Shown: positions 1 through 64,000 of the stretch, in pieces
Numbering within the stretch: the first letter of the stretch is position 1
Layout of the letters: every line of letters begins with the position of its first letter
Source: Glycomyces lechevalierae
Lineage (GTDB): Bacteria; Actinomycetota; Actinomycetes; Mycobacteriales; Micromonosporaceae
Direction of reading: 5' to 3'
Assembly: GCF_027622945.1 (NCBI RefSeq)
Contig: NZ_JAPZVQ010000014.1
Span: forward strand, 1-64,000
DNA length: 64,000 nucleotides
Translations under genes and position numbers: made by a program
The notes under the pieces: model-generated
Databases searched by the model: none
The model's input: only the letters and a program-made list of their open reading frames with translations
Told to the model about the DNA's origin: nothing

Positions 1-54
1 CGTCGCGGGCTTGCGCCGCGGGGCCTGGGTGCAGGCCGGCCCACGCCCGCGGCC

Positions 55-80
55 GGGCCGGGCGCGATCGCGCCCGGCCC
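55..80 (-). terminator. Terminator hairpin after the DUF4190 gene
   Basis: A perfect inverted repeat has 12-bp GC arms (55-66 and 69-80) around a 2-nt centre. It lies 16 bp beyond the stop codon of the minus-strand gene at 97-774. There is no U-tract, which is usual for very GC-rich actinobacteria. Confidence 0.55.
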
Positions 81-96
81 GTCCCGCATCGCTGCA

Positions 97-774
97 TCAG
101 AACAGCGGTGCCGCGTCGTAGTCGATCGGCCCGCTGCTCGCGCCGATGAGCACGTAGATCAGGCAGAACGTGAAGAACGAGACGATGCCGAGCACCAGGC
201 CGGTGATGGCGAACGGCTTGTTCGTGGCGAGGCCCTTGTTCGCGCGGGCCCACCCGACGGAGCCGAAGACGACCGCGAGGACGCCGAGCGGCCACGTGAA
301 CGTGTTGAGCACCGGGATGAACGAGAGGACGATCGCGACGACGCCGCAGATCAGGGCGGCGGTGCCGAGGCCGTTCTTCGGCTCCTGGCCTTGCAGCGGC
401 CCGTCGGCGTTGTACGCGGGCGGCGGTGGCGGCGGAGGAGGGACCGCGCCGCCGGAATAGGGGCTGTAGCCGCCGCCGGCGGGCGGGGGTCCGGCCGGTC
501 CGGCGCCGGGCGGCGGGGGAGCGGGCGGGATGCCGCCGAACGGCCGGTCCGCGGGCGCCTTCGGGGTCTCGCCGGGCGTCTCGCCGTGCGTCGGCCGCGG
601 CGTGTGCTCGGGGTCGACGCCGGGCGGGCTCCAGCCCGGCTGGGGGCCGGAGGGGGCCGGGCCGGGCTGGTTCCCGGAGAACGGGGTCCCGCCGTCCTCG
701 GTCTCCTTGCCGTTGCGGTCCCCCTCGGGCGGTTCGGGTTCGGATGGCCCCGGGGTCGGCGGGTACGTCGTCAT
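97..774 (-). CDS. DUF4190 membrane protein with long proline-rich N-terminus
   Basis: This 225-residue protein has two parts. Residues 1-132 are a low-complexity Pro/Gly/Glu region ending in runs of proline. Residues 135-212 are a hydrophobic region with segments near 137-155, 159-175 and 188-212, and the Gly/Ala-rich pattern of DUF4190 (GTAALICGVVAIVLS). No catalytic residues are visible. The ATG start is supported by GAGGAGG six bases upstream. The proline-rich half is probably cytoplasmic and disordered, a common design in actinobacterial DUF4190 proteins of unknown function. The gene is monocistronic, with a terminator hairpin just past the stop. The family call is fairly sure; the role is unknown. 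Confidence 0.75.
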   Translation of the reverse strand: MTTYPPTPGPSEPEPPEGDRNGKETEDGGTPFSGNQPGPAPSGPQPGWSPPGVDPEHTPRPTHGETPGETPKAPADRPFGGIPPAPPPPGAGPAGPPPAGGGYSPYSGGAVPPPPPPPPAYNADGPLQGQEPKNGLGTAALICGVVAIVLSFIPVLNTFTWPLGVLAVVFGSVGWARANKGLATNKPFAITGLVLGIVSFFTFCLIYVLIGASSGPIDYDAAPLF

Positions 775-934
775 GGCGGCCTCCTCGTCTGGCGTGGGCG
801 CTCGGCCCCGATGTCCCGCAAGGTAGACCAGATCCCACCGGTCCCGTGGGGATTCACGGGAACCGATGGCCTCACTGCACCCCCCGGTTCCCGATTCGAG
901 AAGTCTGCTCGGATTTTTTGCGCTTAGGGGTTTA

Positions 935-956
935 CTACCCGTCAGTAGACGGGTAG
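935..956. repeat. Perfect 9-bp inverted repeat, possible operator
   Basis: The arms are CTACCCGTC and GACGGGTAG, separated by AGTA. The repeat lies about 160 bp upstream of the DUF4190 start and 330 bp upstream of the RDD gene. It is less GC-rich than the nearby terminators and is followed by A-rich sequence, so it looks more like a regulator-binding palindrome than a terminator. No regulator can be assigned. Confidence 0.4.
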
Positions 957-1152
957 AAATGAGTTACGGATCCGGAAGGACTTCCCGGGGACACGGTCTC
1001 CGCAGATCGGAAGGATTCGTGCACCGCCGCCGAGCACCCACGTGCGACCTGAGCCGTCGGGAGGCACAGCGGGACCAGCCACCTAGGGGCCAGTCACCGC
1101 TATTAAAGACTTCACGCTTGGTAACTCGGTCGGAAGTGCAGTACGTTGCGAG

Positions 1153-1184
1153 CGGCCCAGTCGAGGCAGTAACCGACTGGGCCG
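1153..1184 (+). terminator. Orphan terminator-like hairpin
   Basis: Perfect 11-bp arms (CGGCCCAGTCG / CGACTGGGCCG) enclose a 10-nt loop and are followed by a moderately T-rich tail. No plus-strand gene lies upstream to be terminated. It may therefore end a small untranslated transcript, or act in the 5' leader of the RDD gene that starts 100 bp downstream. Confidence 0.4.
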
Positions 1185-1286
1185 TGTCGTTGTCCGCGGC
1201 ACGATCCCCGGCGACGGTCCGCCGCCGCCGCGGGCCGAAGCGGCTGTGGCCGAACTGACTGGGAATGTCGAGGCGAGGCTGCAAGA

Positions 1287-2168
1287 ATGGCCTCGATGAC
1301 CACGATCGAACCCGGCTGGTACCCGGACCCCGCCGACCCGGCCACGCAACGCTACTGGGACGGCGAGGCCTGGGCGGGCAAACCCGTCCCCGCCGACGCC
1401 GAGCCCCCCGCCGAACCCGAGCCGGTCGATCCCGAACCGGAACCCCTCCCGCCCACCACTCAGGACGTTCCCGTCGAGACCCTGCCGGTCGACCGCCGCT
1501 ACGGCGAGGGCCCGCCGCCGCGCGTCATCCAGCGCGTCCCCGGCGCCGTGCAGCCGCCCGACACCGTCCCGATCCGCTCCCTCGGCGTCACCGTCGGCTG
1601 GATCACCCGCCACGACGTCACCCGCATCCTCGGCGGCCGCGTCCTCGCCCACCCCGGCCAGCGCTTCGTCGCCCGCCTCGTCGACCTGCTGTGCATGCTC
1701 GGCCTCAACGCGGTCGTGAACGGCTACTTCATCTACCAGATGATGCAGACCTTCTGGCCCTACTTCCTCGACGTCGCCACCGCCGCCGAGCCCGGCGACG
1801 TCGAAGTCCCCTCGCGCCTCTCCGACGAGCTCTGGATCGTGCTGCTCATCGCGCTTGGCCTGTGGTTCGCCTACGAGGTCCCCGCGACCCTCAACACCGG
1901 GCAGACCCTCGGCAAGCGCCTCATGGGCATCAAGGTCGTCTCGCTCGCGCCCGTGGACCTCGGCTGGGGCCGGCTCCTGCTGCGGTGGTCCTACGCCGCG
2001 CTGCCGCTCATCTGCTTCCCCTTCGGCGCGGTGCTCTGGATCCTCGACGGGATATGGTGCATCCGAGACCAACCCTTCCGCCAATGCCTCCACGACAAAT
2101 CCCCCGGCACCGCCGTCGTCGAGGTCGGCAGCGAGAAGGCCGACCCTGAGAAGGAGCCCTCACGATGA
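1287..2168 (+). CDS. DUF2510-RDD family membrane protein
   Basis: This is a 293-residue integral membrane protein. Residues 9-29 carry the DUF2510 signature (GWYPDP, then YWDGEAW). A Pro/Glu-rich linker follows. An RDD domain spans about 125-280: RFVARLVDLL near 126-135, hydrophobic segments near 135-160 and 183-200, the GQTLGKRLMGIKVV loop at 205-218, and CLHDKSPGT near 267. RDD proteins are small membrane proteins, mostly of unknown function; some have been linked to ion transport. GAGGCGAGG lies 8 bases before the ATG; a second ATG three codons later is possible. The stop overlaps the next start (ATGA), so the aminotransferase is probably translationally coupled. Confidence 0.8.
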   Translation: MASMTTIEPGWYPDPADPATQRYWDGEAWAGKPVPADAEPPAEPEPVDPEPEPLPPTTQDVPVETLPVDRRYGEGPPPRVIQRVPGAVQPPDTVPIRSLGVTVGWITRHDVTRILGGRVLAHPGQRFVARLVDLLCMLGLNAVVNGYFIYQMMQTFWPYFLDVATAAEPGDVEVPSRLSDELWIVLLIALGLWFAYEVPATLNTGQTLGKRLMGIKVVSLAPVDLGWGRLLLRWSYAALPLICFPFGAVLWILDGIWCIRDQPFRQCLHDKSPGTAVVEVGSEKADPEKEPSR

Positions 2169-3220
2169 GCGATCCTCTGCGTGAAGACCTCGAATCCATC
2201 CCTCGCTACGTTCCCGGCAAGGCGATCCCCGATGCCGTGAAGCTCTCCAGCAACGAGGTGCCCTACGGCCCGCTTCCCGGTGTGGTGGAAGCGATCACGG
2301 ACGCCGCCGAGACCGTCCACCGCTACCCCGACCTCGGCGTCGTCAAGCTGAGGGGCGTGCTCTCGCAACGGCTCGGACTCCCGGTCGAGCGGATCGTCAC
2401 CGGCACCGGCTCGGTCGCCCTCATCGGCCACCTCATGCAGGCGATCGCGAAGCCCGGCAGCGAGGTCGTCTACTCCTGGCGCTCCTTCGAGGCCTACCCG
2501 ATCGCGGCCACCATCGCCGGGATCACCAGCGTCCAGGTGCCGAACACCGCCGACCACCGCCACGACATCGACGCGATGATCGCCGCCGTCGGACCGGACA
2601 CGCGCGCCATCGTGATCTGCAGCCCCAACAACCCGACCGGCCCGGCCGTCACGGCCGACGAGCTCGACCGGGTCTTCGCCGCCGTCCCCGAGGACGTGCT
2701 CGTCGTCATCGACGAGGCGTACCGCGAGTTCGTGACCGACCCGGCCTGCCCGGACGCGATCGAGCGCTACGCCGACCGCCCCAACGCGGTCGTCTTCCGG
2801 ACCTTCTCCAAGGCGTGGGGCCTCGCCGGCCTCCGCGTGGGCTACATGGTCGCCCGGCCGGGCGTGGCCGACGCGGTGAGCCGCTGCGTGATCCCCTTCG
2901 CAGTCAACGCGGCCGCGCAGCGGGCGGCGCTCGCGGCGCTCGAAGCGGAGGGCGAGATGCGCCGCCGGGTCGCACTGGTGACCTCGGAGCGCAAGCGGAC
3001 TGTCATGGCCGCAAGGGAACTGGTGCCGGACGTGCCGGACTCGCAGGCGAACTTCTTCTGGCTGCCCTTGGGGGAGCGCGCGGTCGAGTTCGCCGCGCAC
3101 TGCGAGCAGCGCTCGATCCTGGTGCGGCCCTTCGCGGGCGACGGGGTTCGGGTCACGGTCGGTCTGCCCGAGGAGAACGACGCGATGCTCGAGGCGCTGC
3201 GCGCGTTCGTGGAGCGGTAA
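2165..3220 (+). CDS. HisC/Pat-type aminotransferase (histidinol-phosphate or aromatic amino acid)
   Basis: This 351-residue class I/II PLP-dependent aminotransferase has the HisC-family features SSNEVPYGP near the N-terminus, SPNNPTG near 157-163, IDEAYREF, and the Schiff-base lysine K216 in TFSKAWGLAGLRVGY. HisC uses L-histidinol phosphate with 2-oxoglutarate; the Pat subgroup of actinobacteria transaminates aromatic amino acids. No other his genes are nearby, so a stand-alone Pat-like (HisC2) role is as likely as histidine synthesis. Its ATG overlaps the stop of the RDD gene by 4 bp. The enzyme family is certain; the substrate is not. Confidence 0.85.
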   Translation: MSDPLREDLESIPRYVPGKAIPDAVKLSSNEVPYGPLPGVVEAITDAAETVHRYPDLGVVKLRGVLSQRLGLPVERIVTGTGSVALIGHLMQAIAKPGSEVVYSWRSFEAYPIAATIAGITSVQVPNTADHRHDIDAMIAAVGPDTRAIVICSPNNPTGPAVTADELDRVFAAVPEDVLVVIDEAYREFVTDPACPDAIERYADRPNAVVFRTFSKAWGLAGLRVGYMVARPGVADAVSRCVIPFAVNAAAQRAALAALEAEGEMRRRVALVTSERKRTVMAARELVPDVPDSQANFFWLPLGERAVEFAAHCEQRSILVRPFAGDGVRVTVGLPEENDAMLEALRAFVER

Positions 3221-3264
3221 CCGGATCAGAGAGACCGGGCGCCCCACCGGCGCCCGGCTCCGTC

Positions 3265-3606
3265 CTACTTCGAGGCGGCGCGCTCGTTCTCGTCGACGAA
3301 CGCGTCGTACATCTCGGCGAGGGTCTGCTTCTGCTTCGAGGTGAGCTCGCGGTCGGTGGCGATGGCCAGCGGCATCGCGGAGCCGTTCTCGGAGGCGGTG
3401 AAGTTCGCCCGCAGGTACATGATCGGGGTGGTCATCCGCAGCGCCAGCGCAAGCTGCCGCAGGACCGCGCCGCTGGGACGGCGCACGCCGCGCTCGCCCT
3501 GGAGGTAGGGGTTGGAGACCCCGGCGGAGTCGGAGAGCTCACGAGTCGCAACGTGGGCGCGTTTGCGCACGTCCCGGACGAATGAGCTGAAGTCGCGATC
3601 TGTCAC
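3265..3606 (-). CDS. XRE-family helix-turn-helix regulator
   Basis: This is a small cytoplasmic DNA-binding protein of about 113 residues, starting at a GTG (VTDRDFSSFVRDVRKRA). The frame stays open to a TTG/CTG-rich extension ending at 3669, but that stretch is Pro/Arg-rich and unlike protein. The HTH spans about residues 5-60 (TRELSDSAGVSNPYL, ERGVRRPS). Compared with the usual YLSQIERG, the recognition helix reads YLQGERG, one residue shorter. The C-terminal third (ELTSKQKQTLAEMYDAF) is the usual tail of this actinobacterial subfamily. It converges on the aminotransferase gene and lies upstream of, and divergent from, the fhaA operon. Another GTG at 3615 is an alternative start. Confidence 0.75.
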   Translation of the reverse strand: MTDRDFSSFVRDVRKRAHVATRELSDSAGVSNPYLQGERGVRRPSGAVLRQLALALRMTTPIMYLRANFTASENGSAMPLAIATDRELTSKQKQTLAEMYDAFVDENERAASK

Positions 3607-3845
3607 CCGCGTCACCCTACGCGCCTTCGGCGGGGACCGCCACCCGCCCCTGCCTGGGGGTTCCAGCATTCGGTACTACCAGCCGACACGGCACTCACCC
3701 GATCAGACGATATGAATCGGACTCGGGGAAGGGTTGCGTCTCAACCGCTCGCCGCCGCTGGAAGCCAGCCGATACCATCGGGAGACGACGCGGCTATTCA
3801 AGGGAGCGTCACGGTCCGGATGGCGTCTGACGAGGAGGAGAACCG

Positions 3846-4559
3846 GTGAGCGTTCTGCAACGCTTGGAGAAACAACTGGAGGGCCTGTTCGAGGGCACCT
3901 TCAACAAGATGTTCAAGGGCGTTGTGCACCCGGTCGAGATCGCCAGCGCCATGCAGCGCGAGGCGGAGACCCACAAGGCGGTCCTCGCCGGCGGGCGCGT
4001 GCTGGTGCCGAACCGCTACGTCATCGACCTCTCCCCGCCCGACCACGACCGCCTCGCCCCGTACGCGGCGGCGCTGGCGCAGGAGCTGGCCCAGTCCCAG
4101 GCCGAGTTCATCGGCGAGAACGGCTGGACGGTGTACGGCGACGTCATCGTCGAGATCGAGCGCGGCGAAGGCCTGGACACCGGCATGTTCCGTGTGACCG
4201 CCGAGGTCGCGGCCCTGAACGAGGGCATGGACCAGCCGGTCTCCGGCGGCGGCTACGGCCCCGCGCAGCAGCAGGCCCCCACCGGCCCGGTCCTGGTGAC
4301 GGCCGACGGCCGCCAGTTCACCGTGGCCCACGGCGCCACCATCATCGGCCGCGGCGAGCAGGCGCAGATCCGCCTCCCCGACGTCGGCATCTCCCGCCGC
4401 CACGTGCGCGTCGACTTCGACGGCCGCCAGGTGTCGGTCACCGATCTCGGCTCGACGAACGGCACCCTGGTCAACGGCCAGCGGATCGCCACGGTCTCGA
4501 TGCAGCCCGGCGACGTGATCCAGATCGGCACGACTTCCCTGACGCTCCAGGCGGGTTAG
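3846..4559 (+). CDS. fhaA: FHA domain protein FhaA (DUF3662 + FHA)
   Basis: This is the first gene of the kinase/cell-wall locus, 237 residues. Residues 1-120 match DUF3662 (LEKQLEGLFEGTFNKMFKG, ALAGGRVLVPNRYVIDL). Residues 148-235 form a forkhead-associated domain with the phosphothreonine-binding signature: GRGEQAQIRLPD, SRRHVRVD, and DLGSTNGT at 200-207. In mycobacteria FhaA binds phosphorylated MviN and PBP regulators and moderates peptidoglycan synthesis. Here the linker between domains is only about 30 residues, so the protein is less than half the roughly 520 residues of the mycobacterial homologue. GAGGAGGAG precedes the GTG start. The protein is cytoplasmic, and the assignment is secure from sequence plus neighbours. 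Confidence 0.92.
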   Translation: MSVLQRLEKQLEGLFEGTFNKMFKGVVHPVEIASAMQREAETHKAVLAGGRVLVPNRYVIDLSPPDHDRLAPYAAALAQELAQSQAEFIGENGWTVYGDVIVEIERGEGLDTGMFRVTAEVAALNEGMDQPVSGGGYGPAQQQAPTGPVLVTADGRQFTVAHGATIIGRGEQAQIRLPDVGISRRHVRVDFDGRQVSVTDLGSTNGTLVNGQRIATVSMQPGDVIQIGTTSLTLQAG

Positions 4560-4576
4560 CGACTCCGACACGTGAC

Positions 4577-4599
4577 GCCCCGGTCCGATGGGCCGGGGC
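4577..4599 (+). terminator. Terminator-like hairpin between fhaA and fhaB
   Basis: A 10-bp stem (one G-U pair) with a GAT loop starts 17 bp after the fhaA stop. It could attenuate or end fhaA transcription, which would fit the unusually wide 277-bp gap before fhaB. Confidence 0.4.
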
Positions 4600-4836
4600 C
4601 GCGTGCATTCCGGGGTCGGGAAGCGGTGCGGGCTCCGGCCGCCGCAGCGAGGGCGGTTCGTGGCGGACTGCGGCTTCTGCGCCCCGTCCCACGACGGTCG
4701 CACTGCTCCGCAATGGTCCACGGCCCCATGCCGGTAGCGGTGGGATGACCGGCTCCGTTCGGCGGCTCGTCTCGGAGGCCGTGCCACCGTGGGCTACCGT
4801 GTCTGGGACCGATCGTTCAGTCGCTGGGAGCGCCGA

Positions 4837-5322
4837 ATGCCTGAGATAGTCCAGACCGTCGCCCGGTTCGGGTTCCTCGTGCTGCTGTGGCTGTTCGTGT
4901 TCGCCGCCGCCCGGACGATCACCCGGGACCTGCTCGCCCAGCGCCGCCCCGCGACCGCGGGCCCGGCCGCCGGGCCCGTCTCGGCCCCGCCCGCCGCGGG
5001 CGGCCGCGGCGCCCGGCCGCAGGCCCCGCAGGCCGCGCAGTGGCTGGTCGTCACCACCGGCGAGCTGCAGGGCCGCCGGTTCGTGCTCTCCGGCCAGCCC
5101 ATCTCGATCGGCCGCGCCCCCGACTCGACGATCGTCATCCGCGACGACTTCGCCTCCAACCGGCACGCCCGCGTGCGCCCGCAGGACGGCCAGTGGGTGG
5201 TCGAGGACCTGGGCTCCACGAACGGCACCTACCTGGGGCGCGCTAGAGTCACTGCACCCACGCCGGTCCCGCTCGGGGTGCCCATCCGGATCGGGCGTTC
5301 CTCCTTCGAGCTGCGTCCCTAG
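4837..5322 (+). CDS. fhaB: FHA domain protein FhaB/FipA
   Basis: This 161-residue protein has one N-terminal membrane segment (about 11-27, FGFLVLLWLFVFAAA), a Pro/Ala linker (36-66) and an FHA domain at 68-160 with GRAPDSTIVIRDDFASNRHARV and DLGSTNGTYLG. The mycobacterial homologue is about 155 residues, so the length fits. FhaB/FipA links phosphorylated kinase substrates to the divisome and elongation machinery. The open frame begins at 4789, but the ATG at 4837 gives the conserved MPEIVQTVARFGFLVLL start and has a GGGAG motif upstream. It lies in the fhaA-to-pknB locus in the usual order. Confidence 0.92.
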   Translation: MPEIVQTVARFGFLVLLWLFVFAAARTITRDLLAQRRPATAGPAAGPVSAPPAAGGRGARPQAPQAAQWLVVTTGELQGRRFVLSGQPISIGRAPDSTIVIRDDFASNRHARVRPQDGQWVVEDLGSTNGTYLGRARVTAPTPVPLGVPIRIGRSSFELRP

Positions 5323-5429
5323 CAGTGCCGGGAACCAGTGAGTCCCCGACTGCATGCTGGACAAGGGTTGAGAGAGGCGGCGATGTCGACATCGAACAGC
5401 GGGCGTGCCCGCGCTACGGCGGTTGATTC

Positions 5430-6695
5430 ATGAGTTTGCACCTGCGATACGCGGCCATCTCCGACCGCGGGGTGGTGAGGCAAGGCAACCAGGACTCGGT
5501 GTTCGCCGGTCCCCACTTCATCGCCGTGGCCGACGGCATGGGCGGCATGGCCGCCGGTGACCTGGCCTCGGCCATCGTCATCAACACCGTCGCCCGGCTG
5601 GACGTGCCCCCGCCCGCCGACTCGGTCGTGGACGAGCTCGCGGACGCCGTCGCGGACGCCAACCGCGCCATCCGCCGCCAGGTCGCCGACGACCCGCAGA
5701 AAGAAGGCATGGGCACCACGCTCACGGCCCTGTGGTTCGACGGCGAGTGGTTCAACCTCGTGCACATCGGCGACTCCCGCGCCTACCGGCTGCGCGAGGG
5801 CGGGTTCGAGCAGATCACCGTCGACGACACGTACGTGCAGATGCTCGTCGACGAGGGCCGCATCACCGCCGAGGAGGCCGAGCGGCACCCGCAGCGCTCC
5901 CTGCTGCTGCGCGCGCTCGGCGCGGCCGAGGTCGAGCCGGCGTTCCAGACCATCAAGGGCGTCCCGGGCGACCGGCTCGTGCTCTGCTCGGACGGCCTCT
6001 CCGGGCCCGTCTCGGACGCGGACATCGCCCGCACGCTCCAGAACGCCGCGACGCCGCAGGAGGCCGCCGAGACGCTGGTGCAGCAGGCGCTCGACGCCGG
6101 CGCGCCGGACAACGTGACGGTGCTCGTCGCCGACGTCGTGACCGAGGACCCGGGGGAGCAGCGCCAGTTCATCGGCGGCGCCGCCGCTGACGCGCGCCTC
6201 GCCGAGTCGGACACGGCCGTCCTCCGGGCCGTCAAGGAGGCGGAGCACGAGGGCGAGGCCGAGGGCGACGCCGAGTCGGAGGCGCAGCCGAAGGCCCGCA
6301 AGCACGGCCGGGTGTGGCGCACGATCCTCGCCACGTTCATCGTGCTCGCCCTCGTCGCCGGCGGCGGCGTCTGGTGGGCGCGCACGCAGTACTTCATCGG
6401 GGTCTCCGAGGCGGGCAACATCAGCCTCTTCCGAGGCCTCCCTTTTGAGGTGGCGGGATACCGGTTGGCGTGGCTCGACATCGAGTCCGACCGGCCCGCC
6501 GCCGACGCCGTGGACTCGGTCGAGTCCGACCTCGAGTCCGGGATCACCGTCGACGGCCCCTCGGCCGCCGAGGACGAGTTCAGCGCCCTGGTCGACCCGG
6601 ACGCCGGGAACGAGAGCCTGGACCCGTTGTGCGCCACCGCAGCAGGCGAGACCGAGGCGGTCCCGGCGGCTGCAAAGGACTGTCGCGACGACTGA
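5430..6695 (+). CDS. pstP: PP2C-type Ser/Thr protein phosphatase PstP
   Basis: This 421-residue membrane-anchored phosphatase is predicted to reverse phosphorylation by the neighbouring kinases. The PP2C domain covers residues 1-238. Its metal-binding acidic residues are visible: D22 (RQGNQDS), D35 (VADGMGG), D115 (HIGDSRAY), D188 (CSDGL) and D227 (APDNVTV). An acidic linker (240-290) leads to a transmembrane helix near 298-316 and an external domain of about 105 residues. The C-terminal part is acidic and poorly conserved, as expected for this family. It lies 107 bp after fhaB and 54 bp before rodA, in the conserved order. Confidence 0.95.
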   Translation: MSLHLRYAAISDRGVVRQGNQDSVFAGPHFIAVADGMGGMAAGDLASAIVINTVARLDVPPPADSVVDELADAVADANRAIRRQVADDPQKEGMGTTLTALWFDGEWFNLVHIGDSRAYRLREGGFEQITVDDTYVQMLVDEGRITAEEAERHPQRSLLLRALGAAEVEPAFQTIKGVPGDRLVLCSDGLSGPVSDADIARTLQNAATPQEAAETLVQQALDAGAPDNVTVLVADVVTEDPGEQRQFIGGAAADARLAESDTAVLRAVKEAEHEGEAEGDAESEAQPKARKHGRVWRTILATFIVLALVAGGGVWWARTQYFIGVSEAGNISLFRGLPFEVAGYRLAWLDIESDRPAADAVDSVESDLESGITVDGPSAAEDEFSALVDPDAGNESLDPLCATAAGETEAVPAAAKDCRDD

Positions 6696-6749
6696 GCGTG
6701 GCCGATATAGGCTCGCATCGCAAACCGGATTGAGACGCAAGGGGAACTG

Positions 6750-8762
6750 ATGGCCCAGCCGATGTCGGCGACCGCCCGGCCGGCGGGACCGTCCGAGCTG
6801 CCGCTCACCCCGCTGACCGGGATGCCCAAGCGCATCTTCCGCGAGATCGTCATGCTCGTCATGGCCGGCGTCGCGGTGTTCCTCTTCCAGCTCTCGATCG
6901 ACGAGGCGGTCAACGGGAAGACCACCTCGGTCACCTTCATGCTGCCGCTGCTCATCTTCATCGTGTCGATGTGCGCGTGGGCCGCCGTGAAGTTCCTCGC
7001 CCCGTACGCCGACCCGCTGTTCGTGCCGATCGCGGCGTTCCTGACCGGCATCGGCATCGTCTACATCAGACGCATCGACCTCACGGCGATGACCGACGAC
7101 CCGCTCCCGCCGGACGCGGGCGTCTTCGCCGGGCAGGGCGGGCGCCAGCTCATGTACTACATGGCCGGGGTCGTGCTCCTGACGGTGTTCCTCGCGGTCG
7201 TCCGCAACCACCGCATCCTGCGCGGGTACGCGTACATCCTGCTGTTCGCGGGCATCGCGCTCGCGGCGCTGCCGGGCTTCCTGCCGTACTCGATCTCGGG
7301 TTCGGGCGGCTCCAAGAACTGGATCCGCCTGGGCAGCTTCTCGATCCAGCCGAGCGAGTTCGCGAAGCTGATGCTGCTGATCTTCTTCGCGGTGTACCTG
7401 GTGCGCAAGCGGGACATGCTCTCGGTGGCGGGCAAGAAGGTCCTGGGGCTGCAGCTGCCGCGCATGAAGGACCTCGGCCCGATCGTCATCGTCTGGGCGG
7501 CCAGCCTCGTCATCCTCATCATGGAGCGCGACCTCGGCACCTCGCTGCTGCTGTTCAGCATCTTCCTCTCGATGCTGTACATGGCGACCCGCCGCGCCTC
7601 GTGGATCGTCATCGGCCTGACGATGTTCTTCGGCGGCTGCATCGCGATCTACCCGTTCTTCAGCCACCTCCAGACCCGCGTGGACATCTGGCTGGACCCG
7701 TGGGACCCGGTGAAGGTCTACGAGACGGGCACGTCCTGGCAGCTCGTGCAGGGCCTGGTCGCGATGAACTCGGGCGGGCTCCTCGGGAACGGCCCGGGCT
7801 CGGGCAACCCGAACATGATCCCCGCCTCCGAGTCGGACTTCATCCTCGCCGCGATCGGCGAGGAGGTCGGGCTCCTCGGGCTCACCGCGATCCTGCTGCT
7901 GTACGCGATCCTCGTGCAGCGCGGCTTCAAGACCGGCCTCATGTCCCGCGACCTGTTCGGGACGCTCATGGCCGGGGGCCTGGCGTTCCTGGTGGCGTTC
8001 CAGCTCTTCGTGGTGTTCGGCGGCGTCACCGGGCTCATCCCGATGACCGGCCAGACCACGATGTTCCTCGCCGCGGGCGGCTCCTCGCTGGTCGGCTCGT
8101 GGCTGCTCATCGGGTTGTTCGTGCGCGTCTCCGACGACGCGCGCAAACCCTGGCAGGCCTCGTTCGGGCTGCAGAAGACCGAGGCCCCGCCGGAGTTCCT
8201 GGCCGAGCAGGCCGCCAAGCGCGCCGCCGAGGAGGCCGAGAAGGCCCAGCTCGCCGGCGTCATGGACTCCGGCCCGATCCCGGGCGGCGACCAGCCGACC
8301 GAGCTCATCATCCCCGGGCACCTCCAGGGCGGCGGCCCGACCAAGGGCACCATGGAAGAGGACGTGCTCAGCCCGCCTCCTCCGGTCTCCGGCCCGCCGA
8401 TGTCCGGACCACCCGTGTCCGGCCCGCCCATGTCCGGACCTCCCGTGTCCCCGCCGATGTCGCCCCCGCCGGGCGGGCCGACCGGCCAGCCCGGGAACCC
8501 GACCATGCGCGGCCCCCAGTACCCGCCGATGTCGCCGCCCCCGCCGCCCGGTTCGGCGTACGGCAGCCCGCCTCCCGGCAACCCGACCCGGCCCGCCCCG
8601 CAGACGCCGCCACCGCCGCCGGCCTCCGCCTTCGATCCCGGCCGAGGCGCGCCCGGCGGCGCACCTGACGACCGCCGCCCGCAGCCGCCCGCTTCGGCGT
8701 TCGACCCCTGGCCGCAGCCCCCGAACGGCAACGACGACAAGAGGAAGGAGGGCGGCGAATGA
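6750..8762 (+). CDS. rodA: SEDS peptidoglycan glycosyltransferase RodA/FtsW family
   Basis: This 670-residue polytopic membrane protein polymerises lipid II glycan strands with its partner class B PBP, encoded immediately downstream (4-bp ATGA overlap). Residues 30-475 hold the SEDS core with about 12 membrane segments. They include WIRLGSFSIQPSEFAKL, which matches the family WxRxGxxxxQPSEF signature, a large loop with WLDPWDP carrying the conserved acidic residue, and IGEEVGLLG. Beyond the core is an unusual cytoplasmic tail of about 170 residues (500-670). It is rich in Pro/Gly/Ser/Met and includes five close copies of SGPP(M/V). Typical RodA proteins end near 400-480 residues. The function is certain; the role of the tail is unknown. 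Confidence 0.93.
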   Translation: MAQPMSATARPAGPSELPLTPLTGMPKRIFREIVMLVMAGVAVFLFQLSIDEAVNGKTTSVTFMLPLLIFIVSMCAWAAVKFLAPYADPLFVPIAAFLTGIGIVYIRRIDLTAMTDDPLPPDAGVFAGQGGRQLMYYMAGVVLLTVFLAVVRNHRILRGYAYILLFAGIALAALPGFLPYSISGSGGSKNWIRLGSFSIQPSEFAKLMLLIFFAVYLVRKRDMLSVAGKKVLGLQLPRMKDLGPIVIVWAASLVILIMERDLGTSLLLFSIFLSMLYMATRRASWIVIGLTMFFGGCIAIYPFFSHLQTRVDIWLDPWDPVKVYETGTSWQLVQGLVAMNSGGLLGNGPGSGNPNMIPASESDFILAAIGEEVGLLGLTAILLLYAILVQRGFKTGLMSRDLFGTLMAGGLAFLVAFQLFVVFGGVTGLIPMTGQTTMFLAAGGSSLVGSWLLIGLFVRVSDDARKPWQASFGLQKTEAPPEFLAEQAAKRAAEEAEKAQLAGVMDSGPIPGGDQPTELIIPGHLQGGGPTKGTMEEDVLSPPPPVSGPPMSGPPVSGPPMSGPPVSPPMSPPPGGPTGQPGNPTMRGPQYPPMSPPPPPGSAYGSPPPGNPTRPAPQTPPPPPASAFDPGRGAPGGAPDDRRPQPPASAFDPWPQPPNGNDDKRKEGGE

Positions 8763-10213
8763 ATCCCGCCCTGCGCCGCACGGGCGTCATCGCGCTGATC
8801 CTGCTGTGCGCCCTCATGGTCCAGTCGACCTGGGTGTCGTTCTTCCACCACGACGACTACGACGGCCTGCTCAACGCCCGCACCGTCGTCGCCGAGTACG
8901 AGGTCCCGCGCGGCCAGATCCTCGCCGGGGACACCGTCATCGCCCAGTCGATCCCCACCGACGGCGGCACCTACGGCTACAAGCGCGACTACCCCGAAGG
9001 CGACTACTTCGGCAACGTCACCGGCTACAAGTCGATCAACTACGGCGCGAGCAACCTCGAGGCCAGCGAGAACTCGCTGCTCAACGGCACGAGCTCGCTC
9101 CTGGCCTTCGACGACTTCTGGGCGACCCTCCTCAAGGAGAACAAGCCCGGCGGCAACGTCGTCACCACGATCGACCCGGACCTGCAGAAGGCCGCGTACG
9201 ACGCGATCGCCGACACCGGCGTCAAGGGCGGCGCGGTCGTGATCGACCCGAAGACCGGCCGCATCCTCGCCCAGGCCTCCTACCCGGGCTGGAACCCGAC
9301 CGAGGTCTCCTCCAACAACGGCGACGTCGCGGAGCCCGCCAAGATCGCGCTCGACGAGTCCGGCGACATGCTCGACCTCACCCGCCAGGAGTTCTTCCCG
9401 CCCGGCTCGACGTTCAAGACGCTCGTCTCCGCCGCGTACATCGAGAACGGCGGCAAGGCGAGCGACATGGTCAAGGCCGGGAACGGCTACACCGCCCCGG
9501 ACACGAACCACGAGATCACCAACTCCTCCAACCAGTGCCCCAACGAGGAGTACACGCTCGAGGAGGCCTTCGCGCTCTCCTGCAACACCACGTTCTCGCG
9601 GATGTGCGTCGAGGACCTGAGCGTCGAGCAGATCACCGAGATCACCGAGGCGTTCGGCTTCGGCGAGGAGTACGAGACCCCGCTGCCGACCGTGGGCTCC
9701 CGGACCGGCGACCTCTCCGAGAAGGCCTTCCGCGCGCAGGCGTGCATCGGCCAGCAGGAGGTCCGCGAGACCGTCCTGCAGAACGCGGTCATCGCCGCGA
9801 CCATCGCCAACGGCGGCGAGCGGATGGCCCCGCAGATCGTCTCCGAGCTCACCGACTCCGAGGGCAACACCGTCCAGAAGTTCGCCGAGGACGACCTCGG
9901 CCGGGCGATCGACCTCGACACCGCCCAGGAGCTGCAGATCCTCATGGAGGCCGTGGTCGACCACGGGTCCGGCAGGGACGCGCAGATCGACGGCTACACC
10001 GTCGGCGGCAAGACCGGCACCGCCCAGCACTCCGAGGACGGCGAGAACCCCGACCCCGATCACGGCTGGTTCCACGGCTGGGCCATGGACAAGGACGGCG
10101 AGCCCGCCGTCGCCGTCTGCGTGTTCCTCGACTCATACGGCCAAGGCGCTTCGGCGAAGGCCGCCGACATCTCGGGCGCTCTCATGCAGCAGGTCCTGGA
10201 AGGCGGGGAATGA
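8759..10213 (+). CDS. pbpA: Class B penicillin-binding protein PbpA
   Basis: This is a D,D-transpeptidase of 484 residues. An N-terminal membrane anchor (about 8-27) precedes a PBP dimer-like region and a transpeptidase domain. The domain has all three active-site motifs: S217-T-F-K220 (PPGSTFK), S274-C-N276, and K418-T-G420 (VGGKTGTAQ). It cross-links the strands made by RodA, whose stop overlaps its start. In mycobacteria PbpA acts in elongation and septation and is a target of the kinases encoded next to it. The gene order and length match the family. Confidence 0.95.
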   Translation: MNPALRRTGVIALILLCALMVQSTWVSFFHHDDYDGLLNARTVVAEYEVPRGQILAGDTVIAQSIPTDGGTYGYKRDYPEGDYFGNVTGYKSINYGASNLEASENSLLNGTSSLLAFDDFWATLLKENKPGGNVVTTIDPDLQKAAYDAIADTGVKGGAVVIDPKTGRILAQASYPGWNPTEVSSNNGDVAEPAKIALDESGDMLDLTRQEFFPPGSTFKTLVSAAYIENGGKASDMVKAGNGYTAPDTNHEITNSSNQCPNEEYTLEEAFALSCNTTFSRMCVEDLSVEQITEITEAFGFGEEYETPLPTVGSRTGDLSEKAFRAQACIGQQEVRETVLQNAVIAATIANGGERMAPQIVSELTDSEGNTVQKFAEDDLGRAIDLDTAQELQILMEAVVDHGSGRDAQIDGYTVGGKTGTAQHSEDGENPDPDHGWFHGWAMDKDGEPAVAVCVFLDSYGQGASAKAADISGALMQQVLEGGE

Positions 10214-10435
10214 CCGCGATCGACCGGTAATCATTGCGGCAAAGACACAGTTTCCTCACGATCCCCTGACACAGCAACCGGACGGCACACCCGTGCGTGG
10301 ATCTTCGGAGAGGTCGGAGCCGGGTGTCGCGCGCCAGTGCCGCCGCCCGACGAACCTGGAGCTGGGCGGCCTGCCAGTAGACTGAAGCGCCGATCCCCCG
10401 GAGGCTGACCCCTCCCGACGAAATGAGGAGACGCC

Positions 10436-11779
10436 GTGTTGAGCCCCGAAATGCTCCTCGGGCAACGCTATCGCCTACGCGAGCGCATTGCCGTGGGCGG
10501 CATGGGCGAGGTCTGGCGGGCCGAGGACACCGTGCTCGAACGCACCGTGGCCGTCAAGGCGATGCTCCCCGCGCTCCTGAGCGAGCCCGGTTTCGCCAAG
10601 CGATTCGCCGCCGAGGCGAAGACCGTGGCCGCGCTCACCCACCCCCACATCGTCAACGTCCACGACTTCGGCAACGCCGACCTGCCCAGCGGCGAGACCA
10701 CGGCCTACCTGGTGATGGAGTTCATCGAGGGCAAGTCCCTCGCCGACCTCATCGCCGAGCGCGGCCGCCTCGACGCCCGCGAGCTCATGCCGATCATCGC
10801 CGCCACCGCCGAAGCCCTCCAGCAGGCCCACGAGCGCGGCATCATCCACCGCGACATCAAGCCCGGCAACATCCTGGTGCGCGACAGGGACGGCCAGGCC
10901 GTCCTCACCGACTTCGGCATCGCCCGCTCCGGCGCCTCCGGCGACCTCACCGCCACCGGCTCCGTCATGGGCACGGCCTCCTACATCGCCCCCGAGCAGG
11001 CCGAAGGCACGGGCGTCCTGCCCGCCTCGGACATGTACTCGCTCGGCGTCGTCGCCTTCCACGGCCTCACCGGGCACCGCCCGTTCCAGGCCGAGAACCC
11101 CATCGAGCTCGCGCTCCACCACGTGCGCACCCCGCCCCCGCCGCTCCCGCCGGACATCCCGCCAGGCGTGCGGGCCTTCGTCGAGCGCTCCCTGGTCAAG
11201 GACCCGCACCAGCGGTTCGCCAGCGCCACCGAGATGGCCGCGCTCGCGCGCATCGCCGTCGACGCCAACCCGATGTCGACCTCCGTCATGCCGCCGGTCG
11301 GCCAGCTGCCGCGCCGCGCCGGCGTGGTCAGCATGGGCGGGCCGCCCGCGGGCGTCGCCGACCCGCGCACGGCCGCGCCGCAGATGTCCCCGTACCCCCC
11401 GCACCAGATGGCACCCGGCGGGCAGGTCCCGCCCCCGTCCACGCCTCCGGGCATCGACCTGGGAGCCGCGACGCCGCCCCCGGCGTCCAATCCCGGGAGC
11501 CAGCGCCGCCTGCTGATCGTGCTCGCCGGTGTGGTGGCGCTCGTCCTGGTGGGCGGTATCGTTTGGCTGCTGATCGCGCTCAGCGGCGACCCCGGCGGCG
11601 GTGATCCCAGCGGCGGTGGCGACGACGACACCACCCCGACGACGTCCGAGCAGGGCCAGAGCGACGACGAGGGCTCCGAGGACCCGGCCACCACCGACGA
11701 GAACCCGGGGCAGCAGACCGGCGACGGTCCGGGCGTGGGCGACTGCATCGGCGCCAACCCCAGCTGTGACGACCAATAG
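10436..11779 (+). CDS. pknA: Ser/Thr protein kinase, PknA-like
   Basis: This 447-residue receptor-type kinase starts at a GTG with GAGGAG seven bases upstream. The kinase domain spans about 12-270 with GGMGEV, the ATP-binding K41, HRDIKPGN (D140) and TDFGIARSG (D159). A Pro-rich juxtamembrane region (285-355) leads to a transmembrane helix near 362-382. It ends in a short Asp/Gly/Thr-rich external tail of about 65 residues ending in two cysteines, with no PASTA repeats. Its place between pbpA and the PASTA kinase corresponds to PknA of actinobacteria, an essential regulator of growth and division. Upstream there is a 222-bp gap with no visible gene, so it may have its own promoter. Confidence 0.92.
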   Translation: MLSPEMLLGQRYRLRERIAVGGMGEVWRAEDTVLERTVAVKAMLPALLSEPGFAKRFAAEAKTVAALTHPHIVNVHDFGNADLPSGETTAYLVMEFIEGKSLADLIAERGRLDARELMPIIAATAEALQQAHERGIIHRDIKPGNILVRDRDGQAVLTDFGIARSGASGDLTATGSVMGTASYIAPEQAEGTGVLPASDMYSLGVVAFHGLTGHRPFQAENPIELALHHVRTPPPPLPPDIPPGVRAFVERSLVKDPHQRFASATEMAALARIAVDANPMSTSVMPPVGQLPRRAGVVSMGGPPAGVADPRTAAPQMSPYPPHQMAPGGQVPPPSTPPGIDLGAATPPPASNPGSQRRLLIVLAGVVALVLVGGIVWLLIALSGDPGGGDPSGGGDDDTTPTTSEQGQSDDEGSEDPATTDENPGQQTGDGPGVGDCIGANPSCDDQ

Positions 11780-11849
11780 CGGGCTTTCGGGCCTGTTGTA
11801 GCGATTAGAATCAAGCCGCGATGAACGGAACACGAGGACGTAAAACGCG

Positions 11850-13766
11850 ATGACGACAGAGCCCCGCCTGCTAGGCGGCAGATACGAGATCGGCGAGGTC
11901 GTCGGCTACGGGGGGATGGCTGAAGTCCACCGTGGCCGCGACCTGCGACTCGGCCGCGACGTGGCGGTGAAGCTGCTGCGGGCCGACCTCTCTCGCGACG
12001 AGTCCTTCCTCATCCGGTTCCAGCGCGAGGCCCAGAACTCGGCGTCCCTCAACCACCCGAACATCGTCGCGGTCTTCGACACCGGCGAGGACGCCGGCAT
12101 CCCGTACATGGTGATGGAGTTCGTCAACGGCCGCACCCTCAAGGAGGTCCTCCTCGCCGAGGGCCGTTTCGACGCGGCGACGGCCTGCGAGGTCGTGGCC
12201 GACATGTGCTCGGCCCTGGACTTCAGCCACAAGCACCACATCATCCACCGGGACGTGAAGCCCGGCAACGTGATGCTCTCGGACACCAACCAGGTCAAGG
12301 TCATGGACTTCGGCATCGCCCGGGCCCTGGCCAGCGGCCAGGCGACCATGACCCAGACCAGCGCGGTCATCGGCACCGCGCAGTACCTCTCGCCCGAGCA
12401 GGCGCGCGGCGAGACCGTGGACGCCCGCTCGGACGTGTACGCCGTCGGCTGCGTCCTCTACGAACTCCTCGTGGGGCACCCGCCGTTCACCGGCGACAAC
12501 CCGGTCTCCGTCGCGTACCAGCACGTGCGCGAGGAGGCCCGGCCGCCTTCGGAGCTCAACCCGAACGTGCCGGCCTCGGTCGACGCCGTGATCATGAAGG
12601 CGCTCGCGAAGAACCCCGAGAACCGGTACCACTCGGCCGGGGAGATGCGCGAGGACCTGATCCGCGCCGCGCGCGGGCAGGCCGTCATGGCCCCCGCGGT
12701 GATGAGCGCGGGCGACCGGACGCAGATGCTCGCCGGGCCCGACTCGACCGCGCCGATCACGCCGATCGCGACCTCGTCGAGCAAGCGCCGCCCGTGGCTG
12801 ATCGCCCTGGGGGTGATCCTCGCGCTCGTCGCGGTCACCGCGGCCTCCTGGGGCATCATGAAGATGCTCGAGCAGCCGGAGACGGTGAACGTGCCGAACG
12901 TGGTCGGCGAGGCCAGGGCGGACGCGGAGCAGACGCTCAAGGCCGAGGGTTTCGTGGTCACCTTCAAGGAGCAGGTCGCGGATGACCCGACCAGCACCGA
13001 CATCGACCACGTCATCGACCAGACCCCTGACGGGAACTCCGAGGCCGAGAAGGGGGACACGGTGGAGCTCACCGTCATGGTCGCCCCCGACAAGGTCGCG
13101 GTCGAGGACGTCGTGGGCGACCAGGAGGACGACGCGACGAAGACCCTCGAGGACCAGGGCCTCACGGTCAACATCGTCAAAGAGGACAGCACGAAGCCGT
13201 CCGGCGAGGTCCTGACGCAGGATCCCGAAGCGGGTACCGAGGTCGCCCTCAAGACCGAGATCACCCTGACGGTCTCCTCGGGCGGCCAGGCCACGGTGCC
13301 GAACGTCATCGACACGACCGTCGACCGGGCCACCGAAGTCCTCAAGGGCGAAGGGTTCGAGGTCGAGGTCGTGTACGGCAACGAGGGGACCACGACGGGC
13401 GTCGTCTACGCGCAGAACCCGGGCGAGGGCTCGACCGAGGCGGAGGGCACCACGGTGACGATCACCGCCCAGGGTGTCGTCATCACCTGGGACGCGACCA
13501 CGACACCGGCGGCGTTGCAGACGACGCTGCAAGGGCTGGGGCTCACCGTGACGCTGGACGGCGACCCCGCCGCGACGACCATCGAGTCGGTCACGAACGA
13601 GGACGGGCAGATCACGAGCGGCATGGCCGTCGCGCCCGGTTCGGCGGTGACCATCACCGCCGCCGGTGAAGACGGCGGCGGCGGAGGCGACGACGACGCG
13701 ACTTCGGAGACGCCGACCGAGAGCTGCGGCCCGCTCGACCCGCCGTCCTGCGAGAACGGCGCCTAG
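11850..13766 (+). CDS. pknB: Ser/Thr protein kinase PknB with PASTA repeats
   Basis: This 638-residue transmembrane kinase is thought to sense muropeptides or lipid II. The kinase domain spans about 12-275, with GGMAEV, K41, HRDVKPGN (D135) and MDFGIARA (D153). A transmembrane helix is at about 314-336. The external part holds three clear PASTA domains starting near 344, 413 and 481 (VPNVVGEARADAEQTL, VEDVVGDQEDDATKTL, VPNVIDTTVDRATEVL). A fourth, degenerate one near 549-616 lacks the usual P-x-V start. The tail is Gly/Asp-rich and ends near two cysteines. It is the last gene of the locus and is followed by a strong terminator. Confidence 0.95.
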   Translation: MTTEPRLLGGRYEIGEVVGYGGMAEVHRGRDLRLGRDVAVKLLRADLSRDESFLIRFQREAQNSASLNHPNIVAVFDTGEDAGIPYMVMEFVNGRTLKEVLLAEGRFDAATACEVVADMCSALDFSHKHHIIHRDVKPGNVMLSDTNQVKVMDFGIARALASGQATMTQTSAVIGTAQYLSPEQARGETVDARSDVYAVGCVLYELLVGHPPFTGDNPVSVAYQHVREEARPPSELNPNVPASVDAVIMKALAKNPENRYHSAGEMREDLIRAARGQAVMAPAVMSAGDRTQMLAGPDSTAPITPIATSSSKRRPWLIALGVILALVAVTAASWGIMKMLEQPETVNVPNVVGEARADAEQTLKAEGFVVTFKEQVADDPTSTDIDHVIDQTPDGNSEAEKGDTVELTVMVAPDKVAVEDVVGDQEDDATKTLEDQGLTVNIVKEDSTKPSGEVLTQDPEAGTEVALKTEITLTVSSGGQATVPNVIDTTVDRATEVLKGEGFEVEVVYGNEGTTTGVVYAQNPGEGSTEAEGTTVTITAQGVVITWDATTTPAALQTTLQGLGLTVTLDGDPAATTIESVTNEDGQITSGMAVAPGSAVTITAAGEDGGGGGDDDATSETPTESCGPLDPPSCENGA

Positions 13767-13784
13767 CGCAGGCGAACAGAGTGA

Positions 13785-13816
13785 AAGGCCCCAGCCGGTT
13801 CACCGGCTGGGGCCTT
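13785..13816 (+). terminator. Terminator after pknB
   Basis: Perfect 14-bp arms (AAGGCCCCAGCCGG and its complement) with a 4-nt TTCA loop start 19 bp after the pknB stop. The A-rich and T-rich flanks on both sides mean it can serve the converging minus-strand gene too. Confidence 0.85.
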
Positions 13817-13826
13817 GTCGCGCTTG

Positions 13827-14120
13827 TCATCGGCGGGCGATGGCTCGGGCTCGCTTCTCGACGGTGGGGCGCATCTGGTCGGTGCGCCAGGCGGGGTGCC
13901 AGTCTTCGTCGCCGCCGGGCGGTTCGGTGAAGACGGCGATCAGGCGTGGTCCGGCGGTGGTCTGCTCGTCGGAGGTGAGCCGGTGGAGTGCCGGGTCGGC
14001 GGTGCTGCGGTAGACGGCGAGGCGGATGCGGTCGTTCATGCCGATGTCGTGGAAGAAGGCGGCGAGGAAGCGCCAGTCGGGCGAGTCGGCGGTGGTATCG
14101 CGCTTACGCGGTTCGATCAT
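13827..14120 (-). CDS. Hypothetical protein, third gene of a small operon
   Basis: This 97-residue soluble protein is not recognised. It has no signal peptide or membrane segment. Visible features are WRFLAAFFHDIGMNDRIRLAVY near residues 16-37, a Pro/Gly/Asp turn (PPGGDEDWHPAW) and a basic C-terminus. Its ATG lies inside the end of the upstream gene (17-bp overlap), so it is almost certainly co-translated with the two preceding genes. These three genes interrupt a region that otherwise holds the kinase locus and a regulator, which suggests an accessory module. Confidence 0.6.
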   Translation of the reverse strand: MIEPRKRDTTADSPDWRFLAAFFHDIGMNDRIRLAVYRSTADPALHRLTSDEQTTAGPRLIAVFTEPPGGDEDWHPAWRTDQMRPTVEKRARAIARR

Positions 14121-14448
14121 CAGTGGCTCCCAACGGTTCCGGTCCTGCGGCCATGGAGGCGGGGTTGCCGATGATGCGCTCGGTGTAGCGGTTGAGGAAG
14201 AAGGCGGTGAGGCGGCGGCGGTCGGTGTCGGACCATTCGCGGGCGCGGTCGTTGTTGATGGTGAGCCGACCGGTTCCCGAGCCGATGGATTCGATGCGGC
14301 CGATGTTCGCGGGCGTGTCGGGGTAGAGCTGGCGGAGCAGGATCTGGCCGGGGTCGGCGGCGTGGAGGTAGCCGGTGATGACGCGGAGGCCGAAGACTTC
14401 GGTGCCGATCTTGGTGATCGGGCTGTCGGCGGTGTCGGATGCGGTCAT
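14104..14448 (-). CDS. Hypothetical protein, second gene of a small operon
   Basis: This 114-residue soluble protein is of unknown function. It has an N-terminal half with FGLRVITGYLHAADPGQILLRQLYP and a charged helix-rich C-terminal half (NNDRAREWSDTDRRRLTAFFLNRYTERIIG). No motifs of a known enzyme family are seen. The start ATG overlaps the stop of the upstream gene (ATGA), and its own end overlaps the next gene by 17 bp. Confidence 0.6.
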   Translation of the reverse strand: MTASDTADSPITKIGTEVFGLRVITGYLHAADPGQILLRQLYPDTPANIGRIESIGSGTGRLTINNDRAREWSDTDRRRLTAFFLNRYTERIIGNPASMAAGPEPLGATDDRTA

Positions 14449-14810
14449 CGCAGGGCCCCCGCGAGCTCCGGGATGCCAAGGGCCGCAAGCGGGTTGGTGG
14501 AGGGCACGCGGCGCGGGTGCGGCCTGGGCCTACGGCGGTGCCGGGCCGGGGCGGTGCGGCGGAGCCGGAGGTCGTCGGTGGTGAGGCGGCCGGAGTCGAG
14601 CGCAGCGGCGATCCGGGTACGGGTAGCCGTGTAGAGGAAGAGTCGAGCGGCGGACTCGCGGGCGGTGCAGCTGTGTCGGTTCCCGGTTTCGCCGCACCCT
14701 TCGCAGCGGAGGCGGCCGAGCCCGAGCCGGGTGCGGTAGCGCTGGTGCAGTTGGAGGTCGATCTTGGCCCGGGCGGGGGCAGGGTCGACGGGTACGCTGA
14801 TAAGACCCAC
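14445..14810 (-). CDS. Hypothetical protein with CxxC-type zinc motif, first gene of a small operon
   Basis: The frame is open from 14858, but I prefer the GTG at 14810. GAGG sits six bases before it, and the only upstream candidate is a poor TTG. This gives 121 residues beginning VGLISVPVD. A short CEGCG...RHSC cluster near residues 36-49 could bind zinc. The rest is Arg/Pro-rich, with a hydrophobic ending. It may encode a DNA- or RNA-associated protein, but there is no family match. It is divergent from the DUF5753 regulator, with a 12-bp inverted repeat in the shared spacer. Confidence 0.5.
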   Translation of the reverse strand: MGLISVPVDPAPARAKIDLQLHQRYRTRLGLGRLRCEGCGETGNRHSCTARESAARLFLYTATRTRIAAALDSGRLTTDDLRLRRTAPARHRRRPRPHPRRVPSTNPLAALGIPELAGALR

Positions 14811-14836
14811 GAGAAGCCTCGCTTTCTCTGGAGTGC

Positions 14837-14876
14837 GCGGCCCACCGACTCTCGCCAAAGAATCTCGGTGGGCCGC
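14837..14876. repeat. 12-bp perfect inverted repeat in divergent spacer
   Basis: Arms 14837-14848 (GCGGCCCACCGA) and 14865-14876 are separated by 16 nt. It lies 27 bp upstream of the minus-strand operon start and about 117 bp upstream of the regulator gene. It could be a leader hairpin or attenuator for the minus-strand operon, or a binding site. Confidence 0.45.
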
Positions 14877-14957
14877 TGTCTATGTGCGGTAAGAGCGACC
14901 CTACGACACGGTCGATTCTCATGCAAGTTGCACGCCACCCTTTTGGGTGACAAGAAT

Positions 14958-14986
14958 TTGCTGACGGGCGCTCGCGATGGAATACT
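14958..14986 (+). promoter_or_regulatory. Probable promoter giving a leaderless regulator mRNA
   Basis: TTGCTG (14958-14963), a 17-bp spacer and AATACT (14981-14986) lie just before the ATG at 14993. Transcription from this promoter would begin at or next to the start codon. No Shine-Dalgarno sequence is present, which fits a leaderless message. Confidence 0.5.
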
Positions 14987-14992
14987 CGTCGC

Positions 14993-15841
14993 ATGACTGA
15001 GCTGCGAAGCCCCACGGTCAAACGACGCCGCATCGCCAAGGAGTTGGCGCGACTTCGAGAACAGGCCGGATACAACCGCTCTGCGGCGGCGAAGGCGCTT
15101 GACATGAGCCCGGGCAATCTGGGGCGCATCGAGAACCGCGAGATCACTGCAAGACCAGTGGTGGTCCGAGCGATGCTCGCCCTGTACGGCGTGACCGGCG
15201 AAGACGCCGAGGTTCTGGTCGAACTCGCCCGCGGCGCGCAAGAGCGGGGTTGGTGGCAGAACTACGGAGATGTCCTGCCGGACTGGTTCAGTTTCTATGT
15301 CGGTCTCGAAGAGGAAGCCGCTTCGATAGCGACCTACGAATCAGAGATCATGCCCGGCCTGTTCCAGACCGCTGACTACGCCCGCGAGATCTTTCGCTTG
15401 ACCACGGAAGACAGCGACATCGAAGCGAAGATCGACGCGAGACTGCGCCGCCAGCTGATCCTGACTCGAGACAAGCCGGTGGAGGTCGCCGCTGTGCTCA
15501 ATGAAGCGGTCCTGCTCCGGCCGGTGGGTCGCAACTCTCAGTTCCGGAGACAGCTGGAACACCTCGCGGACCTTACTGAGCTCCCCAATGTCACGGTCCA
15601 GGTCCTGCCGTTCTCGGCGGGAGGCCACCATGCGATGACCGGCCCGTTCATGCTCATCAAGTTTCCAGATGCACTCGATGAGCCGATCGTCTACCTCGAC
15701 AACTTCACCCGAGGTCAAGTCCTCGAAGAGCCAGAACACTTCACCGCTTATCAGGATGCTCATGCCAGGCTGCGAAAACAGGCACTCACACCCAAGGCGT
15801 CCCTCGATCGCATTCGCACCATCATCAGTAACATCAGCTGA
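14993..15841 (+). CDS. Helix-turn-helix regulator with DUF5753 domain
   Basis: This is a cytoplasmic regulator of 282 residues. An XRE-type HTH lies at about 15-70 (LARLREQAGYNRSAAAKALDM, GNLGRIENREI). It is followed by a DUF5753 domain at about 95-275 with the family landmarks ESEIMPGLFQTADYAR, LRRQLILTR, LPFSAGGHHAMTGPFMLIKFP and VYLDNFTRGQVLEEPE. Such proteins are encoded next to DUF397 genes in morphologically complex actinomycetes; BldB- and AbaA-like systems are known examples. The DUF397 partner follows 32 bp downstream. The promoter appears leaderless. Confidence 0.88.
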   Translation: MTELRSPTVKRRRIAKELARLREQAGYNRSAAAKALDMSPGNLGRIENREITARPVVVRAMLALYGVTGEDAEVLVELARGAQERGWWQNYGDVLPDWFSFYVGLEEEAASIATYESEIMPGLFQTADYAREIFRLTTEDSDIEAKIDARLRRQLILTRDKPVEVAAVLNEAVLLRPVGRNSQFRRQLEHLADLTELPNVTVQVLPFSAGGHHAMTGPFMLIKFPDALDEPIVYLDNFTRGQVLEEPEHFTAYQDAHARLRKQALTPKASLDRIRTIISNIS

Positions 15842-15873
15842 GAATCAACCGAGCCTGACTTGAGGGTGCTGAC

Positions 15874-16137
15874 ATGAAATCTTCAGTTCAATGGCGAAAG
15901 TCCAGCTACAGCGGCACGGGCAACTGCATCGAGGTGGCCTGCATCCATTCCGCTCCGTGGCGGAAGTCGAGCCGTAGCGGAGGGAACGGCAACTGCGTCG
16001 AGGTGGCTCCTGTGGCCACGACCGTCGCGGTCCGGGACTCGAAGCTCCCCACCTCTGGGGACTTCCCGCACCTCCTCCTCGACACCGACACCTGGACCGG
16101 CCTCATCGCCGCCATTAAGACCGGCGACATCGCCTAG
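15874..16137 (+). CDS. DUF397 protein with duplicated N-terminal motif
   Basis: This 87-residue small acidic protein pairs with the upstream DUF5753 regulator. The DUF397 core WRKSSRSGGNGNCVEVA (residues 29-45) is followed by VAVRDSK and a C-terminal W-containing segment. The opening motif occurs twice: WRKSSYSGTGNCIEVA at about 7-22 repeats it with one residue fewer. Typical DUF397 proteins have one copy and about 60-70 residues, so this gene carries an internal duplication. Confidence 0.85.
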   Translation: MKSSVQWRKSSYSGTGNCIEVACIHSAPWRKSSRSGGNGNCVEVAPVATTVAVRDSKLPTSGDFPHLLLDTDTWTGLIAAIKTGDIA

Positions 16138-16189
16138 TCACGGCGCGTCAAGGTCTTTCGCCTTGTCCCGCTTGCCTTTCCCGAATGCA

Positions 16190-16221
16190 GCAAGGCCCCG
16201 ACCATACGGTCGGGGCCTTGC
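16190..16221. terminator. Bidirectional terminator
   Basis: Perfect 14-bp arms (GCAAGGCCCCGACC and its complement) with an ATAC loop and a T-rich tail (CTTCTC). It lies 53 bp after the DUF397 stop and also downstream of the minus-strand peptide-binding protein gene. Confidence 0.8.
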
Positions 16222-16319
16222 TTCTCTCGTTCGCCGCGCTGACCCGCCTCGGTCGTGCGCGGCTCCGGGCCGGGGTTGCGGGCCCGGTCCGAGCTCGTTG
16301 TCCCCTCCAGATCGAGGGG

Positions 16320-16352
16320 GCTCCCCGGGCGCGAGCAGGTCGCCCGGGGAGC
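16320..16352 (-). terminator. Terminator for the oligopeptide ABC operon
   Basis: Perfect 12-bp arms (GCTCCCCGGGCG and its complement) with a 9-nt loop, 30 bp beyond the stop of the minus-strand substrate-binding protein gene. Confidence 0.65.
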
Positions 16353-16381
16353 GCGGGACCACGGTCCCTCAGGGGCGCAGC

Positions 16382-18169
16382 CTAAACCGGCTCGATGCCG
16401 CCCTCGAGAATCCGGACCATGATCGGGTTGTCGAAGTAGATGTCGTTCAGTTCGTAGTCGCCCGGGTCGACCGCCTTCACGCGCTTGCCCTCGACCGCGT
16501 ACGAGACGCGCTGGTTCAGGAACAGCGGCAGGCGCGGCAGGGTCTCGTTGAAGACGATGCCGAGGATCTTGTTCGCCGCAGCCTGCTCCTCCTCGGTGCC
16601 CTGCTGGGACTGCCGGTACAGCTCCGCCACGTTCACGGTGCCCTGGGTCGCGGTCTCCACCGCGTCCACCGGCACACCCATGCCCATGGCGTCCGCGGTC
16701 AGGCCGTTGTCGGTGAACCAGGTCATCTGCCAGGCGCCGTAGACATAAGGCACGAACGGGTTCGCCCACTGGCGCACCGCGATGTCGAAGTCGCCCGCGC
16801 CCCAGATGCCCCACGGGTTGTCCTCGGGCACGTTCTCGTAGGCGACCTTGATGCCGAACTGCGTCAGCTGGTCCGCCGCCTGCTCGCCCGAGAGCGTGAA
16901 GTCCGTCCAGCCCTCGACGCCGATGATCGTGTACTCGGCGAGCGAGCCGTCCGGCTTGTGCCAGCCGTCCGACTCCTGCTTCCAGCCCGCGCCCTCGAGC
17001 AAGCTGGTCGCCTTCGCGTGGTCGACCGAGTAGAACTCCAGCTCGACGTCGTCGAACAGGCCCTCGGCGTGCGGGTCGGCCAGACCCGTGTAGGTCTTCG
17101 GCAGGTAGTAGCCGCCCTGGCCCTTGGCGATCTCGCCGATCTGCTCGGTGTCGAGCACGTACAGGAACGCCTTGCGCACGTCGACGTCCGCGAACTCCGG
17201 GAACCGGGCCTGGTTGAGCATCAGCCCGATGCCGTCGTAGCCGGGGGTCGAGAGCTCCTTGAGGCCGTCGACGCCCGCGATCGTCTGGCGGTCGGTCGCG
17301 CCGAGCACCTGCGTCGAGTAGTCCACTTCGCTCGAGAGCAGCAGCTGCACCGAGGTCGCGTTGTCGCCCTTCTGGATCTCGAAGGTCTCGAACTTCACCT
17401 GGTCCGCGAAGAGCCCGCCTTCGTGCACCTCCATGGTGATGACGGTCTCGCCGATGTCCTTGAACTTGTAAGCGCCGCAGGTGATGAACCCGCCCTCGGC
17501 GTCCTTGAAGTCCTCCGCCGCGATCTTCTCGGCCAGCGCCGACTGCTCCGGGGAGCCCTGGATCGCGCCGGCCGCGACCAGCGCCTCGGCCTCGTCCGTC
17601 CACTCGCCGTAGCGGGCGTACGGCAGCACCTGCACCTTGAGCGCGCCGTGCTCGACGCCGGGGAACGCCGCCGAGTACTGCACCGTGACGGTCGTGTCGT
17701 CGTCCGCGGTCACAGACTCGATCTGGTCCCAGCCGACCGTGCCCTGCGGGGCGTTCAGCTTCTGCAGGTAGATCGTGCCCTTGACGTCCTTCGAGGTGAC
17801 AGGGTTGCCGTCGGTCCACTTGATGCCCGAGCGGAGCTTGATCGTCAGCGTCTTGTCGGTCAGGTCCACGGACTCGGCGAGCTGCGGGATCCACTCCTGG
17901 GTCTCCCAGTTGAGGACCGCCGGGCGGGGGATGAACAGCTCGGCGTTCGACGCCGGCACCAGGAGGGCCGCGTTCGGCAGGGCCGCGTTGTAGTGCTGCG
18001 TGGTGATGTCGAACGGGTAGACGTAGACGAACTTCCCGGAGGCGCCTTCGCCGTCCGAGCCCTTGGCCTGGCAGGCGCCCAGGACGCTTGTGGTCGCCAC
18101 GGCGCCCGCGCCGAGGCCGACCGCCTGCATGAGCCGACGTCGGCTGAGCTCGAATTGCTGAGAGGTCAT
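16382..18169 (-). CDS. ABC transporter substrate-binding lipoprotein, peptide/opine/nickel family (SBP family 5)
   Basis: This 595-residue extracellular lipoprotein is the ligand-binding part of the importer encoded upstream. The ATG at 18169 is preceded by AAAGGAA; the open frame runs farther upstream without protein-like composition. The N-terminus has SRRRLM (residues 9-14), which resembles a twin-arginine signal, and a lipobox LGAC with the lipidated Cys33. Family 5 features include LAESVDLTDKTLTIKLRSGIKWTDG and ATSVQLLLSSEVDY. It is the last gene of a five-gene operon, 112 bp after the ATPase gene. Peptide import is the likeliest role; the ligand is unknown. Confidence 0.88.
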   Translation of the reverse strand: MTSQQFELSRRRLMQAVGLGAGAVATTSVLGACQAKGSDGEGASGKFVYVYPFDITTQHYNAALPNAALLVPASNAELFIPRPAVLNWETQEWIPQLAESVDLTDKTLTIKLRSGIKWTDGNPVTSKDVKGTIYLQKLNAPQGTVGWDQIESVTADDDTTVTVQYSAAFPGVEHGALKVQVLPYARYGEWTDEAEALVAAGAIQGSPEQSALAEKIAAEDFKDAEGGFITCGAYKFKDIGETVITMEVHEGGLFADQVKFETFEIQKGDNATSVQLLLSSEVDYSTQVLGATDRQTIAGVDGLKELSTPGYDGIGLMLNQARFPEFADVDVRKAFLYVLDTEQIGEIAKGQGGYYLPKTYTGLADPHAEGLFDDVELEFYSVDHAKATSLLEGAGWKQESDGWHKPDGSLAEYTIIGVEGWTDFTLSGEQAADQLTQFGIKVAYENVPEDNPWGIWGAGDFDIAVRQWANPFVPYVYGAWQMTWFTDNGLTADAMGMGVPVDAVETATQGTVNVAELYRQSQQGTEEEQAAANKILGIVFNETLPRLPLFLNQRVSYAVEGKRVKAVDPGDYELNDIYFDNPIMVRILEGGIEPV

Positions 18170-18281
18170 CGCCAATTCCTTTCGTAACAAGGTCTTTCGT
18201 GGTGCCGTCTTGCGACAGCGGGCAGTGAGTGCGGTGAGGATGAGGAGTGGATGGGACGGAACGAGACGAGAGGCCTTGGGG

Positions 18282-19349
18282 TCATAGGGCCGACTCGGTC
18301 TCGGGGCGCCGTGAGCCGGGCACGGCGTCGAAGGTGAGCGTCGCGTCAGGTGTCGCCCGCTGGAGATCGCGGTGCACCACATGGCACGAGAGCTTCCTTC
18401 GGGAAGGAGTGGCCTGCAGGGGCGGCTCGGCCGCGTCGCACAGGCCCGGTTCGAAAGCGGGGCAGCGAGGATGGAACGCGCACCCGGCCGGCAGGTCGCG
18501 CAGGCTCGGGATCTCGGCCGAGCGGAGCTGCTCCGCCGAGCGGTTCGCCTTCGCCAGGTCCGGGTCCGGCTCGCACACCGCGCCGATGAGGGCCTTGGTG
18601 TACGGGTGCTGCGGGTTCCCGATGACCTCCGGGGTCGGGCCGTGCTCGACGACCTTCCCCAGGTACATGACCGCGATCTCGCCGTCCCACGCGAAGTACT
18701 TCGCGACGGCCAGGTCGTGGGTGATGAACAGGAAGCCGACGTCGAGCTCGTCGCGCAGCCGCCCAAGAGTATTGAGGAGGCTCACCCGGATCGAGACGTC
18801 CAGCATGGAGGTCGACTCGTCGCAGATGAGCAGGTCCGGGTTGAGCGCGAGCGAGCGCGCGACGTTCACGCGCTGGCGCTGGCCGCCCGACAGCTGGTGC
18901 GGGTACGAGTCCAGGTAGGACTCGGGGGGAGTGAGGTCGACGAGCTGCAGGAGCTCGGCGGCCTTGGCGCGGGCCTCGGTGCGGTTCTTGACGATCCCGT
19001 GCTTCTTGAGTCCCGCGCTGAGCGTGGAGAAGACGGTGCGGGTCGGGTTGAGCGCGGCGTACGGGTCCTGGTGGATGTACTGCACGGCCCGGCGGTACTG
19101 CCCGCGTTCGGCGGCCGTCATCTCCGCGAGGTTCTTGCCGCGGAACTCGACCGTGCCCGCGGTGGGCTTGGTCAGACCGGCGGCCGCGCGGGCGGTCGTG
19201 GTCTTGCCGCAGCCGGACTCGCCCACGAGGCAGAGCACCTTGCCGGGCTTGACCTCGAGGTCGACGCCGCCGACGGCGGGCACGGGGCCCTTCTTCGTCT
19301 CGAAGACCTGCTCCATGCCGGAGAGCTTCAGCAGAGGCGCGTTAGACAT
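18282..19349 (-). CDS. Oligopeptide/dipeptide ABC transporter ATPase (OppF-like)
   Basis: This is a cytoplasmic ATP-binding subunit of 355 residues. Walker A GESGCGKT is at 43-50, the signature LSGGQRQRVNVA and Walker B LLICDES follow, and the Opp-type C-terminal motif GCAFHPRCPAF is present. I start it at the ATG at 19349, which has AAGGAG nine bases upstream; this start overlaps the stop of the preceding ATPase gene by 8 bp. It pairs with that second ATPase to drive the two permeases, as in Opp/Dpp systems. Confidence 0.88.
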   Translation of the reverse strand: MSNAPLLKLSGMEQVFETKKGPVPAVGGVDLEVKPGKVLCLVGESGCGKTTTARAAAGLTKPTAGTVEFRGKNLAEMTAAERGQYRRAVQYIHQDPYAALNPTRTVFSTLSAGLKKHGIVKNRTEARAKAAELLQLVDLTPPESYLDSYPHQLSGGQRQRVNVARSLALNPDLLICDESTSMLDVSIRVSLLNTLGRLRDELDVGFLFITHDLAVAKYFAWDGEIAVMYLGKVVEHGPTPEVIGNPQHPYTKALIGAVCEPDPDLAKANRSAEQLRSAEIPSLRDLPAGCAFHPRCPAFEPGLCDAAEPPLQATPSRRKLSCHVVHRDLQRATPDATLTFDAVPGSRRPETESAL

Positions 19350-20415
19350 TGGCGCTTTCTCCTTCAACGAAGCTTGCGAGTTGATCAGTGGCGCTGCGCG
19401 CGAGCCGGACCTGGTCGTGGTGGAGGCAGGCCACGGAGTGGTCCATCCCCGAGGGGCGCTCGGTGAGGAGCGAGAGCGGGACCCGGTCCTGCTTGCAGGC
19501 GTCCGTGGCGAACGCGCAGCGCGGGTTGAACGCGCAGCCGTCCGGCATCGCCTTCAGGCTCGGCGGGTAGCCGGGGATCGACTCGAGCGCGGGCCGGTCG
19601 CCCTTGACGGGCATGACCGCGTTGATGAGCCCGGCCGTGTAGGGGTGCTTCGGGTCGTAGAAGATGTCGCGGGCCGAGCCGGTCTCGATGATGCGGCCGG
19701 CGTACATGGTGGCGACCCGGTCGGCGAGCTCGGCGGCGAGGCCGAGGTCGTGGGTGATGAACACCATCGTGAACCCGAACTTCTTGCGCAGCTCGTGGAG
19801 CTGCTGCACGATCGAGCGCTGCGTGAGCAGGTCGAGGGCCGTGGTCGGCTCGTCGAGGACGAGCACCTGCGGGTCGAGGGCGATCGCGAGGGCGATGAGC
19901 GCGCGCTGCTTCATGCCGCCGGAGAGCTCGTGCGGGTAGGACTGGAGCACGCGGTCGGGGTCGAGCCGCACGGTCTCCAGGAGCTCCCCGGCGCGGGCCT
20001 CGACGGCGGCCTTCGTCCACTTCTTGCCGTCCGCGTGGTCGCGGAGGGTGTCGGCGAAGTGGTCGAAGATCCTGATCACGGGGTTGAAGGCGTTCATGGC
20101 GCCCTGGAAGACCATCGCGGCCTCGTTCCAGCGGAAGCGGCGCAGCGGCTCCTTCTTCATCTGGAGCAGGTCGGCGCGGGAGCCGTCCTTGAGCCGGTAC
20201 GTCAGCGAGCCGGAGGTGATCTCGCCGAGGTTCGGGAGCAGGCGCAGCAGGCCGAGGCCGAGCGTGGTCTTGCCGCAGCCGGACTCGCCCACGAGCGCCA
20301 GGGACTGGCCCTCGTACAGGTCGAGGTCGATGCCGCTGACGGCGGTCACCGACTCCTTCCTGCCGGTGCGGTAGGCGATCGAGAGGTCGCGGACGCTGAG
20401 AATCGGGTCGCTCAT
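19342..20415 (-). CDS. Oligopeptide/dipeptide ABC transporter ATPase (OppD-like)
   Basis: This 357-residue ATPase has Walker A GESGCGKTTL, the signature LSGGMKQRALIA, Walker B VLVLDEPTTALD and the oligopeptide C-terminal Cys motif (GCAFNPRCAFATDACK). It forms the nucleotide-binding pair with the following gene, which it overlaps. The ATG lies 4 bp after the permease stop, so translation is probably coupled through the operon. Confidence 0.88.
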   Translation of the reverse strand: MSDPILSVRDLSIAYRTGRKESVTAVSGIDLDLYEGQSLALVGESGCGKTTLGLGLLRLLPNLGEITSGSLTYRLKDGSRADLLQMKKEPLRRFRWNEAAMVFQGAMNAFNPVIRIFDHFADTLRDHADGKKWTKAAVEARAGELLETVRLDPDRVLQSYPHELSGGMKQRALIALAIALDPQVLVLDEPTTALDLLTQRSIVQQLHELRKKFGFTMVFITHDLGLAAELADRVATMYAGRIIETGSARDIFYDPKHPYTAGLINAVMPVKGDRPALESIPGYPPSLKAMPDGCAFNPRCAFATDACKQDRVPLSLLTERPSGMDHSVACLHHDQVRLARSATDQLASFVEGESANV

Positions 20416-20419
20416 GCTC

Positions 20420-21319
20420 TTACCTTTCTCGCAGTCGCGGGTTGAGGGCCTGGTCGAGGCCGCGGCCCATGGTCACCAGGCCGATCGTGAAGAGCACGAT
20501 CATCAGCAGCGGCGCGAGGACGAACGGCATCGCGACCGGGTTGAGGTAGAAGTTCTGGCTCCACGACTGGTGGATCATCAAGCCCCAGTTGGGGGTTCCG
20601 GAGGGCATGAGGCCGAGCACGTAGAGGCCCACGATCGCGTAGATCGCCTGGTTCACCGCGATCACGAAGTTCACGAAGATGAACCCGGCCATGTTCGGCA
20701 GGATCTCGCGGAAGACGATGCGGGCGGTGCCGAGGTCCTGCAGCCTCGCGGCCTCCACGAACTCGCGTTCCTTGAGGGACATGACCTGCGCCCGGATCGA
20801 GCGGAAGAGGAAGGCCCACATGGTGGAGCCGACCACGAACGCGATGCCCCATGCCGGGATGTCGTCGAAGAACGCGACGACCGCGAGCATGAGGAGGAAC
20901 TGCGGGATGGTGACGGTGACGTCGGTGAGCTGCAGCAGGACCGCGTCGATCTTGCCGCGGAAGTAGCCTGCGGCCGAGCCGAACACGACGGCCACGAACA
21001 CGGCCATGAGTGCGGCGAGCGTGCCCACCCAGATCGGTTCGGCCCCGGAGTTCACCAGGATCGTGAACGTGTCCTTGCCTTCGTACTGGGTGCCGAGCCA
21101 GTGCGCAGAGGACGGTTCGGTCCAGATCTGCGTCGTGTCCGTGGGGTTGTCCTGGTTCACCACGAGGGGCCCGACGAAGGAGAACAGCACGATCCCCAGG
21201 ACCAGCACCGTCCCGGCGAAGCCGGCGGGGGAGCGGGTCAGCCCCGTCCACACCCGGCCGAAGAACGTCTCTCCGAACTGCTTGCGCGGCTTCAAGATCG
21301 CCGCATCCACGGTGCTCAT
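20420..21319 (-). CDS. Oligopeptide ABC transporter permease (OppC-like)
   Basis: This 299-residue inner-membrane permease of the BPD_transp_1 type has about six membrane segments. Its N-terminal cytoplasmic stretch is typical of OppC (RSPAGFAGTVLVLGIVLFSFVGPLV), and the EAA loop is visible (KEREFVEAARLQDLGTARIVFREILPN). The ATG at 21319 shares one base with the stop of the upstream permease (TGATG), so the real N-terminus is set by that overlap and not by the much longer open frame. Confidence 0.88.
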   Translation of the reverse strand: MSTVDAAILKPRKQFGETFFGRVWTGLTRSPAGFAGTVLVLGIVLFSFVGPLVVNQDNPTDTTQIWTEPSSAHWLGTQYEGKDTFTILVNSGAEPIWVGTLAALMAVFVAVVFGSAAGYFRGKIDAVLLQLTDVTVTIPQFLLMLAVVAFFDDIPAWGIAFVVGSTMWAFLFRSIRAQVMSLKEREFVEAARLQDLGTARIVFREILPNMAGFIFVNFVIAVNQAIYAIVGLYVLGLMPSGTPNWGLMIHQSWSQNFYLNPVAMPFVLAPLLMIVLFTIGLVTMGRGLDQALNPRLRER

Positions 21320-22437
21320 CAGGCGTCCTGCCCTTCGGACTTGATGCGGGGGTCGATCTTGACGAGCACGAGGTCCACGATCAGGCTCGCGATGACCACC
21401 GAGGTCGCGAGGATGATCACGGCGGCCTGCACGACCGGGTAGTCGCGGTCGGCGATCGCGCTCATGAGCATCTGGCCGACCCCGGGGTAGTCGAGGATCT
21501 GCTCGATGACGATCGAGCCGCCCACGAGCATCCCCATCTGCAGCGCGATCTGCGGCACGACCGGCAGGAGCGCGTTGCGCCCCACGTAGCCGCGCGAGAT
21601 CCGGCCCGGCTTGAGGCCCCTGGCGCGCGCCACCGTCACGTAGTCCTCGGTGAGCACTTCCGTCGTGGCGGCCTTCATGTTGAGCATGAACGAGCCGGTC
21701 GCGGTGAACGCGAAGGCGAGGATCGGCAGGATCGCGTGGAAGGCCGCGTCGCCGAGGAACACCGGGTCGAACCCGGGCTCGACGCCGGCGGTGATGCGCC
21801 CGCGCATGTCGAGGAACGGCAGGATCCCGAGGACCGTGTAGCCGAGGACGACGACCGCGGCGATGAGGATGTAGTTCGGCACGCCCGTCAGGAACGAGCC
21901 GATCGAGGTCATCGCGTGGTCGAAGCCCGAGCCGCGCCGGTAGGCCATGGCCATGCCGACCGAGACGCCGATGACGACCGCGAGGACCACGCCCGCGCCC
22001 ACCGAGAACAGCGTCCAGGGCAGGTACTCCATGACGTGCTCGAGGACCGACTTGCTCGGGTTGGTGAGCGAGTTGCCGAGGTCGAGGGTGACCAGGCCCT
22101 TGAGGAAGTCCAGGTACTGGCCCCACGCCGACGCGTCCGGGTCGTAGTTGACGAGGTTCTGGGCCGTGGCCAGCGCCTGGTCGTGCGACATGCCGGCGCT
22201 GTTGAGCCGCCCGGCCATGATCTCGATCGGGTCGCCGGGCATGAAGTGCATGAGGAGGAAGGTGATCGTCGAGACGAGCCAGATCACGAACACCGACTGG
22301 AGGACGCGGCGGAAGGCGTAGGACGTCCACACGCGCCGGACCACGGTGGCGGCGGTGCGGGGCGGCGTGCCCACGGATGACAGAGCTGATTTACGGCTCG
22401 CAAGCTTCGCCGTGGGTGGAGCGGCAGGTGCGGTCAC
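21319..22437 (-). CDS. Oligopeptide ABC transporter permease (OppB-like)
   Basis: This 372-residue membrane permease is the first gene of the operon. The GTG start follows an Ala/Pro-rich cytoplasmic N-terminus of about 40 residues. OppB features are the first helix RRVLQSVFVIWLVSTITFLLMHFMPGDP and the EAA-like loop DYVTVARARGLKPGRISR, with about six membrane segments. Most OppB proteins are shorter (about 310-330), because they lack the N-terminal extension. Its promoter must lie in the divergent spacer shared with icd. Confidence 0.88.
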   Translation of the reverse strand: MTAPAAPPTAKLASRKSALSSVGTPPRTAATVVRRVWTSYAFRRVLQSVFVIWLVSTITFLLMHFMPGDPIEIMAGRLNSAGMSHDQALATAQNLVNYDPDASAWGQYLDFLKGLVTLDLGNSLTNPSKSVLEHVMEYLPWTLFSVGAGVVLAVVIGVSVGMAMAYRRGSGFDHAMTSIGSFLTGVPNYILIAAVVVLGYTVLGILPFLDMRGRITAGVEPGFDPVFLGDAAFHAILPILAFAFTATGSFMLNMKAATTEVLTEDYVTVARARGLKPGRISRGYVGRNALLPVVPQIALQMGMLVGGSIVIEQILDYPGVGQMLMSAIADRDYPVVQAAVIILATSVVIASLIVDLVLVKIDPRIKSEGQDA

Positions 22438-22750
22438 CTCGGTGCACTCCTTCGTGCGCTAGTCGGGGCCCGGTTCGGGAACGAGCCGGTGATCCTCGGA
22501 CGACGGGGGGCGAAACAAATTGGAAAGATTGTTTCTAGTTAAAGAAGCTACCCGTCGTGACCCGGGGCACGCCAGCCTTGAGACGGAATCGTTATCCGTG
22601 CGCCCGGCTTGTGACCATCGACTCCCGGGCCCGGGCGCGGCCTTCCACGGTAAAGCCAGTACGCTCGTACTGTTAGGGGCGCGAGCTCCGGCGCCCTCGT
22701 AGGCGCAGTCAACCCAGGCGCAGGTGAGCGCAAGGAGAGGTAGCGAGACT
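22438..22750. promoter_or_regulatory. Divergent regulatory region between peptide importer and icd
   Basis: This 313-bp spacer has no credible gene. It contains an AT-rich 7-bp inverted repeat at 22512-22535 on the importer side. On the icd side it has a perfect palindrome CAGTAC-gctc-GTACTG at 22657-22672, with TACTGT as a possible -10 box. Both are candidate operators; no regulator is identified. Confidence 0.5.
22512..22535. repeat. AT-rich inverted repeat, candidate operator
   Basis: GAAACAA and TTGTTTC are separated by 10 nt in a locally AT-rich stretch about 75 bp upstream of the importer's first start codon. Its position fits a repressor site for the oligopeptide operon. Confidence 0.35.
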
Positions 22751-24007
22751 ATGGCGAAGATCAAAGTTGCGAACCCGGTCGTCGAGCTCGACGGCGACGA
22801 GATGACCCGCATCATCTGGAGCAAGATCAAGGACGAGCTGATCCACCCCTACCTGGACGTGGACCTCAAGTACTACGACCTCTCCATCGAGCACCGCGAC
22901 GCCACCGACGACCAGGTCACGGTCGACGCCGCGAACGCGATCAACCAGTACAACGTCGGCGTCAAGTGCGCCACCATCACCCCCGACGAGGCCCGCGTCG
23001 AGGAGTTCGGCCTCAAGAAGATGTGGCGCTCCCCGAACGGCACCATCCGCAACATCCTCGGCGGCGTGGTCTTCCGCGAGCCGATCATCATGAGCAACGT
23101 GCCCCGCCTCGTCCCGGGCTGGACCAAGCCGATCATCATCGGCCGCCACGCCCACGGCGACCAGTACAAGGCCACCGACTTCAAGGTCGACCGCCCCGGC
23201 ACCCTCACCGTCACCTTCACTCCGGCCGACGGCTCCGAGCCGATCGAGATCCAGGCCGCCGAGTACCCGGAGGGCGGCGGCGTCGCCATGGCGATGTACA
23301 ACTACAAGAAGTCCATCGAGGACTTCGCGCGCGCCTCGTTCCGCTACGGCCTGGCCCGCGACTACCCGGTGTACATGTCCACCAAGAACACCATCCTCAA
23401 GGCCTACGACGGCATGTTCAAGGACGTGTTCCAGGAGATCTTCGACAACGAGTTCAAGGCGGACTTCGACGCCAAGGGCCTCACCTACGAGCACCGCCTC
23501 ATCGACGACATGGTCGCCGCGGCCATGAAGTGGGAGGGCGGCTACGTCTGGGCCTGCAAGAACTACGACGGCGACGTCCAGTCCGACACCGTCGCGCAGG
23601 GCTTCGGCTCGCTCGGCCTCATGACCTCCGTGCTCATGACCCCCGACGGCAAGACCGTCGAGGCCGAGGCCGCGCACGGCACCGTGACCCGCCATTACCG
23701 CGCCCACCAGCGCGGCGAGAAGACCTCGACCAACCCGATCGCCTCGATCTTCGCGTGGACCCGCGGCCTGGCCCACCGCGGCAAGCTCGACGGCACCCCC
23801 GAGGTCACCGCCTTTGCCGACGAGCTCGAGAAGGTCGTCATCGACACCGTCGAGAGCGGCAGGATGACCAAGGACCTCGCGTCGCTGGTCGGCAAGGAGC
23901 AGGAGTGGCAGACCACGGACGAGTTCCTCGACACCCTGTCGGAGAACCTGGCCAAGAAGATCGCTGCCAAGTTATGGCTCGCGAGCTTCGCCGAGAGTGC
24001 GAAGTAG
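22751..24007 (+). CDS. icd: NADP-dependent isocitrate dehydrogenase
   Basis: This 418-residue homodimeric, eukaryotic-like (type II) isocitrate dehydrogenase converts isocitrate to 2-oxoglutarate and CO2, making NADPH. Sequence landmarks are [13 protein letters not shown] at the N-terminus, the substrate loop [30 protein letters not shown], and the cofactor region [12 protein letters not shown]. The ATG at 22751 gives the conserved MAKIKV start and has AAGGAGAGG upstream. A strong hairpin 77 bp after the stop ends the transcript. Confidence 0.96.
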
Positions 24008-24083
24008 TGCGTAACCGGGCCGTCCGCGGCTCGTTGTAGAGGGAAGCGGTGAACGCTCCGGCGCGATCCGCCCCTTCCCAGTT

Positions 24084-24130
24084 GGAGGCCCCGGCCGACG
24101 TGTGCAGGCGCACACTCGGCAGGGGCCTCC
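24084..24130 (+). terminator. Terminator after icd
   Basis: A long nested hairpin has outer 9-bp arms GGAGGCCCC / GGGGCCTCC and inner complementary segments GCCGA-GTGTGC / GCACAC-CGGC. A C- and T-rich tail (CCCCTTTC) follows. Confidence 0.75.
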
Positions 24131-24191
24131 CCCCTTTCGGGACTTGTAAACTAGGCGGGTTCACAGCCGTCGATCGGAAGGCCGCAAACTC

Positions 24192-24953
24192 GTGAGAGGC
24201 GTCATCCTCGCCGCCGGACAGGGGCAGCGCCTGCGCCCCGACACCGACGCGCTCCCCAAGACCCTCCTGCCGGTCACCGGGACGGAGACGATCCTCGACA
24301 CGATCGTGCGCGGCCTCGCCGAGGTCGCCGTCACCGACCTCGCGATCACCGTCGGCCACGCCGCCGAGAGGATCCGCGAGCACGCCCCCGTACTCGAGGA
24401 CCGGTACGGCGTCACCGTCCAGATCGTCGACAACGACAAGCCGCACTGGAACAACGCGTACTCGCTGTGGACCGCCCGCGAGCACTACAAGGCGGGCGCC
24501 CTGCTCGTCAACGGCGACACCGTGCACCCCACCAGCATCGAGCGGAACCTCCTCGCGGCCGCGGAGACCGATCCCCGGCTCCTCCTCGCCCTCGACGACC
24601 ACAAGACCCTCACCGACGAGGCCATGAAGGTCCGCGTCGGCGAAGGCGGCGTCGAGCTCATCCACAAGCAGCAGCCGATCGCGACCGCCGCGGGCGAGTA
24701 CATCGGCGTCAGCCTCATCCCCGCCGGGCTCGCCGCCGACCTCACCAAGGCCCTCGAGGCCACGTTCACGCGCGACTCGACCCTCTACTACGAGGACGCC
24801 TACCAGCTCCTCGCCGAGGCCGGCCAGATCGGCACCGTCTCGACCGGGCCCGTGGCCTGGACCGAGGTCGACGACCACGCCGACTGGGCCGCTGCCAAAG
24901 AGATCGCGAAGCTTGCGGAGCGATCCCGGCAGCAGAGCGCGAAGGGCCTGTAG
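24192..24953 (+). CDS. LicC-like sugar/alcohol-phosphate nucleotidyltransferase
   Basis: This 253-residue cytoplasmic enzyme has the nucleotidyltransferase signature LAAGQGQRLRP..LPKTLLPV (residues 6-28, K23). NNAYSLWTAR (87-96) is characteristic of the phosphocholine-cytidylyltransferase (LicC) branch, and VNGDT (106-110) provides the metal-binding Asp. These enzymes activate a phosphorylated small molecule with CTP. The next gene, two bases away, encodes a predicted sn-glycerol-1-phosphate dehydrogenase, so I infer that the product may be a CDP-activated glycerol or a related polyol for a surface polymer. Choline phosphate is an alternative. The GTG start is weakly supported by GGAAGG upstream. 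Confidence 0.75.
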   Translation: MRGVILAAGQGQRLRPDTDALPKTLLPVTGTETILDTIVRGLAEVAVTDLAITVGHAAERIREHAPVLEDRYGVTVQIVDNDKPHWNNAYSLWTAREHYKAGALLVNGDTVHPTSIERNLLAAAETDPRLLLALDDHKTLTDEAMKVRVGEGGVELIHKQQPIATAAGEYIGVSLIPAGLAADLTKALEATFTRDSTLYYEDAYQLLAEAGQIGTVSTGPVAWTEVDDHADWAAAKEIAKLAERSRQQSAKGL

Positions 24954-24954
24954 G

Positions 24955-26010
24955 TTGCCGACCTTCGCGCGCACCGTCTTGGCGCCCATCACGGTCGAGG
25001 TCTCGGCCGGAGCGCTGAAACGGCTCCCCGAACTGCTCGCCGACGCCCGGATCTCCTCGGGCGGGCGCGTCGCGGTCGCCCTCGGGCCCGGCCTCGGCGA
25101 GAGCATCGCCGCCGAGCTCGACCACCTGCCCGACGCCACCGTGCACACCGTCACCCCCGGCAGCCTCCACAGCGCCAAGGAGCTCACCAAGAGCCTCCGC
25201 GACGACCACCGGGTCGACGCGCTCGTGGGCATCGGCGGCGGCAAGCTCCTCGACACCGCGAAATGGGCCGCGTCCGACCTCGGCCTGCCCATGGTCTCGG
25301 TCGCCACGAGCCTCGCCCACGACGGCCTCGCGTCCCCCACCGCCTCGCTCGAACGCGACGGCGTCTCCGTCTCCTACGGGGTCCACCCGCCGCTCGCGGT
25401 GCTCGCCGACCTCGACTTCATCCGCCAGGCCCCCGCCCACCAGCTGCAGTCCGGCATCGGCGACGCGCTGACGAACCTCTCGGCCGTCGCCGACTGGCAG
25501 CTCTCGCACGAGGTGAACGGCGAACCCGTGGACGGCCTCGCCGCCGCCATCGCCCGCACCGGCGCCGAAGCGGTGCTGCGCCACCCGGGGACCATCGCCG
25601 ACGACGCGTTCCTGGCGACCCTCGCGGACGCGCTGATCCAAGGCGGCCTCGCCTCCAGCATGGCCGGGTCGTCCCGGCCCTGCTCGGGCGGCTGCCACGA
25701 GATCGCGCACGCGCTCGAAGCACTCCACCCCGGCCTGGCGTCCCACGGGGCGCAGGGCGCGGTAGGAGCATTGGTGTGCACCTGGCTGCGGGGCGACAAG
25801 GCCCTGTTCCAGGAGCTCTCCGCCGCCATGCGGCGGCACGGGCTGCCGCGCACCGCAGATGAACTCGGGTTGAACATCGCGGAGCTCGCCACAGCGGTGG
25901 CCTACGCGCCGAGGACCCGGCCAGGCCGTTATACGATTCTCGAACATCGTGAACTGGACTCGGTGGCGCTGGAGCGACACCTGACGGAGATGATGCATGA
26001 GCTCGATTAG
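24955..26010 (+). CDS. Predicted sn-glycerol-1-phosphate dehydrogenase (iron-containing alcohol dehydrogenase fold)
   Basis: This 351-residue enzyme starts at a TTG one base after the previous stop (sequence PTFARTVLAP...). It has the NAD-binding GIGGGKLLDTAKWA (about 92-105) and TSLAHDGLASPTASL (118-132). The latter is the hallmark of the EgsA/AraM glycerol-1-phosphate dehydrogenase group and is not found in general alcohol dehydrogenases. The likely metal ligands are D170 (SGIGDALTN), H248 (CHEIAHALE) and H264 (SHGAQGAVG). The reaction would be dihydroxyacetone phosphate to sn-glycerol-1-phosphate. It is tightly packed between the nucleotidyltransferase and the exporter gene, which it overlaps by 14 bp. 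The exact substrate is inferred. Confidence 0.75.
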   Translation: MPTFARTVLAPITVEVSAGALKRLPELLADARISSGGRVAVALGPGLGESIAAELDHLPDATVHTVTPGSLHSAKELTKSLRDDHRVDALVGIGGGKLLDTAKWAASDLGLPMVSVATSLAHDGLASPTASLERDGVSVSYGVHPPLAVLADLDFIRQAPAHQLQSGIGDALTNLSAVADWQLSHEVNGEPVDGLAAAIARTGAEAVLRHPGTIADDAFLATLADALIQGGLASSMAGSSRPCSGGCHEIAHALEALHPGLASHGAQGAVGALVCTWLRGDKALFQELSAAMRRHGLPRTADELGLNIAELATAVAYAPRTRPGRYTILEHRELDSVALERHLTEMMHELD

Positions 26011-27673
26011 CCCGCACCCCGACGGAGTCTCCGGCCCAGCCGGGAACAACGACGGGAGCCCGGAGAACTCCGATGCGGCCGCCCCCCAAGGCGGCTTCGG
26101 TCCCGGGCCTTCGGCCGCCCCCGCGGGATACCCGCCGGGAGGCTTGAGCTCCGGTTCGGCGGCTTTCGCGAGCCCGCCGCCGTCCGCCGCGCCCGGCATC
26201 ACCCCGGGCCACCCGGGCGCCGGCCACGCCCCGCCGCCTCCGGCGCAGGCCCCGCAGCAGGGCTACGGCGGCCCCGCGCCCTACGGCGCGGCCGCCGGCC
26301 AGCAGCAGGCGTACGGTGCCCCCGCGCACCACCAGAGCCCGGCACCGCAGCACCCCGGTTACGGTGCGCCCCAAGGGCAGCAGCCCTACGGCACACCGCC
26401 GCCGCCCCCGCCGCACGGCCCCGGCCAGCCGCAGCAGCCGTACGGCGCGCCGCAGCCGCACGGGCCTGGTCAGCCGAACCCGTACGGCCAGCCCGCGCCG
26501 GGCGGCCACTACCAGCCGCAGCAGCCCCCGCCGCCTCCGGCGACGGCACCGGCGCCGCACGGCCAGACGCCCCCGCCGCCCGCGGCGGCCCCCCCGCACC
26601 CGGGCCAGCAGTCCGGCCAGCAGGCCCCCGCCTCGCAGGTCCCGCAGGCGCCCTACGCGACTCGCGCCGAACCCGGCCGCGACATGCCGATGGCCGGGGC
26701 CTCCCCGATCCGCCGCAACCTCGACGACACCGCCGAGCTCCCGGCGTTCCTCGACTCGGCCCGCAGCGACGAGGGCCCGGGCACCGGGGCCATCCGCATC
26801 AAGCAAGAGGCGGAGGTCAAGCCGCTCAAGCGGAAGTTCCCGCTCACGACCGGCTTCACCGCGCTCATGCGCCACCGGTACGCCCTGTCGGTCCTGGTCC
26901 GCCGCGACCTCGCCGTCAAGTACCAGGGCACGGCGATGGGGTACATCTGGTCCCTCATCGAGCCGCTGGGCCTCACGCTCATCTACTGGTTCGTGTTCGA
27001 CCTCGTCTTCGGCGGCGGCAAGGCCATGCCGGAGGACGCGAACGGCAACCAGGCGGGCTACCTGCTCTTCATCGTCTCCGGCATCTTCGCCTACCAGTGG
27101 TTCAGCTCCGCGGTCAACGAGGGCGCGAAGTCCCTCAACGGCCAGGCGGCCCTGATCACGGTCATGAAGGTCCCGCGCGAGGTCTTCCCGGTCTCGAAGG
27201 TCTTCGCGCGCTTCGCCGAGTACGCGGTCGGCTTCCCGATCCTCCTGGGCGTCGCCATCTGGCAGGGCGGGACCTTCGGGCTCAACCTCCTGTGGCTGAT
27301 CCCGGCGATCCTGACGCAGACGATGCTCCTCGCGGGCATGACCTTCGTCCTCGCGGGCGCCAACGTCCTCTACAAGGACGTCTCGCGCTTCCTGCCGCTG
27401 ATCATGCGCGTCCTCTTCTACGCCTCGGCGATCATCTACCCGGTCACCAAGGTCTCCGATGCGGACGCCATGCAGGAGAACCCCTGGCTGTTCGACATCT
27501 TCTCGTCGAACCCGCTCATCGGCATCTTCTCCATGCACCGCGCGGTCTTCATCCCGGCGCTCGCGCCGAACACCTTCCAGCTCTGCGTCTCGATCGGCGT
27601 CTCCGCCTTCCTGATGTTCTTCGGCCGCTGGATCTTCTACCGCCTCGAACCCCGCGTCCTCAAGGCGCTCTAG
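25997..27673 (+). CDS. ABC-2 type polysaccharide/teichoic-acid exporter permease with Pro/Gln-rich N-terminus
   Basis: This 558-residue protein starts with about 225 residues of Pro/Gln/Gly/His-rich low-complexity sequence (many YGAP and GPGQP units). The C-terminal 290 residues match the Wzm/TagG permease: a cytoplasmic lead-in, HRYALSVLVRRDLAVKYQGTAMGYIWSLIEP, about six membrane segments, and PLIGIFSMHRAVF near the end. Such permeases need an ATPase partner (Wzt/TagH), which is not encoded in the window. It shares an overlapping operon with the two preceding genes and is followed by a strong terminator, so the three genes form a unit for making and exporting a glycopolymer. Confidence 0.83.
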   Translation: MSSISPHPDGVSGPAGNNDGSPENSDAAAPQGGFGPGPSAAPAGYPPGGLSSGSAAFASPPPSAAPGITPGHPGAGHAPPPPAQAPQQGYGGPAPYGAAAGQQQAYGAPAHHQSPAPQHPGYGAPQGQQPYGTPPPPPPHGPGQPQQPYGAPQPHGPGQPNPYGQPAPGGHYQPQQPPPPPATAPAPHGQTPPPPAAAPPHPGQQSGQQAPASQVPQAPYATRAEPGRDMPMAGASPIRRNLDDTAELPAFLDSARSDEGPGTGAIRIKQEAEVKPLKRKFPLTTGFTALMRHRYALSVLVRRDLAVKYQGTAMGYIWSLIEPLGLTLIYWFVFDLVFGGGKAMPEDANGNQAGYLLFIVSGIFAYQWFSSAVNEGAKSLNGQAALITVMKVPREVFPVSKVFARFAEYAVGFPILLGVAIWQGGTFGLNLLWLIPAILTQTMLLAGMTFVLAGANVLYKDVSRFLPLIMRVLFYASAIIYPVTKVSDADAMQENPWLFDIFSSNPLIGIFSMHRAVFIPALAPNTFQLCVSIGVSAFLMFFGRWIFYRLEPRVLKAL

Positions 27674-27682
27674 CGAACCCGA

Positions 27683-27715
27683 ACGGCCCCGGTCTGCAGC
27701 CCAGACCGGGGCCGT
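27683..27715 (+). terminator. Terminator after the exporter operon
   Basis: Perfect 14-bp arms (ACGGCCCCGGTCTG and its complement) with a 5-nt loop, 10 bp after the permease stop. Confidence 0.8.
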
Positions 27716-27805
27716 CCGCGTCCCCGCCGCAACGTCAGGACTTTTCCTCGCCTTCGGTACGATTGCCGCGGATCCGGCCCCGAGACCCGATGGAGAACGC
27801 GCCCC

Positions 27806-29902
27806 ATGAGCGACACGCTCCTGCTCCCGCGCGTCACCGCCGGCGCCTCCGCACCGCGGCCCCGCTGGGACGGCATGGGGTTCAGGCCCGACGTCCAGGG
27901 CCTGCGCGCGATCGCCGTCGGCCTCGTCCTCGCCTCCCACGCCGGGCTCCCGCACACCGCGGGCGGGTACGTCGGCGTCGACGTCTTCTTCGTGCTCTCC
28001 GGGTTCCTCATCACCTCCCTGCTCGTCAAGGAGGTCTTCGACACCGGCCGGATCTCCATCGCCGGGTTCTACGCCCGCCGCGCCCGCCGCATCCTGCCCG
28101 CCGCGAGCGCCGTCACGGTCGCGACCGCCGCCGGGGCCTGGCTGTTCTTCCCGGTGACCCGCCTCGACGCGGTGCTCCAGGACGCCCTCGCGGTCATCGC
28201 CTACTACGTCAACTACCGGTTCGTGGCCGAGCAGTCGGAGTACCTCAACGCCGACCAGATGCCCTCCCCGTTCCAGCAGTTCTGGTCCCTGGCCGTCGAA
28301 GAGCAGTTCTACGTCGTGTGGCCGCTCCTGCTGCTCGCCCTGCTCCTCTGCGTCCGCCGCAGCCCGCGCCGCCTCGTCGCCGCGGGCATCGTGTTCTCGG
28401 CCGCGATCGTCGCCGCGACCCTCGCCCTCTCGGTGCTCGTCACCGCCCAGTCCCAGGCCACCGCGTACTACGCGGCCCACACGCGCGCTTGGGAACTCGC
28501 GGCCGGCGCGTTCCTCGCGCTGATCCTGCCCCAGCTCAAACGGCTCCCGCAGGCCCTCGCGTGGCTCCTCGGCATCGGCGGCCTCGCCGCGATCCTCGCC
28601 TCCGGGCTGCTCTACACCGAGACGACCCCGTTCCCCGGGTACGCGGCCCTCGCGCCGGTCCTCGGCACCATGGCCGTGATCGCCGCCGGCTCACCGCCCG
28701 GCCGCAACCCCGTCTCGGGGCTGCTCGGCACCGGCCCGTTCCAGTTCTTCGGCAAGATCTCCTACAGCCTCTACCTCTGGCACTGGCCGGTCCTCGTCCT
28801 CGCCCCGCTCGCCCTCGACGTCGAGCCCACACTGCGGCTCAACCTCGTCCTCCTCGTCGCCACGGTCGGCATCGCCCAGCTCAGCTACGCGTGGATCGAA
28901 GAGCCCGCACGGAACTGGAAGCCGCTCAAGACGAGCAGCACCGCCGGCATCGCGGCCGGCCTCGCCTGCGCGCTCCTCTCGGCCGCCCTCGTCCTGACGC
29001 TCGTCCATGTGTTCCCCAAAGCCGAACGCGACGGCGCCGGCGGCGCCATCGCGCCGGTCGCCGCATCCGACCTCACCGCCGCCCTCCAAGCCGGCCTCGA
29101 GACCGACACCGTCCCCGCCGACATCGCCCCGCCCCTCGCGGACATCGCGGACGACATGCCCGTCGTCTACCCCGACGGCTGCCACCTCGAATACGAGCAG
29201 ACCGACCTCCCCGACGGCTGCGTGTACGGCGACCCCGACGCCGACACCCTCGTCGTCCTCGCCGGCGACTCCCATGCCGCCCAATGGTTCCCGGCCCTCG
29301 AAGCGCTCGCCGAACGCGAGGGCTGGAAACTCCTCGACCGCACCAAGAGCTCCTGCACCTCCGCCCTCGTCCACGTCGGCAGCACCCGCACCGACGGCGA
29401 GTACACCGAATGCTGGGAGTGGAAGCAGCACGTCGCCGACGAGATCGACGAGCTCAAGCCCGACCTCGTCGTCTACGGCAGCACCGACAACTACGGCATC
29501 ATCGGCGCCGACGACCCCGCCCAGGCCTGGGCCGACGGCTGGACCGCCACCCTCGACCGCACCACCGCCGCCGCCGCCCACACCGCCGTCCTCACCGACA
29601 CCCCTTGGGCCACCGGCGAAGCCGCCCCCGACTGCCTCGCCCTCCACCAGGACGACGCCTCCCGCTGCCTCGACGAGAACCCGTACGCCTTGAACCACCT
29701 GGAATTCCGCGAGGCCGGACGCGCCGCCCAAGAGGCCACGGACGCCCAGGTCATCGACACCGAACCCTGGTTCTGCATCGACGATCGCTGCCCCCTCATC
29801 GTCGACGGCATCGCCGTCTACCGCGACAAGCACCACATCAGCACCCCCTACTCGCTCTACCTCACCGACGTCCTCGGCGCGGCCCTCCCCGACCTCTCCT
29901 GA
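27806..29902 (+). CDS. OafA/YrhL-type O-acyltransferase with C-terminal SGNH domain (copy 1)
   Basis: This 698-residue membrane enzyme probably O-acetylates a surface glycan. Residues 20-370 hold the acyltransferase-3 domain: GFRPDVQGLRAIAVGLVL, the HAG and GGYVGVDVFFVLSGFLIT motifs, FWSLAVEEQFYVVWPL, and about ten membrane segments. An external SGNH-hydrolase-like domain spans about 450-690, with S489 in GDSHAAQWFPAL and a C-terminal DKHHIS motif for the Asp/His pair. A membrane domain fused to SGNH is the usual two-step acetyl-transfer design. It is closely similar to the next gene, which suggests duplication. Confidence 0.9.
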   Translation: MSDTLLLPRVTAGASAPRPRWDGMGFRPDVQGLRAIAVGLVLASHAGLPHTAGGYVGVDVFFVLSGFLITSLLVKEVFDTGRISIAGFYARRARRILPAASAVTVATAAGAWLFFPVTRLDAVLQDALAVIAYYVNYRFVAEQSEYLNADQMPSPFQQFWSLAVEEQFYVVWPLLLLALLLCVRRSPRRLVAAGIVFSAAIVAATLALSVLVTAQSQATAYYAAHTRAWELAAGAFLALILPQLKRLPQALAWLLGIGGLAAILASGLLYTETTPFPGYAALAPVLGTMAVIAAGSPPGRNPVSGLLGTGPFQFFGKISYSLYLWHWPVLVLAPLALDVEPTLRLNLVLLVATVGIAQLSYAWIEEPARNWKPLKTSSTAGIAAGLACALLSAALVLTLVHVFPKAERDGAGGAIAPVAASDLTAALQAGLETDTVPADIAPPLADIADDMPVVYPDGCHLEYEQTDLPDGCVYGDPDADTLVVLAGDSHAAQWFPALEALAEREGWKLLDRTKSSCTSALVHVGSTRTDGEYTECWEWKQHVADEIDELKPDLVVYGSTDNYGIIGADDPAQAWADGWTATLDRTTAAAAHTAVLTDTPWATGEAAPDCLALHQDDASRCLDENPYALNHLEFREAGRAAQEATDAQVIDTEPWFCIDDRCPLIVDGIAVYRDKHHISTPYSLYLTDVLGAALPDLS

Positions 29903-30090
29903 GGACGACGCCCTTGGGGCCCAAGCAGGACAGTGCCTCGGGTGCGATATCGGTAGGATGAGAGCCGCGGCTCCGCAACAGGTGTGCCCGGAACGCCGAG
30001 CAGGCCCACACTGCTCCGCACGCCGGATCAAAGCGCCTAGGATGGGGCGACCCGACGCGCCCCGGCACCCCTAGACGGAGACCCTGCACC

Positions 30091-32427
30091 ATGACCTCGC
30101 CCCAGACCCCAAGGCCACCGCACAGCGCCGCCCCGGGGCCCGGGGTCAACGAGGAGACCCTCCACCTGCCGACGACCACGGTGGGCAGCATGGCCGCCCC
30201 GCAGACCGGAGCGCCGTCGAAAGGCCCCGTGGCCGGCATGCCCGCCGCCGGCGCGCCGCAGCGCACCGCGCCGAGTCCTTACCCGCAGCGGCCCGCCTTC
30301 CAAGCGCCCCCGCCCGCGCCCTCGCAGGCCGGCGTCGGCGGCCACCCGAGACCCGCCGCCCCCGCTCCCGCGCGCGTCCCCGTCCACTGGGAAGGGGTCG
30401 GCTTCCGCCCCGACATCCAAGGGCTGCGGGCCGTCGCGGTCGTCCTGGTGCTCCTCTCGCACGCCGGATTCGGCTTCGCCGCAGGCGGCTACGTCGGCGT
30501 CGACGTGTTCTTCGTCCTCTCGGGCTTCCTCATCACCTCGCTGCTGGTGAAGGAGGTCTTCGACACCGGCCGGATCTCCCTCGCCGGGTTCTACGCGCGC
30601 CGCGCCCGCCGCATTCTGCCCGCCGCGAGCATCGTCACGATCGCCACCGTCGTCGGCGCCTGGCTGTGGTTCCCCGTCACCCGCCTCGAAGCGGTCATGC
30701 AGGACGCGTTCACGGTCATCGTGTACGTCGTGAACTACCGGTTCGTGTCGGAGCAGACCGAGTACCTCAACGCGGACCAGATGCCCTCCCCGTTCCAGCA
30801 GTTCTGGTCCCTGGCGGTCGAAGAGCAGTTCTACCTCGTCTGGCCGCTGCTCCTCATCGGACTGATGTTCCTGGCGGGCCGGTCCCCGCGGAAGTTCGTC
30901 GGAGCGGGCGTCGCCGCCAGTGCGGCCGTCCTCGCGATCTCGCTGGTGCTCTCGGTGCTCGTCACCCAGCAGTCGCCGCCGACCGCGTACTACGCGGCGC
31001 ACACCCGCGCCTGGGAGCTCGCAGCGGGCGCGATCCTCGCGCTCTCCTTGCCCACGTGGAAGAAGACCCCGAAGGCCGTCGCCTGGATCCTCGGCATCGG
31101 CGGCCTCGCCATGGTGCTCGCCGCGGGCTTCCTCTACGACGGCGGCACCCCGTTCCCCGGCTACACCGCCATGCTGCCCGTCATCGGCACCATGCTCCTC
31201 ATCGTCGCCGGCACGGGCGCCACGGGCCACCCTGTCGGCAGGCTGCTGAGCACCGGCCCGTTCCAGTTCGTCGGCAAGATCTCATACAGCCTCTACCTCT
31301 GGCACTGGCCGATCCTCATCCTGCTGCCCCTCGCCGTCGGCGCGGAGCCCTCGATCCTGCTCAACGTCGTCCTCCTCCTCGGCGCGATCGCCTTGGCGCA
31401 GTTCACGTACCAGTACATCGAGGAGCCGGTCCGCAACGCGCGCCCCCTGAAGGCCAGCAACCTGTGGGGCCTCGCCGTCGGTGTGGCCTGCTCGGTTGTA
31501 GGCATCGCCATGATCGTGACCCTCACGGTCGCCTTCCCGCGGAACCCGGTGGGGGAGTCGGCCGACCCGAGCGAACTCGAGCAGGCCTCGGATCTCAGTT
31601 CCCTCGAAACGGACCTCACCGCGGCCCTGAGCCTCAGCTCGGTCCCCGAAGACCTCACACCCTCCCTCATCGACGTCGCGAGTGACCAGCCCGCGATCTA
31701 CGACAATGACTGCCACCTGCGCAAGGTCGAGTCCGCGCTGCCCGACGGCTGCGTGTACGGCGACCCGGAAGGCGCGAAGACGGCCATGCTGTTCGGCGAC
31801 TCGCATGCGGCCCAATGGTTCCCGGCGCTTGACCGGATCATGGAGGACCGGGGGTGGCGGCTGGTCGCGCGCACGAAGAGCGCCTGCACGCCCGTGTCGG
31901 TGTCGGTCGAGGACCAGGAAACCGGCGAGTACTACGAGCAGTGCGACGACTGGCGCGGCAACGTCCTCGACGAGATCGACGAGACCGCGCCGGAAATGGT
32001 GATCCTCGGCTCAGCGGAGACGTCGAGCCTGGTCGGCGTGGACGACAAGACGCAGGCGTGGCTGGACGGATGGCAGACGACCCTCGACCGGATCGGCGAG
32101 GCGGGCGCGCAGGTTGTCGCCATCGCAGACACGCCTTGGTCCGAGGAACCGGTTCCGGAGTGCATCTCGATGCACCTGGACGAGTTGCAGGAGTGCAACA
32201 TCGCCGAGTCCGAGGGGATCAAGCTGCCCGACCGCCGCGCCGCCGCCATCGAGTTGCAGGAGGAAGCGGGGGCGGTGGTGATCGACCCGCTCCCGTGGTT
32301 CTGTACTCAGGGGACCTGCCCCGTGATCGTCAGCGATATCCTGGTCTACAGGGACGCCCACCATATGACCACCCACTACGCCGTCACGCTGGAGAGCCTC
32401 CTCGAAGCCGCGCTCCCCGACCCGTGA
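30091..32427 (+). CDS. OafA/YrhL-type O-acyltransferase with C-terminal SGNH domain (copy 2)
   Basis: This 778-residue paralogue of the preceding gene carries an extra Pro/Ala-rich cytoplasmic N-terminus of about 100 residues. The acyltransferase-3 domain begins at GFRPDIQGLRAVAVVLVLL and retains GGYVGVDVFFVLSGFLIT and FWSLAVEEQFYLVWPL. The SGNH domain has S571 in GDSHAAQWFPAL and RDAHHMTTHY near the end. The two copies share long identical stretches (for example YLNADQMPSPFQQFW) and are tandem, so they are probably a recent duplication with different acceptor sites. A separate promoter is likely in the 188-bp gap. Confidence 0.9.
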   Translation: MTSPQTPRPPHSAAPGPGVNEETLHLPTTTVGSMAAPQTGAPSKGPVAGMPAAGAPQRTAPSPYPQRPAFQAPPPAPSQAGVGGHPRPAAPAPARVPVHWEGVGFRPDIQGLRAVAVVLVLLSHAGFGFAAGGYVGVDVFFVLSGFLITSLLVKEVFDTGRISLAGFYARRARRILPAASIVTIATVVGAWLWFPVTRLEAVMQDAFTVIVYVVNYRFVSEQTEYLNADQMPSPFQQFWSLAVEEQFYLVWPLLLIGLMFLAGRSPRKFVGAGVAASAAVLAISLVLSVLVTQQSPPTAYYAAHTRAWELAAGAILALSLPTWKKTPKAVAWILGIGGLAMVLAAGFLYDGGTPFPGYTAMLPVIGTMLLIVAGTGATGHPVGRLLSTGPFQFVGKISYSLYLWHWPILILLPLAVGAEPSILLNVVLLLGAIALAQFTYQYIEEPVRNARPLKASNLWGLAVGVACSVVGIAMIVTLTVAFPRNPVGESADPSELEQASDLSSLETDLTAALSLSSVPEDLTPSLIDVASDQPAIYDNDCHLRKVESALPDGCVYGDPEGAKTAMLFGDSHAAQWFPALDRIMEDRGWRLVARTKSACTPVSVSVEDQETGEYYEQCDDWRGNVLDEIDETAPEMVILGSAETSSLVGVDDKTQAWLDGWQTTLDRIGEAGAQVVAIADTPWSEEPVPECISMHLDELQECNIAESEGIKLPDRRAAAIELQEEAGAVVIDPLPWFCTQGTCPVIVSDILVYRDAHHMTTHYAVTLESLLEAALPDP

Positions 32428-32497
32428 CGGCACGGGACGCCCGCCCCCGCATCCCCCGGGCGGCGTTCGAGCGCCGTATCGGTTTGAAAGGAACATC

Positions 32498-33094
32498 ATG
32501 AGGAAAGTCGTGCCACTCATCGGCGCAGCGGCTCTGCTGCTCGCCGGATGTACCGGCCAGGGCGACGGCGGCGACCCGCCCGAGTCCGCGGAATCGCCCT
32601 CGACCCAGGTGTGGGACGAGCCGGCGGCCGTCGAGGCCGCCGCGCCCACTGGGTTCGCACTCGTCGAGGGCGAGGAGCGGACCGACCTGCTCGCGGAGAA
32701 CGCCGTCACCCAGTCCTTCGGGCTGACCGGCGATGAGTTCACCAGCGACCGCCTCATCGTGACCAGCTACGTGATCGACGCGAAGACTTCGACCGCCGAC
32801 TACGACGCGCAGGTGGACGTTGTGCTCGCCTACGACGAGACGCGCGGGTTCACCAGTGAGGACAACACTCACTACCCGGCCCTCGTGCACCGTCAGGACG
32901 GCCTGCAGCGCTACACGGAGTTCCCTGTCGACGACGGCGACGCCGAGCGCCCGCTCATCAAGCAGAACAACTACTACGTGTTCTCCGGCAACCGGGTCGT
33001 GCAGATCACCTGCCAGTGGCGGTACCACTTCGAGGACATCCGCACCGCATGCATGGAGCTCACCCAGACCTTGGCGTTCCCCGAAGACTGGTAG
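32498..33094 (+). CDS. Secreted lipoprotein of unknown function
   Basis: This 198-residue protein has a signal peptide and lipobox (LLLAGC, lipidated Cys near residue 18), then a Ser/Pro/Glu linker. The globular domain (about 45-198) is rich in aromatic and acidic residues and has two cysteines (ITCQW, TACMEL) that could form a disulphide. No enzyme motif is recognised. It follows the second acyltransferase by 70 bp, and GAAAGGAAC precedes the ATG, so it may act with it at the cell surface. Confidence 0.75.
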   Translation: MRKVVPLIGAAALLLAGCTGQGDGGDPPESAESPSTQVWDEPAAVEAAAPTGFALVEGEERTDLLAENAVTQSFGLTGDEFTSDRLIVTSYVIDAKTSTADYDAQVDVVLAYDETRGFTSEDNTHYPALVHRQDGLQRYTEFPVDDGDAERPLIKQNNYYVFSGNRVVQITCQWRYHFEDIRTACMELTQTLAFPEDW

Positions 33095-33106
33095 CGTCCG
33101 CCGGCA

Positions 33107-33144
33107 GTTCGCGGCCGACGGCGCTGGGCCGTCGGCCGCGGAAC
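33107..33144. terminator. Bidirectional terminator
   Basis: Arms of about 16 bp (GTTCGCGGCCGACGGC with one bulge in the partner) and a short loop lie exactly between the converging lipoprotein gene (plus) and glycosyltransferase gene (minus). Confidence 0.7.
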
Positions 33145-34836
33145 TCACTCGCCCAGCATCCGGCGCAGGCGGCCCTTGGCCCGCTGCGCGAACGACTTCT
33201 TCCCGCCGTCGTACCGGCGCCATTCGTCCGCGGCCTGCTGCCAGTCGCGCGCAGCCCGCTCCCAGTCCTTCGCTTCGTTGCGCGCCGCGTTGCCCGTCTT
33301 GTTCCACCGGCTCACACGCCGGCGCAGCTCGTCCTCTTTGGCTTCGAGCCGCTTGATCGAGGCCTCGAGTGAGCCGACCCGATGCAGCAGTTGCGAAGGC
33401 GCCTCGACCGGCTCCTCCCAGTCCGCGAACCATGCCGTGCCGTCCGCCCACCACAGGCCCCAGGACTCCTCGACAGCGGTGTCCAAGTCCTCGTCGGGCC
33501 GTCGGGTCTGCAGTGCCCGGGCCAGCGCGGCGGTGCGATCCAGGACCGCGCAGGGCCGCTCGCCCTGTTGCGCGGCGGAGAGGCACTTGACCCGTCCGAC
33601 CCGCTCCCTGTCGGCCAGCGCCAGCACCTCTCCGAGCCCGTTCGGTCGCAGCACCGTGCCCGGGGCGAGGGTGAGTCGGAACGGCGCCGGCGCCGCCGTC
33701 GCCGCCACTGACTCCACATAGGAGACACGGGGGTCGCCGGAGAAGACCTCGCGGATGAGCCGCAGGTCGAGCTGTGGGTCGTCCAAAGGCCGCACCCGCC
33801 CGTCCTTCAGCGTCGACCACGGCCCGACCAGCGCCACGCGGGCCTCAGCGTTGTCGGCCAGCACGGATGCCGCAGAGGCCGTGGCCATCTCGAACGAGAC
33901 CTCGCTCGCGTCGATCACGACCTCCACATACGGGACGGTCCATGCGATCCCCGGGTGGGTGCGCAGATGGCGCAGGGTCGGGACCCGGTTCGCGACGAAC
34001 GGCTGCCGGTACCGCTTGCCTTCGTCGCGCCGCGACTGCAGCTGCGACAACCCGAGGTGCCATGCGCGGGCGCCCGCGTCGGGGATGAACACCGCGCCCG
34101 CCTGCGCCTGCCGGTAGCCCAGTTCGGTGTCGCTGCCGAGTTTCAGGTCGGTGTCCATGCCACCGGAGCGGTCGTACAGGGCCTTGGTGAACGAGATCGT
34201 GGCGCCGTTGGTGACGGTGTAGGCGCGCAGTTCGTCATCGAGCAGCCTGTCGGAGCGCTCGAGCAGCGCCACCTCCCAGCTCTGGCCGGTCCCGCGGTCG
34301 CCGAACAAGGTCTCGACGGTGTCGGCCTCGACGGCGGCGCGCACCTGCTCCAGGTCGAGGTCGTCCGCGTCGATCTCGACGAAGCCGAGATTGCCGATGA
34401 CCACGCAGTAGTCCGCGGTGTGGTGCCACCGGGCGTGCGCCTCGACGTGGGTGCGGTCGGGCAGGATGTCGGAGTCGAGCCTGAGGATGATCGGGCCCTC
34501 GGCCGTCGCGATGCCTGCGTCGACGGCGCTGGCGACGCCCCATGCGCCTTCGTGGTTGCCGATGAACCGGGTGCGCTCAGGGCGCAGCTCGGGCATCCGG
34601 AGCGGCGGCTCGCTGCCGTCGTCGACCACGATGACGTCGAGGAGGTGCGGCGGGTACGTCTGGGCGGCGAGGGCCGCGAGCGTGACGTCCAGTTCGTGTT
34701 GGGCGCCGTAGGCCGGCACCACGACGGAGACCGTCAGCTCGGGCGTCCAGCGGCCGCATTCGGGGGCCCGCAGGCTGTCGTAGCGGTTGCGCTTCACGCG
34801 TCGCTGAGGTGCTGGGGCGGGGACCGGTTGGTTCAT
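33145..34836 (-). CDS. Family 2 glycosyltransferase with C-terminal coiled coil
   Basis: This is a 563-residue cytoplasmic transferase. The GT-A domain starts at VSVVVPAYG (about 36), has VVDDGSEPP at 70-78 and the metal-binding DSD at 121-123 (LRLDSDILP). The acceptor part includes NGATISFTKALYD and SDTELGYR. A middle region of about 200 residues is shared with the paralogue at 41069-42622. The last about 70 residues are charged and helical, ending in AKGRLRRMLGE, and may form a coiled coil that associates with the membrane. It is translationally coupled to the preceding gene (ATGA overlap). The sugar and acceptor are unknown. Confidence 0.85.
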   Translation of the reverse strand: MNQPVPAPAPQRRVKRNRYDSLRAPECGRWTPELTVSVVVPAYGAQHELDVTLAALAAQTYPPHLLDVIVVDDGSEPPLRMPELRPERTRFIGNHEGAWGVASAVDAGIATAEGPIILRLDSDILPDRTHVEAHARWHHTADYCVVIGNLGFVEIDADDLDLEQVRAAVEADTVETLFGDRGTGQSWEVALLERSDRLLDDELRAYTVTNGATISFTKALYDRSGGMDTDLKLGSDTELGYRQAQAGAVFIPDAGARAWHLGLSQLQSRRDEGKRYRQPFVANRVPTLRHLRTHPGIAWTVPYVEVVIDASEVSFEMATASAASVLADNAEARVALVGPWSTLKDGRVRPLDDPQLDLRLIREVFSGDPRVSYVESVAATAAPAPFRLTLAPGTVLRPNGLGEVLALADRERVGRVKCLSAAQQGERPCAVLDRTAALARALQTRRPDEDLDTAVEESWGLWWADGTAWFADWEEPVEAPSQLLHRVGSLEASIKRLEAKEDELRRRVSRWNKTGNAARNEAKDWERAARDWQQAADEWRRYDGGKKSFAQRAKGRLRRMLGE

Positions 34837-36797
34837 CGCGGGGCGACCGTGCCTTTCTGGGCGTGCAGGTGCTCTTCGAGCGTGTCAGCGGCGATGGCGG
34901 GGCCGAGGTCGGTGCCGTGCCATTGCCGGTCGTTGTTGCGCAGGAATGATGCGGGCGGGGCGATCCAGGTGTGCCCCTGGGTCCGGCGTGAGACGAGGAA
35001 ATTGAAACCGTGTGTGCAGTAGACGCTGCCGCCCCGGTGCTGCACGTCCTGGAGGAGCCCGCGGTCCTCGCTGGTGCGCAGGGGCCGGTACCCGCCGAGC
35101 TCGATCAGGTCGTCGCGGCGCAGGAGCATGGTCGCGCCCGAGACGTGCACGGCGAACCGCTCGCTGCGTCCGGGTCGCTTGTGGATGGTCAGGTCCAACG
35201 CTTCCAGGTGCACGAACTCGGGTTGGGTTCCGACCAGGTCGGCGCCCGAGTAGCGCGCGGCGAGCAGCAGGTCGGGCACGTGGTGGGGCCCGTACCAGTC
35301 GTCGTCGTCGAACTTGGTGACGTACTTTCCGCCGGCGGCGGCGAGCCCCGCGTTGAGCGCGGTGCCGAACGGGGCCGAGGAGGGCACTTCGACGATCGTC
35401 AGGGGTACCTTCAGTTCCGCTGTGGCGCTGCGCACTTCGGGGTCGCTCGCGGCGATGCCGTGGAGCACGAGGACGAGCTCGACGTGGTCGTGGCGCTGCG
35501 CGTCGATCTGCGCGAACGCGGCTTTCAGGAAGGTCTGGCGCCGGGTGCAGAGGATCACCGAGACCGTTTCGGGGCCGGTCGGGTCGGCGGGGAGGCCTGG
35601 CGTTCGACGGGAGGAGGCGCCGTGTGCGGCGAGCGCGGACCGGCGCAGCCGGACGCTGTGCAGCTCCCGCAGCAGCGGGTCCTCGAGATCGGTGGCGTCG
35701 TACCGGTCGATGCGGTCGAGGAGATCGTCGCCGACCGCCTTCGCCCACTCGGGAGTCCTGCCGTGGGTGACGAGCGGGACGCCGGCGGCGGCCAGCCCGG
35801 CGACGGCGGCGGCCCCGGCGACGGTGCCCGGGTGGGAGTTCCAGTCGACGGCGACAGAGCGGAGGCCGCGGCAGCGTTCGATGTCGGTATCGGTCACCGC
35901 GCCGGACGAAGGAAGGGAGAACGCGCCGGCGGTCGTCGAGTGCACACGCCATCCGCGGCCGTCATAGGCCAGTACCGCGTCGTCGGCGGTCGCGTCCCAG
36001 CGGAATCCGATCGGGTTGACCGTCGATTCGTCGACCGGGGGGAGGTGGCGAGGGTCGGGGTCCTCGTGGACGGGCTCGCGGGGGTGGGGGAAGACCGCGC
36101 CAGGGCGCGAGTGCGGCGCCGGCACTTCGACGAGGCGGGCGTGGCCGTCCCAGTCTGGGACGGCCGCCGCGGGTATCGAATGCAGGACGATGTCGGCGCT
36201 CGGATAGGCGTCGAGTTCCGAGTCTTCACTGAGCGGGGCGAGGACGCGGCCCCAGGTTCCGGCCCCCCACTGCACTGCGGCCTCGCCGACCAGGCCGACG
36301 CGGGGCGCCTGCTGCCGTGCCAGGGGTGTGCGGCGGCCGCCGCAGGCGCGGACCAGCGAGGCAAGGTCCGCGGGCTGGTCGAGGATCGTCTCGATGGACC
36401 AGCGGCCGGACCGGTCCCGCCTGATGCGCTGCTCGGTCATGGTCTGCCAGGGTCGGGTGGGCGGCAGCGTGATCGAGGTGGGCCGGCTCGTCTCCGCCAT
36501 CGCGGTGACCTCGATGTAGAGGTGGCGGGCCGAGGGCAGGTGTGCGGCGTAGTGCCGCGCGCGTACGAGGTCGGTAAGGGTGCGGGCGATCAAGATTGCG
36601 GGGCCAGGGAGTTGCCGTACGGCGTCGTCGCCGAGCGGAGCTCCGGGGAGCGATGCCAGTGTGCAGAGGACCGCTGGGTCAGGGGTGAACGGCGCCAACG
36701 ATGCGGTGCCGTCGTCGAACCCGATGACGCCGACGAAGGAGGGGGCGTGCTGCAGCAGCGCACGCAGGCGCGTGCTGAACGGAGGGTCGCTGATCAC
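34833..36797 (-). CDS. Family 2 glycosyltransferase with large N-terminal domain
   Basis: This 654-residue protein starts at a GTG. The first about 395 residues are an unassigned domain with scattered Ala/Pro-rich segments. A GT2 domain follows at about 400-620: VSVILCTRRQTFL, VELVLVLHG, NAGLAAAGGKYVTKFDDDDWYGP (acidic cluster near 496-499), and GATMLLRRDDLIELGGY with a downstream SEDRGLLQDV. The N-terminal domain could be a degenerate second transferase. It is the first gene of a two-gene operon with the following GT2 gene. The enzyme class is sure; the substrate is unknown. Confidence 0.82.
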   Translation of the reverse strand: MISDPPFSTRLRALLQHAPSFVGVIGFDDGTASLAPFTPDPAVLCTLASLPGAPLGDDAVRQLPGPAILIARTLTDLVRARHYAAHLPSARHLYIEVTAMAETSRPTSITLPPTRPWQTMTEQRIRRDRSGRWSIETILDQPADLASLVRACGGRRTPLARQQAPRVGLVGEAAVQWGAGTWGRVLAPLSEDSELDAYPSADIVLHSIPAAAVPDWDGHARLVEVPAPHSRPGAVFPHPREPVHEDPDPRHLPPVDESTVNPIGFRWDATADDAVLAYDGRGWRVHSTTAGAFSLPSSGAVTDTDIERCRGLRSVAVDWNSHPGTVAGAAAVAGLAAAGVPLVTHGRTPEWAKAVGDDLLDRIDRYDATDLEDPLLRELHSVRLRRSALAAHGASSRRTPGLPADPTGPETVSVILCTRRQTFLKAAFAQIDAQRHDHVELVLVLHGIAASDPEVRSATAELKVPLTIVEVPSSAPFGTALNAGLAAAGGKYVTKFDDDDWYGPHHVPDLLLAARYSGADLVGTQPEFVHLEALDLTIHKRPGRSERFAVHVSGATMLLRRDDLIELGGYRPLRTSEDRGLLQDVQHRGGSVYCTHGFNFLVSRRTQGHTWIAPPASFLRNNDRQWHGTDLGPAIAADTLEEHLHAQKGTVAPR

Positions 36798-36959
36798 ATG
36801 GTCGCTTTCGGATGGTGTCGGGCGCCGCGGCGGGTCGGGTGTCGCCTGCGGGCCCTGATGCGGGGCCGGCGGCCCCGTGCCGCCCTCCGAGCGGGAAGGC
36901 GGCGCGGGGAGGTCCGTATAGGAACATGGTAACTGCCGGTAGCGAGGTGCACGGGCACG

Positions 36960-39089
36960 TCACCACCCGGTGGCCTCCAGCACCGCCTCGCCGGCGAACG
37001 GCCCCATCGTCGCCGAGTACGTGGCGGTGAGGTGGGAGTGGTCGCGGTACGTGCGGACGTTGCCGATCACGGCCGGGCATTCGCCGTCCGGGCAGATGTA
37101 CGGCGTGAGGTCGTCGAACACCACGTTGCCGGGGAGGTCCTCGTAGCGCTCCTCCGGCGGTGGTTCGACCTGGCTGAAGTCGACCGGGGTGACGCAGCCT
37201 TCAGGGCCGTGCAGTTCCATGCATTCGGGGAGGTTCTCCTCGAGGCGCGGGATGTCGCGCAGCGCGAGGACCTGGATGCCCTGCTCGTCGAGTTGGCGCC
37301 AGCGCTCGGCGAACCCGTCGTAGACGCTCTCGCTCTCGGCGAACGACCGGGAGGCGAGCGTCACGACGAGGTCCGGCTTGATCCGTTCGATCTCGGCGGC
37401 GGCCTGCTCGTTCCAAGAAATGCAGGAGTCGTTGACGTTGCCCTCGTCGTCGTAAGGGGTGTCGGTGGTGAACTGGCACCCGTCCTTGGTGATGGACACC
37501 AGGTGCCACCCGTGCTCCTCCGATGCGGATTCGAAGGCCGGCACCCAGTGGGCGATTCGGGAGGCTCCGACGAGGAGCACCGTCTGATCGCTGGCGAGGT
37601 CGCCGAACTCGCAGACGATCGCGTCGGGGCCGTCCATCTGGGCATCGCAGCCCTGGTCGTACAGGGCGGGCAGGTCGAGTTCGTCGGTCAGCGGCGGGAT
37701 GAACTCGGCCTCGGGGAGCGAGGCGGCCAGCTCCTCGTCGGTGAGGACCGCCGCGCCAGGATAGACGTCGGTGTCCTGCGCGGCTTCCTCGGCAGCGCCG
37801 GCGAGGCCGGCGTCCCGCTCCAGGACGCGCTGGTACGCAACGTAGGTGCCGGTCACCACCGGCGCGAGGAACAGGACCGCGAGCGCGAACGCCCATGCGG
37901 GGCTGGTCTTGAACCTCGGGAGGTTCGCGATCTTCTGCTGCACGATCCATGTGGTCGCGGCGGCGAGCGCGAGCGAGGCGAGTAGGACGTACGCACCGCC
38001 GCGCCAGGAAGCGTGGTCGCGTTCGGCGACCTGAAGGTACATGAGCAGCACCGGCCAGTGCCAGAGGTACAGCGCGTAGGACCAGTCGCCGACCACGGTC
38101 AGCGGTTTCGCCGTGAGGAGACGGTCGACGGACACGGGCGAACCGGTCTGGCCCGCGATCATGATCGCGGTGGCGGCCAACAGCGGCCAGAACGCGATGT
38201 ACCCGGGGAACATCGCGGAGACGTTGAAGAGCGCCCCGCAGGCGAACAGAGCGATCAGGCCGCCCCAGCCGAGGACGATCCGGACACGGACGGAGGGGTT
38301 GAGGTACGGCAGTACGACGGCGAGCATGCCGCCGAAGGCGAATTCCCACAGCCTGGCCCCGGTGTCGAAATAGGCCCAGGGCTGGTTCGCGGCGGTCTGG
38401 AGGACCGAGTACGTGAGCGAACCCGTGAACACCATCGAGCATGCGGTGAAGACCAGCCACTTCGGGTCGGCGCCGAACCGGCGCACCGCCAGCAGCACCA
38501 AGCCCATGAGGGCCAGCCACACGAAGTAGAACTGCCCTTGGATCGAGAGCGACCAGAAATGCTGGAGTGGACTCGTGCCCTGGTCGCGGGTCAGATAATC
38601 GACCGATTTCTCCGCCAGCAGCCAGTTTTCGTAGTAAAGCGCCGACGCGAACGATTCCTTCAGGATCTCGGCCCAGCGGGACGGCGGCATCCACAGGTAG
38701 GCGGCCACGAGGACGCCTACGAGGACCACGGCGACCGTGGGCAGCAGACGGTGGGCCAGCCGGGCGAGGAACCGGAGAGGTTCGATCCGGCCCTTCCGCT
38801 CGATGGAACGCAGGAGGGAACCGGTGATCAAGAAGCCGGTGAACAGGAGGAACACGTCGACGCCGCCGGAGACGCGGCCGAACCAGATGTGGTAGACGGC
38901 GACGAGGAGGACGGCGACGGCGCGGAGGCCCTGCAGCTCAGGGCGGAACGCTCGATGCTGCGGCTCCGGTCGCTGACGCCGCGGCGGGCCGCCGCGCTCT
39001 GTTGCCGCAGCCGGAGAAGCGGCGTCTCGCACGATGCTGAGCTGCATCGTCTCGTCCACACCGCGGGATGGGGCGTCGTATCGGGTCAT
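36960..39089 (-). CDS. OafA/YrhL-type O-acyltransferase with SGNH-like domain (copy 3)
   Basis: This 709-residue protein starts at the ATG at 39089; the frame also has a TTG at 39113 and an ATG at 39047, and none has a good ribosome site. An acyltransferase-3 domain covers about 50-400 (FRPELQGLRAVAVLLVAVYH, GVDVFLLFTGFLIT, FWSLSIQGQFYFVW). The SGNH-like domain follows, but its nucleophile block reads GASRIAHW (S510), not GDSH, and the C-terminal block is RDHSHLTATY. The Asp-to-Ala change beside the serine may alter activity. It is more divergent than the other two copies and lies on the opposite strand. Confidence 0.86.
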   Translation of the reverse strand: MTRYDAPSRGVDETMQLSIVRDAASPAAATERGGPPRRQRPEPQHRAFRPELQGLRAVAVLLVAVYHIWFGRVSGGVDVFLLFTGFLITGSLLRSIERKGRIEPLRFLARLAHRLLPTVAVVLVGVLVAAYLWMPPSRWAEILKESFASALYYENWLLAEKSVDYLTRDQGTSPLQHFWSLSIQGQFYFVWLALMGLVLLAVRRFGADPKWLVFTACSMVFTGSLTYSVLQTAANQPWAYFDTGARLWEFAFGGMLAVVLPYLNPSVRVRIVLGWGGLIALFACGALFNVSAMFPGYIAFWPLLAATAIMIAGQTGSPVSVDRLLTAKPLTVVGDWSYALYLWHWPVLLMYLQVAERDHASWRGGAYVLLASLALAAATTWIVQQKIANLPRFKTSPAWAFALAVLFLAPVVTGTYVAYQRVLERDAGLAGAAEEAAQDTDVYPGAAVLTDEELAASLPEAEFIPPLTDELDLPALYDQGCDAQMDGPDAIVCEFGDLASDQTVLLVGASRIAHWVPAFESASEEHGWHLVSITKDGCQFTTDTPYDDEGNVNDSCISWNEQAAAEIERIKPDLVVTLASRSFAESESVYDGFAERWRQLDEQGIQVLALRDIPRLEENLPECMELHGPEGCVTPVDFSQVEPPPEERYEDLPGNVVFDDLTPYICPDGECPAVIGNVRTYRDHSHLTATYSATMGPFAGEAVLEATGW

Positions 39090-39263
39090 CGGGGAGTGTC
39101 GGGCTTTCTGCAATGGAGGTGGCGGGCCCGCTGGGGATCGGGTCTGCGGCGGGGAGAGCGTTGCGGCGAAGCAGGTGCGCCGGAGGAGAGGCGGCCGTCG
39201 GTCGTCGCGAGGCGAGAATATCAGTGCAGGCGATGGTGCGGTGTTGTTGCTGGTAGAGGTGGC

Positions 39264-39857
39264 TTAGGAAGTGATGCCCGGGTCGGCGACGCCGGTGTCC
39301 TCGGGAGAGGACGCGTTGTGCGCGATGTCCCATTCGGCCACGGCCCCGTCGAGGTCGCCTTCGGCGCCGATCCATTCGAGGACCTTCGGGAAGTCGGTCT
39401 GCGCGGTCTCAAGGTGCACCGTCATGGACTCGCGGTCGCGGAGGAACTCCTCGATGTTTGCTGTGACTGTGGCGACATAGTCGCGGCAGACCTCGATGCG
39501 CCGTTCGAGCGGCCAGTCCTGGACGCCCATGACGATCCCATGGCCGTAGCTCCTGATCGACGAGGCCTTGAACGGGGAGTCCCAGCGGGCCAGATGCGAC
39601 TGGGCCACCGCTTCCGGGTCTCGGAGGAGGTGCACGTACTTTGTCGCGCGGTGGTCGTACCGTTCGGCGAGCCGACCCAGGAACCAGGAGAGCCGGTTGT
39701 CGACTTCGATGTGGTCGTCGGGGAAGTCGAGCCGGTCCGAACCGACGAGCCTGGCCCGCGATTCGTGCCCGACGCTGAAGTTGTCGAGGTGCTCACAGGC
39801 TCGGGCGAAGGTCACCGATCCGCAACGACCAGTGCAGAGTACGAAGACATTGGTCAT
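39264..39857 (-). CDS. Sulfotransferase-like protein
   Basis: This 197-residue cytoplasmic protein has a P-loop-like CTGRCGSVTFA at residues 8-18, matching the 5'-phosphosulphate-binding loop of PAPS-dependent sulfotransferases. LLRDPEAVAQSHLARW (about 77-92) follows and corresponds to the 3'-phosphate-binding region. The length is on the short side of the family. The neighbours are glycan glycosyltransferases and acyltransferases, so sulphation of a surface glycan is a reasonable inference. It is divergent from the rhamnosyltransferase-like gene across a 167-bp spacer. Confidence 0.7.
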   Translation of the reverse strand: MTNVFVLCTGRCGSVTFARACEHLDNFSVGHESRARLVGSDRLDFPDDHIEVDNRLSWFLGRLAERYDHRATKYVHLLRDPEAVAQSHLARWDSPFKASSIRSYGHGIVMGVQDWPLERRIEVCRDYVATVTANIEEFLRDRESMTVHLETAQTDFPKVLEWIGAEGDLDGAVAEWDIAHNASSPEDTGVADPGITS

Positions 39858-40024
39858 TCAGACAGTCTGCCATGGACCGTGCACGCATCGAAGTGCGCCG
39901 ATTCGGGCCCTCGACCGACGGTTCGTCTCGATCGGCGGGTCTCGGCCGGAGGGGGACGCTGCGGCGGAGAGTCGGTACGATGTGGACCCGCCTCGGCACC
40001 GATTCCCCTTGAGAAGAGCGCATC

Positions 40025-41050
40025 ATGGGCATTCGCACCCTCTTTTCCCGATCGCGCGGCAGCGCCGCCCGCGACAGCGCCGGTTCCGGCCGCTCGAATG
40101 GCTTCCTGCACGTTGCGGCCAGCAGGTTCGAGATCGGAGTGTTCAACGAGCAGTGGCTCGAATACCGCTGGCAGTTGTTCGAGACGCTCGCACTGCCCTC
40201 GCTCGACGCCCAGACCGAGAAGGACTTCGTGTGGGTGCTCGGCGTCGACCGCGACATGCCGCAGCAATTCCGCGAGCGCCTCGACGGCCTCGCCGCGACC
40301 CGGCCCTACCTGCGGCTGCTCGAACTCGAGCTGCTCGACGACTTCGAACCGCGGTTCCAGCGCTGGTGCGCTGAAACCGCTGCGGCGCAAGGCGCCCCAT
40401 ATGTGCTGACCACCCGGATCGACAACGACGACGCCGTCCGCTCCGACCTGTTCGGCGAGATCCAGCGGGCCGCACGTGGCCTCCTCGAAAGCGGCAGCTC
40501 ACTGCCCGCGGCGATCACCGCGACGTCCGGGTACCAGTGGGTGCCCGCGACCGGCCAGGGGTTCCGCGCCTACCACCACAGCCACTCGATCGGCACCTCC
40601 CTGCTCGAGGCCGCGGCCGAGTTCACCTCGGTCTACGGCAAGAACCACCGGCGCCTCCCCGACTGGGTGGTCGAGCGGGACGGCTCCGTGCAGCACCTCG
40701 GCGGCGACACCCGCTGGTGGCTCTACGCCACCACGGCGACCTCGCTCGTGCTGCTGCGCACCGGGAAAGGTTTGCGGGACGGCACCATCGCGAACCCCGG
40801 CGCCCACGAGATCGACGACGAGGCGCTCCGCTCCTTCGGCGTCACCGAAGCCGGGCGGCTGCGCTCCATCGAGGAGCCCGCGCTCGTGGAGCACCACCTC
40901 GAACTCGTCGACGAAGGCAAGCGCGTCGACCGCGCCATCAAAGGCGTCCGGGCGGAGCTGCGGAAGGAGCCGACGGGCCCGGCACTGCAGGCGAAGCACC
41001 GGGAACTCCACGACCGGCGCAAGGAACTCGCCCGCGCCTGGGTCGCCTAG
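40025..41050 (+). CDS. Putative rhamnosyltransferase-family glycosyltransferase
   Basis: This 341-residue cytoplasmic protein matches the 'putative rhamnosyl transferase' family. Evidence is the N-terminal RFEIGVFNEQWLEYRWQLFE, TEKDFVWVLGVD, and TTRIDNDDAVRSDLFGEI with an acidic metal-binding cluster at D133-D136. The C-terminal third is charged and helical. Family members were annotated from rhamnose-containing polysaccharide loci, but donor specificity is rarely shown. It converges with the next GT2 gene, with only 18 bp between stops. Confidence 0.78.
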   Translation: MGIRTLFSRSRGSAARDSAGSGRSNGFLHVAASRFEIGVFNEQWLEYRWQLFETLALPSLDAQTEKDFVWVLGVDRDMPQQFRERLDGLAATRPYLRLLELELLDDFEPRFQRWCAETAAAQGAPYVLTTRIDNDDAVRSDLFGEIQRAARGLLESGSSLPAAITATSGYQWVPATGQGFRAYHHSHSIGTSLLEAAAEFTSVYGKNHRRLPDWVVERDGSVQHLGGDTRWWLYATTATSLVLLRTGKGLRDGTIANPGAHEIDDEALRSFGVTEAGRLRSIEEPALVEHHLELVDEGKRVDRAIKGVRAELRKEPTGPALQAKHRELHDRRKELARAWVA

Positions 41051-41068
41051 GACCGGGTCGCCCAGGAC

Positions 41069-42622
41069 TCAGCCGAACAGCCGGCGCAACCTGCCCGCGG
41101 CCCGTCGCGGCAGCGACCGCTGCACCGGTGCAGGCGTCGCGCCCTCGAGACGTGCCAAGGCCGCCTTGAGGTCCGCGATCTCGCGGCGGCGCGCCTCGGC
41201 CTTCGAGTCCTCGGTCAGGAACCACGCGCCCGGCTCGGCCCGGCCGACACCCCACACCGCATCCAGCACCGCGTCCAGGTCTTCCCCCGGCTCGCGCAGA
41301 CGCTCGGCGCGAGCCAGCGCGGCGGTGCGGTCCAGCCGCACCCGCAGCGGACCGACGCGGCTGGGCACGGCGGTCTCGACCCGCCCGAGACGCCGCTCGT
41401 CCGCGAACCGGACCAGGCCCTCGACGCCGTCGGGGCGCGGGACCGCACCGGGGGCCAGGGTCAACTGGAACGGCACCGGAGCGACCGTCGCAGGCGTCCT
41501 CTCCAGGAACCGGACCCGCGCGTCGCCGCGGAAGGTCTCGCGGATGAGCCGCAGGTTCAGGAGCGGGTCCTCCAGCGGCGCGACACGTTCCTCGGTGAGC
41601 GACGCCCACGGCCCGGTCAGGACCACCTCGATGTCGGCGGGCGCCCCGGAGAGCACCGCGTTCACCGTGGCGCGGACCGGCTCCAGCCGAGCGCCGTCGG
41701 CGTCGACCACGACGCGCACGTACGGGGTCTCCCAGGCCCGTCCCGCCTCGGCGCGCAGATGCCGTAGCGACGGGATGCGGTTGGCCGCGAACGGTCGACG
41801 GTACCGCTTGCCCTCCTCGCGGCGGGCCTTCATCTGCGACATCCCGAGGTGCCATGCCGTCGCTTCGGCGTCGGCCGTGAAGAACGCCCCCTGCTGGGCC
41901 ATCCGGTAGCCCAGGTCCGTGTCGCTGCCGAGGGGCATCGTGGCGTCCGTGCCGCCGCAGTCGTCGTACATGGCGCGGGTGAAGGAGATGGTCGCCCCGT
42001 TCGCGATCGTGAACGCCCGCACCGGGTCCTCCACCACGCCGCCGGACTCCTTGACGAGCGCGACCTCCCAGTCCTCGCTCACGTCGCGGCCCGCGAACAA
42101 ATTCGCGACCCGACCCGCCCCGACCGCCTCGCGCACCCGCCCGGGATCGAGCGGGTCGGCGCCGAGATCGATGTCGACGAAGGCGAGCTTCCCGATCACC
42201 GCGAAGTAGTCGCCGAACTCGTGCCAGCGCGCGTGCGCCTCGACATGGTGCGCCCCCGCGACCACATCCGAGTCCAACCGCACGATGAGCTCACCTTCCG
42301 CGGCGGCGACCCCGGCGTCCACGGCGGCGGCGATGCCCCACCGGCCCGGCCGGTTCGGCACGATCCGCGTCGCGGCGGGGCGCACGTCGGGCAGCCGCAG
42401 CGGCGGCTCGCTGCCGTCGTCGACGACGACCGCCTCGAGCAGGTCCGCCGGGTACGTCTGCGCCGCCAGGGAGGCGAGCACCAGGTCGAGCTTGTCCTGG
42501 CCTCCGAACGCGGGCACGACGACCGAGACCCGTTTCGTGGGGGTCCATTCGCCGAGGCGCGCGGGGGTGAGCGAGCCGCTGTCGTTCCGGAAGGCGCGCA
42601 GCGGCGGGGTCGGGTTCTCCAT
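41069..42622 (-). CDS. Family 2 glycosyltransferase, paralogue of 33145-34836
   Basis: This 517-residue enzyme has RVSVVVPAFGGQDKLDLVLASLAAQTYPADLLEAVVVDDG at residues 31-70 and DSD at 117-119. NGATISFTRAMYDDCGG and SDTDLGYRMAQQGAFF are shared with the paralogue 6 kb away. The middle about 200 residues (for example LEDPLLNLRLIRETFRGDARVRFLE) are also conserved between the two and may be an accessory domain specific to this locus. The protein ends in a basic helix (RRAAGRLRRLFG), a possible membrane anchor. It is divergent from the large fusion glycosyltransferase gene. Confidence 0.85.
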   Translation of the reverse strand: MENPTPPLRAFRNDSGSLTPARLGEWTPTKRVSVVVPAFGGQDKLDLVLASLAAQTYPADLLEAVVVDDGSEPPLRLPDVRPAATRIVPNRPGRWGIAAAVDAGVAAAEGELIVRLDSDVVAGAHHVEAHARWHEFGDYFAVIGKLAFVDIDLGADPLDPGRVREAVGAGRVANLFAGRDVSEDWEVALVKESGGVVEDPVRAFTIANGATISFTRAMYDDCGGTDATMPLGSDTDLGYRMAQQGAFFTADAEATAWHLGMSQMKARREEGKRYRRPFAANRIPSLRHLRAEAGRAWETPYVRVVVDADGARLEPVRATVNAVLSGAPADIEVVLTGPWASLTEERVAPLEDPLLNLRLIRETFRGDARVRFLERTPATVAPVPFQLTLAPGAVPRPDGVEGLVRFADERRLGRVETAVPSRVGPLRVRLDRTAALARAERLREPGEDLDAVLDAVWGVGRAEPGAWFLTEDSKAEARRREIADLKAALARLEGATPAPVQRSLPRRAAGRLRRLFG

Positions 42623-42897
42623 GATGAGCAGAGTTTACTTCCGGTCCTGGTCCGCCCCTGTGCGCGAGGGTACGTGCGCGTGAACCCGCGGCAGTCGGTT
42701 GCTGACCTCGGCTATGGTCTTCTGCGGGGGCGGCGCGAGGCACGCAGGTGCCACCGCGAGGGCCCCTGGCGCGTGTCATCGGTTGGGACGATGAAGCGGT
42801 CCCGGACGATCCCGCCGGGACCCCGGCACCCGCCTCCGCGACACCGCCGCCACCGCCGCCACGTCCAACGGTGGGACCATCCCCCTGCATAGGAACA

Positions 42898-45800
42898 ATG
42901 ACCACGAACTCCCGCTCCCGGTCCTCCGCCCAGCCTCCCGAGCACCTCTTCGGCACTGCGCTGGCGGACGCCGCGCTGCCCGCGATCGCCGGCAGCGCGA
43001 TCCGGGGCGGCTCGCTCCTGGGCCGGTCGATCCTCGCCTCCCGGGCGGCCGACGGCGCCTCCGACCCCGCCGCCGCGCTCGCCGGCACCCGGCCCGACGC
43101 CCTCCGCGAGCTCGCCCGCGCCCTCGCCCAGCGGCCCCTCGCCGACGACGACACCGCACTGGCACTCGCCCTCTACGACCGGGCGCGTGAACTCGACCCT
43201 TCCGGGGGACCCGACCTGCACCGGGCCCTCCACTTCCGACTCGCCGTCTGGAAGGCCGCTTCGCAAGACACCGGCTTCCTGGAGCAGGACGATCGCGTCG
43301 CGAGACTCCTCGAGTCGGCCCCCGAAGACCACGCCGCCGCCTACGCCGCCGAAGCCGCACGCGGTGACGAGCAGGCCTGGTTCACCGCGTTCCGCCGCTT
43401 CGCAGACTGGGACGACGTCGTGCTCGCCGACGACGACGCTGCGCTCCCCCTCCTCGACCGGCTCCGCGCCGCACCGGGCGTCCCCGGCACTGTGGACGGT
43501 CCGCTCATCTCGGTCGTCATGACCTCCCACCGGCCCGGACCCGAGCTCATCACCGCCGTCCGGTCCTTGATGGACCAGTCCTGGCGCAACTGGGAACTCC
43601 TCCTCGTCGACGACGCCTCCGGTCCCGACCACGACCCGATCCTGCGTCAGGCCGCCGCGCTCGACGGGCGCGTCACCCTCCTCGCCCAGAGCGCCAACGG
43701 CGGCACCTACCGCGCCCGCAACCGCGCCCTCGCCAAAGCCGAGGGCGAGTTCACCGCCGGACTCGACTCCGACGACTGGGCCCACCCGCGCTGGCTCGAA
43801 ACGCTCGCCGCGCCGCTGCTCGCCGACGCCGGCGCCGTCATGGCCGCGAGCATCGGCATCCGCGCCACCGGCGACCTCCGCCTGTTCACCGGCCCCGCTC
43901 AGAGCCTCGCCAAGCTCTTCTCCACCCCGATCCTCTTCCGCACCAGGCCGGTACGCGAAAAGCTCGGCTACTTCGACGTCACGCGCAAAGGCGCCGACAC
44001 CGAGTTCCGCCTGCGCCTCCAGAAGACCTTCGGTGCCCGCCGCTGGGTCCGCTTGGAGGCCAAGCACACCGTGGTCCGCCAGAGCCCCACCTCCCTCTCC
44101 GGCGGTGAAGTGGGCGAAGGCTGGATGCACCCGCTGCGCGCCGCCTACGAGGCGGGGTTCCACCACTGGCACCGCCAGATCCAGTCCAAACGCGCCAAGC
44201 CGTATCTGGCCGACGCCGCCCTCGACCGGCCCTTCCCCGCACCCGGCCCGCTCTTGGGCGCGAAGCGCACCACTGTGGCCGACCGCGTCTACATCGGCGA
44301 CTGGCGCTATGACGGGCCGCAGCAGCGGGCGATGCTCGCCCTCCTCGAAGACGACGCCGCCGCCGGCGTGAAGGTCGCGATCGCCCACTACGAGAGCTGG
44401 ACCGCGATCGCCGACCGGTACGTGCCAGTCGGGAACGCGGCGGTCCGCCGGGCCGCCGCCGCAGGCGCCGAATGGGTCGACCTGCGCGAGATCCGTGCTG
44501 AAGGGGCGCTGGCCGCCGACGAGGCGATCGCCGCCGCCGTCGCGTTCGACTTCCCCGACGCCGGGATCGGGCCGATCGACGTCATGCCGCCCGCCGCGGA
44601 AGAACCGAAGGCGCCGGTCGGGCGCACCTCGCCCGCCCGCGCCGCCGCCGGCCGCGCCCGCTCGCTCGCCGGACGCCTCAAGCGCCTGCCGCGCAAGCTC
44701 TTGCGCGGCAAGAAGGCCGCGCTGCGGCGCGGCCTCGGCAAGGCCGCCGGGAAACTGCGGGTGCTGCGCGCCCGCGTCCGCCCGACCGAGCAGGACCTGC
44801 TCGGCGTCCCCACCGCCGAGCAGCGCCGGTCGCTGGCACTGTGGACCGACCGCCTCAACGTCGGCTGGTCCGCAGAGGCCAGAGCCCATCTGGGCGGGCT
44901 CGCCCGCTCGGAAGCGGAGCTCCCGGCGCTGCGGATCGCGGCGATGGAGGCCCTGGTCGACTGGCACGAGGCCGACGACCGCGCCGAGCGGCGCCACCTC
45001 GAGCTCGACGTCGTGATCGTCTCCAACTTCCACCTGCCCGGCGGCTCCTCCTCCTCCAATGCGGAGGAGATCCAGGCGTTCCGGCGAGCGGGTCTCAAGG
45101 TGGGCCTGCTGCACTACCCGATCTACGACTGGCCGCTGGTGCGGCCGGTCAACGACAAGATCCAGCGACTGCTCGAGGACGACGGCGTCGAGTGGATCAC
45201 CGCTCATGACCGGGTCGACTGCGACCTGGCGATCGTGCGGTTCCCGCGGATCATGATGCGGCCCATGGACGACCTGCCGGACCTGCGGCCCCGCCGGACG
45301 GTCCTCGTGGTCAACCAGACCCCGTGGCACTACTACGGTCCGAAGCTCGGCCGCCGCCTCACCTGGGACGTGCGCAGCGTGCACCGCAATCTCACGGACT
45401 GGCTCGGCGAGCACACCTGGTACCCGCAGGGCCCGGTGGTCCGCGAGGCCCTGCTGCACGACCACGCCGAGGAGATCGAAGGCATCGACCTCTCGCCGGA
45501 CTACTGGTACGCGGTGCTCGACGCCGCGCAGTGGCGCCGCGAGGGCCGCCGCCCGGGGGCGGGCCCGATCCGCATCGGCCGCCACACCCGCGACCACGCC
45601 CACAAGTGGCCGGAGACCCCCGAGCAGATCCTGGCCTGCTACCCGGGTTCGGAAGACTTCGAGGTCCACGTGCTCGGCGGCGCGAACGCCGCCAAGGCAC
45701 TCCTGCGGCGGCTGCCCGAGAACTGGACGGTGCTTCCGTTCGGGTCGGTGCAGCCCAGGGACTTCCTGCATCGCATGGACGTGCTCGTGTTCTTCATCGC

Positions 45801-46089
45801 CGACTCCAGCGAGGAGGCGTTCGGCCGAACCCCGCTCGAGGCGATGGCGGTGGGGCTGCCCTGCGTGCTGCCGCGCAGTTTCGAGCCGCTGTTCGGCGAC
45901 GGCGCGGTCTACTGCGAACCCGAGGAGGTCGAGGCCCGCGTGAGGGAGCTCATGGACGACCCGGAGCTGTACGCCGCGCAGTCGGCGCGCGCCGTCGACC
46001 GCGTCGAGCGGCGCTACTCGTACGATGCGCTGCTGGACCGGGTCGCGACCCTCGGCGTCCGTGTCCCGACCGCGGCGGACCTGCGGTGA
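42898..46089 (+). CDS. Two-domain glycosyltransferase: GT2 fused to GT4-like
   Basis: This protein has 1063 residues. The frame extends 50 codons upstream, but the ATG at 42898 has ATAGGAACA in front and drops a Pro-rich, non-protein-like stretch. A GT2 domain at about 200-400 has ISVVMTSHRPGPELI, LLVDDASGP and GLDSDDWAHPRW. A strongly basic Arg/Lys-rich bridge at about 575-645 separates it from a second transferase at about 699-1060, which has a GT-B (GT4) C-terminal half: RIGRHTRDHAHKWPE, VHVLGGANAAK, and EAFGRTPLEAMAVGLPCVLP with the family Glu. The next gene duplicates this second domain and is coupled by a GTGA overlap. The two activities presumably add successive sugars. Confidence 0.85.
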   Translation: MTTNSRSRSSAQPPEHLFGTALADAALPAIAGSAIRGGSLLGRSILASRAADGASDPAAALAGTRPDALRELARALAQRPLADDDTALALALYDRARELDPSGGPDLHRALHFRLAVWKAASQDTGFLEQDDRVARLLESAPEDHAAAYAAEAARGDEQAWFTAFRRFADWDDVVLADDDAALPLLDRLRAAPGVPGTVDGPLISVVMTSHRPGPELITAVRSLMDQSWRNWELLLVDDASGPDHDPILRQAAALDGRVTLLAQSANGGTYRARNRALAKAEGEFTAGLDSDDWAHPRWLETLAAPLLADAGAVMAASIGIRATGDLRLFTGPAQSLAKLFSTPILFRTRPVREKLGYFDVTRKGADTEFRLRLQKTFGARRWVRLEAKHTVVRQSPTSLSGGEVGEGWMHPLRAAYEAGFHHWHRQIQSKRAKPYLADAALDRPFPAPGPLLGAKRTTVADRVYIGDWRYDGPQQRAMLALLEDDAAAGVKVAIAHYESWTAIADRYVPVGNAAVRRAAAAGAEWVDLREIRAEGALAADEAIAAAVAFDFPDAGIGPIDVMPPAAEEPKAPVGRTSPARAAAGRARSLAGRLKRLPRKLLRGKKAALRRGLGKAAGKLRVLRARVRPTEQDLLGVPTAEQRRSLALWTDRLNVGWSAEARAHLGGLARSEAELPALRIAAMEALVDWHEADDRAERRHLELDVVIVSNFHLPGGSSSSNAEEIQAFRRAGLKVGLLHYPIYDWPLVRPVNDKIQRLLEDDGVEWITAHDRVDCDLAIVRFPRIMMRPMDDLPDLRPRRTVLVVNQTPWHYYGPKLGRRLTWDVRSVHRNLTDWLGEHTWYPQGPVVREALLHDHAEEIEGIDLSPDYWYAVLDAAQWRREGRRPGAGPIRIGRHTRDHAHKWPETPEQILACYPGSEDFEVHVLGGANAAKALLRRLPENWTVLPFGSVQPRDFLHRMDVLVFFIADSSEEAFGRTPLEAMAVGLPCVLPRSFEPLFGDGAVYCEPEEVEARVRELMDDPELYAAQSARAVDRVERRYSYDALLDRVATLGVRVPTAADLR

Positions 46090-47402
46090 CGGCCGTGGGA
46101 GAGCACCGCGTCCCGCCGCTCGGCCCGATTCCCGGGAGCCGCCGCCGAGCCCTGCGCAAGCTCACCGGCCGGCTCGAGCACGGGTTCTCGACCGAGGCGA
46201 TGCCGGAGCTGCGCCGCCTGCTCGGCTCGCCCGAGGAGACCGCCGCGACGCGGCTCGAGGCGGGCGCGGCCCTGCTCGATTGGCAGGAGCGGCGCCGCCG
46301 CGGCCGCGCCTCGGCCGCACGAGTCGACCTCGACATCGTCATCGTCTCCCACTTCGCGCTGCCGGGCGGCAATTCGACGGCCAACGCCGAAGAGATCAAG
46401 GCCTACCGCGAGGCGGGCCTCAAGGTCGGCCTGTTGCACCACCCGGTGTTCCACTGGGACGTCTCGCGGCCGCTGAACGACAAGATCGCGGGCCTGGTCG
46501 ACGGAGCGTCGGTGCGGCTTCTGAACGCCTGGGACCCGGTCGCGTGCGCCTTGCTCATCGTCCGGCTCCCGACCGTGGCGCTGCGACTGCGAGACGACCT
46601 CCCGGCGATCGACGCCGCCCGCACCGTGCTGATCGTCAACCAGACCCCGTTCAAGTTCTACGGCCCCGAAGGGGGTGTCGAGGAGGCCTGGGACGCCGAG
46701 CGGGTTCTCGCGAACCTGAACGCCTGGGTCGGCCCGCACACCTGGTTCCCGGTGGGCCCCATGGTCCGCCGCTCACTGCTCGACCACCACGCCGACGTGG
46801 TCGCCCGGACCGACCTCGCCGCCGCGGACTGGACCGAATGCCTGGACCCGGCCCTGTGGCGGCGCGACGCCCCACGGCCGGCGGACGGCCGCATCCGCAT
46901 CGGGCGCCACTCCCGGGACCACCCCCTCAAATGGCCCGAATCGCCTGAGCGCCTACGTGAATGCCACCCCGCCGACGATGACTTCGAGGTCCACGTGCTC
47001 GGCGGCGCCGGCACTGTCGCCGAACGGCTCGGCAGCATCCCCGCGAACTGGACGGTCCACGCGTTCGGCGCGATGGACGCCCGCGAGTTCCTGCACGGCA
47101 TCGACGTCTTCGTCTACTTCATCGCAGAGGAGGGCCGCGAGGCCTTCGGCCTGGCACCACTCGAGGCCATGGCCGCGGGCGTGCCGGTGGTCATGGACCC
47201 CCGCTTCGAGCCCTTGTTCGGTGCGGCGGCGCGGTACTGCGAGCCCGGCGAGGTCGCCGCGACCGTGCGCGCCCTCATGGCCGACCGCGAAGCCTATGCG
47301 GCGCAAGTGGAGCGGGCGCACCTGATCGTGGACGAGCGGTTCTCGCACGCCGCACTCCTGCGCCGCGTGGCGGCCCTGGGCGTGCCGGCCGCCGGGCACT
47401 GA
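46086..47402 (+). CDS. GT4-like glycosyltransferase, duplicate of the preceding gene's C-terminal half
   Basis: This 438-residue protein starts at a GTG that overlaps the previous stop. It is collinear with residues about 650-1060 of the upstream protein: DLDIVIVSHFALPGGNSTANAEEIKAYR against its homologue, HVLGGAGTVAERL, and EAFGLAPLEAMAAGVPVVMDP (the E-x7-E motif of GT-B retaining enzymes). It lacks a GT2 domain. Tandem duplication followed by divergence is the simplest origin. It ends a plus-strand operon closed by a strong terminator. Confidence 0.85.
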   Translation: MTAVGEHRVPPLGPIPGSRRRALRKLTGRLEHGFSTEAMPELRRLLGSPEETAATRLEAGAALLDWQERRRRGRASAARVDLDIVIVSHFALPGGNSTANAEEIKAYREAGLKVGLLHHPVFHWDVSRPLNDKIAGLVDGASVRLLNAWDPVACALLIVRLPTVALRLRDDLPAIDAARTVLIVNQTPFKFYGPEGGVEEAWDAERVLANLNAWVGPHTWFPVGPMVRRSLLDHHADVVARTDLAAADWTECLDPALWRRDAPRPADGRIRIGRHSRDHPLKWPESPERLRECHPADDDFEVHVLGGAGTVAERLGSIPANWTVHAFGAMDAREFLHGIDVFVYFIAEEGREAFGLAPLEAMAAGVPVVMDPRFEPLFGAAARYCEPGEVAATVRALMADREAYAAQVERAHLIVDERFSHAALLRRVAALGVPAAGH

Positions 47403-47413
47403 GACAGCACTGC

Positions 47414-47450
47414 GAAAGGGGCGCCGCGCGGATTGCGCGGCGCCCCTTTC
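47414..47450. terminator. Bidirectional terminator
   Basis: Perfect 16-bp arms (GAAAGGGGCGCCGCGC and its complement) with a 5-nt loop. It lies between the converging glycosyltransferase and glnII genes. Confidence 0.88.
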
Positions 47451-47476
47451 TCGTTGAGCTCGTTCGGCTCTCGTGG

Positions 47477-48496
47477 CTAGACGAGGCCCTTCTTCTCCAG
47501 GGCGGAGCAGACGGTGTCGACGATCTTGCCGGTCACCAGGTAGGGGTCCATGTTCGCGTTGGGGCGGCGGTCCTCGAGGTAGCCCTTCTTGTCCTTCTCG
47601 ACCTGCCACGGGATGCGGATCGAGGCGCCGCGGTTGGAGACGCCGTAGGAGAACTGGGTGTAGTGGGCGGTCTCGTGGGCGCCGGTGAGGCGGTCCGCGA
47701 TGCCGTCGCCGTAGACGGCGATGTGCTCGGCGGGCTTGTCGTCCTGGCCGAGGGCCTCGCACGCGGCGATGATGGGCTCGTAGTCCTCGCGCATCGCCTT
47801 GGTGGAGAAGTTGGTGTGGCAGCCGGCGCCGTTCCAGTCGCCCTTGGCGGGCTTGGGGTCGATGGTGGCGGAGACGTTGAAGTCCTCGGCGGTGCGGTAG
47901 AGCAGCCAGCGCGCGAGCCACAGCGAGTCGGAGACCTCGAGGGCCGACGCGGGGCCGACCTGGAACTCCCACTGGCCGGGCATGACCTCGGCGTTGATGC
48001 CGGAGATCGGGAGGCCCGCGGCGAGGCAGTTGTCGAGGTGCTTCTCGACGATCTCGCGGCCGAAGATCTCGTCGGCGCCGACGCCGCAGTAGTAGCCGCC
48101 CTGGGGGGCCGGGTAGCCGCCCTCGGGGAAGCCGAGCGGGCGCGAGCCCACCATGAAGGTGTACTCCTGCTCGATGCCGAACCAGGACTCCTGGCCGGCG
48201 TACTGCTCGGAGAGCTCGGCGGTCTTGGCGCGGGTGTTGGTCGGGTGCGGGGTGAAGTCGGTGTCGAGGACCTCGCACAGGACCAGGATCGAGTCGCCGC
48301 CGCGGATGGGGTCCGGGGTGACCTTGACGGGGCGCAGCACGCAGTCGGAGGAGTGGCCCTCGGCCTGGTTGGTGCTGGAGCCGTCGAAGCCCCAGATCGG
48401 GGGCTCCTGGCCCTCGTCGAGGATCTTGGTCTTGGAACGCAGCTTGGCCGTCGGCTCGGTGCCGTCGATCCAGATGTACTCGGCCTTGATAGCCAT
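47477..48496 (-). CDS. glnII: Type II glutamine synthetase
   Basis: This 339-residue eukaryotic-type enzyme (GSII) joins ammonium to glutamate using ATP. Evidence is the N-terminal EYIWIDGTEPTAKLRSKTK, GFDGSSTNQAEG, the metal ligands in GIEQEYTF, NGAGCHTNFSTKAM and NRGASIRIPWQV. It is much shorter than the type I enzyme (about 470) and lacks its adenylylation site. The start is set at the MAIKAEYIW methionine; the upstream open frame is arginine-rich. In streptomycetes glnII is the second glutamine synthetase and is controlled by GlnR. A GlnR-like palindrome lies 124 bp upstream. Confidence 0.95.
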   Translation of the reverse strand: MAIKAEYIWIDGTEPTAKLRSKTKILDEGQEPPIWGFDGSSTNQAEGHSSDCVLRPVKVTPDPIRGGDSILVLCEVLDTDFTPHPTNTRAKTAELSEQYAGQESWFGIEQEYTFMVGSRPLGFPEGGYPAPQGGYYCGVGADEIFGREIVEKHLDNCLAAGLPISGINAEVMPGQWEFQVGPASALEVSDSLWLARWLLYRTAEDFNVSATIDPKPAKGDWNGAGCHTNFSTKAMREDYEPIIAACEALGQDDKPAEHIAVYGDGIADRLTGAHETAHYTQFSYGVSNRGASIRIPWQVEKDKKGYLEDRRPNANMDPYLVTGKIVDTVCSALEKKGLV

Positions 48497-48619
48497 CAGG
48501 TAGGAGCCCTTCAAACGGTGACGCGGTCCAGCCTGGCTCGATCCGCGCCGCAGAGCAGGCGAGCCGTGAAGCTGTGCTGCCACGCTCCCAAAAAGCAATT
48601 TCTCGTTCGTTGAAGTCGT

Positions 48620-48636
48620 GTAAACAGTCTGTTAAC
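48620..48636 (-). promoter_or_regulatory. Possible GlnR-type binding site upstream of glnII
   Basis: GTAAACAG-T-CTGTTAAC is a near-perfect inverted repeat (one mismatch) in an AT-rich stretch, 124 bp upstream of the glnII start. The GTnAC-like half-sites and the gene downstream fit GlnR, but the spacing was judged only by eye. Confidence 0.4.
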
Positions 48637-48795
48637 CGCTGCTGTGCGTGAGCAATGAGACGCTGTGAGTCCGGCTCACCCTATTTTCGGGGATAAAATC
48701 TGTTTCACCCCGTATCCCCGATCAGTCCCTTTTCGTTCTAACAGTTGCGAGCGGCGAGAACGCTCGCGCTCAGGTTCAGGACGACGGGGGAGACG

Positions 48796-49806
48796 ATGGG
48801 ACGCATCGCCGGAGGCAGCGAGGTCACTCGCCGCGCCAGCGTGCTCCGATTCCTCCTCGGCGCCGCGCTCACCGCATTCGGCTCCCTGCTTCTAGGGGCC
48901 TTCGCGATGGCCGCATCCGCTTGGGCATCAGACGATTCCACACCATCGCAGGGCCTTGCCGCGATGACCGACCCCCTCTCCGCAGAGGTGTCCGACATGT
49001 CGCGCCTGGCCGCGCGACTGGTCCCGCAGAACCAGCAGGGACATCGGACTCCGGCGGCGCAGGGGGAGGTCTCGGGGCTGGTGTCGGGCCTGGAAGAGCC
49101 GGTGGGATCCCTGGTGGACGAGACGGACGGGGCTGTTCGCACTGCGTTGCAGGGCGATGCCGTGCCTGGCCTACTCGACTTGGATGACGAGTCCGTCGGA
49201 GACCGCACCGCTGAAGTAGTGGCACCGCTGGTGGGAAACCTGGTGAAGGGAACGGCCTCCATTGCGGACGGCCCGGCCCCCGCGGTGCCCGGTGTCTACG
49301 AGACTGTCGCGCCCTCGACCGATCCGGTCGACGTACTGGCGCGACTGGTGACCGATGGCCTGCGCCTCGACGACGGGACGACGCCCGGGAGCGTCCCCGT
49401 CGGTGCCGCAGGACAACCGAGCTTCACCTCGCTTGCAGCACAGCAGGTCTCCGATGAGGTGGCGGCGTCGCTCCAAGGAGCGGAAAGCGGCCGGCCGGCC
49501 GCCGCCGCCGAGTGCTCCGCCGAACACGAGCGGAGGGCGGACCGATCCACCGTCGAGGACGTGCGCGGCGTGCCGCGCACCTGGGCCAGACCGTGGCTGT
49601 ACGACGGCCCCGGACTGCCTGACCTGAAGATCATCCCCGGTGGGGCCTCAGGCTCGACCGTTGGTATCAGCGTCGACAGCGGCCACACCGCTGTCTGCGT
49701 CTCCCCGTCCGCCGCGGGGGAAGAGGTGTCACTCTCCCGCACGGTGATCGGGGAATTGGGGCGGCCGTTGGACCGCGCCGCCGAGCTGTCCGTCGCCCCA
49801 GACTAG
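48796..49806 (+). CDS. Secreted protein of unknown function
   Basis: This 336-residue protein has a signal peptide: a basic N-terminus, a hydrophobic core at about 15-40, and likely cleavage after AWA near 44. The mature part is Asp/Val/Ser-rich with no recognised domain. It has repeated segments such as GLVSGLEEPVGSLVDE and APLVGNLVKG, and a C-terminal part with cysteines near AAAECSAEH and TAVCVSPSA. The ATG at 48796 has GGGGGAG five bases upstream. It precedes the WQICG repeat genes by 205 bp and is divergent from glnII. It may belong to the same secreted-protein cluster. Confidence 0.7.
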   Translation: MGRIAGGSEVTRRASVLRFLLGAALTAFGSLLLGAFAMAASAWASDDSTPSQGLAAMTDPLSAEVSDMSRLAARLVPQNQQGHRTPAAQGEVSGLVSGLEEPVGSLVDETDGAVRTALQGDAVPGLLDLDDESVGDRTAEVVAPLVGNLVKGTASIADGPAPAVPGVYETVAPSTDPVDVLARLVTDGLRLDDGTTPGSVPVGAAGQPSFTSLAAQQVSDEVAASLQGAESGRPAAAAECSAEHERRADRSTVEDVRGVPRTWARPWLYDGPGLPDLKIIPGGASGSTVGISVDSGHTAVCVSPSAAGEEVSLSRTVIGELGRPLDRAAELSVAPD

Positions 49807-50011
49807 GGCCTCCGCGCGTCGGTGCGCGGGGAACTTGAAGTCCGCCTTCAAACTCTCCCTCCGGTTGCAGTGCATGGGGTCTCGATCCCACACCCTCCGG
49901 CGCTCCGACGCGCGGAAGCCAGTCGCACCACCCGCCTCCGAACGGGGCGGGAAAGACGATCCAAGTCGCCCGGGACCTCCGGGCGCACAACCCAGAAGGA
50001 AATCGCAACTC

Positions 50012-50386
50012 ATGCGCAAGGTTCTCACTGTCGCCGCCGTCGCCGCCGGCGCTGCCGCTCTCTCCGCCGCCCCCGCCCTGGCGGGCAACAACTCCGGTGT
50101 CGACGCCGGGCCGGTCAGCCTGGTGAACATCGACGCCTCGAGCGCCGCCCACTGGCAGATCTGCGGCCAGAACGTGCTCGCCCAGTCCTTCGCCCAGGAC
50201 TGCGACAACCGCGACCACATCGGCGAGGGCCCGCAGTCCGGCGTCAACGCCGGCGAGGTCTCGCTCGCGAACCTGGACGCCGCGTCCGCCGCCCACTGGC
50301 AGATCTGCGGCCAGAACGTCGGCGTCTCGCCGTCGCTCGACCAGATGTGCAAGAACTACGACCACATGCCGGCTTCCGCCGAGTAG
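50012..50386 (+). CDS. Small secreted two-repeat protein (WQICG family, copy 1)
   Basis: This 124-residue protein has a signal peptide (MRKVLTVAAVAAGAAALSAA, cleavage after ALA at about 24). The mature part is two 48-residue repeats, each starting SGV(D/N)AG and containing SSAAHWQICGQNV or a close variant. The first unit has Cys-x12-Cys and the last has Cys-x13-Cys, then a DH(I/M) end. The cysteine pair suggests one disulphide per repeat. The conserved CGQN with a later Cys-x-Asn recalls the chaplin/rodlin style of surface protein, but no family was recognised. It is the first of four tandem paralogues. Confidence 0.8.
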   Translation: MRKVLTVAAVAAGAAALSAAPALAGNNSGVDAGPVSLVNIDASSAAHWQICGQNVLAQSFAQDCDNRDHIGEGPQSGVNAGEVSLANLDAASAAHWQICGQNVGVSPSLDQMCKNYDHMPASAE

Positions 50387-50469
50387 CCACTGCGGTCGTC
50401 AAGACCCCGTCGGCCGGTCGTTTGGTCGGCCCGACGGTTCCAGAAAGTACTTCGAAACGGGGGAAATTC

Positions 50470-50847
50470 ATGCGCAAGTCCACCTACGTCCTCGCCGCCG
50501 CCGCCGGCATCGCCGCGATCGGTGCCGCCGCTTCGCCGGCGCTGGCCGAGAACTCGGGCGTGACTGCCGGTCCGGTCAGCCTCGTGAACGTCGACGCCTC
50601 GAGCGCCGCGCACTGGCAGATCTGCGGCCAGAACGTGCTGACCCAGTCGTTCGGCCAGGTCTGCGACAACCGCGACCACATCGGCGAGGGGCCGCAGTCG
50701 GGCGTCACCGCCGGTGACACGTCCCTGGGCAACCTGGACATCTCGGACGCCGCCCACTGGCAGATCTGCGGCCAGAACGTCGGCGTCGCGCCGTCGCTCG
50801 ACCAGCAGTGCCTGAACTACGACCACATGCCCAACACGGCGCAGTAG
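50470..50847 (+). CDS. Small secreted two-repeat protein (WQICG family, copy 2)
   Basis: This 125-residue protein has a signal peptide (cleavage after ALA at about 26) and two repeats (29-76 and 77-125). It is nearly identical in layout to copy 1, with AAHWQICGQNV in both units, CDNRDHIGEGPQ between them and an LNYDHM end. The frame extends far upstream, but the ATG at 50470 gives the shared MRKxxxxxAA signal-peptide start and follows GGGGGAAATTC. Very close similarity to copy 1 at the DNA level points to recent tandem duplication. Confidence 0.8.
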   Translation: MRKSTYVLAAAAGIAAIGAAASPALAENSGVTAGPVSLVNVDASSAAHWQICGQNVLTQSFGQVCDNRDHIGEGPQSGVTAGDTSLGNLDISDAAHWQICGQNVGVAPSLDQQCLNYDHMPNTAQ

Positions 50848-50908
50848 GTCGGTCTTCGGGGCGGGCCCGCCGGGCCCGCCCCTCCCAACTCGAAAGGAAA
50901 CACACTCG

Positions 50909-51463
50909 ATGCGCAAGACCATCGCAGCCGCGGCCTTCGCCGCCGCCGGTGTCGCCGTCCTCGGTGCGGCCGCTCCCGCCATGGCGCAGAGCTCGGGCGT
51001 CAACGCCGGGGCGGTCAGCCTCGTCAACATCGACGCTTCGGACGCGGCCCACTGGCAGATCTGCGGTCAGAACATCCTGACCCAGTCGTACGACCAGAAC
51101 TGCGACAACACCGACCACATGGGCGACGGCTCGAGCTCCGGCGTGAACGCGGGCGACGTCTCCGGCGTGAACGTGGACGCCTCGGACGCGGCGCACTGGC
51201 AGATCTGCGGCCAGAACGTGCTGACCCAGTCGTACTTCCAGGACTGCGACAACCGCGACCACATCGGCGACGGTGCGGACTCCGGTGTGCAGGCGGGCGA
51301 CGTGACGCTCGGCAACCTCGACGCTTCGGACGCGGCCCACTGGCAGATCTGCGGCCAGAACGTCGGCGTCTCGCCGTCGCTCGGCCAGCAGTGCCTGAAC
51401 GCCGACCACATCCACGACGACGGCGACATGCCCGACAAGGGCGACGACCAGGGCGACTACTAA
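50909..51463 (+). CDS. Small secreted three-repeat protein (WQICG family, copy 3)
   Basis: This 184-residue protein has a signal peptide (cleavage after AMA at about 26) and three repeats at 29-76, 77-124 and 125-184. Each carries SDAAHWQICGQN(V/I). The first two have Cys-x12-Cys and the third Cys-x13-Cys. The C-terminus adds an Asp/Gly-rich tail. Compared with copies 1 and 2 it has one extra middle unit, so the repeat number varies within the cluster. GAAAGGAAAC precedes the ATG. Confidence 0.8.
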   Translation: MRKTIAAAAFAAAGVAVLGAAAPAMAQSSGVNAGAVSLVNIDASDAAHWQICGQNILTQSYDQNCDNTDHMGDGSSSGVNAGDVSGVNVDASDAAHWQICGQNVLTQSYFQDCDNRDHIGDGADSGVQAGDVTLGNLDASDAAHWQICGQNVGVSPSLGQQCLNADHIHDDGDMPDKGDDQGDY

Positions 51464-51502
51464 GTCCTTGGGCTTCCTCGGGCTTGGTCGCGCGGTAAGT
51501 AG

Positions 51503-52012
51503 ATGAAGATGCGAAACACCACCATGGTCGCGGCCTCGGCCGTAGCCGCCGCCGCTGCGGCGGCGATCTCGGGCGGAGCCGCCTCGGCGTCCACGCCCGA
51601 CTGGCTGACCGTCGCCTCCGTGGACTCTGAGCACGAGACGATGCTGCCCGCGGTGTGCGAGACCGGCGAGACCGGCGCGCTCACCGACACCGCGTGCGAG
51701 AGTCTGCTCGGCAGCGACACCGAGGGCGAGGCCGAGACGCTCGGCCAGGAGGTGCCGGAGTCCCCTGGGGGCTACGGCATGCCGTCCCTCGCGAACGTCG
51801 ATCTGCGGGACTTCGCCAAGTGGCAGGTCTGCGGCATCGCCGTGGCGAGCCCGGCGGCACCGGCCGAGTGCGACAACTCGATCCCGGGCCCGAAGGAGCC
51901 GGTGGGACCCGGAAGCGGGATCTCCCTGGTGAACGCGGAGACCGCCGGAGCGTTCGATTGGTCCGTCTGCGGCATCGCCGTGGGGCAGACCGGTGAGGCG
52001 ACCGACTGCTGA
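51503..52012 (+). CDS. Divergent member of the WQICG secreted family (copy 4)
   Basis: This 169-residue protein has an Ala-rich signal peptide (about 1-30). The middle is Glu/Thr-rich with two cysteines. Two degenerate repeats follow: SLANVDLRDFAKWQVCGIAV...CDN and SLVNAETAGAFDWSVCGIAV...C. Both keep W-x-x/V-C-G and Cys-x12-Cys, but other positions have drifted. The final cysteine is the last residue. It lies 40 bp after copy 3, in the same orientation, and is followed by a strong terminator, so it probably belongs to the same operon and function. Confidence 0.75.
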   Translation: MKMRNTTMVAASAVAAAAAAAISGGAASASTPDWLTVASVDSEHETMLPAVCETGETGALTDTACESLLGSDTEGEAETLGQEVPESPGGYGMPSLANVDLRDFAKWQVCGIAVASPAAPAECDNSIPGPKEPVGPGSGISLVNAETAGAFDWSVCGIAVGQTGEATDC

Positions 52013-52034
52013 CCAGTCGGGCCTTTCATACCCA

Positions 52035-52064
52035 AGCGGCCGGAGCCTGTTGGCTCCGGCCGCT
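52035..52064. terminator. Bidirectional terminator after the WQICG cluster
   Basis: Perfect 13-bp arms (AGCGGCCGGAGCC and its complement) with a TGTT loop, between the repeat-protein cluster (plus) and the GH95 gene (minus). Confidence 0.82.
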
Positions 52065-52091
52065 CCCTTGCGTCCTTAGTAGTGCGCTTTT

Positions 52092-54371
52092 TTAGTACGT
52101 GACGCTCCAGCGCTGGCCCTGCGCGAGGCGCACGGCCTCGCCCCGGACGATCACCGCGGTGTCGCAGGAGGACACGAGCTCGAGCGCGGTGACCTCGCCG
52201 CCGCTCCAGGCGAGGCGCTCGATCGTGACGCCGCCGCGGGCCCGCAGGCCGCGGACCTCGCCTTCGGGCCAGGCGCTCGGCAGCGCGGGCAGCAGTTCGA
52301 GGACGGGCGCGCCGTCCTGGGTGCGGTGCGACTGGACGAGCATCTCGGCGATCGCGGCGGTGGTGCCGAAGTTCCCGTCGATCTGGAACGGCGGGTGCGC
52401 GCACAGCAGCGACGCGTAGACCCCGCCGTCGGCGTACTCGACGCCTTCGCCGCGGAAGCCCACGGGCGTCAGGAACTCCCCGAGCAGGCGGTGGGCGCGG
52501 TCGCCGTCGCCCAGGCGCGCCCACAGCGCGGTCTTCCACGCGAGGGACCAGCCGGTGCCGGCGTCGCCGCGCGCTTCGAGGCTCTTCTTCGCGGCGTCGA
52601 GGAGTTCGGGGGAGTCGGCGAACGAGTCGCCGGGGTAGACCCCGTACAGGTGGGAGACGTGCCGGTGGTGCGGCTCGGACTCCTCGTGCTCGGCGGCCCA
52701 TTCGAGGAGTCGCCCGTCGGCGCCGATCTTCGGCCCGGCGAGGCTCGGCATGGCCTCCTTGATGCCCTTGACGAGCTGGAGGTCGTCGCCGTGCAGGGTC
52801 TCGGCCACGACGTCGGCGGCTTCGAGGACGAACGCGAACAGCTCGCGCACGAGCGTCGCGTCCATCCCGGTGGACTCGTCGACCGCCGAGTTCCCCTGGG
52901 GGGTCACGAATTCGTTCTCGGGGCTGGTGGCGGGGCTCGTGACGAGCGTGCCTTCCCTGCCCTCCGAGAGGCGGTCGAATGCGAACCGGGCCGCGCCGAG
53001 GACGACCGGCAGGCGGTCGGCCAGGAACTCCTCGTCGCGGGAGAAACGCCAGCGCTCGGCGATGTGCATGGAGAGCCACAGGCCGGCCATGGGCCAGTTC
53101 TGCCAGCACGCCCGGTGCTGCACCGGCGTGGTGAGGCGCCAGTAGTCGGTGTTGTGGTGGCAGCACCAGCCGCCCGCGTCGTAGAGGCGGCGCGCGGTCT
53201 CGACGCCGGTGCGTGCGAGGTCGCCGACGAGGTCGAACAGGGGCTCGTGGAACTCCGGCAGCGCGCAGGTCTCGGCGGGCCAGTAGTTCATCTCCACGTT
53301 GATGTTCGTGGTGTAGTCGCAGTTCCACGGCGGGGTGACGTGGTGGTTCCAGATGCCCTGCAGGTTCGCGGGCTGGGTGCCGGGCCGCGAGGAGCCGATG
53401 AGGAGGTAGCGGCCGAACTGGAAGGCGAGCACGGCGAGGTCCTCGTCCTGGCCGCCGGCGGCGCGGCGGTGCAGGCGCTCGGCCGTGGTCGCATTGTCCG
53501 CAGCAGTGTCCACAGGGGCCTGTGGACGGAGGTCGAGGGCGACGCGGTCCATGACCTCGCGGTGCGCGGTGACGTGCGTGTCGAGGAGGGTCTGCCAGCC
53601 GTCGGCGGCGGCCCGCTCGGCTTCGGCGCGGGCGGCCTCGAGTGCCGCCTGCTCGTCGAAGTCGGAGCGGAGGGCGACGTAGACCTCGATCTCGCGGCAC
53701 CCGGTGAAGCGGTGGCCGCCGTCGATCTCGGTGACTTCGCCGTCGGTGCGGAGCCGCGTGCTGAGTCCGAGGCGCCGCACGCCTTCGGCTGACGAGTAGT
53801 CGGCGACGCCGCCCGCGACGCTGATGGGCGCGAACCCGGTGAACTCGAATCCCGTTGCGCTGGAAGCGGATTCGCCGCCCTCGTGGGGCCATTCGAAGCG
53901 GAGGTCGAGATCGAAGGGGTCGTCGGCGGTCCACCGCAGGGCGATGACCTGGTACGCGGCGGAGGCGAAGGCCTGGTGGGCGACGCGGCCGCGCACGATC
54001 GCGGCGACGCCGTCGCGCAGGTCGAGTTCGCGCCGTTCCCCTGCCGCAGGGTTTTCAGAGGCGCTGCCGGTGTGCGTCGCGACGAACGCGCCGGCGGGCT
54101 GGTACGCGTCGCACTCCTTGCCGGTCATGCCGGTCACGAGCTGGTCGGCGGCGAAGTAGTCGCCGCGGCGGACCGCTTCGGCGGCCTGGGCGGCGAGACC
54201 TTCGGCGCCTTCGGGAACACTCCAGGATCCGTCGCCCGCCCAGAAGCCGTCCTCGTTGAGTTCGATGCGCGGGCCCCACAGCATCGCGCCGATGCGGCCC
54301 TCCCCGATGGGAAGGCCCTCGTGCCAGGCGCCGGGGGCGGTGTCGTAGGTGAGCTTCAATGCTGCAGACAT
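52092..54371 (-). CDS. Family GH95 glycoside hydrolase (alpha-L-fucosidase/galactosidase type)
   Basis: This 759-residue enzyme has no signal peptide and is presumably cytoplasmic. GH95 landmarks are the N-terminal AWHEGLPIGEGRIGAMLWG and NEDGFWAGDG, TTNINVEMNYWPAETC in the middle, and GWSLAWKTALWARLGDGDRAH with DGNFGTTAAIAEML toward the C-terminus. Known GH95 enzymes remove alpha-1,2-L-fucose or L-galactose from oligo- and polysaccharides, with an inverting mechanism. The gene is monocistronic, and a perfect 20-bp palindrome ends three bases before the start codon, which suggests repression by a sugar-responsive regulator. Confidence 0.88.
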   Translation of the reverse strand: MSAALKLTYDTAPGAWHEGLPIGEGRIGAMLWGPRIELNEDGFWAGDGSWSVPEGAEGLAAQAAEAVRRGDYFAADQLVTGMTGKECDAYQPAGAFVATHTGSASENPAAGERRELDLRDGVAAIVRGRVAHQAFASAAYQVIALRWTADDPFDLDLRFEWPHEGGESASSATGFEFTGFAPISVAGGVADYSSAEGVRRLGLSTRLRTDGEVTEIDGGHRFTGCREIEVYVALRSDFDEQAALEAARAEAERAAADGWQTLLDTHVTAHREVMDRVALDLRPQAPVDTAADNATTAERLHRRAAGGQDEDLAVLAFQFGRYLLIGSSRPGTQPANLQGIWNHHVTPPWNCDYTTNINVEMNYWPAETCALPEFHEPLFDLVGDLARTGVETARRLYDAGGWCCHHNTDYWRLTTPVQHRACWQNWPMAGLWLSMHIAERWRFSRDEEFLADRLPVVLGAARFAFDRLSEGREGTLVTSPATSPENEFVTPQGNSAVDESTGMDATLVRELFAFVLEAADVVAETLHGDDLQLVKGIKEAMPSLAGPKIGADGRLLEWAAEHEESEPHHRHVSHLYGVYPGDSFADSPELLDAAKKSLEARGDAGTGWSLAWKTALWARLGDGDRAHRLLGEFLTPVGFRGEGVEYADGGVYASLLCAHPPFQIDGNFGTTAAIAEMLVQSHRTQDGAPVLELLPALPSAWPEGEVRGLRARGGVTIERLAWSGGEVTALELVSSCDTAVIVRGEAVRLAQGQRWSVTY

Positions 54372-54373
54372 AC

Positions 54374-54393
54374 GTAGATCCTATAGGATCTAC
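54374..54393. promoter_or_regulatory. Perfect 20-bp palindromic operator at the GH95 start
   Basis: GTAGATCCTATAGGATCTAC equals its own complement. It covers positions -3 to -22 relative to the GH95 start codon, where it would include the ribosome-binding site (AGGAT). GATCCTATAGGATC-like sites are typical of GntR-family (FadR subfamily) repressors of sugar-catabolic genes; the regulator itself is not in the window. Confidence 0.7.
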
Positions 54394-54525
54394 GATCTCC
54401 GGGGCAGGCTCGACCCTTCGTTACCGTATCGAGCTGCAACCCCGCCCACTCCGGCCGCGTGATGAGAATGCCCATCATGAATCCGGCACATTCTCTTCCT
54501 GGCAGATGAAAAAGAGAGCAACCCA

Positions 54526-55233
54526 GTGGAACTCAAGCACTCCCTCAAGCAGGCCGGTCGCTTCGGCCTCTCCGCCGCGGCGGGCCTCGTCGGCTCGCTC
54601 GCCCTCGCCTCGGCCGCGCAGGCCGCGATCGTCACGATCCCCATCAACCCCGGCAATGTGCCCACGACCGCCGAGGACTTCCAGAACTCCTGCGACAACC
54701 TCCCTGACGGCCAGGGAGTCGGCGTCGACGGCTGGGTCTTCGTCCTCCCGGCCGCCGCGGGCGCCGAAGGCAACTTCATCTCGGTCACCGCGACCTTCGA
54801 GGACGCCGAGGGCGTCGAGCACGTCCTCAGCACCGACGGCGACGGCGGCATCGTCTCCGGCTCGGGCGACAACAAGGCGTACATCACCGCGCCGCTCGGC
54901 TGGACCCTGGTGGACGCCGAAGCCGACGTCGAGGACCCGGACGAAGGCGCCCAGTTCAACCTGACCCACACCTGCCCGGGCACCCCGGGCGAGGAGGAGT
55001 CCAGCCCGGTCGAGCAGCCGTCCTCGCCCGGCGAGGAGACCACGTCCCCGGGTTCGGAGACCCCCGGTGAGAGCGGCACCCCCGGCGAGGAGTCGACCTC
55101 CCCGGCCGGCTCGTCCCTGCCCACCACCGGCGCCCCGCTGACGATCGCCCTCGTCTCGGCCGCCGCGCTCGCCGCCGCCGGCGCCGCGGCGTTCATGTAC
55201 CTGCGCCGCCGCCGCGAGGCCCAGGACTGGTAG
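54526..55233 (+). CDS. LPxTG-anchored cell-wall protein
   Basis: This 235-residue protein starts at a GTG. It has a signal peptide (about 1-33, cleavage after QAA), a folded domain at about 35-155 (IPINPGNVPTTAEDF, WVFVLPAAAGAEGNFISV, SGSGDNKAYITAP), and a Pro/Glu/Ser/Thr-rich wall-spanning stretch. The sorting signal is LPTTG at 198-202, a hydrophobic helix and RRRRE. Sortase would link it to peptidoglycan. The folded domain is shared with the next gene and is not recognised. Downstream is a strong hairpin. Confidence 0.85.
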   Translation: MELKHSLKQAGRFGLSAAAGLVGSLALASAAQAAIVTIPINPGNVPTTAEDFQNSCDNLPDGQGVGVDGWVFVLPAAAGAEGNFISVTATFEDAEGVEHVLSTDGDGGIVSGSGDNKAYITAPLGWTLVDAEADVEDPDEGAQFNLTHTCPGTPGEEESSPVEQPSSPGEETTSPGSETPGESGTPGEESTSPAGSSLPTTGAPLTIALVSAAALAAAGAAAFMYLRRRREAQDW

Positions 55234-55283
55234 TCCGCCAACGCGATCCGGGACCCACGGCCCGGACCGCACCCCCTCGATGA

Positions 55284-55320
55284 GACGACGCCCCCGGGTC
55301 CCGACCCCGGGGGCGTCGTC
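55284..55320 (+). terminator. Terminator after the first LPxTG gene
   Basis: Perfect 15-bp arms (GACGACGCCCCCGGG and its complement) with a 7-nt loop, followed by a T-containing tail, 51 bp past the stop. Confidence 0.78.
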
Positions 55321-55518
55321 GTGTTCGCCCCCCTTTGATACATCTCCGCAGGTCAACCGTTCGGCCGAGCCCGCAGTCATCCGAAAGAGACGCAACTTGC
55401 CCGCACTCGGCCGCGTGAAAGGAGTGCCCATCCTCGAATACGGCTGCGCCGTAGACGAAACGGTCGAAACCGGCGCGTTCGACCGCTCTGACCACTCCCC
55501 GATCACGGAGACGACCCT

Positions 55519-56607
55519 GTGAAACTCACACGCCGCCACAAGACCCTCGCCGCCGCGGCCGGCGCGGGTCTGGCGGGATCCATCGCGCTCGCGTTCGCCC
55601 TTCCCGCCCTCGCGGCGGACTACAAGACGATCCCGATCAACCCGGGCAACGTGCCGACCACGGCGGAGCAGTTCTCGACCCACAGCTGCGACCAGATCCC
55701 GGGCGACACGGCGGACTGGCTCGACGGCTGGGTGTTCGTGCTGCCGTCTTCGGTTCCGGCCGAAGGCAACTTCAAGTACATCGAAGCGGTCTTCACCGAC
55801 GAGGACGGCAACGTCCTGCGCTACAACACCGACGACGACGGCGGGATCGTCAGCGGCAGCGGCGACAACAAGGCGTACATCGTGACGCCCGCTGGGCTGA
55901 CCCTCATCGACGCCGACGCCCAGGTGGACCTCGACGAGGTGAAGGACAAGTACAAGTTCAACCTGACCCACGCCTGCCCGGCGACCGAGGACGAACCGGG
56001 GGAGGAGACGACGACCCCGGCCGAGGAGCCTTCCAGCCCTGGGGAGGAGACCACCACCCCGGCTGAGGAACCGTCCAGTCCTGGTGAGGAGACGACGACT
56101 CCGGCTGAGGAGCCGTCGAGTCCCGGCGAAGAGACCACCACCCCGGTCGAGGAGCCTTCCAGCCCTGGGGAAGAGACCACGACTCCCGTCGAGGAGCCGT
56201 CCAGTCCGGGGCAGGAGACCACCACCCCGGCGGAGGAGCCGTCGAGCCCCGGCGAGGAGACCACCACCCCGGTCGAAGAACCTTCCAGCCCGGTCGAGGA
56301 GACCACGTCGCCTGCCGAAGAGCCGTCGAGCCCCGATGAGGAGACCACCTCCCCGGCCGAGGAGCCCTCCAGCCCTGACGAGGAGACCACCACTCCGGGC
56401 GAGGCGACCACCAGCCCCGGCGAGCAGTCCTCCAGCCCGGCAGCGTCGACCTCGACGCCGCACCAGCCCTCGACCACGCCGGTAGCCTCGCTGCCGACCA
56501 CGGGCTCCCCGCTCATCTGGGTCCTCGCCGCGGCCGGCGCGCTCCTGGTGGTCGGCGCCGTGATCCTCGTCTTCATGAGCCGTCGCAGCAGCACTGAAGA
56601 GGCGTAG
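55519..56607 (+). CDS. LPxTG-anchored cell-wall protein with 14-residue stalk repeats
   Basis: This 362-residue paralogue of the preceding gene has a signal peptide (about 1-33, cleavage after LAA). The folded domain at about 35-155 (IPINPGNVPTTAEQF, WVFVLPSSVPAEGNF, SGSGDNKAYIVTP) carries a short Cys pair. The stalk has nine near-perfect TTTP(A/V)EEPSSPGEE repeats plus diverged units. The sorting signal is LPTTG at 325-329 with a hydrophobic helix and RRSS end. The stalk is far longer than in the first paralogue. The repeats would place the same head domain farther from the wall. Confidence 0.87.
   Translation: MKLTRRHKTLAAAAGAGLAGSIALAFALPALAADYKTIPINPGNVPTTAEQFSTHSCDQIPGDTADWLDGWVFVLPSSVPAEGNFKYIEAVFTDEDGNVLRYNTDDDGGIVSGSGDNKAYIVTPAGLTLIDADAQVDLDEVKDKYKFNLTHACPATEDEPGEETTTPAEEPSSPGEETTTPAEEPSSPGEETTTPAEEPSSPGEETTTPVEEPSSPGEETTTPVEEPSSPGQETTTPAEEPSSPGEETTTPVEEPSSPVEETTSPAEEPSSPDEETTSPAEEPSSPDEETTTPGEATTSPGEQSSSPAASTSTPHQPSTTPVASLPTTGSPLIWVLAAAGALLVVGAVILVFMSRRSSTEEA
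56008..56385 (+). repeat. Nine tandem 42-bp repeats in the LPxTG stalk
   Basis: Nine in-frame 42-bp units (14 codons each, consensus TTTPAEEPSSPGEE) run without a break. The first six differ mainly at synonymous positions and at Ala/Val; the last three have Ser or Asp substitutions. Copy number is likely to vary between strains. Confidence 0.85.
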
Positions 56608-56997
56608 CGGCCGTTACCGAACTGTTATGCAACCGGTCGTGTCGCCGCCGCGTTTAGCAGTTGTCTCAAGGCAGGAAGCCCGATTCGTCGGGTAGAGGCA
56701 CTTCGACTACCGCCCGCTGCTTGACGGTGCGGTCCTTGTCGAGCCCCCGGAATCCTGCCACCGGGGGCTCGACCCTAAGTCGACGCCCCGGAGCCGTCCC
56801 CCCCTTGGCTCCGGGGCGTCGCTTGTTTTCCTCGTCATATCGGGCGCGTAAAACTCACATTCGCGGGGCCCGAACACTTTCTTCACCGCGCCGGACCCGG
56901 TACATTACCGGCAGGTTCAGTACCTGCCCCGTTACCCTGTTTCCCGAGGTGCCCGCTGCCCGGCATCGCACCGCGCCCGCACAGGAGTGCCCGTCAC
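56608..56997. other. 390-bp intergenic region with two tandem strong hairpins
   Basis: No credible gene is seen. A perfect 13-bp-arm hairpin (56738-56773, GTCGAGCCCCCGG) is followed 8 bp later by a second with 14-bp arms (56782-56820, GACGCCCCGGAGCC). The second has a loop of 11 nt containing seven consecutive cytosines and a T-rich tail. A smaller CCCGA-TTCG-TCGGG hairpin lies at 56679-56692. The stretch could be a terminator pair after the LPxTG gene or a small structured RNA. The remaining 170 bp hold the promoter of the NCS2 permease. Confidence 0.55.
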
Positions 56998-58371
56998 ATG
57001 GCAACCGACGCCACAGAAGAGAAGAAGGACGCGCCGCAGCCCGGCAGCGTCGACAAGTTCTTCGGGATGACCGAGAACAAGACCAACTGGAAGCGCGAGG
57101 TCCTCGCCGGGACCACGACCTTCCTCGCGATGGCGTACATCCTCGCCGTCAACCCCGGCATCCTCAGCTTCGCGCTGACCGCCGAAGGCTTCGACGCCCC
57201 CAACCCGGGCGCGGTCTTCACCGCGACCGCGCTGGCCTCCGCGCTCGGCTGCCTGGTCATGGGCCTGTGGGCCCGCTACCCGATCGCCACGGCGCCCGGC
57301 ATGGGCCTGAACGCGTTCTTCGCGTTCACCGTGGTGATGACGCTCGGCATCCCGTGGCAGACCGCGCTGACCGGCACGCTCGTCTCGGGCGTGCTGTTCT
57401 TCATCCTCGCCGTCACCGGTGCGCGCGAGGCGATCGTGAACGCGATCCCGACGCAGCTCAAGCTCGCCGTCGGCGCGGGCATCGGCCTGTTCATCGCCTT
57501 CATCGGCCTGAAGGGCGGCGGCGTGGTCGCCGCCGACCCGGCGACGTTCGTGACCATCGGGGACTTCTCCGACGGCACGGTCCGCCTCACCGTCTTCGGA
57601 CTCCTCGTCACCGCCGTGTTCATGGTCCTGGGCTGGAAGGGCGGCGTCTTCTACGGGATGCTCGCCACGCTGGTCGCGGGTGTCCTCACCGGCGTCATCG
57701 ACTTCAAGCTCGCGGACGGCTTCACGCCGAACCTCGACTCGTTCGGCGCGGCCTTCACCGGCTTCGAGGACGCGTTCACGGTGCACATGATCGCGGTCAT
57801 CCTGACCATGCTGTTCGTGGACTTCTTCGACACCGCCGGCACGCTGTTCGCCGTCGCGGGCCAGGCCGGCCTCGTCAAGGAGGACGGCAAGCTGCCGCGC
57901 GCGGGCCGCGCCCTCGCCACCGACTCGATCGCGACCTCGGCCGGCGCGGTGCTCGGCACCTCGACGACCACGGCGTACATCGAGTCCACGGCGGGCGTCT
58001 CGGTCGGCGGCCGCACCGGCCTCACGGCCGTGACCACGGGCTTCTGGTTCCTCGTGTCGCTCGTGGCGTTCCCGGTGTTCGGCCTGTTCGCGAACAACCC
58101 GGCGGTCACCGCGCCCGCGCTGATCGTCGTGGGCGTGCTCATGGCGAAGGCGCTCGGCCAGATCGAATGGGTCAAGCTCGAGTACGCGATCCCGGCGTTC
58201 CTCATCGTGGCCGTGATGCCGCTGACCTACTCGATCTCGAACGGCATCGCGCTGGGCCTCGTGTTCTTCCCGATCATGATGGCCGCCAAGGGCCGCTGGA
58301 GGGAAGTGCACCCGATCGCGTGGGTCCTCATGCTCGCCTCGATCGGATACTTCTTCTTCTTGACCGAGTAG
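56998..58371 (+). CDS. NCS2-family purine permease (AzgA/PbuG-like)
   Basis: This 457-residue integral membrane protein has about 12-14 helices and probably imports hypoxanthine, guanine or adenine with protons. Evidence is the N-terminal TTFLAMAYILAVNPGILS, ATAPGMGLNAFFAFTVV, VDFFDTAGTLFAVAGQAGL and TTTAYIESTAGVSVGGRTGL, all hallmarks of the AzgA branch of NCS2. The start ATG has AGGAG 11 bases upstream. No purine riboswitch was recognised in its leader. A terminator follows the gene. Confidence 0.9.
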   Translation: MATDATEEKKDAPQPGSVDKFFGMTENKTNWKREVLAGTTTFLAMAYILAVNPGILSFALTAEGFDAPNPGAVFTATALASALGCLVMGLWARYPIATAPGMGLNAFFAFTVVMTLGIPWQTALTGTLVSGVLFFILAVTGAREAIVNAIPTQLKLAVGAGIGLFIAFIGLKGGGVVAADPATFVTIGDFSDGTVRLTVFGLLVTAVFMVLGWKGGVFYGMLATLVAGVLTGVIDFKLADGFTPNLDSFGAAFTGFEDAFTVHMIAVILTMLFVDFFDTAGTLFAVAGQAGLVKEDGKLPRAGRALATDSIATSAGAVLGTSTTTAYIESTAGVSVGGRTGLTAVTTGFWFLVSLVAFPVFGLFANNPAVTAPALIVVGVLMAKALGQIEWVKLEYAIPAFLIVAVMPLTYSISNGIALGLVFFPIMMAAKGRWREVHPIAWVLMLASIGYFFFLTE

Positions 58372-58403
58372 TACCGCCTCACTGAGTAAGCAGGACAGGC
58401 GAA

Positions 58404-58431
58404 AAGGGCCCGGGGGAAACCCCGGGCCCTT
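58404..58431. terminator. Bidirectional terminator
   Basis: Perfect 12-bp arms (AAGGGCCCGGGG and its complement) around a GAAA loop, between the NCS2 gene (plus) and the ABC exporter operon (minus). Confidence 0.85.
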
Positions 58432-58441
58432 GCTCGTCCGG

Positions 58442-59629
58442 CTACGCCGCGCGGCGCAGCGCCTCCTTCAGCTTCAGGCGCGAACCCGTGTACAGCACGC
58501 TGCGCTTGTAGAGCTGCGCGCCGAGCGCGAGCGCCCCGGCCGCGGCGACGACGAGGAGTCCGATGGCGAGGGCGATCTGCCAGGCCGGGACGTCGGCGAC
58601 GGCCATGCGGGTGGGCATGGCGATGGCCGAGAACGGCGGCACGATCGAGAGCACCTTCGCGAAGGTGCTCGTGGGCGCGTTGAGCAGGAAGATCGCGCCG
58701 AGGTAGCTCAAGGTGAGCGACATGATGAGCGGGGTCAGGACCGACCCGGCCTCCTCCTGGCGGGAGACGAGCGAGCCGACGCCGCCCGCGAGCGTCCCGA
58801 AGAGGACGAGCGCGATGAGCCACCAGCCGATCGTGGAGACCGCCGCGGAGGCGGTGCCCGGCGGCAGGTCGCCGAGCATGCCGGTGGCGGCGGTGACGCC
58901 GAGACCGACGGCGACCATCGCGACGAGGTTGACCAGGGAGATCACGCCGAGGCCGATGACCTTGCCGCCCAAGAGCTGCCAGGGCTTGAGGCTGGTCAGC
59001 AGGATCTCGACGATGCGGCTGGACTTCTCCTCGACGACGCCCATGGCGATGTACTGGACCGGGGTCATGAGCATCATGAACATGATGATGGAGATGATCA
59101 GGCCGGTGAAGTAGTCGAGCGGGCCGCTGGCGCCGCCGGACTCGAGGGTCACGAACTCGAGCGGCTGCACGGTGAGGGCCCCGGCGATCTCCTGGTCGCT
59201 GAGGCCGGCGTTCGCGAGGTTCGTCTGGACGCTCGCGGCCTGCCAGGCGCTGTCGATCTGCGTCTCGACATCGTTGGCGACGCCGTCGCGGCTGTAGAGC
59301 GCGCCGTCGGCCACGGCCGCCTCGACGTCCTCGTCCGCGACGGCCTTCTCGGCGTCCGCGGCGGAGTCGTAGACCGTGATGTCGAAGCCGCCCATGGCTT
59401 CGAGCTGGGCCTGCATCGCGGGCGCGGTCGCTCCGGTGAGGCCGATCTTCGCGTCCTCATCGTCGCCGCCGCCGATGATGGTCGGCAGCGCCGCGAGCAC
59501 GCCGACGATGACGACGGTGACGATGAGGCTGATGATGTTCGACTTCGCGAGGCCGCGCACGCGGATCTCGCGTCCGGCCACCAGCATGAGGCCCCGCAGT
59601 CGGGAGGTCTCGGGGATCTGGGCGCTCAT
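58442..59629 (-). CDS. ABC-2 family transporter permease (NatB-like)
   Basis: This 395-residue membrane protein has one N-terminal helix (about 30-48), an external domain of about 120 residues, and about five C-terminal helices, the usual layout of the NatB/YhaP group. Evidence is SNIISLIVTVVIVGVLAALPTI near the N-terminus, MGVVEEKSSRIVEILLTSLKPWQLLGGKVIGLG, and FAKVLSIVPPFSAIAMPTRM. Such permeases export sodium, drugs or lipids; the substrate is not clear here. Its ATG overlaps the stop of the ATPase gene by 4 bp. Confidence 0.85.
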   Translation of the reverse strand: MSAQIPETSRLRGLMLVAGREIRVRGLAKSNIISLIVTVVIVGVLAALPTIIGGGDDEDAKIGLTGATAPAMQAQLEAMGGFDITVYDSAADAEKAVADEDVEAAVADGALYSRDGVANDVETQIDSAWQAASVQTNLANAGLSDQEIAGALTVQPLEFVTLESGGASGPLDYFTGLIISIIMFMMLMTPVQYIAMGVVEEKSSRIVEILLTSLKPWQLLGGKVIGLGVISLVNLVAMVAVGLGVTAATGMLGDLPPGTASAAVSTIGWWLIALVLFGTLAGGVGSLVSRQEEAGSVLTPLIMSLTLSYLGAIFLLNAPTSTFAKVLSIVPPFSAIAMPTRMAVADVPAWQIALAIGLLVVAAAGALALGAQLYKRSVLYTGSRLKLKEALRRAA

Positions 59630-60495
59630 CGGGTCACGGCCTCTCGGAAGATCTCGGCGATGGTGGGCTGGTCGTACGCGAAGTGGGTGACGCGCCCGGC
59701 CGCGGCGGCGATACGCAGCACCTCCTGGTCGTCGGCGTCCTCCACGAGGTAGTCGTCCCCGTCACGGGTCACGGTGCCGGGGAACGCGCCGGTGAGGTCC
59801 TGGGCGGTCTGGACGCACACGCGCAACTGCTTGACCTCCTTGGCCTTCAGCTCCTCCACCGATCCGGCGGCGATGATCTTCCCGTTGCCGATGATGACGA
59901 CGGAGTCGCAGAGCCGTTCGATGAGGTCGAGCTGGTGGCTGGAGAAGATGACGGGCGCGCCGTCCGCGGCGCGGTCCTTGAGGGCGGTGCCCATGACGTC
60001 CACGGCGATCGGGTCGAGGCCCGAGAAGGGCTCGTCGAGGATGAGCGCCTCGGGGTCGTGCACGAGCGAGACGGCGAGCTGGACGCGCTGCTGGTTGCCG
60101 AGGGAGAGGTCCTGCACGAAGTCGCCGGCGCGCTCGGTCAGGTTCAACTGCTCGAGCAGGGCGGCGGCCGAGCGCCTGGCCTCGGCGCGGCTCATGCCGT
60201 GCAGCTCACCGAAGTACGCGATCTGCTCGGCGGTCTTCATCTTCGGGTACAGCCCTCGTTCCGAAGGCATGTAACCGAAGCGGCGGCGCGCGGCGACGTC
60301 GAGCGGGGCGCCGTCGTAGACGATCCGGCCGCTGTCCGCGGCGAGGACGCCCATCGCGATGCGCATGGTGGTGGTCTTGCCGGCGCCGTTCGCGCCGACG
60401 AACCCGACCACTTCGCCGGGGGCGGCGGTGAGCGAGACACCGTCGAGCGCGACGGTGTCGCCGAACCGCTTGTGCAGGTCCTTGATTTCGAGCAT
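59626..60495 (-). CDS. ABC transporter ATP-binding protein (NatA-like)
   Basis: This 289-residue ATPase has Walker A GANGAGKTT, a signature of the form LSLGNQQRVQLA, Walker B ALILDEPFSGLDPIA and a following SSHQLD switch. The C-terminal about 70 residues (LRVCVQTAQDLTGAF...) are typical of the Ccm/NatA/YhaQ group of exporters. It is co-transcribed with the downstream permease and overlaps it, forming a heteromeric exporter. It is separated from narK by a hairpin. Confidence 0.88.
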   Translation of the reverse strand: MLEIKDLHKRFGDTVALDGVSLTAAPGEVVGFVGANGAGKTTTMRIAMGVLAADSGRIVYDGAPLDVAARRRFGYMPSERGLYPKMKTAEQIAYFGELHGMSRAEARRSAAALLEQLNLTERAGDFVQDLSLGNQQRVQLAVSLVHDPEALILDEPFSGLDPIAVDVMGTALKDRAADGAPVIFSSHQLDLIERLCDSVVIIGNGKIIAAGSVEELKAKEVKQLRVCVQTAQDLTGAFPGTVTRDGDDYLVEDADDQEVLRIAAAAGRVTHFAYDQPTIAEIFREAVTR

Positions 60496-60518
60496 GTCCT
60501 CACCCTAGGACGCGGATC

Positions 60519-60554
60519 GGGCCGGATCCTCCGCCTTGAGGCGGATTCCGGCCC
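60519..60554 (-). terminator. Terminator after narK
   Basis: A GGGCCGGA...CCGCC stem with one small internal mismatch and a TTGA loop lies 9 bp beyond the minus-strand narK stop. Confidence 0.5.
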
Positions 60555-60562
60555 GGCCGCGT

Positions 60563-61789
60563 TCATTCGCGAGGAGTAATCAGGTCGGCCTGCGGGAGTT
60601 TCCGGAACGCCTTGAGGGTGAACAGCCCGACCAGCAGCGCCGTGACCGCGAGCAGCAGCAGCCCGATCGTGTAGTCGCCGTTCGCCTGGTAGTTCGCGCC
60701 CATGATGAGCGGCGGGAAGTACCCGCCGAGGCCGCCCGCCGCGCCCACGATCCCCGTGACGCCGCCGACGCGGGCCGGGTCGACGAGCTCGGCCACCAGC
60801 GCGAACACGCCGCCGGTGCCGAGGCCGAGGAACAGCGCCATGAGGACGAACGAGGCCCCGGCCGGGATCTCCAGGGGCGGTTCGAAGGAGAGGACCACGG
60901 CCATGATCGCGGCCCCGAAGAAGGAGGTGAGGCAGACCTTGAGCGGCCCGACCTTGTCCGAGAGGATCCCGCCGGCCGGGCGGGCGACGACCGCGGCGAG
61001 GCTGAACCCGGCCGTGCGCAGGCCCGCGTCGGTCTGCGCGAGGCCGTACGCGGACACCAGCATCGTCGGCAGGTAGGTCGAGAACGCGACGAACCCGCCG
61101 AACGCGATGGCGTACAGCAGCGACATCTGCCAGGTGACCTTGAGCCTCATGACGGCCTTGAGGCGCGGCAGTGCCGGCTCGGTCGAGGGCCGCCACTGCG
61201 GGGCGTTGCGCGCGGACGCCCACACGATCACGCCCATGACGGCGAGCGCGGCGCACATGACGAGGTGGGTGGCCAAGAGCCCCATGCCGTCCACGAGCCG
61301 CGGCGTGAGGAACGCCGAGAGCGCGGTGCCGCCCATGCCCGCGCCGAAGATCCCGGTCGCGAACCCGCGCTTCGCGGGCGGGTACCAGGCGTTCACGAAC
61401 GGGATGCCGACCGCGAACGACGTGCCCGCGATGCCGAGCAGGAACCCCGAGACCAGCAGGGCCGCATACGAATTGCCGGAGAGGCCCACGAGCAGCACGG
61501 GCACGATCGAGACGAAGCACGCGGCGGTGAGCATGACCCGCCCGCCGAACCGGTCGGTGAGGATGCCCGCCGGGATGCGCCCGACCGCGCCCACGAGCAC
61601 CGGGAACGCGACGAGGACCGAGAGCTGCGTCGGGTCGAGGTCGAGCCGGTCGGCGTAGGTCTTCGAGAGCGGGCCGATGAGGTTCCACGCCCAGAACGTC
61701 AGCGCGAACGCGGCGGTCGCGAGCGCGAGGTTCTGGCCGGCCCCCCGCTGCACGGCCGCCCTCGCGGCGGTGGTCGATCCGGTGCTCAT
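60563..61789 (-). CDS. narK: Nitrate/nitrite transporter NarK
   Basis: This 408-residue MFS transporter of the NNP family has about 12 helices. Evidence is AFALTFWAWNLIGPLSKTYADRLDLDPTQLSVLVAFPVLVGAVGRIPAGILTDRFGGR and two glycine-rich nitrate signatures (GIFGAGMGGTALSAF near the fifth helix and VGAAGGLGGYFPPLIMG near the eleventh). It imports nitrate or exchanges it for nitrite, to feed the respiratory reductase encoded divergently. The ATG at 61789 has GAGGAGG six bases upstream; the longer frame is not needed. Confidence 0.93.
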   Translation of the reverse strand: MSTGSTTAARAAVQRGAGQNLALATAAFALTFWAWNLIGPLSKTYADRLDLDPTQLSVLVAFPVLVGAVGRIPAGILTDRFGGRVMLTAACFVSIVPVLLVGLSGNSYAALLVSGFLLGIAGTSFAVGIPFVNAWYPPAKRGFATGIFGAGMGGTALSAFLTPRLVDGMGLLATHLVMCAALAVMGVIVWASARNAPQWRPSTEPALPRLKAVMRLKVTWQMSLLYAIAFGGFVAFSTYLPTMLVSAYGLAQTDAGLRTAGFSLAAVVARPAGGILSDKVGPLKVCLTSFFGAAIMAVVLSFEPPLEIPAGASFVLMALFLGLGTGGVFALVAELVDPARVGGVTGIVGAAGGLGGYFPPLIMGANYQANGDYTIGLLLLAVTALLVGLFTLKAFRKLPQADLITPRE

Positions 61790-61896
61790 CTGCGGCCTCC
61801 TCGAGGGAACGGGTACATGCGCCACTCTCGCAAGGTTCGCGGCGGCGCGGAACGGCTCCTGGTCCCGCGGACAGTATGCCGATTAGTCCTCTTTGA

Positions 61897-61915
61897 AGGG
61901 ACCAAAGACCCTAAT
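61897..61915. promoter_or_regulatory. DevR/DosR-like box between narK and narG
   Basis: AGGGACCAAAGACCCTAAT contains GGGACC-aaa-GACCCT, which agrees closely with the actinobacterial DevR/DosR consensus (GGGAC..NNG.CCC). The flanking ATTAG (61882) and CTAAT are also paired. It lies 65 bp upstream of narG and 108 bp upstream of narK, a position suited to hypoxic or nitric-oxide induction of both. Confidence 0.6.
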
Positions 61916-61979
61916 CTGGGCAGCGGGCGCCTGCTTCCATACAGGAGTCACCGCACGCCGTCCGAAGGGAGCCTGCCGC

Positions 61980-64000
61980 ATGCCGCACACCGACGAGGCC
62001 GCCCCCGCCGCCGCCGACCTCCTCCTGCGGACCGGCCTCTTCCTCACCCGCTCCGAATCCACAGAGGACAAGCGCGTCGTGTTCAAGCAGGGCGGCCGCG
62101 AAGGCGACGTGTTCTACCGCGACCGCTGGAGCCACGACAAGGTCGTGCGCTCCACCCACGGCGTCAACTGCACCGGCTCCTGCTCGTGGAACGTGTACGT
62201 CAAGGACGGCATCATCACCTGGGAGACCCAGGCGACCGACTACCCCTCCGTCGGCCCCGACCGCCCCGAGTACGAGCCGCGCGGCTGCCCCCGCGGCGCC
62301 GCGTTCTCCTGGTACACCTACTCGCCGACCCGCGTGCGCTACCCGTACGGGCGCGGCGTCCTCATCGAGATGTACCGCGAAGCCAAAGCGCGCCTTGGCG
62401 ATCCGGTCGCCGCCTGGGCCGAGGTCACGACCGACCCGGACAAGCGCCGCCGCTACCAGTCCGCGCGCGGCAAGGGCGGCCTCGTGCGCATCACCTGGGA
62501 CGAGGCGGTCGAGATCGCCGCCGCCGCCCACGTGCACACCATCGGCGCGTACGGCCCCGACCGCATCGCCGGCTTCAGCCCGATCCCCGCGATGTCGCAG
62601 GTCTCGCACGGCGTGGGCGCCCGCTTCGTGAACCTCCTCGGCGGCTCGATGCTCTCCTTCTACGACTGGTACGCCGACCTCCCCGTCGCGTCCCCGCAGG
62701 TCTTCGGCGACCAGACCGACGTGCCCGAGTCGGGGGACTGGTGGGACGCCGCGTACCTCATGCTCTGGGGCTCGAACGTGCCCGTCACCCGCACCCCGGA
62801 CGCGCACTGGATGGCCGAGGCCCGCTACCGGGGCCAGAAGGTCGTCACGGTCGCCCCCGACTACAACGACGCCGCGAAGTTCGCGGACGAATGGCTCGCC
62901 CCGCACCCGGGCACCGACGGCGCGCTGGCGATGGCGATGGGCCATGTGATCCTCAAGGAGCACTTCGTGGACCGGCGCACGGAGGCCTTCGACGCATACG
63001 TGCGCAAGTACACCGACCTGCCGTTCCTGGTCGAACTCATCGAGCGCGAAGGCGGTCTGGTGCCGGGCAAGTTCCTGCGCCGAGACGCCCTGCCCGGCGA
63101 GGAGCCGTACGCCGAATGGAAGCCGGTCTTCATCGACGCGCGCACTGATGAGCCCCGCGCCCCGCACGGCACCCTCGGCCACCGGTGGGACGAGGAGCAC
63201 TCGGGCAACTGGAACCTCGACCTGGAAGGCGCCGAGCCGCTGCTCAGCTTCCACGCCGAGGGCTGCGAGACCGAGGCGATCGCGTTGCCGCGCTTCGACG
63301 GCGACGGGGACGCGATGGTTCGAGGCGTCCCGGTCCGGCGAGTCGAAGGCCGCCTGGTCACCACCGTCTTCGACCTGCTCCTGGCCCAGTACGGCGTGGC
63401 CCGCCCCGGCCTCCCGGGGCAGTGGCCCGGCGGCTACGACGACGCCTCGCAGCCGTGCACGCCCGCCTGGTCGGAGTCGATCACCTCCGTGAGGGCCGAC
63501 CGGACCATCCGCATCGCCCGCGAGCTCGCCGCCACCGCAAGGGATTCGGGCGGACGCGCGATGATCGTGCTCGGCGCGGGCACGAACCAGTGGTTCCACG
63601 GCGACACCATGTACCGCGCGTTCCTCACCCTCCTGCTCCTCACCGGCTGCCAGGGCAGGAACGGCGGCGGCTGGGCCCACTACGTCGGCCAGGAGAAATG
63701 CCGCACCCAGACCGGTTGGGCCGCATACGCATCGGCGATGGACTGGACCCGCCCCGCCCGCTTCATGGCCGCGACCCCGTACTGGTACCTGCACACCGAC
63801 CAGTGGCGGTACGACACCTACAAGGCCGACGCGCTCACTGCCGCCACGGGCCCCGGCACGATCGGGGCCACCCACACCGCCGACCTCATCGCCGCCTCCG
63901 CGCGTATGGGCTGGATGCCGTCCTACCCCACGTTCAACCGCAACCCGCTGCTCCTCGCGCAGGAAGCCCGCGAGGCCGGGCTCGAACCGGCCGCGTACAT
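61980..64000 (+). CDS. narG: Respiratory nitrate reductase alpha subunit, cut by window end
   Basis: The gene starts at the ATG at 61980, and 673 codons are visible before the end of the window; full NarG has about 1200-1250. It reduces nitrate to nitrite with quinol electrons, via a molybdopterin guanine dinucleotide cofactor and the FS0 cluster. Evidence is RDRWSHDKVVRSTHGVNCTGSCSW, with the His and Cys cluster ligands; YEPRGCPRGAAFSWYTYSPTRVRYPY; YDWYADLPVASPQVFGDQTD, with the Asp that ligates molybdenum; and LWGSNVPVTRTPDAHW. The remaining narHJI genes should follow outside the window. Confidence 0.96.
   Translation, partial: MPHTDEAAPAAADLLLRTGLFLTRSESTEDKRVVFKQGGREGDVFYRDRWSHDKVVRSTHGVNCTGSCSWNVYVKDGIITWETQATDYPSVGPDRPEYEPRGCPRGAAFSWYTYSPTRVRYPYGRGVLIEMYREAKARLGDPVAAWAEVTTDPDKRRRYQSARGKGGLVRITWDEAVEIAAAAHVHTIGAYGPDRIAGFSPIPAMSQVSHGVGARFVNLLGGSMLSFYDWYADLPVASPQVFGDQTDVPESGDWWDAAYLMLWGSNVPVTRTPDAHWMAEARYRGQKVVTVAPDYNDAAKFADEWLAPHPGTDGALAMAMGHVILKEHFVDRRTEAFDAYVRKYTDLPFLVELIEREGGLVPGKFLRRDALPGEEPYAEWKPVFIDARTDEPRAPHGTLGHRWDEEHSGNWNLDLEGAEPLLSFHAEGCETEAIALPRFDGDGDAMVRGVPVRRVEGRLVTTVFDLLLAQYGVARPGLPGQWPGGYDDASQPCTPAWSESITSVRADRTIRIARELAATARDSGGRAMIVLGAGTNQWFHGDTMYRAFLTLLLLTGCQGRNGGGWAHYVGQEKCRTQTGWAAYASAMDWTRPARFMAATPYWYLHTDQWRYDTYKADALTAATGPGTIGATHTADLIAASARMGWMPSYPTFNRNPLLLAQEAREAGLEPAAY

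Follow-up and report, generated by a model that had tools for sequence, protein, structure and literature searches.

A conserved Glycomyces cluster of putatively exported Trp-Cys repeat proteins, with a structured leader and a wider WQ(V/I)CGS superfamily

Little is known of how hyphae and spores are covered in actinomycetes outside Streptomyces. Chaplins assemble as amyloid at the air-water interface under the control of the sigma factor BldN, and Glycomyces forms aerial mycelium and spores. Both structures are also recorded for Natronoglycomyces (Glycomycetaceae) in part of its description (PMC8289206). An excerpt of a 2026 paper gives GN motifs 12-13 residues apart as a chaplin feature and describes the Actinoplanes missouriensis surface proteins CwpA and CwpB, which according to its authors are without chaplin domains, act in morphogenesis, and are modelled with extensive disorder and some clusters of beta-sheets (PMC13251363). 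For ChpH without its Cys residues, a section of another report describes severely harmed aerial growth, the Cys being dispensable for fibrils in vitro (PMC3079736), and a passage of a review states that obvious rodlins occur only in streptomycetes, with very low-scoring matches in Stackebrandtia and Thermomonospora (PMC4255298). The cluster described here is compact and conserved, has a clear repeat code, and belongs to organisms with a true chaplin on another contig, which would allow a direct test of whether a second protein family serves at the surface. A conserved leader gives an added handle on the control of the cluster. Its repeat proteins are a real family that has no model, encoded in a conserved cluster behind a structured leader and belonging to a wider superfamily; the WQ(V/I)CGS superfamily and the leader are new here.

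The window, by which we mean the whole 64,000-nucleotide stretch of the Glycomyces lechevalierae contig NZ_JAPZVQ010000014.1 that was analysed, was the subject of an earlier note that reported three tandem genes and a divergent fourth, and this observation is confirmed as real, with all four genes on the + strand. Gene 1 (50012..50386, 124 aa) reads as a repeat protein of two units, with Trp at residues 48 and 96, Cys at 51/64 and 99/113, and no family match; gene 2 (50470..50847, 125 aa) also has two units, and gene 3 (50909..51463, 184 aa) has three, followed by an acidic tail, PDKGDDQGDY, with orthologues of 2, 3 or 4 units. These unit numbers are those of the earlier note, and its unit length and Cys spacing hold as well: the Trp-to-Trp period is exactly 48 residues in genes 1-3 (46 in gene 4), and the paired Cys are separated by 12 residues in the four non-last units of genes 1-3 and by 13 in the three last ones. 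Its consensus motifs needed amendment, in that the core AAHWQICGQNV is present in all seven units of genes 1-3 with either V or I at the last position, and CDNRDH(I/M) applies to non-last units only, in the form CDN(R/T)DH(I/M), the last units reading C(K/L)N(Y/A)DH(M/I). All four proteins begin, by eye, with a signal-peptide-like stretch, which in genes 1-3 has the form MRK-hydrophobic-AxA and predicts export. Aligned over 44 units, the SLxNxD stretch keeps its Asn and Asp in 90% or more, and there is no variation in W, C, G or the second C, partly by construction, as the units were chosen by the pattern W-x-(V/I)-C-G...C. The Trp had been called invariant, which fails for one Glycomyces unit (L016, LQVCGQN) and for relatives in genomes G881 and G033 that have none.

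Gene 4 (51503..52012, + strand, 169 aa) is the divergent member, in which a Trp-less unit (Cys 52/65) is followed by WQVCG and WSVCG units, as identified by reading of the open frame and by matches to a unit profile that had been built partly from some fourth-gene units. It contains three Cys-x12-Cys pairs, the first of them in the Trp-less unit, and six Cys in three pairs at spacings of 11-12 were present in 20 of the 21 distinct fourth-gene proteins read, the exception being a shorter reading in L028 with four. On the 3' side of gene 4 lies a G+C-rich hairpin (52036..52063, + strand), the probable end of the cluster; stems of at least 10 pairs were found within 120 bases after gene 4 in 19/21 distinct fourth-gene readings, and the hairpin is missing from the list produced by a terminator scan that demands a T run. 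G+C-rich inverted repeats also occupy the gaps between genes 1 and 2 (50387-50469) and genes 2 and 3 (50848-50908), and both are visible by eye in most of the other species printed. Codon use in the cluster is uniform, with all 109 two-fold pyrimidine codons ending in C; as a sign of strong expression this was rejected, the same bias being found in the window's glutamine synthetase (71/71), permease (74/74) and ABC ATPase (51/51) genes.

The earlier note knew of no described family with this motif, and genes 1-4 indeed have no Pfam or NCBIfam match beyond chance level, a level that includes the one inhibitor-like match of gene 4 at E 0.06. A sequence search of the PDB with the repeat proteins returned none at E 1. 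Within a library of open-access papers, WQICG or WQVCG was found in no paper, no paper joined "chaplin-like" with Micromonosporaceae, and those naming both Glycomyces and chaplin were unrelated, judging by their listing.

The gene 3 query matched 24 of 61 genomes at E 0.01, or 23 after removal of G031, where the match was a signal-peptide artefact in a hydrolase-like frame. Holders of the cluster by this search were 21/22 Glycomyces (20 of the 21 other genomes of the source genus), G028 and G033; Glycomyces G020, a 360-contig assembly, was without it in the same search. Nine named loci were fetched with gene 3, eight from Glycomyces and one from Phytomonospora endophytica. A profile of the 44 units, A1, matched 32 of the 354 GTDB-family genomes at E 0.01, with strong matches in 21 Glycomyces, G028, G033 and G998, a match in G881 at E 1.4e-10, and the remaining 7 at E 2.4e-4 to 0.01; since these profile searches scored at most 17-28 candidates per genome, the distribution is a lower bound. 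G998 is in all likelihood Phytomonospora endophytica, because its proteins equal those of locus L039. Besides Glycomyces, three genera of its GTDB family hold the cluster; we take this family, which includes Phytomonospora as well, to be Micromonosporaceae in GTDB's sense, and NCBI taxonomy places Glycomyces in Glycomycetaceae. Phytomonospora is listed under Micromonosporaceae in the relevant part of a taxonomy paper (PMC6113628). With A1, nothing convincing was found outside Glycomyces in an order sample (397 genomes) or a class sample (394 genomes), and in the samples searched strong unit matches were confined to the one GTDB family. Weak single matches outside the family (L067, L086-L089) contained no secreted repeat protein on reading; some weak-match loci were read on one strand only, others on both strands with a motif filter.

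Presence of the cluster in 21/22 Glycomyces genomes, together with dN/dS below 1 in all pairs compared, takes it far beyond chance. By a simple estimate, comparing the window with five other species, dN/dS was below 1 in 19/19 gene pairs, ranging from 0.17 to 0.97, with the highest values, up to 0.97, belonging to gene 1. The earlier note had also inferred that the cluster is expanding by duplication, which the source genome does not bear out: for each of the seven units in genes 1-3 the closest DNA match lies in a different species, and by this comparison the cluster appears inherited, not freshly expanded. Across 19 genomes, taken at one locus each (G009, G019 and G020 excluded), 71 of 119 units of genes 1-3 were closer to a unit of another genome, 41 to one of the same genome, and 7 were ties, these counts being of sequences and not of events; in 65 of the 71 the match was to the same unit class. 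Recent amplification of units is clear in G021 (L014, G021:C141), where four units are present in both gene 2 and gene 3 and the amplified copies are up to 99% identical at the DNA level. All 18 Glycomyces clusters read contain three or four adjacent repeat genes, the leading genes being two, not three, in G003, G012 and G015.

The nearest proven relatives of the window family, as judged by profile comparison, are repeat proteins with WQ(V/I)CGS units from other genera of the same GTDB family. Weak matches in genus g231 proved real, being long proteins with repeated units of this kind, and proteins of this type were read at loci L097, L100, L101, L109, L170-L179 and L198, for which no family model was found. 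They resemble the window's proteins in having a signal-peptide-like start, tandem units, a WQ(V/I)CG core in most cases, and a second Cys followed by xN, but differ in their wider Cys spacing, a length of about 285-395 aa, and a different neighbourhood. In a profile comparison, A5, made from 26 WQ(V/I)CGS units, matched A1 with 94.6% probability (E 6.5e-8, score 35.6), the similarity including the WQ(V/I)CG core and the second Cys, and 100 column-shuffled versions of A5 reached a maximum score of 16.6 against A1. Because the two Cys are separated by 22-24 residues in 26/26 of the aligned WQ(V/I)CGS units as against 12-13 in the window family, the latter is, on these alignments, a distinct short-loop branch of a WQ(V/I)CGS superfamily.

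A mixed profile, A4, assembled from 21 rows of 7 genera and including L103 despite its doubtful membership, matched 45/250 genomes in 12/44 genera at E 0.001, five of which (g10, g16, g228, g237, g245) had given the profile no row. The L103 frame, from G1019, has 101 residues and just one PVCG unit. Units without Trp were found in G881 (HVPVCGVN, HLPICGVN) and in the third protein of the G033 cluster (IQVCGIN, INVCGVSV), and five such units jointly matched A1 with 98.9% in profile comparison. Two adjacent WQ(V/I)CGS genes stand beside a NUDIX gene and lepA in G875 and G861, with a ribosomal protein S20 gene beyond, the families of the neighbours being confirmed by Pfam for G875. Adjoining WQ(V/I)CGS genes in this setting lie at L214 (5214-7546) and L215 (5545-7500), where the region holds the S20 gene and a radical-SAM gene. 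Several weak matches to the superfamily were discarded: those in G888 and G953 (L098, L099) read as other proteins, those in G941 (L102) and L107 had no motif, and the two marginal matches of A5 among 246 genomes of a class sample (L201, L202) were not repeat proteins on reading.

A resemblance to chaplins had been proposed for the units, and it stands in outline (signal-peptide-like start, tandem units, one Cys pair, a CG-x-x-V core); homology is not established by profiles. Export, units with two Cys, the core and an origin in actinomycetes are shared with the chaplins of PF03777, among them Streptomyces ChpA-H and the long chaplins of Glycomyces, and two conserved Cys per domain are found in the units as in chaplins. 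The window proteins differ in being polar, not hydrophobic, the units having a mean hydropathy of -0.07 to -0.56 and the three chaplin domains compared one of +0.42 to +0.71, in having no GN after the first Cys but a Trp instead, and in the lack of any sortase signal seen; GN motifs are absent inside the window's units, which read CGQN or CGIA. We think it improbable that these are divergent chaplins, that is, units of chaplin-domain origin in which GN motifs and hydrophobicity were lost and Trp was gained, and which still form an amyloid coat. Such a descent would account for the shared VCG-x-x-V and second Cys, for the Cys-x13 spacing found in non-Streptomyces chaplins, and for the closeness of the Trp-less PVCGVN and INVCGVSV to chaplin INVCGN, and unit-chaplin scores do beat most shuffled controls: against chaplins A1 scored 16.0, where 100 shuffles had a 95% point of 12.3 and peaked at 16.1; the score of 15.8 for the Trp-less relatives lay at the 99% point, and the joined superfamily scored 16.5, a value that none of its 100 shuffles reached, the best of them scoring 13.0. 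These scores exceed shuffles because the CG core lines up, and the unit-chaplin alignment covers 9-23 columns round it. Against descent from chaplins, hhalign gave A1 a probability of 5% with Glycomyces chaplins and 9% with a mixed set of 23 chaplin domains; the figure was 12.6% when gene 4 units were taken by themselves, 3.0% for those of genes 1-3 by themselves, 7% for the Trp-less relatives, 11.5% for the joined superfamily and 0.5% in global mode; all variants, which included Streptomyces alone and non-Streptomyces alone, fell between 0.5 and 12.6%, compared with 97.2% for the control pair of Streptomyces and Glycomyces chaplins. Likewise, PF03777 reported no match to genes 1-4 (limit E 10, HMMER filters dropping most matches above E 0.1) but found a separate chaplin of 3-4 matched domains in 22/22 Glycomyces, on a different contig from the repeat cluster in all 21 with both. 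The source genome's own chaplin was found on contig C12 of G000 (355750-356391, - strand), in a 327-aa open frame with 3 PF03777 matches over the cut-off. A role as rodlin-like partner proteins that order this Glycomyces chaplin layer seems very unlikely. The rodlins RdlA and RdlB of Streptomyces are likewise small and exported, and five rodlin-like proteins read from three loci of chaplin-rich genomes (L203-L205) have two Cys and stand in side-by-side pairs in L203 and L205, with a local likeness to the units, NV-x(n)-Q-x-C-x-x-N, and a score of 15.1, slightly over the 95% point obtained from 60 shuffles (14.5); they have, unlike the window's proteins, neither repeats of 48 nor WQICG, and hhalign gave the units a probability of 2.3% against them, or 1.0% with two-unit proteins. 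For the units, descent from chaplins or from rodlins is neither established nor excluded by profile comparison. CwpA and CwpB, likened to the window proteins by description and not by sequence, differ in being sortase-anchored and hydrophobic.

Signal peptides route proteins to export, and Cys pairs outside the cell usually oxidise. We give slightly less than even chances to the view that the cluster's products are exported, form one disulphide per unit, and assemble as acidic and polar proteins of the cell surface; what speaks most strongly for the disulphides in the sequence is the even Cys count and the fixed spacing. The cluster would make a set of small exported proteins with tandem units of about 48 residues, in each of which the two Cys would pair outside the cell and close a loop of 12-13 residues, while SLVNxD-turn-HWQICGQNV may form a beta hairpin or arch, as hinted weakly by a single-sequence model. 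The units might then stack, and the co-made paralogues together with gene 4 might give hyphae or spores a strongly acidic, polar layer that supplements, without replacing, the hydrophobic chaplin found in each of the 22 Glycomyces genomes. The repeat proteins are acidic and polar (pI 4.05-4.34), and the variable unit number (2, 3, 4) supports a structural role, because structural repeats tolerate such variation better than enzymes do. Counting against the coat view are the much lower hydrophobicity of the units compared with chaplin domains, the lack, by eye, of a wall anchor in genes 1-4, the undistinguished codon use and the missing cluster in G020. Structure prediction gave no usable fold: AlphaFold2 models from a single sequence and from 39 rows were both near pLDDT 40, the first predicting paired strands at 36-42/48-61 and 84-90/96-109 with no residue above pLDDT 70, the second short strands elsewhere, at 27-31/39-41 and 75-79/88-90. 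The same genes could instead encode soluble secreted Cys-paired proteins, such as inhibitors, binding proteins or antagonistic peptides, that act in the medium and gain avidity from their repeats, which we regard as unlikely. Small, exported, Cys-paired, polar proteins with no sortase signal or other wall anchor seen by eye in genes 1-4 would suit such a function, as would moderate dN/dS, reaching its maximum in gene 1, as in interaction proteins; against it, paralogues and other species repeat the unit with little change, the genes on either side of the cluster encode a 336-aa protein that has no family and a GH95 hydrolase, with no obvious immunity or processing gene, and the sole inhibitor-like match was that of gene 4 at chance level. 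The coat reading, drawn by analogy, is our best single guess. A bolder version is, in our estimate, somewhat unlikely: mycelial actinomycetes would have a further coat system that shares no ancestry with chaplins, in which polar, disulphide-stapled Trp-Cys repeats would stack into a hydrated sheath, with a short-loop branch in Glycomyces and allies and a long-loop branch in other genera of the same family.

Gene 1 is separated from the stop codon upstream of it by about 205 bases (49807..50011, + strand), which are alignable in 18 Glycomyces and end near the ribosome-binding site AGAAGGAAA; the unlike upstream region of G033 (L021) was excluded from the alignment. The consensus fold of this conserved 5' leader comprises smaller hairpins and a 14-pair long-range stem, with arms at 49812..49825 and 49902..49915 (+ strand), in which 98% of cells pair and 3 of the 14 pairs show changes on both sides. 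Over 34 pairs, 96.4% of cells pair, falling to 33-49% when the partner is slid by 1-3 columns, and both-side changes occur in 10/34 pairs as against 3.7 in shuffles (0/500 as high), figures biased in favour of the structure, which was derived from the same alignment; "further pair types" were not above shuffles (304/500). The leader may serve as an RNA control element; an alternative, since each arm of the long stem is nearly palindromic, is that it holds two operator palindromes, paired sites for protein binding on the DNA. A DNA search matched the leader in 19/22 Glycomyces, always before the cluster, with only the last 40 bases matched in G001 and G003; second matches in G002, G003, G004, G013 and G014 were short or split pieces. 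Rfam gave sub-threshold matches only, and a scan for sigma-70-type promoters, which does not cover BldN, found none.

Four named loci of Glycomyces (L037, L040, L042, L044) have the same gene order as the window, running from a glutamine synthetase gene (reverse) through the 336-aa protein, the repeat genes and a GH95 hydrolase (reverse) to LPxTG-type proteins and a permease, except that LPxTG-type proteins were not seen in L040 and the permease was scored only where a locus reached far enough. The glutamine synthetase, GH95 and permease families were confirmed in the window. The 336-aa protein (48796..49806, + strand) has an N-terminal hydrophobic stretch, matches no Pfam family and ends in AAELSVAPD; by blastp it precedes the cluster in all four Glycomyces loci searched, and no relative was found beside the G028 cluster, which is preceded by a similarly composed protein whose last residues are APD. 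Any link of the 336-aa protein to the repeat proteins is putative. Genes for LPxTG-type proteins lie 2.5-4.6 kb downstream of the cluster and are weak evidence of a connection, because most of the neighbourhood is common to Glycomyces.

Some further features of these loci were seen in passing. The two LPxTG-type wall-anchored proteins of the window (54526-55233 and 55519-56607) have TIPINPGNVPTTAE in common; the first passes the Pfam Gram_pos_anchor cut-off and the second, which does not, has a long repeat stalk of the EEPSSPGEETTTPA type. The G+C content of G033 is 60% over 13 kb. About 6 kb downstream of the cluster in the window, an ABC-transporter-like pair was recognised by eye.
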